IMG/VR virus record: IMGVR_UViG_3300030390_000789
Coordinates: 1 to 27,412 of that record
From: a virus
Length of the DNA stretch: 27,412 bases
Strand: one strand, 5' to 3'
Below, in pieces: positions 1 to 27,412 of the stretch. Within the stretch, counting starts at the first letter, position 1. Every line of letters begins with the position of its first letter. Made by a program: the position numbers and the translations under genes. The notes under the pieces were generated by a model, which worked only from the letters and a program-made list of their open reading frames with translations, searched no databases and had not been told where the DNA came from.

Positions 1-473
1 ATCTTCATATTCGAGTTATTATATAATTCTTCTTTAGCATCCCCTAAAACTGCATCTAAGCCTTTGTGAAGCTCTCTGTAGATAAATCCATAGTTTATGT
101 TGTAAATGCTTTCTATCTCTCTTAAAGAGTTATCATAGGACTCTGCTATGAACTCCTGTTGTCTGTATGGTAGAGCTTTAATCTTATTTAGTATCTCTAA
201 CTCTTCATCTGTTGGCTCAAAAGACTGACTCTTATCTTCAACATCCATACCTTCAATTAATGATAGGGTTTTGTTACTCTTCCTAATCCCATCTATAAAT
301 AAAGATTTCAATGTCATTGTCACGTAATAATCATTAAGGTCCTTATCCTTATCCATCAGTTTTAAATACATATCCTGCACTAAATCATCTGCTTTTGTTT
401 TACACCACGTTATCTTGAATGCAATCTCTCTCCACTTTGTATCGTGCTTGGCTAACTCATTTATCCCTCTCAT
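1..473 (-). CDS. RNA polymerase sigma-factor-like protein (partial, C-terminus beyond window edge)
   Basis: An open frame of 157 codons starts at ATG 473-471 and runs off the left edge without a stop. Residues about 13-68 resemble sigma-70 region 2 (KADDLVQDMYLKLM at 27-40, then a helix ending in FIDGIRKSNK). Residues about 100-140 resemble the region 4 helix-turn-helix (LPYRQQEFIAES followed by a recognition-helix-like YNINYGFIYRELHKGL). The short linker between the two is typical of small ECF-type or phage sigma factors. The start overlaps the stop of the upstream phosphoesterase gene by one base (TAATG), which implies translational coupling. Inference: it directs host RNA polymerase to phage promoters, perhaps the TAnnTTTG sites in this window. 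The family call is from motif reading; the product could instead be a sigma-like regulator that no longer binds core enzyme. Confidence 0.72.
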   Translation of the reverse strand, partial: MRGINELAKHDTKWREIAFKITWCKTKADDLVQDMYLKLMDKDKDLNDYYVTMTLKSLFIDGIRKSNKTLSLIEGMDVEDKSQSFEPTDEELEILNKIKALPYRQQEFIAESYDNSLREIESIYNINYGFIYRELHKGLDAVLGDAKEELYNNSNMK

Positions 474-1213
474 TATTCTTTGATGTTTAGTGGCATCTTA
501 ACTGCTATCGGTGTCTGTCCGTTATCTAATACAACTCCACAACCTAATGCTTCCTTCTTACCACCCTGCATATATCCCATAGCATAAGATTCCGAATCAA
601 TACCACATCCTACTGCTAATGCAAATACTGCTTTCTTAGCACCGAACATCCAATCAACATACATATCAGTATGGTAGTGACCTGTAACTGTACTCTGCAT
701 ATCTCTTTTCGCAGCAGTACGAGCTTTGGATGACTTGTGTCCGTGTACATATCTTACATCATCAATCACAACATCATTAACCCATTTCCATTTAGGAGTA
801 CCTAACACTTCATTGTAAGCCTTTATCCATCTTGAAGGTATTGCAGATGATTGTGCCTTCCTCATTATAATTGCATCGTGGTTACCAATAGTAACATAAG
901 CATCAGGAAAAGCCTTGTACCATTCTTGAATCATATCAATAGCTAACTCTAACTCAGTATCACCACCTAATCCATCAGCGTCTGTCTCGTGATAAGAAGA
1001 GAAATGGTTATCAATTATATCACCAATGAATACCACTTTATTGCATTCGTACTTGTTATATGTATCAATACAAAACTGAAGGTAATCCTTGCGTGTAAAT
1101 GGTGCGTGTATGTCTCCAATAACTAACACCTTATTTTCTTTAGCTTCCTTTACTCTTGAAGCCATCAAAGCAGAAATCTCTACTTCACTTAATCTATATC
1201 TGTTATCTCTCAT
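473..1213 (-). CDS. Calcineurin-like metallophosphoesterase
   Basis: A 246-residue protein with the full set of metallophosphoesterase motifs in order: GDIH (33-36), GDIIDNH (64-70), GNHD (110-113), HGH (157-159) and GHYH (178-181). These supply the Asp, His and Asn ligands of a two-metal centre. Phage members of this family include nucleic-acid phosphatases and 2',3'-cyclic phosphodiesterases; the substrate cannot be read from sequence. There is no signal peptide, so it should be cytoplasmic. It lies just after a terminator hairpin and is coupled by TAATG to the sigma-like gene, so the two are probably co-expressed. A role in DNA or RNA end repair during replication is possible but is inference. 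Confidence 0.9.
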   Translation of the reverse strand: MRDNRYRLSEVEISALMASRVKEAKENKVLVIGDIHAPFTRKDYLQFCIDTYNKYECNKVVFIGDIIDNHFSSYHETDADGLGGDTELELAIDMIQEWYKAFPDAYVTIGNHDAIIMRKAQSSAIPSRWIKAYNEVLGTPKWKWVNDVVIDDVRYVHGHKSSKARTAAKRDMQSTVTGHYHTDMYVDWMFGAKKAVFALAVGCGIDSESYAMGYMQGGKKEALGCGVVLDNGQTPIAVKMPLNIKE

Positions 1214-1233
1214 TTGTTTGTTTTCTTTTAAAT

Positions 1234-1262
1234 AAAAAGGGATGAAGCGTTAACCCCATCCC
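1234..1262 (-). terminator. Rho-independent terminator after the SSB-like gene
   Basis: On the minus strand GGGATG (1262-1257) pairs with CATCCC (1244-1239) around a 12-base loop and is followed directly by TTTTTATTT. It lies between the SSB-like gene and the phosphoesterase gene. I see no promoter between the hairpin and the ATG at 1213, so the phosphoesterase and sigma-like genes would depend on read-through or antitermination. Confidence 0.7.
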
Positions 1263-1276
1263 CATCTTATTGGTTA

Positions 1277-1576
1277 TTAGAATGGCAAATCATTAGAATC
1301 TGACTCATCATTAGATGCAACTGCATCCTCTCTTTCAGCAGTAGAAACTCCTTCTCCTGATACCCACACAACTTTTCCGTTACCTAAATAAACCTTAGGG
1401 TTTTTAGCTTCTCTATCATCCTGTGATTGTGATACAGAAATACTTGCATTGTTACCATACTTTGTCTCATCATTTTGAAACATTGTAAGATTGATGTAAG
1501 AACCTTTCTTACCTTTAACGATTAACTCTTTTGGAATCGCTTCTAAATTGATACTGAAATTTGTTATTGCACTCAT
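1277..1576 (-). CDS. SSB-like single-strand DNA-binding protein
   Basis: A 99-residue protein ending in an acidic, disordered-looking tail that closes with DLPF (residues 96-99). This matches the C-terminal tip by which bacterial and phage single-strand-binding proteins recruit partners. Residues 1-75 are rich in beta-type sequence (FSINLEAI, SYINLTMF, ASISVSQ, PKVYLGNGKVVWV), compatible with a small OB fold, but I cannot match it to classical SSB. It is shorter than typical bacterial SSB (about 170 residues), and the tail follows the core almost directly. It is adjacent to other replication genes. A promoter-like TATATTTG lies 70 bases upstream and a terminator follows, so it may be a single-gene transcription unit. 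Confidence 0.6.
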   Translation of the reverse strand: MSAITNFSINLEAIPKELIVKGKKGSYINLTMFQNDETKYGNNASISVSQSQDDREAKNPKVYLGNGKVVWVSGEGVSTAEREDAVASNDESDSNDLPF

Positions 1577-1645
1577 AATTTAATGCCTGATTTACAGGAC
1601 TTTTGTTTAACCGTCCACTTTATTGTGAAACATTCGGCGTTACTT

Positions 1646-1653
1646 CAAATATA
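1646..1653 (-). promoter_or_regulatory. Bacteroidota-type promoter, -7 box TATATTTG
   Basis: The minus strand reads TATATTTG, fitting the Bacteroidota -7 consensus TAnnTTTG. It lies in the 108-base gap upstream of the SSB-like gene, with GTTAAAAGTAAAATTAG just upstream of the box. A start near 1638 would give a leader of about 60 bases. No clear -33 TTG is seen. Confidence 0.55.
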
Positions 1654-1684
1654 CTAATTTTACTTTTAACTCTTGATAATAGTT

Positions 1685-1951
1685 TTAAAGAGTTGTTAAC
1701 TTTACTGCTAATAATAATAATGTAGGTAAGAATGTGAATAATGCATCCGTTGCATTTGGTGTACTGAATCTCATCTTTGCATCCACTACTTCTTTAATAA
1801 TTGATACGAATATCATAAATCCTACTGCTTCCATTGTGGTCCCCCATATCACTAATGGTGTTGCTATTATACTTCCATAGAAGAAATGTAGTAGCTTGTC
1901 TTTAGGGATTGATGCCAATGTTGAAAATACTTTTTTTAATGTTTCTCTCAT
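1685..1951 (-). CDS. Small membrane protein of unknown function
   Basis: An 88-residue protein with a short basic N-terminus, the segment IPKDKLLHFFYGSIIATPLV (15-34), a second hydrophobic stretch (about 41-51) and a third (about 70-85). The pattern P-x-D-K-x-x-H-F followed later by KEVVDAK recurs, to my memory, in small predicted inner-membrane proteins of phages and bacteria, but I cannot assign a function. It begins 34 bases after the lipoprotein gene and is preceded by AATTATG, so it is probably co-transcribed from the promoter near 2303. A role in host envelope modification or lysis is possible but not shown. Confidence 0.6.
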   Translation of the reverse strand: MRETLKKVFSTLASIPKDKLLHFFYGSIIATPLVIWGTTMEAVGFMIFVSIIKEVVDAKMRFSTPNATDALFTFLPTLLLLAVKLTTL

Positions 1952-1985
1952 AATTTACTTATTTTAATTTAATTGTTAATATTTA

Positions 1986-2255
1986 TTAATGATACCCATC
2001 AAAGCACATTGATAAGTCGTTTAAGTATTGGTTTCTGTAGTGTGCGTAAGTTGATTCGTCTATTAACCAAACAATCTCTTCTTCCGTTTCTTGATTAATA
2101 GTAATTAATTGGTAGCAATCGCATCCAAAATAGTCATATCTTAAACCTGTTATCAAATCTAAGCAATACTCTTGAATTGGCTCTTCAGGAATACTTTCCT
2201 TACTACAACTTACTAATCCTAATCCTAATGCTAATACTAATAATACTTTTTTCAT
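1986..2255 (-). CDS. Small phage-encoded lipoprotein
   Basis: An 89-residue protein starting with a classic lipoprotein signal peptide: MKK, a hydrophobic stretch (4-14) and the lipobox LVSC with Cys17 as the lipidated residue. The mature part is about 73 residues, acidic, with four more cysteines (31, 45, 47, 84) that could form disulfides. The residues after Cys17 (SKESIPEE) are charged, which in Bacteroidota can mark surface-exposed lipoproteins; that is tentative. Phage lipoproteins of this size are known as superinfection-exclusion factors (for example T5 Llp) or outer-membrane spanins. Location away from the lysis genes and downstream of its own promoter favours the former, as inference. 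Confidence 0.75.
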   Translation of the reverse strand: MKKVLLVLALGLGLVSCSKESIPEEPIQEYCLDLITGLRYDYFGCDCYQLITINQETEEEIVWLIDESTYAHYRNQYLNDLSMCFDGYH

Positions 2256-2281
2256 TTTATTTGTTTTAATTTATTACTCCC

Positions 2282-2310
2282 TTATATATATTTATATAAC
2301 TACAAACTTA
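2282..2310 (-). promoter_or_regulatory. Promoter TAAGTTTG with adjacent AT palindrome
   Basis: The -7 box TAAGTTTG is at 2310-2303. Three bases downstream lies the palindromic 2299-2282 (TTATATAAATATATATAA), followed by GGGAG. The same arrangement recurs at 6236-6261 and, less exactly, at 9120-9145. The site is 48 bases upstream of the lipoprotein start. The palindrome would be at the very 5' end of the transcript or overlap the start point, so it could be an operator or a stabilising 5' hairpin. Confidence 0.55.
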
Positions 2311-2352
2311 CTGTCTTGTTTGGCTATTTAGTTAGATTATTATAAAGAGTTA

Positions 2353-2505
2353 TTAACATTCTCTATCGTAATCTATTATCCATTTGAATCTCAACCTTTT
2401 AACTTCAGCTTCATACTCATCTTTACTTAGTGAACAGAATCCTCCACTATGATATAACTTGTGTAGAGCTTTTAACTCTTCCAATATTTCATCTCTTTTT
2501 AACAT
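2353..2505 (-). CDS. 50-residue protein, SHOCT-like helical hairpin
   Basis: An ATG at 2505-2503 opens a 50-codon frame ending in TAA at 2355-2353. It overlaps the stop of the DnaA-like gene by seven bases, which supports translation. The sequence has a charged helix (MLKRDEILEELKALHKLY), a turn (HSGGFCSLSKDEYEAE) and a second helix (VKRLRFKWI). This resembles the SHOCT pattern of two short helices around a Gly-containing turn with an E/DE motif, seen in oligomerising or nucleic-acid-associated proteins. Function unknown. The C-terminus is highly charged (DYDREC). Confidence 0.5.
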   Translation of the reverse strand: MLKRDEILEELKALHKLYHSGGFCSLSKDEYEAEVKRLRFKWIIDYDREC

Positions 2506-2966
2506 CCTATGTATATTTTTTCAAACACTTCTTTTCTCTCCTCATCTTTACGTTTCCATTCAAAACTCTTTAATACTAATGCAGCTCTCTCATCGTATAT
2601 CTTTCTATCCTCCTCAGACAATTCTCTATACGCTTTCTCATTAGTTGTTAGGACCTCATTCTCTACACTCCTAAATGAACTCTCAAGGTTATCTAATCCA
2701 AAGTAACTCCTGTAGATATTCATATAAAAGTTATCACCTTCAATGTTATGGAACACTTTATCTCTTGAATGCATTACTGTAGCGTGGTTAGTTCCAACTG
2801 TAGCTCCTATATTCTTTAGTGAAGTAACTACATCTTTTAAAGCTATCTTATAGTACAAAGCTCTACCATATATAACTTCTCTATCTCTTGACTTCTTGCT
2901 TACATCAACACCTACATTCTTACTAACATACTTTACTATCTCTTCTAATCTTTTTGTATTCTCCAT
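2499..2966 (-). CDS. DnaA domain IV-like DNA-binding protein
   Basis: The start is taken as ATG 2966, one base after the stop of a 27-residue frame, and not as the upstream in-frame ATG at 2996; this gives 155 residues. Residues about 22-75 match the C-terminal DNA-binding domain of DnaA: KSRDREVIYGRALYYKIA (25-42), then NIGATVGTNHATVMHSRDKV (52-71). The latter corresponds to the DnaA signature G-x-x-H-x-T-V that contacts the DnaA box. No AAA+ ATPase domain is present. The C-terminal half (about 90-155) is charged and helical. Known small DnaA-IV-like phage proteins could bind origin or DnaA-box sequences; whether this one helps initiate replication or regulates transcription is inference. 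It lies directly downstream of the candidate structured RNA. Confidence 0.8.
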   Translation of the reverse strand: MENTKRLEEIVKYVSKNVGVDVSKKSRDREVIYGRALYYKIALKDVVTSLKNIGATVGTNHATVMHSRDKVFHNIEGDNFYMNIYRSYFGLDNLESSFRSVENEVLTTNEKAYRELSEEDRKIYDERAALVLKSFEWKRKDEERKEVFEKIYIGC

Positions 2967-2967
2967 T

Positions 2968-3051
2968 TTATTTATTTTTATAATCTTGTATAGCAAACAC
3001 TACTTGCCAAAAAATCATTAATCCTATGTAAATCCATAATCCTATATCCAT
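2968..3051 (-). CDS. 27-residue predicted membrane peptide
   Basis: ATG 3051 to TAA 2968 encodes MDIGLWIYIGLMIFWQVVFA followed by IQDYKNK. This is one transmembrane-length hydrophobic stretch and a charged end. The stop is one base before the ATG of the DnaA-like gene (TAAAATG), the tight spacing seen throughout this phage. It lies between the structured-RNA region and the DnaA-like gene. It is too short for composition alone to prove coding, so confidence is limited. Confidence 0.4.
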   Translation of the reverse strand: MDIGLWIYIGLMIFWQVVFAIQDYKNK

Positions 3052-3083
3052 AACCTTTCATATATTTTTAACGTATGTTAAAG

Positions 3084-3231
3084 TAAGGTAGCTGATGAGC
3101 TGAATGTCTAACCCTTCTAAAAATTTTAATCCAACTCAACTAACTCCTTATCAGCCGAAGAGAGCATAGCTTCTTTTCCAATCGTGACGACCAAGCCTTA
3201 AAAGGATTAGACCACTCACTCTCTCCTAACT
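3084..3231 (-). ncRNA. Candidate structured RNA (rod-like), unknown function
   Basis: This stretch has no long open frame, is visibly richer in G and C than its neighbours, and lies just downstream of a TAnnTTTG promoter. In the minus-strand RNA, 3212-3196 pairs with 3122-3106 over 17 positions. The four non-identical positions of this inverted repeat all become G-U pairs in minus-strand RNA, but would be A-C clashes in plus-strand RNA. The helix extends outward: 3218-3214 with 3105-3101, 3221-3219 with 3099-3097, and UUAGG near 3229-3225 with CCUUA near 3088-3084. An alternative pairing exists between GGAGAGAG (3226-3219) and CUCUCUUC (3165-3158). The apical part (about 72 bases) can form further short hairpins. 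Ends are estimates from the promoter and the outer helix. It could be a phage small RNA, a long leader, or part of an origin. Confidence 0.5.
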
Positions 3232-3237
3232 GAGGTA

Positions 3238-3296
3238 CAAACATACAATAACATATTAGATTAAAATGTTAAAGGATTGTTAAAGTTATGTTAAAA
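3238..3296 (-). promoter_or_regulatory. Promoter for the structured RNA / DnaA-like operon, with upstream repeat
   Basis: The -7 box TATGTTTG is at 3245-3238. Upstream on the plus strand are several copies of TGTTAAAG-like sequence, including TGTTAAAGTTATGTTAAAA at 3278-3296, which overlaps the end of the exonuclease gene. The same 19-mer occurs in reverse orientation upstream of the promoter at 5974 and, with one change, at 22057. The expected start point is about 3231. Confidence 0.6.
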
Positions 3297-3950
3297 AACA
3301 TTTAGCTTTAATAAAAGATAGGTCCTAATCAACTTCTCTCTGCCTTTACTCTTATATAGTTTCTTGTATAATCCTAACACAGTTCTCATCATACCAAACT
3401 CACTCTTACCTTTAAAGTTTTTCTCACACCACTTAACACCATAACCTTTACACACTAAAACATTATCAGCTCTATCACCTACCACCATCTGCTCCCACAA
3501 ATTATATAGTGCTTCATCTTTACTAATCTTTATGAACTCTCTCTTATTGTAATTATATATGGTGCATTCAAATTGATTGTAATCTTTGTCAATGGATATT
3601 ATTACACTCTTATCCCTCCCATAATAATCTAAGAACTTAGCTACTAAATCATCAGTCTCCATACCTGACCTCATCTCTACATCTAAATTCTCTTTTACGT
3701 ACTCTATAAGCTCTTCTAAATGCTCAGGCTTATCTGAGGTCCTATTACCTTTATAAGTTGAATCTACGCTCTTTCTGTAGTTGTTAGTGCAGAATCCAAC
3801 ATTAATCATTTTGACGTTACCATATCGCATCTCCATATTATATACAATGTCTTTGTACTTACTCCAAAAGGAATCTGTAACTTCCTCAAAATCCTCTGAG
3901 TTATAACAGGATGCGTACACTATACTATCTATATCAAATATTCCTACCAT
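3291..3950 (-). CDS. 5'-3' exonuclease / flap endonuclease (PIN-FEN fold)
   Basis: A 219-residue protein with the acidic motifs of the T5/T4-type 5' nuclease family: FDID (5-8), the helical-arch-like segment NYRKSVDSTYKGNR (57-70), ETDD (98-101), SIDKDYNQ (119-126) and VVGDRADNVLVCKGYG (156-171), the last being the metal-binding and helix-hairpin-helix entry region. These residues bind two metal ions and DNA. It is close to the length of minimal phage versions (T4 RNase H is about 305). Likely roles are RNA primer removal and flap trimming during phage replication. The N-terminus overlaps the preceding small gene by seven bases, so translation is coupled. The stop lies inside the upstream part of the next promoter. 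Confidence 0.87.
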   Translation of the reverse strand: MVGIFDIDSIVYASCYNSEDFEEVTDSFWSKYKDIVYNMEMRYGNVKMINVGFCTNNYRKSVDSTYKGNRTSDKPEHLEELIEYVKENLDVEMRSGMETDDLVAKFLDYYGRDKSVIISIDKDYNQFECTIYNYNKREFIKISKDEALYNLWEQMVVGDRADNVLVCKGYGVKWCEKNFKGKSEFGMMRTVLGLYKKLYKSKGREKLIRTYLLLKLNVF

Positions 3951-4126
3951 ATTATCTTTAATTGTTTATTAATACTTTTACTGACCTCAGGTGAATCTAT
4001 TACATCACTACTACTCTTCTTTAACCAATCGCCATCCCAAAGGTTATTCTCTGTTAAATATTCTAATGAGATATTAGTTTCCATCAGGATAGCGTTGACT
4101 TTACTTTGTGATTGTGAGAATGTCAT
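3944..4126 (-). CDS. 60-residue protein of unknown function
   Basis: Not recognised. The ATG overlaps the stop of the upstream diphosphohydrolase-domain gene by one base (TAATG), and its own TAG lies seven bases inside the exonuclease gene. This interlocked arrangement makes translation likely. The sequence is polar with a Ser/Lys-rich middle (LKKSSSDVIDSPEVSKSINK) and no membrane segment or metal motif. It could be a small partner of either neighbour, but nothing in the sequence shows this. Confidence 0.55.
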   Translation of the reverse strand: MTFSQSQSKVNAILMETNISLEYLTENNLWDGDWLKKSSSDVIDSPEVSKSINKQLKIIW

Positions 4127-4617
4127 TATATTTTATTCTCCATAGTTTTCTGAAGCATAGCAAGTAGTCTCCAAGTTGTTTTGGTCAAGTGTCTTACTCC
4201 ATCATCATCAAACTCAATACCTGCTGCGTGGTCTGTTAAATGTCTCATTGCTGCATCTAACTCATCGCCACTCTTATTCCTATCCCAATGTAAAGGTTTA
4301 TCTTTATGATGTTGGTCATTACCAACTTGTGAACATTTAGCCACCTCTCTAATAGCATCAGGGAAATACTTAATAAACCCTGAATATATTGGTGTGGCTT
4401 TACGCTTCTCAGCTTTAGAGATGTTTTCTGAAACAGTATTGATACCTTCAACATATTTCCATTGCTCATCTTCGCTTCTGTTACTACAAAGGCAATCATC
4501 ACAATTACCCTTACAATTATCACCTTCCATTTCCATCATATCTTTTATTGACATACCTGAGTTATTAGCTATATACTGATTCCACTCATCTTCCATATAC
4601 TTATCTAAACTATTCAT
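4126..4617 (-). CDS. dATP/dGTP diphosphohydrolase N-terminal-domain-like protein with Cys cluster
   Basis: A 163-residue protein. The C-terminal half (about 75-160) resembles the phage domain known as dATP/dGTP diphosphohydrolase N-terminal (DUF5664 type): an alpha-helical region with FPDAIREVAKCSQVG, HHKDKPLHWDR, DELDAAMRHLTDHAAG and HLTKTTWRLLAMLQ. The N-terminal half contains CysxxxCysxxCysxCys (35, 39, 42, 44) within NCKGNCDDCLCSN, a possible metal site that I do not associate with the family. The usual C-terminal MazG-like partner domain is absent. Role by family: dNTP pool adjustment. Here a structural or regulatory version is also possible. It is coupled to neighbours on both sides by very short spacing or overlap. 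Confidence 0.65.
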   Translation of the reverse strand: MNSLDKYMEDEWNQYIANNSGMSIKDMMEMEGDNCKGNCDDCLCSNRSEDEQWKYVEGINTVSENISKAEKRKATPIYSGFIKYFPDAIREVAKCSQVGNDQHHKDKPLHWDRNKSGDELDAAMRHLTDHAAGIEFDDDGVRHLTKTTWRLLAMLQKTMENKI

Positions 4618-4620
4618 ATC

Positions 4621-5010
4621 TTATCCTTCTCTTTTAAATGATTCTGACTCATCTTGACCAAAAACACCCTGCTCATACAGACCTGTCATTTTTAGTGTAG
4701 CTCTTGATAAACTTCTCTTCTCTGCGAGTTCCATTACGTACCAACTATTTGTGGACCCATCTTTAAATCCTGCTCCTTTTAATGCTGAACCAAAAGTCTC
4801 AATTCTTTTGTCTCCTTTGATTGCAGTAGCTTTTACAACTGCGAAGTTAGGCTCACATTTGATTACTTCATAAGTGATGTTGATGTTCTCTAAAGCACTT
4901 ACCTTCTCGATTCCTGACCTTGTAAGGATTATATAATGCTGATGCTTAAAGACATCTGCCTTTGTCAAATCATACTTTACATACATCTCTTTTAATTTGT
5001 TTACTTCCAT
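4621..5010 (-). CDS. Conserved phage replication/recombination-region protein, possible annealing protein
   Basis: A 129-residue protein with three blocks: KHQHYIILTRSGIEKVSALENI (about 22-43), a beta-rich middle (YEVIKCEPNFAVVKATAI, KRIETFGSAL), and YVMELAEKRSLSRATLKMTG (91-110) before GVFGQDES. The last block, with E-x-R-x-x-x-R-A and a following Gly, resembles the helix near the end of the core of Rad52/Erf/Sak-type single-strand annealing proteins. That resemblance is weak and the protein is short for the family (about 200 residues). Its place beside exonuclease and SSB-like genes fits recombination. I regard the function as unproven. Confidence 0.55.
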   Translation of the reverse strand: MEVNKLKEMYVKYDLTKADVFKHQHYIILTRSGIEKVSALENINITYEVIKCEPNFAVVKATAIKGDKRIETFGSALKGAGFKDGSTNSWYVMELAEKRSLSRATLKMTGLYEQGVFGQDESESFKREG

Positions 5011-5047
5011 AATTATTAATTTTAATTGTTAATTGATTTTTAATTGA

Positions 5048-5275
5048 TTACATAAATCCTTTATCACTATAATCGTCAGAGATATCCTCTAACTCCTCGT
5101 AAATGAATTTATAAGCATTCCTTCCATTTCTTTCTCTCCATCGCTCTAACTCAAGCTCCTGCTCTTTAGATTGATTGTGTATGTGTAGTTTGTTTTCATC
5201 TGCACATTTCTTCATTGTTATTGGGTTTCTATTACTCTCCCAAAATTTGTGACATCCTTTTAATTCTTTTCTCAT
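5048..5275 (-). CDS. 75-residue protein of unknown function
   Basis: Not recognised. The sequence is strongly charged, with a Cys-His-rich first half (C8, H9, C24, H31, H33) and a glutamate-rich helix (QSKEQELELERWRERNGRNA) before an acidic C-terminus. It starts with AATTATG context and ends 37 bases before the next gene. The Cys/His spacing does not match a zinc finger known to me. Confidence 0.55.
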   Translation of the reverse strand: MRKELKGCHKFWESNRNPITMKKCADENKLHIHNQSKEQELELERWRERNGRNAYKFIYEELEDISDDYSDKGFM

Positions 5276-5281
5276 AATTAT

Positions 5282-5494
5282 TTATTTTATAACTTCGACT
5301 GCTAATGCATCTAAGTCCATTAAGTTTTCACCTGTTAATAAGTTTGTTATTAGTACGCCTCCTGCGTAAACCTCTTGTGTTTCAAATTCTATTCCTACAG
5401 ACCTCTCATTGTATCTTCCATCATAAGCCTGTATGATATCACCTTCTAATTCTAATGTTATTCCTCTGTACTTTACTGTTACTATTTCTGCCAT
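5282..5494 (-). CDS. 70-residue protein of unknown function
   Basis: Not recognised. The first part reads as a small beta sheet (IVTVKYRGITLELEGDIIQAYDG), and the C-terminus is acidic and hydrophobic (LMDLDALAVEVIK). No membrane segment or catalytic motif. It begins two bases after the stop of the 42-residue gene upstream and is followed six bases later by the 75-residue gene, so it sits in a tight operon of small genes. Confidence 0.55.
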   Translation of the reverse strand: MAEIVTVKYRGITLELEGDIIQAYDGRYNERSVGIEFETQEVYAGGVLITNLLTGENLMDLDALAVEVIK

Positions 5495-5496
5495 CT

Positions 5497-5625
5497 TTAT
5501 TTATTTAAGTGTTCTAATATTCTTTCTATCTTACTATTAGTGTCATAGGTCCACACATCATCTTTAAGGCTATTCTGATACATCTTAAGTGCATCCCTTA
5601 CTATTTCGTTGTAATCGTTTTCCAT
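5497..5625 (-). CDS. 42-residue protein of unknown function
   Basis: ATG 5625 in AATTATG context to TAA 5497. The protein is helical and polar (MENDYNEIVRDALKMYQNSL, then KDDVWTYDTNSKIERILEHLNK). It starts two bases after the stop of the membrane peptide upstream and ends two bases before the next ATG. Such packing argues for a real gene despite the small size. No function can be assigned. Confidence 0.55.
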   Translation of the reverse strand: MENDYNEIVRDALKMYQNSLKDDVWTYDTNSKIERILEHLNK

Positions 5626-5627
5626 AA

Positions 5628-5765
5628 TTAAAATATTATATTTTGAGTTGTTAATACTTTGATTGTGATTGATACTAATAATGGTAAGATAATTAGTGCT
5701 AATATTGGTAATCCAATCTTTACGCTTAATTCTGTATTCCTGTGTAATCTTTTTAATGTTTTCAT
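5628..5765 (-). CDS. 45-residue single-span membrane protein
   Basis: ATG 5765 in AATTATG context to TAA 5628. A basic N-terminus (MKTLKRLHRNTELSVK) precedes a long hydrophobic helix (IGLPILALIILPLLVSITI, 17-35) and a short polar end, predicting one membrane span. It lies between two other small genes in the promoter 5974 transcription unit. Small phage membrane proteins of this kind include host-takeover and superinfection factors, but this one is not recognised. Confidence 0.55.
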   Translation of the reverse strand: MKTLKRLHRNTELSVKIGLPILALIILPLLVSITIKVLTTQNIIF

Positions 5766-5779
5766 AATTTTTTTTAAGT

Positions 5780-5935
5780 TTACTTTGTTGATTTTAATAT
5801 TTCTATTCTTGAGTTTAATTCCGTTACTGCTTTGTAAGATTTAGAGTATTTTTCAAGCTGACCATTGTTAAGGAATTTAAGACCTCTTTCGTGTTCTAAA
5901 TCAGACATTTTTACTAATTCTTCTATTGTTCTCAT
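5780..5935 (-). CDS. 51-residue protein, first gene after the 5974 promoter
   Basis: An in-frame ATG exists at 5962 but would be only a few bases from the expected transcription start. The ATG at 5935 has the phage's AATTATG context and a leader of about 30 bases, so I chose it. The product is a polar helical protein (EELVKMSDLEHERGLKFLNN, then LEKYSKSYKAVTELNSRIEILK) resembling a two-helix hairpin. Not recognised. Its leader and promoter resemble those of the gene at 21729-22025. Confidence 0.6.
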   Translation of the reverse strand: MRTIEELVKMSDLEHERGLKFLNNGQLEKYSKSYKAVTELNSRIEILKSTK

Positions 5936-5973
5936 AATTCTAATTTTTAAGTTGTTTGTCATTGTTGACTCTG

Positions 5974-6040
5974 CAAATATACAACAACATTTAAATACAA
6001 ACCTAATTTTATTAATAATTTTAACATAACTTTAACATTT
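5974..6040 (-). promoter_or_regulatory. Promoter TATATTTG with extended conserved upstream elements
   Basis: The -7 box TATATTTG is at 5981-5974, followed by GCAGAGT. The plus-strand reading shows CCTAATTTTAT in the -33 area and TTTTAACATAACTTTAACA from 6019, 37 bases from the box. The promoter at 22057 has the same three blocks at the same spacing. This looks like a specific promoter class and not chance AT-rich sequence. Confidence 0.7.
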
Positions 6041-6042
6041 GA

Positions 6043-6198
6043 TTAAGATATTAATTCTGATAAAACACTTAATCCGTTGAGTGCCAATAGAATCCAAATA
6101 AATGCATTATCTAACTTGGACTTCTTTTTTAATTTAAAATACTTCTCTTCTAATTTCATCATCTCTAACGATAATAAACCTTTGCAATCTGTTCTCAT
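6043..6198 (-). CDS. 51-residue membrane-anchored protein
   Basis: ATG 6198 (AATTATG context) to TAA 6043. A polar, lysine-rich N-terminal half (LEMMKLEEKYFKLKKKSKLD) precedes one hydrophobic helix (NAFIWILLALNGLSVLSELI, 31-50). This predicts a C-terminal membrane anchor with a cytoplasmic charged helix. Not recognised. The gene has its own promoter-like site at 6236-6261, and its stop touches the upstream block of the 5974 promoter. Confidence 0.55.
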   Translation of the reverse strand: MRTDCKGLLSLEMMKLEEKYFKLKKKSKLDNAFIWILLALNGLSVLSELIS

Positions 6199-6235
6199 AA
6201 TTTATTGTTTTTAAAAAGAGAGATTAGTTTCTCCC

Positions 6236-6261
6236 TTATATACTATATAACTAAAAAGTTA
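6236..6261 (-). promoter_or_regulatory. Promoter-like TAACTTTT with perfect AT palindrome
   Basis: The minus strand reads TAACTTTT (6261-6254), then after three bases the perfect palindrome TTATATAGTATATAA (6250-6236, symmetric about one base) and GGGAG. It matches the arrangement at 2282-2310. The box differs from TAnnTTTG in the last base. Confidence 0.4.
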
Positions 6262-6292
6262 TTAAAGTGTTTTACTTTTTTTGTAAAAAATA

Positions 6293-6391
6293 TTAAACCT
6301 TAGTAATAGTGTCTCCAACAAAGTGAGCCATAGCCAACGATACGACTGTTATTATTATTATTGAAATTATAAATTTTATTGTTTCTTTCAT
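6293..6391 (-). CDS. 32-residue membrane peptide
   Basis: ATG 6391 to TAA 6293 encodes MKETIKFIISIIIITVVSLA followed by MAHFVGDTITKV. It is one hydrophobic span with a basic N-terminus; MAMA-like small residues could also be a signal-peptidase site. It starts four bases after the stop of the 40-residue gene. Short but well packed between genes. No function can be assigned. Confidence 0.45.
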   Translation of the reverse strand: MKETIKFIISIIIITVVSLAMAHFVGDTITKV

Positions 6392-6395
6392 ATCT

Positions 6396-6518
6396 TTAAT
6401 CTTTAAATACTCTTTTAATTACATCAATACACTCCTTAAATCTCTCATCTGTTATCTTAACATCTTTATAGTCTAAGGTCCCCATAAAAATATCCTTACC
6501 TGATTCTGTACTCTTCAT
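6396..6518 (-). CDS. 40-residue protein of unknown function
   Basis: ATG 6518 to TAA 6396, lying 15 bases after the helicase stop with TAAATATAATATG before it. The product is polar and acidic/basic mixed (MKSTESGKDIFMGTLDYKDV, then KITDERFKECIDVIKRVFKD), probably a short strand pair and a helix. Not recognised. Supported mainly by its position in the operon. Confidence 0.45.
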   Translation of the reverse strand: MKSTESGKDIFMGTLDYKDVKITDERFKECIDVIKRVFKD

Positions 6519-6533
6519 ATTATATTTATTTAT

Positions 6534-8795
6534 TTATTTAAACCATCCTGTTGTGTTAGGGAATATTTTAGGTGTGAAATAACTTATGTATTCCAAGTTA
6601 TCTTCATTCCCAAATACTATAACTGAATCGTGCCTTCTAACTACACCTTGATTCTTACAATTACCACCATCCCTAATTATCTCTATCAACTCATTTATAA
6701 TCTGCTCTTCATAATATGCTAACTTATTGAATAGGTCCCCTCTAAACGCACTCTCAAAGTAGTTATCAATTAACCAAGCTATAACATCTTCATCCATATT
6801 GAACCCCCTTAGCTTATTCTTTACCCTTTGCTTCTGTAATTTCTTAGATGAGGATTTAGTTTCATCATAACCAAAACTATTTAAGTAAACATTCATTGCT
6901 ACTTTATTTTTTCTATTCTCCCCATAAAAATCATCAGGTAAGTTCTTACCATTTATAGCATATAGTATTCTTGGGAATGCTGAAACAATATCATACTCAT
7001 CTAACTTAGTTTGAAATACAGTTTCTGACACCTCTCTTAATTGAGATATCCCAACTTTAGTTGCTAAGTTATAATCCCTCCAAGCTACTTGATTGTTATC
7101 AAATGATATCGTATCTCTTGCAAATGACACAATTAATTGTGATACTGTAGTGGGTAGATAATTCTTGAAACTTTTAATTCTCTTTGCAGCTTCGGTTCTT
7201 GAATGCTTCTCTTTTTTAGATGATATGTACATCTCTAATATATGGTCACACAACTCTTGAAAAGCCATTGGATTATTTAATATATTTAAAGCAGTCACCT
7301 GTCTATCTGTATTAGTATAGTCCTGTGCATAATTTTTCTCTATCAAATACATATCTAATGCTTTATGATAAGCCTTCCTTAATTGTTCAGGAGTCTCTAC
7401 ATTATCTTTACTCCATAAATTATCAACCTTTAAATGATAGTCAGCAGGGATTGAGTTTCTTTTTGTAATATTATGTTTATTAGCATATAACATCTCTATT
7501 GCAACATCCCTATCTGTCCTTGTTTTTATCCTCTTACTCATAGTTTCTATCTTGTTGAATGTAATATTTCTATCCTTTGCAAATTGCATAATCCCTTTCT
7601 GTGGGAATTCTAAGTTATACATCTCTTTCTCTAAGTACAAATTTATTGCTATTGTATTTGCTTTTATCTTTATACCATCTGCTCCCTGCACTCTTATTAT
7701 ATATGGTTTAAATTTCTTATACTCTCCACTAAGCTTTTTCTCAGTAGATATATTCTCTTGTAGTATAAAACTATCAACTTCTTTTTTAATGTCCTTAAAC
7801 ACGCTCTTATGACGTTCTGAGACCTCCTGTCTACAATACTCAACATAACTTGCACCTTTACGAGTTCTGTTAAATGCTTGGTATAAATTACCTATTGAGA
7901 ATGACTCATAGTCTGAACTCCTATCTTCAAAGAAATATACCCTTGCATCTTCATACATTATATCAAATCCTTCAAACCCTCTTGATGATACTACAGTTAA
8001 ATTACTATTAGAATCTTCTCTTACAGTCACCTTCTTACTAATGCTATTGTATAAACTATCACCTAATACAAACTTACCATCTAAACTCCTGTCATTCTTT
8101 TTAGATAGATTAAAGATAACTCCTGAGTTATTAGTGAATACAACTACATTCTCACCCATATCTAAATCATTATGAATCCTCTCTAATGCTTCTTTCCTGT
8201 CTTTAGAGTGGTTTATTAATTGATGTGGTATGTTATTATTCTTAATTTTAATATCTACTTTAGCGAATTGAATAGGTGATGCAGTTACAGATACTATAGA
8301 TACATTTGAAGGGAATCTATTTACAACCTTATACTCTAAGTCCACAAGTATTTTTCTGTATAAAGATTGCTGATGTACTGAATGGACCTCATCTATTAAT
8401 ACTTTATCTACCCTGTGACTAATCTGTCTTATAGCATCCCCTCTCATCATAAAAGAATCAGCTACAAACATTAGTATATTTGCATCATCAAAATTATCAT
8501 CTTCAGAGTCACCATAAAAGAATTTAATTCTATTCTCTGTAGTGTACACTTTATCTTTATGCATTAATGGTAGTCTACAATCATTCAAGTATGCTTGTTC
8601 TTTCTCAACTATAACTGCTAAATTAGGTGCTATCATTATATTGATTCTATTCCTCCTAACTTTAAGGTTTAAGAATCCCGTACTAAATCCATTACCACAC
8701 AAAACCTTATCCACAGAAGTCAACTCTCCTTTTACAAAGCATTCCTCTACTATTTCTGATGTAACGTATTTGTGATTTGATTCTATTATCTTCAT
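6534..8795 (-). CDS. Superfamily 2 helicase with a polymerase-like C-terminal region
   Basis: A 753-residue protein. N-terminal helicase motifs in order: a Walker A-like region CGNGFSTGFL (33-42) without the usual lysine, DEVH (135-138, motif II), VTASP (170-174, motif III), FTNNSG (220-225), SSRGFEGFD (270-278, motif V) and QAFNRTRKG (306-314, motif VI with two arginines). This order is that of SF2 helicases such as the herpesvirus-type origin-binding helicases found in phages. Residues about 330-580 are unassigned. The C-terminus has YDIVSAFP (601-608) and VRRHDSVIVF (719-728), which resemble the metal-binding motifs A and C of palm-fold polymerases (HDS occurs in single-subunit RNA polymerases, HDE in family A DNA polymerases). 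Inference: a replication helicase, possibly fused to a polymerase or primase. It is the largest replication gene here, and no separate polymerase is visible. Confidence 0.75.
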   Translation of the reverse strand: MKIIESNHKYVTSEIVEECFVKGELTSVDKVLCGNGFSTGFLNLKVRRNRINIMIAPNLAVIVEKEQAYLNDCRLPLMHKDKVYTTENRIKFFYGDSEDDNFDDANILMFVADSFMMRGDAIRQISHRVDKVLIDEVHSVHQQSLYRKILVDLEYKVVNRFPSNVSIVSVTASPIQFAKVDIKIKNNNIPHQLINHSKDRKEALERIHNDLDMGENVVVFTNNSGVIFNLSKKNDRSLDGKFVLGDSLYNSISKKVTVREDSNSNLTVVSSRGFEGFDIMYEDARVYFFEDRSSDYESFSIGNLYQAFNRTRKGASYVEYCRQEVSERHKSVFKDIKKEVDSFILQENISTEKKLSGEYKKFKPYIIRVQGADGIKIKANTIAINLYLEKEMYNLEFPQKGIMQFAKDRNITFNKIETMSKRIKTRTDRDVAIEMLYANKHNITKRNSIPADYHLKVDNLWSKDNVETPEQLRKAYHKALDMYLIEKNYAQDYTNTDRQVTALNILNNPMAFQELCDHILEMYISSKKEKHSRTEAAKRIKSFKNYLPTTVSQLIVSFARDTISFDNNQVAWRDYNLATKVGISQLREVSETVFQTKLDEYDIVSAFPRILYAINGKNLPDDFYGENRKNKVAMNVYLNSFGYDETKSSSKKLQKQRVKNKLRGFNMDEDVIAWLIDNYFESAFRGDLFNKLAYYEEQIINELIEIIRDGGNCKNQGVVRRHDSVIVFGNEDNLEYISYFTPKIFPNTTGWFK

Positions 8796-8796
8796 A

Positions 8797-9030
8797 CTAC
8801 TTTAGATTTAATTTACACCTTGCTTCCTTTACTTTTAAATGTAATTTGTACTGATTTCCATTAGCACCCACATACACAGATTTCCCTTTATGATAAAATT
8901 GACCTGTCCATTTCTTTACATTTATATCCCAATATATATATTTGTATTTTGATTTTTTTGTTATAGGTTTTTTACATTCACCTTTTACACCATCTTTAAT
9001 GTTTTGTAATACTTTAAATAATTCTTTCAT
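8797..9030 (-). CDS. Small AP2-like DNA-binding protein
   Basis: I start it at ATG 9030; longer readings need a TTG start and would begin inside the -7 box at 9061. The product has 77 residues and is very basic. Residues 26-72 match the AP2 pattern: KSKYKYIYWDINVKKWTGQF, a KGKSVYVG strand, then a helix ending KVKEARCKL. AP2 domains in phages usually accompany HNH homing endonucleases; here the domain stands alone with only a 25-residue extension. It could be a transcriptional regulator or a remnant of a homing nuclease. It lies one base upstream of the helicase gene (stop at 8797, next ATG at 8795) and should be co-transcribed with it. Confidence 0.7.
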   Translation of the reverse strand: MKELFKVLQNIKDGVKGECKKPITKKSKYKYIYWDINVKKWTGQFYHKGKSVYVGANGNQYKLHLKVKEARCKLNLK

Positions 9031-9060
9031 ATTTTTTATCTTATTATTTGTAAGCAAGTA

Positions 9061-9068
9061 CAAAGGTA
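9061..9068 (-). promoter_or_regulatory. Promoter -7 box TACCTTTG for AP2-helicase operon
   Basis: The minus strand reads TACCTTTG, an exact fit to TAnnTTTG, 30 bases before the ATG at 9030. Upstream is very AT-rich with no clear -33 TTG. A start near 9054 gives a leader of about 24 bases. Confidence 0.6.
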
Positions 9069-9119
9069 CGAAATTTTATACTATAAATATTTTTTATCTT
9101 ATAGCTATTTTATTTCTGC

Positions 9120-9145
9120 TTATATATTAATATAACCCAAAGGTA
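9120..9145 (-). promoter_or_regulatory. Second TACCTTTG promoter with adjacent AT palindrome
   Basis: TACCTTTG at 9145-9138 is followed after two bases by the near-palindrome at 9135-9120 (core TATATTAATATA), as at 2282-2310 and 6236-6261. It lies 77 bases upstream of the box at 9061 and would drive the same operon. The remaining bases between 9146 and 9219 show nothing I can name. Confidence 0.5.
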
Positions 9146-9219
9146 CTTGATTTGTTTTTAAATAATGGAATAATGTTGTAGAAAGTTATTGACAATGTGT
9201 ATGAATTGCATTTGAAAAA

Positions 9220-9325
9220 GGTATCATTTTTGGTAAAAATCTGAAAAATTACAGAATTTGATACCAATTTTTTGAGGATTGGTAGGGTCCGAAGAGGGGT
9301 AGCCCTTAGTTATATATTATTAGTA
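9220..9325 (-). repeat. Intergenic repeat element, copy A (hairpin, possible terminator)
   Basis: A 106-base element beginning 19 bases after the nuclease stop. Its left part (9220-9265) is bounded by GGTATCA and TGATACC, able to form a stem, with inner GTAA/TTAC arms; T-runs lie on both outer sides. Its right part ends in a 30-base block (9296-9325) identical to 25070-25099 in copy B. The region between is G-rich on the plus strand. The inner core (9232-9252) is in the opposite orientation to that of copy B. As a terminator on the minus strand the stem is followed by TTTTT. Confidence 0.75.
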
Positions 9326-9344
9326 GTAACTAACTTAATAAAAA

Positions 9345-9770
9345 TTAGGAATAAAATCTTTTTAAAATATCTTTTACCACTATTTCACAATCAGCTTTAG
9401 TGGTTGGCATATAGATTGCACGTTTGTCATTGGACCTGTGCATCAGATTTAAAAACATCTTCCATCTTAAAGGGAATGATTGAGACATACGTCCTTTAGC
9501 TTCAATCACAAACTTATCAGAAACAAAGTCAGGGGTGTAGTATATTTTACGAACCTTACAATCACCTCTATCTTGAAGGGGTTTCATACCACTACGCACA
9601 AACAAGGTGTTATCTAAGTGAAACTCACTCATAAGTTCAAATACTTCACCTTCATACTCAAAGTCTATCCCTGCTGCTTGTAATAGCTTGTAGCAAGATA
9701 TTTCTAATTGACTTGCAAACTTAATCCCATCATAGGTACCTTTCCGACTGTTTATCTGTTTCTTTCCCAT
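9345..9770 (-). CDS. PD-(D/E)XK phage nuclease (DUF1064-like)
   Basis: A 141-residue basic protein. It begins with a typical DUF1064 start (KKQINSRKGTYDGIKFASQL, 3-22) and has catalytic-type residues Glu23, Asp81 in YTPDFV and Glu90-x-Lys92 in VIEAKGR, the PD-(D/E)XK nuclease signature. The helix after it (FPLRWKMFLNLM) is also typical. Related proteins are predicted Holliday-junction or branched-DNA endonucleases used for resolving phage DNA before packaging; the substrate here is inferred. It stands alone between the adhesin terminator upstream and repeat copy A downstream, with no clear promoter. Transcription probably comes from read-through. Confidence 0.75.
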   Translation of the reverse strand: MGKKQINSRKGTYDGIKFASQLEISCYKLLQAAGIDFEYEGEVFELMSEFHLDNTLFVRSGMKPLQDRGDCKVRKIYYTPDFVSDKFVIEAKGRMSQSFPLRWKMFLNLMHRSNDKRAIYMPTTKADCEIVVKDILKRFYS

Positions 9771-9812
9771 ATACCTATTAACGCTAAATGATTTATTTTT
9801 ATTATATAAAAC

Positions 9813-9842
9813 AAAAAAGCCTCCAATTAAGGAAGCTCTTTT
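9813..9842 (-). terminator. Rho-independent terminator of the adhesin gene
   Basis: On the minus strand AGCTTCC and GGAGGCT form a seven-pair stem (one G-U) around TTAATT, preceded by AAAAG and followed by TTTTTTG. It lies 27 bases after the adhesin stop codon. The A-run on the other side means it could also work for plus-strand transcripts. Confidence 0.82.
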
Positions 9843-9868
9843 ATCAAAAAAAACAATTAAACTTATTA

Positions 9869-12800
9869 TTATGGTGTATCTGTTACTAAGTTTGAGTTAG
9901 TAAAGTTATACCCTGTTAAGTCAGCACTTCCACTTACATCTGTTATAGTTGTAACACTATTCTCTATCTCGTAATAATGAGAAGGAGCAGAAGCTAATAA
10001 ACTTAAATCTTGAGCTGAACCACTATTATATATAGTTGCTAAATTAGCAGACTCATCACTATTCCAAATAGCTACTTGATTTATAACACCATCAAAATAG
10101 TTATTATAAACATTGTTATCTCTACCTATTCTAAAGATGTTATCAGATACATCATTGCCATTTAAAACACCATCGTAACCATTGTTAGTATGTGAGCCAT
10201 ACTGAGTCTGAACTACACCATCAACTGCAATAGAAAATCTACTATAATAGTCAGAAAGGTCAGCTTGTGTTACTCCTGTAGTTCCACCATCGAATGTTAC
10301 TAATATGTGATTCCAAGAACCTACAATTAAACAACCTAAAGATGCAATAACTATCTTGTCACTTACAGTACCATACTGAAGTAAAAGGTTATTACCACCT
10401 GACTGATATAATGTAATTGCTCCTGTAGAAGTAGCACTACCTGAACCATAATTAAACAAAGTCTGAGAAGATGTAGTTGATGAAGGCTTAACCCACATAC
10501 TTAAACTCCAAGCATTACCATCTCCATTAGAAGCTCTATCCATAGCATTCATAAGAGTAGCATTACCCTGAGCAAAAGAACTCGTACCATTAAAGCTAAG
10601 AGATTTTGTATTGCTATAGCTCGTATCTTCTGTCACAGAAATAGTTACAGTAAAATCTACAGAACCTCCAATAGCATTACCTGCTTTACAAGTAACTACA
10701 ATAGTGTCGGCACTTGTACCTAAGAACGCAGGAGCAGTACCACTAAGCACTCCACTATTTTGATTCATAGTCATCCAACTTGGAGCGTCTACTTCAACAA
10801 ACTGATTTACTATATTGTCAGAGCTTATAACTTGATAGTTTAACACCTCTCCTTCTTCTATTGAAGCACTTTGGTCTGCTACAGTCGGCACATAATTTGA
10901 ATTAGGCTGATTGCTTTGACTTAAAGATTGCTTAGATATAACAGGAATAGAGTAATATGCTCTGTTACCTATCACACCATAGTATAAATGTACTGAGCTG
11001 CCTATTACAGGGTCCATCTTAGCTGTTGCTACTTTCACTCCTGCATCCTCATCATAGATAGTTAATTTACCATCATTGTTGAATCTCAATGAGAACATTC
11101 CTTGTACAGTTCCTGAACCACCACCTTCACGATATTGGTCTAAATTAGCTGCAAAGAAATAGCCATTAGCATTAGTGTTCATATCCCAATCATTAACCCC
11201 TCCTTGAGTAAATACTAAAGCCTCATTGGTTTGGTACTTAAATTGATTGTCAAGCTGCTCTTCAGCAGTTACAATACCTGTAGATGCGTTAGTGTAATTA
11301 GTACCAAAGTAGTCTCCTACTCCAACTTCGTCAAGCATAAACATAATCTTTTCACCTATCTCTATAGATATACCACTCTTTAAAATAGTGTGGTCTAAGA
11401 TTCCATTATCAATACCACCTTCTACATTATTGTAGTCGTGTACAATCTCCCATAAACTTTCTATATCTACAACCTGAGCTACAGGAAAGTTTTGATTTTG
11501 GTCAGACCCCATCTGTAAATTAAACTCAGTAACAGATAAGGCTATAGTTGTTTTCATAACTAAAACTTCAGCACCTGCTACAACATTTATTAAGCTCAGA
11601 TGCCCATCATTACCAAATCTCAATATCATTTCAGAACCCTGAATTGGAGTATAAGCACTTGCAGTATTGTTAGCAGTGATTAAATCCATATTTGTATTAA
11701 AATCTACAAACCCTTGTCCAAGCCATTTAAAGGCAGTACTCCAATTATAAGAGTAGATTCTTGAATTATATGTACCTCCTATAGCTTCAGTTCCTGCCCA
11801 TATTCCAAATACAGATTGTTTATTTACAAGTGTATGATTCCATTTCATCTCAGAACCTCTTGTCAAAGCTGCTCCAAAGTAGAAGGGAGCATTACCTGCG
11901 ACACCTGCTGCTAAGTTAGTTTGAGGATGATTTACTGCTGCGTTAGCATCAGTTCCGTAAGATACAAACCAATTTGCTCCACCACTCGCTAAAGTAGAAG
12001 AACCATTAATCATATTGGTAGCGTCAATAGTTATCTGAGTTGCATCATCTAAAACCAATACTAAATCAGTTCCTACAACAGAACCACTAACAACAGGGTT
12101 ACCTGAACTACCTGCTCCACCTAAAGTAGATGCATCGATAGTTAATGTAGAACCATCACTTACGTCTAATAAGATGTCAGTTCCACTAACTTCACCACCT
12201 GTTATAGTAGTATCTGTATCTATTGACAAACTTGAAGCATCTATAGTAACTGTTGAAGTGTCACTCATAGTAAGAACTAAATCAGTTCCACTTAATACAC
12301 CACTCTCAACATATAAAGTAGTATCTACTGATAAAGAAGATACATCTATAGTAATTACTGATGTGTTACTTAAAGTCAACTCTAAATCATCTCCATTAAT
12401 AGTACCACTCTCAACTACATCGTTAGTGTCTAAAGCTAAACTTGAAGCATCTATTACTACTGTAGTAGCATCATCCATTGTAAGAGTTAAATCTGAACCA
12501 CTTAATGAACCTGAAGCTACAAAGTTATTTTCGTCAACTCCCAAAGAAGTTACATCTACAGTATAAGATACTCCATCATTTAAACCTAAAGTTAAATTAT
12601 TACCACTTAATGTGAAAGAGTTAACAAAGGTATCAGGAGAGATAAATCCTGAAGTATTGGTAAATACCTCATTTAGTTGTACTACTGCCTGATTAAGTAC
12701 AGAGTTAACAAAAGAACCATCAATACTAATAGCATTCACAGGTAAGGATTCTACTATAATCTTAGCACCATCTTTAATCTTAATCTGTATCTCTGAGCCA

Positions 12801-13798
12801 TTTGCAGTAGCCTCTAAGGTATTAACTGCGTGAGGAACTAATACACTATCAGAACCTAAAGATAAATCCCTTAAAAGAACAGTAGAACCTGTAGAATCTA
12901 ATTTAAAATCCATAGCTTTGTACTTCAAATAAGGACTAATGAGTTCTAAGTCTTTATCCTCAAACAATCTATTATGTACAGTTGCTTGGTATCGAAAAAG
13001 TCCCGTATTTGGGTCTACAGTATCTCCTTGCTTAACTAAAAATACACCTAAATCAACATCGTCAGAAATACGAACTTTATGTATCTCAGCAAAAAGCGTA
13101 GTTCCTGCTCTTACATCTACAGGGTGGTCGAAAAACCATTCGATAATATCTCCATCGTATATATGGTCGTTAGCAGTAGAACGTGCTGCGTTACGTGGTA
13201 AAACTTGCTTATATACATTTCTACCTGCTATTTCAATTCTATACTCCAATCTAATAGTTTCGTCAACTTCCTCTGCTGCTACTGTTGTAATTCCTAAACC
13301 TGTTATGTTTACACCAAAGTAGTTATCTCCTTCGTACCCTACTGCTACTAATGGGTTAGGTTGTCCTCCTAAAGGCAAACTAAACATATCAGAATAAACT
13401 CTACCACTTGGAGGTATGAAACCACTTGCACCTTGATTAACTGTTAACGCTTGGTCTTTCAATCCTCCCCACATAGGGAAAAAGTTAATATCAGAAGTCA
13501 AGTTAGTGAAAAATATATTTTCAGAACCCGATGACATCTTATGTTGCTCTCCTAAGAATAAAGAGTTAAGAGTTGTTTCAATAGCTCTATCAGCAATTAA
13601 TTGGTCTTGCTCTTCGTCATATTCAAAATGCTTTAGTGTGTCAGTATGGTCTGAACCTGCTATCTTTTGAGGTAATTGATTTTCATCATATACAAATAAT
13701 TCCTTTGTGTCTACTGCTATAAACTGAGAGCCATAAGGTAAAGATGGGATTAATTCAGACTTTAAGCCTGTAAACTGTTTCTGCGTTTTTCTAATCAT
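9869..13798 (-). CDS. Large tail fibre / adhesin with beta repeats, Ig-like and LamG-like domains
   Basis: A 1309-residue protein, the largest here. Residues 1 to about 390 form an N-terminal part that probably joins it to the virion. About 393-600 hold five to six tandem repeats of roughly 35 residues of the form SGTDLVLTMSD-x-STVTIDASSL, likely a beta-helical or fibrous shaft. A middle region (about 600-960) has two related beta segments with LRFGNDGHLSLIN and LRFNNDGKLTIYD. About 968-1058 is an Ig/cadherin-like domain (QSASIEEGEVLNYQV, APSWMTMNQNSGVLSGTAP). About 1064-1257 is a concanavalin/LamG-like domain (SLSFNGTSS, WSLSMWVKP, GSWNHILVTFDGG, NYFDGVINQVAIWN). Inference: receptor-binding fibre recognising host glycans. 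It follows the holin gene and ends at a strong terminator, so it is the last virion gene of the late operon. Confidence 0.8.
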   Translation of the reverse strand: MIRKTQKQFTGLKSELIPSLPYGSQFIAVDTKELFVYDENQLPQKIAGSDHTDTLKHFEYDEEQDQLIADRAIETTLNSLFLGEQHKMSSGSENIFFTNLTSDINFFPMWGGLKDQALTVNQGASGFIPPSGRVYSDMFSLPLGGQPNPLVAVGYEGDNYFGVNITGLGITTVAAEEVDETIRLEYRIEIAGRNVYKQVLPRNAARSTANDHIYDGDIIEWFFDHPVDVRAGTTLFAEIHKVRISDDVDLGVFLVKQGDTVDPNTGLFRYQATVHNRLFEDKDLELISPYLKYKAMDFKLDSTGSTVLLRDLSLGSDSVLVPHAVNTLEATANGSEIQIKIKDGAKIIVESLPVNAISIDGSFVNSVLNQAVVQLNEVFTNTSGFISPDTFVNSFTLSGNNLTLGLNDGVSYTVDVTSLGVDENNFVASGSLSGSDLTLTMDDATTVVIDASSLALDTNDVVESGTINGDDLELTLSNTSVITIDVSSLSVDTTLYVESGVLSGTDLVLTMSDTSTVTIDASSLSIDTDTTITGGEVSGTDILLDVSDGSTLTIDASTLGGAGSSGNPVVSGSVVGTDLVLVLDDATQITIDATNMINGSSTLASGGANWFVSYGTDANAAVNHPQTNLAAGVAGNAPFYFGAALTRGSEMKWNHTLVNKQSVFGIWAGTEAIGGTYNSRIYSYNWSTAFKWLGQGFVDFNTNMDLITANNTASAYTPIQGSEMILRFGNDGHLSLINVVAGAEVLVMKTTIALSVTEFNLQMGSDQNQNFPVAQVVDIESLWEIVHDYNNVEGGIDNGILDHTILKSGISIEIGEKIMFMLDEVGVGDYFGTNYTNASTGIVTAEEQLDNQFKYQTNEALVFTQGGVNDWDMNTNANGYFFAANLDQYREGGGSGTVQGMFSLRFNNDGKLTIYDEDAGVKVATAKMDPVIGSSVHLYYGVIGNRAYYSIPVISKQSLSQSNQPNSNYVPTVADQSASIEEGEVLNYQVISSDNIVNQFVEVDAPSWMTMNQNSGVLSGTAPAFLGTSADTIVVTCKAGNAIGGSVDFTVTISVTEDTSYSNTKSLSFNGTSSFAQGNATLMNAMDRASNGDGNAWSLSMWVKPSSTTSSQTLFNYGSGSATSTGAITLYQSGGNNLLLQYGTVSDKIVIASLGCLIVGSWNHILVTFDGGTTGVTQADLSDYYSRFSIAVDGVVQTQYGSHTNNGYDGVLNGNDVSDNIFRIGRDNNVYNNYFDGVINQVAIWNSDESANLATIYNSGSAQDLSLLASAPSHYYEIENSVTTITDVSGSADLTGYNFTNSNLVTDTP

Positions 13799-13847
13799 TA
13801 TTATTTTTATTTATTATTAGTTAATTCCAATTACATAACGTATTTTC

Positions 13848-14327
13848 TTACTTTTTTATTATCTTACTAATCTTCTCAATTCCCCTTGAACTAAAGTAAA
13901 ATATAACCATTATAGAGAATAAAGATTGTATTACAGGTATATACGCCTCATTTATAGTAAACTCCCCAACATTACCATCAAACAAAACTATTGAGATAAA
14001 CATTATAAGCATCATTAAAAAAGATACAGGTCTAATTAGTCTTGTGATTACATACTGATTATCAGATTGCAACCTTTTGGTAGCCTCCTCCATCTCTACC
14101 ATATCTAACTCAAGCTCTTTAAGTAATAATTCTTTATCAAAATCACTTATCTCAGCATCACCTCGTATAGCGTCTCCTAATGAGTTTAATCCTTTAATAC
14201 CTGTTATACTACCTGCAATGTCTAAAAGCTCAGGAGCGATGTTCTTACCCTGCTTAACAAGGAAACGTAACGCATTACCAACTGCAGTTCCTTTACCTCC
14301 GTTTTTTAATTTATTTTCATTGTCCAT
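13848..14327 (-). CDS. Holin, GTA/3TM-type
   Basis: A 159-residue protein. Residues 62-90 are a charged amphipathic helix (DFDKELLLKELELDMVEMEE). RLIRPVSFLMML (96-107) leads into the first membrane span (about 101-116), and a second spans about 131-147 before a basic C-terminus (EKISKIIKK). The motif R-x-I-R-P before a membrane helix is typical of the 3TM holin family of gene-transfer agents and phages. It sits two genes after the M15 endolysin, as expected for a lysis cassette, and its start overlaps the small membrane protein upstream by 11 bases. It would permeabilise the inner membrane to release the endolysin. I count only two clear spans; the third is uncertain. Confidence 0.75.
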   Translation of the reverse strand: MDNENKLKNGGKGTAVGNALRFLVKQGKNIAPELLDIAGSITGIKGLNSLGDAIRGDAEISDFDKELLLKELELDMVEMEEATKRLQSDNQYVITRLIRPVSFLMMLIMFISIVLFDGNVGEFTINEAYIPVIQSLFSIMVIFYFSSRGIEKISKIIKK

Positions 14328-14493
14328 AATTAATTCTTTTAGCTAAAAACAAAGTTATATATATAATCAATATAATTCTGTTAATTAACATTATTGTCTT
14401 TGGATTTCTTACTGAGTTAATACGAACAATACCACCTAATATCATTACTATTAAGTGAAATAATCCAATAAAAGCATTCTTAACTCTCTTCAT
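14317..14493 (-). CDS. 58-residue two-span membrane protein in the lysis cassette
   Basis: ATG 14493 directly follows the endolysin stop (TAAATG), and the TGA at 14317 lies inside the holin gene, an interlocked arrangement that supports translation. The sequence has a basic N-terminus (MKRVKNAF), a hydrophobic span (IGLFHLIVMILGGIV, 9-23), a basic loop (RINSVRNPK) and a second span (about 34-51). Between endolysin and holin this could be an antiholin, a pinholin-like protein or a spanin partner; the sequence does not decide. Confidence 0.6.
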   Translation of the reverse strand: MKRVKNAFIGLFHLIVMILGGIVRINSVRNPKTIMLINRIILIIYITLFLAKRINYGQ

Positions 14494-14886
14494 TTAATCC
14501 CTATTATCCCATCTTGCCATATGTCCACGTATGTCTATATGTGTAAATGTGTTATATCTACCTAATCCACCAATATTAAAGTGAGGATTGTATTCATTTC
14601 TTAACATACTCTCAATAGTATTTGCCACTTCATTAGGTGAAAACCCCTTAACAACAATATCAGCTGCTTTCCCTAAAACGTGCTGACTGTTTTTAACACC
14701 CCCTATTGAACGATTATGATTCGGACATCTATAAGCACTATTAATTATTAAAGATGCGTTAAACCTATCTCTAATCGCTTGTAGTTGGATTGCAAGACAC
14801 TTAATGTTATCTAAAACATCATCAGGCATCTCACAACCACATTTACAATTAAATTCGCTCTTACTAAAATTATCCGTTAACCTCAT
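14494..14886 (-). CDS. M15 family D,D-carboxypeptidase/endopeptidase (endolysin)
   Basis: A 130-residue protein matching the peptidase M15 (type 3) family. Zinc ligands are His69 and Asp76 in SQHVLGKAADI and His116 in THIDIRG. The substrate-binding part SAYRCPNHNRSIGG is at 50-63, and the C-terminal MARWDNR is also typical. The N-terminus starts with LTDNFSKSEFNCKCGC, the common start of phage M15 endolysins. It cleaves peptide bonds of peptidoglycan stems. There is no signal peptide, so it needs the holin. Length is normal for a single-domain Gram-negative phage endolysin. Confidence 0.9.
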   Translation of the reverse strand: MRLTDNFSKSEFNCKCGCEMPDDVLDNIKCLAIQLQAIRDRFNASLIINSAYRCPNHNRSIGGVKNSQHVLGKAADIVVKGFSPNEVANTIESMLRNEYNPHFNIGGLGRYNTFTHIDIRGHMARWDNRD

Positions 14887-14887
14887 A

Positions 14888-15583
14888 TTAGTAGTTTATA
14901 TCTTTAAACTTACCATTCAAGTTTTCAAATGTAACCTTCATATCTTTAGGTAATAAATCTATACCCATTGCCCACATATCAAATATAGCTAATACTCTAT
15001 CATAATTAGTTTTATGGAATGAGCTTGAAAATATAGCATCTATTCTGTGAGAGAATGAATTTACAACGTCATATCTAAACTTTTCAAACTGAAATACAAT
15101 GTAATCTACATCTTCTTTGTCTATCTTCTTTTGCAACCATAAATCAGTAATCCTCGCTATGTACTCTTTGTGCATTCTATCTTGAGCAGTTAGTATTACA
15201 TTCTTTAATCTATCAACTCTCATAGTGTCAATGTCCTTTCTTTTGATTAGCTCAATCATAAACTCTCTACATACAGAGCTTTTCTTGCTTACAAAGTCAT
15301 AACACATCTTTGTTTTAACTGCATCATACTCTCCGTGAGTAAAATACTGTTGCAACTTAACTTCATACACAATATTATTTAACGTATTGAATATGTCGTG
15401 ATGTATAAACTCATTTATCTTTCTATCATTAGACTTGTTTGCGACACTATTTAAAAACCTATTGAAGAGTATATTTATCCTCCCTTTTAATATAAGTGCA
15501 GTTATTAAAAATACAAATATAAATGTTAGTAAAAAAGGATTTTCTATATACTCTATCAGTGTTATTATTACCTTGTCGCTCAT
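14888..15583 (-). CDS. Membrane-anchored protein of unknown function, lysis region
   Basis: I chose the ATG at 15583 because it lies four bases after the stop of the upstream gene; an in-frame ATG at 15649 would overlap that gene by 62 bases. The product has 231 residues. One N-terminal membrane span (NPFLLTFIFVFLITALILKG, about 16-35) is followed by a long, charged, mostly helical cytoplasmic domain. Not recognised. Its stop is one base before the endolysin start, so it belongs to the lysis operon. Candidates are a holin-associated protein or a virion-assembly factor; neither is shown. Confidence 0.6.
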   Translation of the reverse strand: MSDKVIITLIEYIENPFLLTFIFVFLITALILKGRINILFNRFLNSVANKSNDRKINEFIHHDIFNTLNNIVYEVKLQQYFTHGEYDAVKTKMCYDFVSKKSSVCREFMIELIKRKDIDTMRVDRLKNVILTAQDRMHKEYIARITDLWLQKKIDKEDVDYIVFQFEKFRYDVVNSFSHRIDAIFSSSFHKTNYDRVLAIFDMWAMGIDLLPKDMKVTFENLNGKFKDINY

Positions 15584-15587
15584 AGGA

Positions 15588-15905
15588 TTATAGGAATCTG
15601 TGTTTAGGGAATTCAGGGGATACTTCATACTCAACCCAATCAGCATCATATATAAGTTCTACACCTTCTTCATCAAACTTCTGCTTCCATATAACATCAA
15701 CATCGAATGTTAATCCAGGTACAATAACCTCTTCTTCAGTTTCTTCATCAATGATTATCTCATCTTGAAATCCTAAAGCAACTATTGCGTGAGTACCTTC
15801 TGTTACTGTTATGTTTCTAAATGGAACTACATCCTCACTCGTGTTAAGAGCAAGGATTAATTCTTCTGCTTTTGCCTCTGTAGGCATACTATATTTCTTA
15901 TTCAT
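15588..15905 (-). CDS. Small acidic phage protein of unknown function
   Basis: A 105-residue, strongly acidic protein. Residues 26-80 look like a small beta sandwich (ITVTEGTHAIVALGFQDEII, GLTFDVDVIWKQKF), with an acidic loop (DEETEEEV) and the C-terminus EYEVSPEFPKHRFL. It follows the fibre gene by ten bases. Such proteins next to fibres can be fibre chaperones or minor baseplate parts; this is inference from position only. Confidence 0.55.
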   Translation of the reverse strand: MNKKYSMPTEAKAEELILALNTSEDVVPFRNITVTEGTHAIVALGFQDEIIIDEETEEEVIVPGLTFDVDVIWKQKFDEEGVELIYDADWVEYEVSPEFPKHRFL

Positions 15906-15915
15906 ATATTATTTA

Positions 15916-17835
15916 TTATATAGTTGTTAAAATTTGTAATTCACTATCACTCAAAGCAGTATTGTATACTTGCACTTGTGATGTTTTACCATAGAAAGGT
16001 TCATTTACTGAATTGCCTCCGTAAAAAGATAAATCATTAAGTGTGTTAATAGGAAATAAAGAACCACTTGTTTGACTTGAAACTTTAACTCCATTAATAA
16101 AAGTAGCGAAATCTGAATCCTTATATCTTATTGCAATTTTATTTGTATCAGTTATATTGTGAGATGAATCTAAGTGAAAATACGAGATAGAGCTTCCTAC
16201 ATTAACCCTTGTGTATATTCTGTTGCTTCCTCCGTTATTAAATCTAATAGCAACATAGTTTGAAACACTTCCATCAGAAAGTCTTATAGACCTATTGGTT
16301 AAATCATCACTTAAAGCTGCTATTTCCACAAACAATGTTCCCTCTGTTGAATTGAATGTATTTACATCCCCTGCATTATTTATAGTTTCGCTTGCTCTTG
16401 TAGAAATTGCTCCGTATGTAGGGATATAGGATGTTGCGTATGATAATTCTTCTATTTGAGCTCCGTAATACAGAACTGTTTTATTTGCATTGTCTCTGCT
16501 TAGCTGAACACCCGGATTTGTAACGACAGAAGAGGTAGTGAATGTGTAACTTATTCTGAACCAACCATTACTCAACTCTTGCACTTGTCTGTTAGTTGTA
16601 GTACCTATCTGATTACTCAGAACCTTTGTATCAAAATCAAAAGCAACGCCGTGAAAGTTTGCTTCTACTGAGTAATACCTTAGAGTTGCTTGGTTGTCTG
16701 AACCTACTTTTTTTACAAATACACTAACGGAATGCTCAGTAGATGCTGATAGACTACCTAAAGAAAAATTAAGTTTGCTTGATGAATTAGCATCTGTCGT
16801 GAGACTATAAGCAGAATCATCTCCACTTGGAGAGGTGAAGCCGCTTATTAGCGTGATATTTGTATTGTTCCATTGACTAAAATCCTCGCTATCAGCTATT
16901 AAGTTTGTTGACTGAGGCTCTGTTAAAAGTACGGGGCATCCTCCATCTGTATAGTCTAATCTTGGGATATCCTCTCTTTCTACTTGTACTACAGATACGT
17001 TGTCTATTGCAGCCGTAGTTGTGTTAATTGCTTGAAAACCAACAAGGCTATTTGTTCCATCACTTGTTATATATTCCTCATAAATACCAACAGTAGTTCT
17101 TACTATAGACGAACCTACTGAAGGAAACCTAACTTTAATACCTCCACTACTTATGCTTTTAATTTCAAAAACTATTTTATACGTTTTACCACTTGTGAAA
17201 GTTATATTTTGAGATAATATGTTTCCACTTGGAACATTTGAAGCTATTGCATTTCCACTGCTAATACTCCATCCCGTTCCCTTAGTCCAATCACTATCAG
17301 TAGCAAAATCCCCATTAGTAACCAAGTCGTCACTTAAAATAAACTCGGGTGTTTCTATTAAACCTTGTTGATTAACTCTTGTAGCACTACTTGCACGTGA
17401 TACGTCAAAGTCAGCATCTGAAACTAAAACTTCTTGAACTGATATGTTGTCTATTGAGCCTATGAAAGAATTTCCACTAAAACTTACAGTTTGAGAAGAT
17501 GCTTGATATGTAAAAGAATATGTACCAACAGATGAAGGTGCAGTAAATCCGCCAATAGGATATGTTAAAGAACCACTTATGTATGATGAAATATCAAAAC
17601 TTACTAAATAAGTTTTTCCAATAGTTAAAACCCCTCCTTTAAATATATATCCACTTCCGTTAGAGTTAGCTGAACCTCCTCCAATAGTCCAACTTAAATC
17701 TTTACTCCACCACGTATCTGTAGAAAAATCCCCATTTGTTATTTCCTCACTCCCATAAGATGGAGTTGGTAAAACACTATATAATTTTGTTGGCTTGTAC
17801 CCTGAAGGTATCATTGCCATATTTGGTATTGCCAT
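15916..17835 (-). CDS. Tail/head fibre with carbohydrate-binding-like and LamG-like domains
   Basis: A 639-residue protein. An N-terminal phage-specific start (AMIPSGYKPTKLYSVLP) is followed by two related beta domains beginning ITNGDFSTD and VTNGDFATD and ending in IDNISV/IDNVSV (about 30-135 and 170-285), like the carbohydrate-binding (CBM4/9) fold. Between and after them are SRASSATRVNQQGLIE and PRLDYTDGGCPVLLTEPQSTNLI, a block I associate with phage head-spike/tail-fibre proteins. The C-terminus (about 490-639) is a LamG/concanavalin-like domain ending FYGKTSQVQVYNTALSDSE. Inference: second receptor-binding fibre beside the 1309-residue adhesin. Confidence 0.75.
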   Translation of the reverse strand: MAIPNMAMIPSGYKPTKLYSVLPTPSYGSEEITNGDFSTDTWWSKDLSWTIGGGSANSNGSGYIFKGGVLTIGKTYLVSFDISSYISGSLTYPIGGFTAPSSVGTYSFTYQASSQTVSFSGNSFIGSIDNISVQEVLVSDADFDVSRASSATRVNQQGLIETPEFILSDDLVTNGDFATDSDWTKGTGWSISSGNAIASNVPSGNILSQNITFTSGKTYKIVFEIKSISSGGIKVRFPSVGSSIVRTTVGIYEEYITSDGTNSLVGFQAINTTTAAIDNVSVVQVEREDIPRLDYTDGGCPVLLTEPQSTNLIADSEDFSQWNNTNITLISGFTSPSGDDSAYSLTTDANSSSKLNFSLGSLSASTEHSVSVFVKKVGSDNQATLRYYSVEANFHGVAFDFDTKVLSNQIGTTTNRQVQELSNGWFRISYTFTTSSVVTNPGVQLSRDNANKTVLYYGAQIEELSYATSYIPTYGAISTRASETINNAGDVNTFNSTEGTLFVEIAALSDDLTNRSIRLSDGSVSNYVAIRFNNGGSNRIYTRVNVGSSISYFHLDSSHNITDTNKIAIRYKDSDFATFINGVKVSSQTSGSLFPINTLNDLSFYGGNSVNEPFYGKTSQVQVYNTALSDSELQILTTI

Positions 17836-17839
17836 ATCT

Positions 17840-17971
17840 TTATAATTTTAATTTTTTATCTATACATTGAGGCTTTTCAATAACCCCACCATCATCTCTA
17901 ACCCTACTGACAAATGCTTTGGTCTCATCAGAGAATCCAAATAGCATCATCATTACTCTACGCCTACTCAT
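17840..17971 (-). CDS. 43-residue protein with FVxRVxxDGGVxE motif
   Basis: ATG 17971 overlaps the upstream stop by one base (TAATG), and its TAA is four bases before the fibre ATG. The sequence is a basic-hydrophobic start (MSRRRVMMMLFGF) and then DETKAFVSRVRDDGGVIE with Cys36. Residues 20-37 match residues 31-48 of the protein at 21094-21498 (F-V-x-R-V-x-x-D-G-G-V-x-E-x-x-x-C). Function unknown; the motif suggests a shared interaction with the virion. Confidence 0.6.
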   Translation of the reverse strand: MSRRRVMMMLFGFSDETKAFVSRVRDDGGVIEKPQCIDKKLKL

Positions 17972-18222
17972 TATACTTCAGAATCAAAGTACCCATCTAA
18001 TGCAGTTTTTAATGCTGCAAAAGAAGCATATACAGTTCCTGATTCGTCAAATAAGCTCGTGTAAGGTGCTTGTATTAAAAGCTCTCCTGTTTGTACAGTT
18101 TTAACAAGTAAGTAATCACCTTGCTTCTGTCTTTGGATTTCGCAGAATGCAGGGTATCTATACTCAATACCATTTTCAATTACTAATTCTTTTGTTACTG
18201 AATCTTCATAAATTTTAATCAT
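17971..18222 (-). CDS. 83-residue phage structural-region protein
   Basis: Not recognised. It looks like a compact beta protein (MIKIYEDSVTKELVIENGIE, then GDYLLVKTVQTGELLIQAPY) with a C-terminal helix (ASFAALKTALDGYF). It lies between the second tail-like paralog and the fibre genes with coupled translation downstream, so it is probably a minor tail component. Confidence 0.55.
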   Translation of the reverse strand: MIKIYEDSVTKELVIENGIEYRYPAFCEIQRQKQGDYLLVKTVQTGELLIQAPYTSLFDESGTVYASFAALKTALDGYFDSEV

Positions 18223-18251
18223 CTCTCTTATTATTTATTTATTATTAATTA

Positions 18252-18755
18252 TTAATCTATTACGTTAAATATTGTCTCAAAATTAGGTATGTAATACGCT
18301 TGATTATCTTCCTTAGCAGTTAAGGATACATTAAAACCATTCATATCTGAGCGACTTGTTCCACTTGAAGCACTTACAGTAACCTCACCACCATTTCTCA
18401 TCCCTATAAATCTATACTTCCCATTCCTATCTAATATAACTGCACTATAATCTTTATTAGCTAATTTATATACTTCAGATAGCTCATCTGATTCTGTTAT
18501 AGTAAAGTTTAATTTTTGTGTCCACTCAATACCACCATTTAATACTGCAGTTGACTCTGTGAATGATATGTTTTGTGCTTCGTATAAAAAAGCATCAGTC
18601 AAAGGGAATGTTACTACCTCTTGGTCTGATACTAAGTTTAGGCTCTTTGAATATTTCTCATAAGCAAACAGATATAGTTTATCTATACCTCCCTGTCTAT
18701 CTTTGCAATTTTTTTTAATTGCTTTAGTAATATTACAAGTTATAAATTCAGCCAT
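18252..18755 (-). CDS. Tail-like structural protein, paralog of 22189-22710
   Basis: A 167-residue protein that aligns by eye with the protein at 22189-22710. Shared parts are an N-terminal Cys-rich start (TCNITKAIKKNCKDRQGG, then LYLF), a central block with acidic loops, and VILDRNGKYRFIG (104-116) followed by a TV-x-S-x-x-SG block and a C-terminal strand. The second protein has VVVDRNGNHHALG in the same place. Bacteroidota phages carry such proteins near neck and tail genes; I infer a tail tube or neck role. The gene starts two bases after the stop of the connector-like gene. Confidence 0.6.
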   Translation of the reverse strand: MAEFITCNITKAIKKNCKDRQGGIDKLYLFAYEKYSKSLNLVSDQEVVTFPLTDAFLYEAQNISFTESTAVLNGGIEWTQKLNFTITESDELSEVYKLANKDYSAVILDRNGKYRFIGMRNGGEVTVSASSGTSRSDMNGFNVSLTAKEDNQAYYIPNFETIFNVID

Positions 18756-18757
18756 AA

Positions 18758-19336
18758 TTATCTTCTGTGTTTGTATGAGTATCTACTCCACTCACCATTA
18801 CCTTCCTCGTAATTTCTATCCTCTACTCTATTTGATGGTCTACCAAAGAACCATCCACTTCTGTTTGTCATACTCTTTGAGGCATTAACCTCATCCTGAT
18901 ATAATTTATACTCAGGTATTGTATTATGACACAACCATTTGTCAAATCTACCAATGTACGTATCAGCTATCCCTGCGTAAGTGTCAGCTAATCCATTTAT
19001 CTCATCATCAGTCATTAACTCAGCATTTTCAGCAGTATGTTTGAATGCACCTCCATTAGCAATCATATATGAACTAATCTTAACGTATTCAGATAAGGCT
19101 TGATTCTTTGTGATTGGCTTTACAAATTTATCATATAACTCAAGGTATAATCCTGTCAATGTATCTGCTTCTGCTCCACTTAATATAACATCATACAACT
19201 CTGTACCTAATAACCTTTGTATTGTGATTATTTGGACATTAGCTATTGAAAAAAGGAACTTATCTTGGTCAACATTACCACCTAAAATAGTAGTTGACTT
19301 TAATTCCTGTGGTGTTATGAATAAAAACTCTGCCAT
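18758..19336 (-). CDS. Head-tail connector / adaptor-like protein (DUF6712-like)
   Basis: A 192-residue, mostly helical protein starting FITPQELKSTTILGGNVDQD with RLLGTELYDVIL (41-52), resembling the helical head-completion and adaptor proteins that follow the portal in many phages; the family I associate it with is DUF6712 of Bacteroidota phages. The C-terminus is Arg/Trp/Tyr-rich and basic (RVEDRNYEEGNGEWSRYSYK). It lies five bases after the portal stop, which fits an adaptor attached to the portal ring. The assignment rests on position and helical pattern, not on a diagnostic motif. Confidence 0.6.
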   Translation of the reverse strand: MAEFLFITPQELKSTTILGGNVDQDKFLFSIANVQIITIQRLLGTELYDVILSGAEADTLTGLYLELYDKFVKPITKNQALSEYVKISSYMIANGGAFKHTAENAELMTDDEINGLADTYAGIADTYIGRFDKWLCHNTIPEYKLYQDEVNASKSMTNRSGWFFGRPSNRVEDRNYEEGNGEWSRYSYKHRR

Positions 19337-19341
19337 AATTA

Positions 19342-21090
19342 TTAAGATTTATTTTTGTTAGGTGTTATAGAAACATTACTGTTATTAGCAGGTGCTTTAT
19401 ATCCCTTTCTCCTTGCTTCTGATGTACTTATTTTTTTAGCTAATGGGCTATTAACATCTGTCTTACCTTTGTTTAGATATATTTCTCTCTGCCATTTGTG
19501 CTTACAAGTTCCATTAGGAAACGCTTTAGACATTTTCCCACCACCTTTCCATAGCCAAATAGAGTAAGGTGCATCCCCACCTGCTCCTTTACCGAAATTA
19601 GGGTTAGTAGATGATTTCTCCATCTTTAAAATATCCTCTTTCCTGTATAATTTATTCGCCTTCATCATTTCCTGACAAAACTTTCTCTCAGGATTTGGGT
19701 TACCTACATATCTATATCTGATTCTTACATCTTCACTATCTTGTGAACTCTTTGCATTTGGTCTTGCAGTTCCTGTAGAAGTAAACTGTAAGAAACCTCT
19801 TAAATCATCATCAGTATCATAATCAACTTCAGCTGAACATAACAACTCCCATTGGTCCTCATTTACAACCTCACCCATTTGAATTAACTCATTTGCCATA
19901 GGAGCTAATGTATCACACTCACCATTACATCCCTCAGAAGCCATTTTAAGCTCTGTTTCCTGCACGTTATCCTCTTTAGCTATAGTTTCTTCCTTTATAA
20001 TCTCTTCCTCTTGTGTAAGAGGCTTAAAAATCAAATCTAAGTTTATGTCATACTGAACTAATACTTCCTCTATAGCTTCTAAAACAAATTGCTGCTTAGG
20101 TGCTATAACTCTTTTTATTAATTGTTTCTCACTCATATCCATCATATCAGCTTCACTTGCGAAACCTGTAGCAGAAGATAGCCCTACTAAAGATGGTGAT
20201 ATAACTCTGTGAGATGTCATTATCTGATTCTTTGCTTCAGCAGTTAGGAAATCCCATTGCTTATGTACGTTTGCATTAACAGGAAAAGGTGTAACTGATA
20301 TCTCAACATCTAATCCGTTAAATGATATGATAAAATTACTTGCATTAGAGCTTGAAGTAAGTTTCTTTTTTATTTGATTTTCAAATTGAGCTTTCTCTTC
20401 ATCTGAGTAGTTGTCACCATTAGGTATGTTTATAATATAACCTGCTGATAATCCATTCTGAATAGATGAGATAGCCATATTAGAAATCTCTTCCTCCATC
20501 TGAGCATATTGTAATCCTGACATATAATCAGGTGTACCGAAATATTCGTTACCTGCCTTATACTCTTTAGCTACATATATCTCTGTTTGTTTTGTATCTG
20601 ATAATCCAAATGCAGGGAAATTCTGAGGAATATACTTTTCCTTTCTCCTGTCTTTCCAATCTCTTGAATACCAATAAGATGTAATATCTCCATCCTCATC
20701 TTCAATAGAAGGGACCACCATTTGCTTAGGTAAATGAATTAAAGAGTTCAAACTACCATCTCTATTCTTTATAACTTGAAAAGAAAACTCTCCAAATATC
20801 TGAGCATCCTGCACCATCTTTCTTAAGTCTCTTGGTCTTAAAATGGATTGTAACATCGCCCAATCATTAACAACTGAGTCACTAACATTATTTGTAAACC
20901 CTAAACCCTTACCATAAGCGAGGGTTACGTAAGATTTATTAATAGATGCGTTAGTAGGTGAGCCATTGTTTCTTTTAACTATATAATCATAAAAACTATT
21001 GTCTTTACCATTTAAAACCCAATCATTTGACTTATCCTCTTGCACATTAGGTCGCACATAGCTTGAAAGTGTTATTAATTTAATATCCAT
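19342..21090 (-). CDS. Phage portal protein with C-terminal extension
   Basis: A 582-residue protein. Residues about 50-350 show a portal-like pattern: VTLAYGKGLGF, a stem/clip region with QIFGEFSFQVIKNRDG, GTPDYMSGLQYAQMEEEISN, then IISFNGLDVEISVTPFPVNA and TSHRVISPSLVGLSSATGFA, where portal proteins carry the wing-to-crown segment. About 456-545 is an additional Cys/His-containing domain (RIRYRYVGNPNPERKFCQEM, SIWLWKGGG, TCKHKWQREIYLNKG), with another Cys pair in GCNGECD. It forms the vertex ring through which DNA is packaged. The extra domain is unassigned and may be a metal-binding or maturation domain. Position before the connector-like gene is as expected; position after the capsid gene is not. 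Confidence 0.8.
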   Translation of the reverse strand: MDIKLITLSSYVRPNVQEDKSNDWVLNGKDNSFYDYIVKRNNGSPTNASINKSYVTLAYGKGLGFTNNVSDSVVNDWAMLQSILRPRDLRKMVQDAQIFGEFSFQVIKNRDGSLNSLIHLPKQMVVPSIEDEDGDITSYWYSRDWKDRRKEKYIPQNFPAFGLSDTKQTEIYVAKEYKAGNEYFGTPDYMSGLQYAQMEEEISNMAISSIQNGLSAGYIINIPNGDNYSDEEKAQFENQIKKKLTSSSNASNFIISFNGLDVEISVTPFPVNANVHKQWDFLTAEAKNQIMTSHRVISPSLVGLSSATGFASEADMMDMSEKQLIKRVIAPKQQFVLEAIEEVLVQYDINLDLIFKPLTQEEEIIKEETIAKEDNVQETELKMASEGCNGECDTLAPMANELIQMGEVVNEDQWELLCSAEVDYDTDDDLRGFLQFTSTGTARPNAKSSQDSEDVRIRYRYVGNPNPERKFCQEMMKANKLYRKEDILKMEKSSTNPNFGKGAGGDAPYSIWLWKGGGKMSKAFPNGTCKHKWQREIYLNKGKTDVNSPLAKKISTSEARRKGYKAPANNSNVSITPNKNKS

Positions 21091-21093
21091 ATC

Positions 21094-21498
21094 TTAGTAA
21101 TAAAATTTATCTTTAGTTAGCAGGTATTCTTGTGAATCCTGAGTTGTAGAAACTAAAATCCCTCTATAAATAACCTCTCCTGTATTGGTGTAAGTGATAG
21201 TTGTTTTATATCTACTCTCACTTCTAAAATTATAATCAAAAGCAATAACTAACTTACCTTTTAATACATCAAAAACATTATCCACTTCAGTAGATAGGTC
21301 CTTGAAGCTATCAGTAATAACTACAGTTAAAAAGTCAGTTTGTACAATAGGGAGTAAACACGCTTCACTCTCCATAACACCTCCATCAGATATAACTCTA
21401 TTCACAAAATCAGATGTCTCACTCAAAGGTGAAATTACATCAAATCTTGGAACTACAGATATAGTGTGAGTTGTATTGTTTGGATTTACTATTGTCAT
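21094..21498 (-). CDS. Small virion-region protein with FVxRVxxDGGVxE motif
   Basis: A 134-residue protein with N-terminal SETSDFVNRVISDGGVMES (26-44) followed by Cys47. The region after it is beta-rich (FLTVVITDSFKDL, GKLVIAFDYNFRSESRYKTT, GEVIYRGILVSTT). The N-terminal motif is shared with the 43-residue protein at 17840-17971. It lies three bases before the portal ATG, so it is co-translated with it. Function unknown; a virion protein is likely from position. Confidence 0.55.
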   Translation of the reverse strand: MTIVNPNNTTHTISVVPRFDVISPLSETSDFVNRVISDGGVMESEACLLPIVQTDFLTVVITDSFKDLSTEVDNVFDVLKGKLVIAFDYNFRSESRYKTTITYTNTGEVIYRGILVSTTQDSQEYLLTKDKFYY

Positions 21499-21553
21499 TT
21501 ATTATTTCTTTATATTAATTATAACGCAAGATGATTTGATATTGTTATTGGAT

Positions 21554-21685
21554 TTATTTATTATCAAAAGTTTTTAATTTTAATCTAACTATTTCTTTCC
21601 ATATCAAACTTGATGCTGCACTATCTGTTGGTAGCTTTGCTAATGTCTGTTGTAATTCTTGAATGATAAATTTGTCTGTTTTCAT
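21554..21685 (-). CDS. 43-residue protein, second gene of the accessory cassette
   Basis: ATG 21685 to TAA 21554. The product is a short helical protein (MKTDKFIIQELQQTLAKLPT, then DSAASSLIWKEIVRLKLKTFDNK). The 16 bases around its start (CTTAGAAATTATGAAA) are identical to those of the gene upstream at 22025, implying a duplicated or shared translation signal. A hairpin at 21705-21721 lies before it. No function can be assigned. Confidence 0.5.
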   Translation of the reverse strand: MKTDKFIIQELQQTLAKLPTDSAASSLIWKEIVRLKLKTFDNK

Positions 21686-21700
21686 AATTTCTAAGGTTTA

Positions 21701-21721
21701 TAAAGGGGTTTTTACACCCCC
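21701..21721 (-). terminator. Weak terminator/attenuator inside the accessory cassette
   Basis: On the minus strand GGGGT and ACCCC form a five-pair stem around GTAAAA, followed by TTTATAAA. It lies between the 98- and 43-residue genes. The T-run is short, so partial termination is more likely than complete. Confidence 0.4.
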
Positions 21722-21728
21722 GATTGTT

Positions 21729-22025
21729 TTAGTTCTTTAATTTAATATAATAGCAGTCGTAAACCATTTGTTCTTTATCACAAGGGGAAACTGCTCCATT
21801 GATAAAAGAGCCTTTACCAAATATTTTCTCTAATTGATAATCTTGTATATTTTTGTCATCATCAATAACTACGCACATTTGAGGCTTACCTTTCCATTGA
21901 TTCAGAGAAAAACTATTGTTGTGTATTTTCTTATCGTTAATTTTTTTGTTATAAACCCATAAGTGTTCAACATTACCCTTTAAACTTCTTTTAAACTGTT
22001 CGTCTGTTAATTTTATTGCTTTCAT
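21729..22025 (-). CDS. 98-residue protein, first gene of a moron-like cassette
   Basis: I chose ATG 22025 (AATTATG context, about 25 bases after the expected start point); an in-frame ATG at 22067 lies upstream of the -7 box. The protein is basic with KLTDEQFKRSLKGNVEHLWV, a Lys/Asn-rich region and a C-terminal part with two Cys (CDKEQMVYDCYYIK). Not recognised. It is flanked upstream by a strong terminator and its own promoter and sits inside the virion gene block, the classical layout of a moron, a gene expressed independently of the late operon. Host-directed function is inference. Confidence 0.6.
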   Translation of the reverse strand: MKAIKLTDEQFKRSLKGNVEHLWVYNKKINDKKIHNNSFSLNQWKGKPQMCVVIDDDKNIQDYQLEKIFGKGSFINGAVSPCDKEQMVYDCYYIKLKN

Positions 22026-22056
22026 AATTTCTAAGTTTTTGTTTTTAATTACTCTG

Positions 22057-22123
22057 CAAACATACAACTTTATATAAATGTAATCCTAATTTTATATCTA
22101 ATTTTAACAAAACTTTAACATTT
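22057..22123 (-). promoter_or_regulatory. Promoter TATGTTTG with extended conserved upstream elements
   Basis: The -7 box TATGTTTG is at 22064-22057, followed by GCAGAGT. Plus-strand CCTAATTTTAT and TTTTAACAAAACTTTAACA (from 22102, 37 bases from the box) match the promoter at 5974 in sequence and spacing. It lies between the strong terminator at 22133 and the cassette gene. Confidence 0.72.
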
Positions 22124-22132
22124 AGGTATAAT

Positions 22133-22163
22133 AAAAAACCCCTACACAATTAAGTATAGAGGT
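22133..22163 (-). terminator. Rho-independent terminator after the tail-like protein
   Basis: On the minus strand CCTCTATAC and GTGTAGGGG form a nine-pair stem (two G-U) around TTAATT, followed by TTTTTT. It lies about 25 bases after the stop at 22189 and directly upstream of the cassette promoter. Confidence 0.8.
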
Positions 22164-22188
22164 CCAATATAAAGTTAATCTTTATTTC

Positions 22189-22710
22189 TTATACGTTATC
22201 TTCTACGATTGCTTCAAAAGCAGTTATAGTTGATGCATCTAAGATAGGAGCTAAATCTGCCACAGTAGATACACCTGTTAAAGTGTACATATTGCCATCA
22301 GTCTTAGCACCACCTGTTGTTGATACTACTGTAAAATCTATTCCATCATCTAATCCTAATGCGTGATGATTTCCATTTCTGTCTACCACTACTGCTTGAG
22401 GATAACCTGCTGCCATTAAATTGAATTGAGCGTTAGAAGCTGCATCCATATTCTTAAGAACAACAGTTAACGTCTGAGTATTTACTTTGGTCCCTGTATT
22501 TCTATCAGATACCATTGATTGCTCTAAGGTGTTTCCATCTCCCTCTAAAGGAAAAGCCCACGCCTCTGTAAGCAAAATGTTCATAGCAGTAGCTTCACCA
22601 TTTGAAACAGTAAAAGCATCAGCTAATTCGTTATAAAGATATAAAGTAGAAGCTCCTCCAAGCCCTTCTTTACACGCTCTATCACGCCCATTATTTATAT
22701 TACACGCCAT
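22189..22710 (-). CDS. Tail-like structural protein, paralog of 18252-18755
   Basis: A 173-residue protein directly after the capsid gene. Its start is MACNINNGRDRACKEGLGGA then LYLYNEL, and VVVDRNGNHHALG is at about 107-119, followed by a Gly/Thr-rich strand region. It shares this order with the protein at 18252-18755. The spacing between MCP and portal and the small size suggest a tail tube or neck protein, by inference. A hairpin lies between it and the capsid gene, and a full terminator follows, so its expression may be set separately from its neighbours. Confidence 0.6.
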   Translation of the reverse strand: MACNINNGRDRACKEGLGGASTLYLYNELADAFTVSNGEATAMNILLTEAWAFPLEGDGNTLEQSMVSDRNTGTKVNTQTLTVVLKNMDAASNAQFNLMAAGYPQAVVVDRNGNHHALGLDDGIDFTVVSTTGGAKTDGNMYTLTGVSTVADLAPILDASTITAFEAIVEDNV

Positions 22711-22745
22711 AATTATTATGTGTTTTTTTAAAATTATTAATATAA

Positions 22746-22768
22746 GGGGATGAGATTAATCACCCCCC
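22746..22768 (-). terminator. Hairpin between capsid and tail-like genes, possible partial terminator
   Basis: On the minus strand GGGGG, a bulged G and TGA pair with TCATCCCC around TTAATC, followed by TTATATTAAT. The stem is stable but the T-run is interrupted, so it may reduce read-through from the capsid gene or protect its 3' end. Confidence 0.45.
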
Positions 22769-22788
22769 TAACTCTTTTACTTCTTTTC

Positions 22789-23706
22789 TTATGCCGTAGT
22801 TGACAGTAAGAATACGATTTCATTTCCGTAAGAATATCCTACTGCACCACCAAATACTGATTTGTACAATACATTCCCACTCAAATCAACCTCATCCATA
22901 TCTTTAACTCGGATAGAATCAGCATCATTAGCAAGTCCAAGACCTAAAGTTATGTTCTCTTTCTCAAAAATGATGATAGTGTTGTCAGCTAATCCGTTTA
23001 CAGTTTGGATGTTATAACGTCCATACACCATAGATGTGTTAGCGTCTCCACCTAAACCATTTGCAGAACCATTTTCAATTAAGAATTTAGTGTAAGCATC
23101 AGCTACGTCAGGAGAAACAATAAAGTTTACATTCTTACGTCTTAGAGAGTAAGGCATAGCAGCAGTAGCAGCATCAAATGCATCAGATACGTTTGCTTTA
23201 GTAATAGCTGCACCGATAGCAGTAATACCATTGTTAGCTTTAATTACATCAGAATCAGCAGCGAACTGAGTTACTAATCCGTTCATTTGTCCTGAAGCAC
23301 CTGTTCCATTCCAAATCTGTCCTTCAAACCATTGAGCTAATTTACTTGAAGTAGAAGCTACGATTGCTTGAGAAATCTCAGCAGGAGTTTGGTCATTAAA
23401 TGCAGAAGCACCCATTGACTCACCTGACCACGTTGGTCTGAAATCTTCTTTACAAATTTCAAATTCATTTTTGAACTTGTCTAATGTAAGAACTTTCTCT
23501 TCATAGTTTACTGCATCTGTAGCAGGAGTAGTACCACAACTGTAGTCTACAACTCCTAAAGTTACATCTAAATTTCTAAGGTTTAATTTATACCCTACGT
23601 TTGGAACTACTGAAATAAGACCTAATCTTAAAGTATCTTCCTCTTTTTGAGCTTGAAGCATAATGTTTGTAGCTTCGAAACCTGCATAATTACTTGTTAT
23701 TGCCAT
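22789..23706 (-). CDS. Major capsid protein (HK97 fold)
   Basis: A 305-residue protein directly after the protease/scaffold gene. It has the character of an HK97-fold capsid protein: an N-terminal arm, a long helix region (TPAEISQAIVASTSSKLAQW, 107-126), then beta and glycine-rich parts (GRRKNVNF-type region PYSLRRKNVNFIVSPDVADA), an E-loop-like region and a C-terminal A-domain strand (GGAVGYSYGNEIVFLL). The assignment relies on length, position and composition; no diagnostic motif exists for the fold. It would form the icosahedral shell after cleavage or assembly on the scaffold. Confidence 0.8.
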   Translation of the reverse strand: MAITSNYAGFEATNIMLQAQKEEDTLRLGLISVVPNVGYKLNLRNLDVTLGVVDYSCGTTPATDAVNYEEKVLTLDKFKNEFEICKEDFRPTWSGESMGASAFNDQTPAEISQAIVASTSSKLAQWFEGQIWNGTGASGQMNGLVTQFAADSDVIKANNGITAIGAAITKANVSDAFDAATAAMPYSLRRKNVNFIVSPDVADAYTKFLIENGSANGLGGDANTSMVYGRYNIQTVNGLADNTIIIFEKENITLGLGLANDADSIRVKDMDEVDLSGNVLYKSVFGGAVGYSYGNEIVFLLSTTA

Positions 23707-23734
23707 TTTTACTATATTTATTTAATTAATTAAA

Positions 23735-24379
23735 CTATTTGTTTTGGTCGTGACTCTTAATCACATTTAAAATTCTCTCTTGTTTTGTCAATGCTACTTG
23801 AGTAGGTACAGATTTGATTGCTTTAGAAGCAGGTGTCTTAGACAACACTACTAATTCAGACTTCAATTCCTCATTCTTTTCAGTAACTACTGACATCTTA
23901 GTATCAAAATCAGCTTTAATAGCACTCATTTGTACTTCCATTTTCTCAGCGTAAGCTTGAAACATCTCTTCTAAGATAGACTTAATAGTGTCTAACTCAT
24001 TACTTGGAGCGTCAGTCTCTTCTGTAACAACCTCTTCAGCTACTACTTCATCAGATTCTAACTCTTCCTTTTGCTCTTCAGCTTCAACCTCAGCTTCAGG
24101 CTCTTCTGACTTAGCTTCACCCATTGACTCTACAGAACCATCTTTTACTTCGATAGTACCTGCTCCATCAATATCGTAACTTCCATCAGGCAAAGCTACT
24201 TTTTCTTCCTCGTTCATTACAAACACAGAAGTTCCTACTTCAAGATTATCACCTTCAAACTGAATGTCTAAATCCCCTGACTTTACACTACCTAATGCAA
24301 CTTCAACAGTCTCTTCAACTTTCTCAGCACCTGAAATGATTTCCTTTAGCATCGTTATAATACTTTTGTTCTCACTCAT
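23735..24379 (-). CDS. Possible nested scaffold protein from an internal start
   Basis: The in-frame ATG at 24379 (residue 181 of the protease) is preceded by AATTAAAAATG, the AT-rich start context used across this phage, and falls at the boundary between protease and scaffold regions. Initiation there would give a 214-residue acidic scaffold, as lambda Nu3 is made within gene C. This is a prediction from start context and domain boundary only; the AT-rich background makes chance matches possible. Confidence 0.4.
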   Translation of the reverse strand: MSENKSIITMLKEIISGAEKVEETVEVALGSVKSGDLDIQFEGDNLEVGTSVFVMNEEEKVALPDGSYDIDGAGTIEVKDGSVESMGEAKSEEPEAEVEAEEQKEELESDEVVAEEVVTEETDAPSNELDTIKSILEEMFQAYAEKMEVQMSAIKADFDTKMSVVTEKNEELKSELVVLSKTPASKAIKSVPTQVALTKQERILNVIKSHDQNK

Positions 24380-24919
24380 TTTTAATTCTGCTTTTAAATT
24401 AATTTCTTCTAAATCTACCATAGCATCAACTGAGAATCCTTCAACTTCACCTGTCTTAACATAGTTATTCCAAATGTCATCATTGTCAACTTTCATTGTT
24501 GCTATCCAACTCCCCTTCGGAAAACTCATCCCAAAGTTCGCACTCTTATCTATTTCAGAATTTTCAACTATCCAACTTTCAACAAACGTCACATCTTTTA
24601 TCGGACTGTTATGTTCCAACTTTGAATTTAATTGAAATCCTGACTTAAAGAAATTGTGTGATAATTCCTTAATTGTATCGGCAGAGAAAACTATATTGAA
24701 CTTCTCTCCACTCTCAGGGTCCTGTCTTAATATCAACTGTTCAGGCTGAAGGACCAACCCCATTACTATTCTTTGCTCTTCGTTTACCTTTGCCATCTTA
24801 ATCAACTCCTCTTGAGCTGACATAGCAATAAATGTTTCTTCAGTCGCAGGTGTCTTTACTAAGCTAATAGCAAAAACTCCCTTCCCACCTTTTTTAAACT
24901 TTGCATTAAATGTTTTCAT
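23735..24919 (-). CDS. XkdF-like prohead protease fused to a scaffold region
   Basis: A 394-residue protein. Residues 47-168 resemble the XkdF/S78-type phage protease: QRIVMGLVLQPEQLILRQD, KLEHNSPI with His103, VESWIVENS, SFPKGSWIATMKV and VEGFSVDAM with Ser163; His103 and Ser163 are the candidate catalytic residues. Residues 181-394 are acidic, Glu/Ala/Val-rich and helical, ending in a coiled-coil-like region, as in capsid scaffold proteins. It cuts itself and the scaffold during capsid maturation. It lies directly upstream of the capsid gene, the classical order. An internal start could give free scaffold (see separate entry). Confidence 0.8.
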   Translation of the reverse strand: MKTFNAKFKKGGKGVFAISLVKTPATEETFIAMSAQEELIKMAKVNEEQRIVMGLVLQPEQLILRQDPESGEKFNIVFSADTIKELSHNFFKSGFQLNSKLEHNSPIKDVTFVESWIVENSEIDKSANFGMSFPKGSWIATMKVDNDDIWNNYVKTGEVEGFSVDAMVDLEEINLKAELKMSENKSIITMLKEIISGAEKVEETVEVALGSVKSGDLDIQFEGDNLEVGTSVFVMNEEEKVALPDGSYDIDGAGTIEVKDGSVESMGEAKSEEPEAEVEAEEQKEELESDEVVAEEVVTEETDAPSNELDTIKSILEEMFQAYAEKMEVQMSAIKADFDTKMSVVTEKNEELKSELVVLSKTPASKAIKSVPTQVALTKQERILNVIKSHDQNK

Positions 24920-24993
24920 ATATTAAGATAACGTTTTTTATTAATTATTGTTATTACCCCCTCTTAAATTGTGTTAAAATTATGTTAACAAAA

Positions 24994-25099
24994 GGTATCA
25001 TTTTTGGTAATTTTTCAGATTTTTACCGATTTTGATACCATTTTTTTGAGGGTTTACGGGGTGCCATTGGGGGTAGCCCTTAGTTATATATTATTAGTA
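24994..25099 (-). repeat. Intergenic repeat element, copy B (hairpin, possible terminator)
   Basis: A 106-base element starting 14 bases after the tape-measure stop, same length as copy A. It is bounded by GGTATCA (24994-25000) and TGATACC (25033-25039). Its inner core (25007-25027) is the reverse complement of the core of copy A, while both outer arms have the same orientation. The 30-base right block (25070-25099) is identical to copy A. The remaining gap to the protease start (24920-24993) is AT-rich and shows TTTTGTTAACATAATTTTAA, related to the promoter upstream elements, but no clear -7 box. Confidence 0.75.
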
Positions 25100-25113
25100 A
25101 TAGCTTCTTTATT

Positions 25114-26985
25114 TTATATCCCACTATTTGATTCAATTTGTCTGTCTAAAGATTGTTGTGAAGTTACATCTTGAGCAACTACATAAGCTCTCAATGGAGT
25201 TTCATTAACATTCTGAATACTATTCTGTATTTGATTACCTTCTGAACCTTCAACTAAGTTAAATGATGGAGCAGAAGCACCACTCCCACCTCCCTGTGAA
25301 TCATCCCCTCTATCTACTGAGCCTCCTTTACCTAAAGCCTGTAGTCCTTTGGTAGTTGCTAACGCAGTTGACGCTAACCCTATCCCTAAATTAACTTTGT
25401 TTAGTACCAACTTACTTGTTAAGTATGCAGGACCTGCTACAGGACCTAAAGTTGCAGCGTGAGCAGTATCAGCTAAATCAGCAGTATTCTTACCTATTAT
25501 CATCTTGGCAACACCTACACCTGCCTCTGCTATAAGTGCAGTAGCTTGAAGTGCTTTTGAGTCCTCACCTAATTTCTTAAGTAAACTAATACCCCCACTA
25601 ATAGTGTTTAGTGTAGCGTCTTGTATTCCTTTCTTTGCATCTGCTACTTTCTTTGCAGTATCTATTTCTTTTTTAGCATCATCTTCATCTCTCTTTGATT
25701 TCTCCTCACTTCTTTTGTTAGCTAACTCATCTTCTTTTTGGTCGTAAAATTCATTAAGTAATAGAAGTGCTTCTCTCTTTTCCTCATCAGTACCAATCAA
25801 TCTTTTTAATTCCTCTTCTGCTCTTGTTCTTTCAAGCTCTAATTTCTCCTCTTCAGTTGTAGCATCTAAATCTTCATTCTTTTTCTTTAATGCGTTTTTG
25901 TAATCAGACAATGCTTTTAACCTAACTTTCTCAGCTTCATCTTTTACCTTTTGCTCCTCCTCTTTTACCTTTTGCTTCTCCTTCTCTTCTCTTGCAATCT
26001 CATTCTCAGCAGTAGATAATTCTCTCTGTATGGTCCTTTTCTGATTCAACCTCCTTGTTTCAACTGCTATAGCTTCAGCTTTTAATCTCTCTTCTGTTTC
26101 TAAATTCTCTTTAGTAGAACGTGCAAAACTATTCTCAAATGTCTGTGCATCTCTCCTTAGATTAGCTACCTCTTGCTCACTCCCTATCAAAGAGTCTTGT
26201 AATTTCATTACCTTTTTTAATGCTTCCTCCCTTTCTTTTGCAGTAGTATTGTTTACATCTTTTGCTTTAACTCTTAATTCTGCAATCTCTCTTTCAGCTT
26301 TAGCTCTCCTAACTAATAAACCTCTCTCAACCTTATCAGCTTTAGCTCTCATATCAGCAACCTTAGCTGCCTGTGCTGCCTCTGTTTTATTCTGCTCTAT
26401 AAAATCACCAACTGCATTAGTAGCGTCCTTAAACTTACCTGTAACATCCTCTACACCTAAAGCAACTTTCCCCATAGCATTACCTGCTACCTTACCTGCT
26501 TCAGTAAATTCACCTTCAAACAATAATCCAATAGCTTTACCAAGTTGAGGTAGTAATTCTAACAGACCTTCAAATCTATTAACTACATTATCCTTTATTA
26601 GTTTACCAAATGACTTCAAAGATTGTTGTGGATTCTCAAATGCATCAATTAATAAATCACCTAAATCAGCAAGTACATCAACAAGGTTACCTGTTACTGC
26701 ACCAATAACCCCCATTATTTTAGCGAACTTATTTTGCCCTTCCTCTGAACCTTTGAAAGCTGCACTAATAGCTCCTATAGTTATCACCAACAAACCTAAT
26801 CCTGACAAAGCAATAGCTCCTCCAACAGTTCTAAATCCTGCTGCTATAGACTTTAATCCTGCAGTAAATGATTTAAACATAGTTGCTGCACCACCCGATA
26901 ACTTATCTACTGAACCTGTAACATTGTCTACACCTTCTTGTGCCTGAGTAGAATCAACAGTCATTTTTACTTTTACTTCCTTCAT
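25114..26985 (-). CDS. Tail tape-measure-like protein
   Basis: A 623-residue protein. It starts MKEVKVKMTVDSTQAQEGVD, a common tape-measure start, and then has a hydrophobic segment (about 55-80, AIALSGLGLLVITIGAISAA). About 195-450 is a long, highly charged coiled-coil region rich in Glu, Lys and Arg. A second hydrophobic region (about 470-550) precedes a Gly/Ser-rich part and a C-terminus with PLRAYVVAQDVTSQQSLDRQ. It sets tail length and may take part in DNA injection. It is short for a long-tailed siphovirus. Its ATG overlaps the upstream stop by one base (TAATG), as is common for tape-measure chaperone pairs. Confidence 0.75.
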   Translation of the reverse strand: MKEVKVKMTVDSTQAQEGVDNVTGSVDKLSGGAATMFKSFTAGLKSIAAGFRTVGGAIALSGLGLLVITIGAISAAFKGSEEGQNKFAKIMGVIGAVTGNLVDVLADLGDLLIDAFENPQQSLKSFGKLIKDNVVNRFEGLLELLPQLGKAIGLLFEGEFTEAGKVAGNAMGKVALGVEDVTGKFKDATNAVGDFIEQNKTEAAQAAKVADMRAKADKVERGLLVRRAKAEREIAELRVKAKDVNNTTAKEREEALKKVMKLQDSLIGSEQEVANLRRDAQTFENSFARSTKENLETEERLKAEAIAVETRRLNQKRTIQRELSTAENEIAREEKEKQKVKEEEQKVKDEAEKVRLKALSDYKNALKKKNEDLDATTEEEKLELERTRAEEELKRLIGTDEEKREALLLLNEFYDQKEDELANKRSEEKSKRDEDDAKKEIDTAKKVADAKKGIQDATLNTISGGISLLKKLGEDSKALQATALIAEAGVGVAKMIIGKNTADLADTAHAATLGPVAGPAYLTSKLVLNKVNLGIGLASTALATTKGLQALGKGGSVDRGDDSQGGGSGASAPSFNLVEGSEGNQIQNSIQNVNETPLRAYVVAQDVTSQQSLDRQIESNSGI

Positions 26986-27140
26986 TATTTTTTAGATTTT
27001 AGTATTCGTTTAATTTTTGTTTTTGCATCATTCCAATTAGAAATCATTTGGTACTTCCCTTTAGCTATCTCTATATTATCACCACCACCATAAAAGTCAT
27101 TGGTCCTTAGTATATCAATAGCATATTTTATATCATTCAT
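26985..27140 (-). CDS. 51-residue protein in the tape-measure chaperone position
   Basis: ATG 27140 to TAA 26985, coupled to the tape-measure gene by TAATG. It is helical and basic at the end (MNDIKYAIDILRTNDFYGGG, then NIEIAKGKYQMISNWNDA and KIKRILKSKK). The position just before a tape-measure gene is where tail-assembly chaperones lie in many phages, but this protein is shorter than usual and no frameshift signal was seen. Function inferred from position only. Confidence 0.55.
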   Translation of the reverse strand: MNDIKYAIDILRTNDFYGGGDNIEIAKGKYQMISNWNDAKTKIKRILKSKK

Positions 27141-27142
27141 AT

Positions 27143-27412
27143 TTATATGTTATTTGGTGTTTGTTGAATCCTAATTTCTGTTTGTTCTAAAGTAGTGTTA
27201 TTGATTATTAATAGTTTCATATATCTGTAAGGAGAAGTAGAGGATGATGATTTAGCACCTCCACCTCCTGTGGCTACCCATTCATCAATTACAATCTCAA
27301 TTAAGTTATCCTCACTACCATAGTTAGATGTCGCAACCCAATTAGTACCTGCTCCTAAAGCCACTTTAGATACTGTGTAATTACTAAAATTTGGAATGTT
27401 AAAATAAAGAGT
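27143..27412 (-). CDS. Partial virion-region protein, N-terminus beyond right edge
   Basis: The frame is open from 27412 down to TAA at 27143 with no in-frame ATG, so the gene starts outside the window; a GTG at 27364 is not convincing because the coding frame continues upstream without a stop. At least 89 residues are visible. The end is beta-rich (NLIEIVIDEWVATGG, YRYMKLLIINNTTLEQTEIR) and closes with QQTPNNI. Not recognised. It ends two bases before the 51-residue gene and is probably a tail protein by position. Confidence 0.6.
   Translation of the reverse strand, partial: TLYFNIPNFSNYTVSKVALGAGTNWVATSNYGSEDNLIEIVIDEWVATGGGGAKSSSSTSPYRYMKLLIINNTTLEQTEIRIQQTPNNI

Follow-up and report, generated by a model that had tools for sequence, protein, structure and literature searches.

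Two covarying RNA hairpins in the replication operon of a small clade of marine phages

Comparison with related phages shows that the minus strand of the phage DNA analysed here encodes a pair of conserved but separate RNA hairpins (HP1 and HP2), each carrying an invariant or nearly invariant apex on a covarying stem. On our best reading, they form a structured RNA module of the phage replication operon that is new and restricted to one clade. The window, that is, the whole stretch of DNA that was analysed, is 27,412 bases long and comes from a virus record of 27,918 bases. Almost all of its genes lie on the minus strand. The portal protein encoded in the window shares 36% identity with the one in the Nonlabens phages P12024S/L, for which Persicivirga sp. 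IMCC12024 is the listed host. The hairpins occupy a 324-base gap between two minus-strand genes. The upstream gene, which also precedes the promoter, encodes a 219-aa 5'-3' exonuclease-like protein (3291-3950) recognized by tblastn matches to phage exonucleases and by a Pfam match (PF02739, E 4.7e-7) that falls under the curated cut-off. The downstream gene encodes a 155-aa protein with a DnaA C-terminal, DnaA-box binding domain (2499-2966; PF08299, E 2e-8). Between HP2 and this DnaA-like gene lies a membrane-type micro-ORF of 27 codons on the minus strand (MDIGLWIYIGLMIFWQVVFAIQDYKNK; 2968-3051), recognized from its sequence and translation.

A preliminary description of this locus had proposed a non-coding RNA, expressed from a TAnnTTTG promoter, that can fold into one rod with an apical region of about 72 bases. 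Parts of this proposal held. The stretch is indeed less AT-rich than its surroundings, with a GC content of 40.5% compared with 33.0% for the whole window and 21-26% for the flanks. It is also non-coding: the sole frame that stays open across part of it, which begins within the promoter box and runs for 34 codons, stops after 10 codons in the homologous locus L005 and after 15 in L020. Likewise, protein-coding readings of HP1 were rejected, the frames being broken in homologues. Folding of positions 3060-3240 gave -51.6 kcal/mol for the minus strand (z -3.12; 1 of 200 shuffles equally good) and -30.4 kcal/mol for the plus strand, which showed no excess stability (z -0.51; 55 of 200 shuffles equally good). 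In minus-strand RNA the proposed helix (3212-3196 with 3122-3106) can pair at all 17 of its positions, with G-U pairs at four. The strand-specific wobble signal is genuine; its source is HP1 and HP2, however, and not the rod. The minimum-free-energy fold is a pair of tandem hairpins at -49.0 kcal/mol, whereas the rod, when forced, reaches -43.7 kcal/mol, a deficit of 5.3 kcal/mol with a pair probability of about 0.002. Nor is the rod conserved: L005, the closest homologue with both parts, can form 9 of the 17 pairs, and the forced rod there has an energy of -17.2 compared with -48.0 kcal/mol. Complementarity between the apices of HP1 and HP2 is strong in the window, where the apex-apex duplex (-24.7 kcal/mol) beats all 300 shuffles, but it is not significant in L005 or L007, and L020 carries the same HP1 allele with no HP2 alongside. 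Because L005 keeps only nine of the pairs and apex complementarity is not significant in L005 or L007, we set the rod aside; that it is a functional structure or an alternative switch state is very improbable. The lesson is that a convincing wobble pattern may mark the correct strand yet the wrong helix.

The preferred fold of minus-strand RNA from 3083-3234 consists of two abutting hairpins. HP1 (3234-3151, minus strand) is an 84-nt hairpin found in both the minimum-free-energy and the centroid folds and matched by covariance model R1. It has a basal stem of 15-16 bp with one bulge, followed by short helices split by mostly symmetric small loops and an apical hexaloop, UUGGUC (3189-3194, minus strand). 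This hexaloop, located by alignment A7 and the folds, reads UU[G/C]GUC in six of six distinct copies and is carried on a three-pair stem whose pairs covary. HP2 (3149-3084, minus strand), a 66-nt hairpin that begins one base after HP1 and is matched by model R2, has two covarying stem segments below a nearly invariant apex. This apex, GGAUUAAAA.UU.UAG.AGGGUUA..CAUUC (3102-3132, minus strand), is the most conserved part of HP2 in alignments A6 and A8. HP1 is exactly 84 nt long in the window, L003, L005 and L020, and HP2 is exactly 66 nt long in every copy.

We gathered homologous loci from viral contigs with the DnaA-like protein (18 loci), an alignment of its relatives (80), the exonuclease (80) and the protein encoded downstream at window positions 1277-1576 (21). 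Model R1 recovered HP1 in the window and in L003, L004, L005, L020, L022 and L007 (E 1e-24 to 4e-9 across the six contigs), together with a weak, diverged copy in L002. Model R2 recovered HP2 in the window, L005, L006 and L007 (E 1e-20 to 1e-18). L023 and L024 are the contigs of L003 and L005, and the distinct sequences known number only six for HP1 and four for HP2. Across the six distinct HP1 rows, 94.8% of cells were paired, 14 of 28 pairs had changed on both sides and none of 500 shuffles reached the observed covariation score. For HP2, 95.7% of cells were paired, 7 of 23 pairs had changed on both sides and, again, 0 of 500 shuffles reached the score. Sliding the partners by 1-3 columns lowered HP1 pairing to 37-53% and removed the compensatory signal from both hairpins. 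Alignments A7 and A8 were fitted to the models and so are biased towards them; the double changes were already visible in the gap-free, sequence-only alignments A4 (four HP1) and A6 (three HP2). Compensatory changes, by which the preliminary description proposed to judge its RNA, are thus present in both hairpins and preserve a common structure, as in a structured non-coding RNA family. These matched mutations in related phages show that HP1 and HP2 are both maintained by selection. When folding energy was scanned along the entire window, 37 of 1952 tiles fell at z below -3. Energy by itself is therefore weak evidence, and the case rests on covariation.

The position of the promoter bears on where this RNA would begin. 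Flavobacterial sigma-A promoters carry TAnnTTTG at -12 to -5 (PMC9723704), and the box reported by the preliminary description is present at 3245-3238 on the minus strand (TATGTTTG). The +1 predicted from this box, at about 3233, coincides with the first paired base of HP1. The box is kept in L005, L020, L006 and L007, and in L003 as TATTTTTG; in L006 and L007 the promoter is retained with the start ACCTCA where no hairpins come next. Upstream of the promoter are three TGTTAAA(G) repeats with 11-bp spacing (3267-3295). A search with TGTTAAAGNNNTGTTAAA gave seven matches at up to two mismatches, four of them exact, against 0.43 expected, and the palindrome TTTAACATACGTTAAA just 3' of HP2 (3067-3082) belongs to the same repeat vocabulary. 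Direct repeats of TGTTAAAGnnnTGTTAAA with 11-bp spacing precede three operon promoters in the window (3267-3295, 6020-6037 and 22103-22120), lying 21-38 bp upstream of TAnnTTTG boxes, and they are present in L224 and L230 too. They are a likely binding site for a phage-specific regulator, which could possibly be the DnaA-domain protein. Other repeats were also seen in the window. An operon promoter and leader are duplicated at 5938-6040 and 22021-22123 (minus strand; 76% identity over 103 nt). A second repeated non-coding element occurs at 9190-9335 and 24964-25110 (minus strand; about 80% identity across some 135 nt); it contains the invariant block ACTAATAATATATAACTAAGGGCTACCCC and a terminator-like hairpin, GGTATCA..TGATACCTTTT. 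Three 95-nt repeats with 105-nt spacing and 69-73% identity lie at 12216-12520, inside a 1309-aa ORF (9869-13798).

The arrangement of the hairpins differs between contigs. Read along the coding strand, the order is promoter-HP1-HP2-micro-ORF-DnaA-like in the window, promoter-HP1-HP2-DnaA-like in L005, and promoter-HP1-DnaA-like in L003, L004, L020 and L022. In L006, a contig fragment, it is promoter-DnaA-like-50 aa gene-HP2-small membrane ORF, and in L007 it is promoter-DnaA-like-50 aa gene-HP2-third hairpin-HP1-next promoter. L002 has small gene-diverged HP1-DnaA-like. The hairpins are therefore separable, with HP1 alone, HP2 alone or, in L007, both in reversed order. The third hairpin of L007 (5695-5755, plus strand), between HP2 and HP1, contains a stretch, GUGGUUGU, that resembles the HP1 apex UUGGUCGU. 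The membrane micro-ORFs found 3' of HP2 on the coding strand in the window (27 aa) and in L006/L193 look unrelated to one another.

These arrangements bear on the suggestion that the RNA is a leader controlling the DnaA-like gene, or more specifically that HP1 is a translational operator bound by the product of that gene or by another phage protein. HP1 does lie upstream of the gene in the window, L003, L004, L005, L020, L022 and, as a diverged copy, L002, at about 20-30 nt from the start codon in the loci without HP2. L007, however, keeps both gene and promoter, and its HP1 lies beyond the gene on the downstream side. The promoter of L006 and L007 fronts the DnaA-like gene with no hairpins in between and HP2 follows the gene, so that neither hairpin holds a fixed position at its translation start. 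We also found that HP1 falls into two apical alleles, window/L020 and L003/L005, with 88-91% identity within and 42-49% between them, and these match the relatedness of neither the DnaA-like nor the exonuclease gene. The window and L003 share 93% identity in the DnaA-like protein but 49% in the HP1 apex, whereas the window and L020 share 60% in the protein and 91% in the apex. By comparison, the basal arms of HP1 are 95-100% identical between contigs, beside neighbours with dS of about 0.4-1.1 (DnaA-like) and 1.1-3.8 (exonuclease). Hairpin movement and allele mosaicism indicate that the hairpins are uncoupled from the DnaA-like gene, which argues for a portable element; separable, reorderable hairpins whose allele does not track the gene argue against a dedicated DnaA leader. 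We consider an operator of this kind quite improbable.

The main rival to a cis-acting element is that HP1 and HP2 are trans-acting small RNAs, processed from operon UTRs, that bind an RNA of the phage or host, or else titrate a protein of the host. Free placement relative to genes, a reversible order, apices conserved in sequence and two HP1 apical alleles tracking neither neighbouring gene would all suit such RNAs. Against this, apex-complementary targets in the phage transcripts of the window, L005 and L007 included none that recurred, and the 3' end of HP2 has no reported terminator-like site; we regard trans action as unlikely, if well short of negligible. By analogy with T7, the hairpins might instead be RNase III-type processing sites between or before cistrons, in keeping with their long, near-continuous stems, their intercistronic or leader positions and their freedom to move. 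A conserved apex is unnecessary for processing, yet the apex is the most conserved part of HP2 and the HP1 hexaloop is UU[G/C]GUC throughout, and this makes simple processing sites a distinctly unlikely account.

HP1 and HP2 are confined to a small marine phage clade that is a distant relative of the Nonlabens phages. Rfam searches of the whole window at the gathering threshold returned no family match to the hairpin region, and a search of 2980-3300 at E up to 5 returned two chance snoRNA matches on 321 bases and nothing else. The 6S RNA covariance model had no match in either search, which, with the absence of a central bubble, leaves the 6S-type assignment that had been suggested without support. 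CRISPR direct-repeat families held in Rfam, as would be relevant to an anti-CRISPR RNA decoy, likewise gave no match at E up to 5. A blastn comparison of the intergenic stretch with deposited phages found three 34-base chance matches only. Models R1 and R2, run on 395 sampled Bacteroidia genomes, gave marginal matches near chance expectation and no convincing copy in a host. Among the 47 virus records searched whole, the other relatives had neither HP1 nor HP2. Matches to the HP1 and HP2 DNA patterns outside the known clade in IMG/VR lacked a flanking hairpin and none was confirmed by the models, and the same was true of model confirmation for ten HP2-pattern matches in bacterial and archaeal genomes. 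A weak HP2-like match in a cousin phage (score 17.5) was dropped because it lies inside a long ORF resembling, by eye, a DNA methyltransferase. A literature search of open-licence papers found no description of this element. Absences within the clade are weak evidence because many members are contig fragments.

Considering these observations together, we tentatively favour, at rather less than even confidence, an explanation in which the separate conserved hairpins are made in the operon transcript and act in cis through a bound protein. HP1 and HP2 would be made within the replication-operon transcript from the TAnnTTTG promoter, with HP1 as its 5'-terminal stem-loop, and would act on their own transcript as a portable module recognized by host RNA polymerase, a host nuclease or a phage protein. 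The effect would be to change elongation past downstream terminators, processing or stability, as opposed to governing how a single adjacent gene is started. Foremost among the candidate forms are put-like antitermination, protection of the 5' end, and processing. This reading is suggested by strand-specific folding, by compensatory changes and conserved apices on changing stems, and by basal arms of HP1 that stay nearly identical beside diverged neighbour genes. It is further suggested by the coincidence of the predicted +1 with the first paired base of HP1, by an upstream repeat common to two other phage promoters and by the shifting of the hairpins along the operon. Conversely, a conserved apex with a variable allele is also compatible with a trans-acting RNA, the distinct sequences are few, and the diverged HP1 of L002 sits between two genes without a promoter box directly in front. 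Of the regulatory RNA first proposed, what stands is a selected, minus-strand, promoter-proximal RNA, on the strength of its compensatory changes; the rod, the 6S type and the dedicated DnaA leader do not. Structured RNAs of Bacteroidota-infecting phages are little described, and this one is without a match in Rfam, deposited phages or the sampled Bacteroidia genomes. Covariation, a promoter that fits the 5' end and homologues with parts moved, lost or swapped mean that few constructs would separate the cis and trans models.

Several known systems offer points of comparison. 6S RNA forms one long hairpin whose large central bubble mimics an open promoter. HP1 and HP2 share with it, 6S-Flavo included, a long imperfect hairpin and the host phylum, but they are two abutting hairpins by fold and covariation, have no large central bubble and are restricted to a phage clade. 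The RNase III processing hairpins of T7 are intercistronic or leader hairpins in polycistronic phage RNA, a similar setting; here, the apices are conserved and cleavage is only putative. Translational operators in phages, for example those for T4 gp32 and the MS2 coat protein, place a hairpin near the start codon of a gene for a nucleic-acid-binding protein, as most copies here do relative to the DnaA-like gene, whereas the elements of L006 and L007 lie downstream of it. In HK022, put RNA needs no phage protein to carry RNA polymerase past terminators; it acts through the zinc-binding domain of the beta' subunit. Within a cis reading, the best anatomical fit would be a put-like element at the 5' end or in the early transcript, or else a stabilizing or processing stem-loop. 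That HP1 and HP2 are a portable, two-part put-like antiterminator outside lambdoid phages is a long shot; such an element would act on Bacteroidota RNA polymerase without a dedicated phage protein, with separable, reorderable hairpins and apical alleles exchanged by recombination. The two hairpins together span about 150 nt compared with about 70 for putL and putR, belong to another phage with a host of another phylum, have no established sequence relation to them, and are separable with an order that can swap, and antitermination here is only putative. The two-stem-loop anatomy near the promoter is found in the window and L005, with HP1 only in L003/L020 and HP2 only in L006 at the sites seen. 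The put RNAs are likewise two stem-loops close to early promoters, of which one lies at the start and the other some 270 nt further downstream, and putL and putR share with HP1 and HP2 two adjacent bulged stem-loops, proximity to a promoter, putatively an early one here, and no single promoter distance (PMC9378689), a likeness that also argues for the cis reading.
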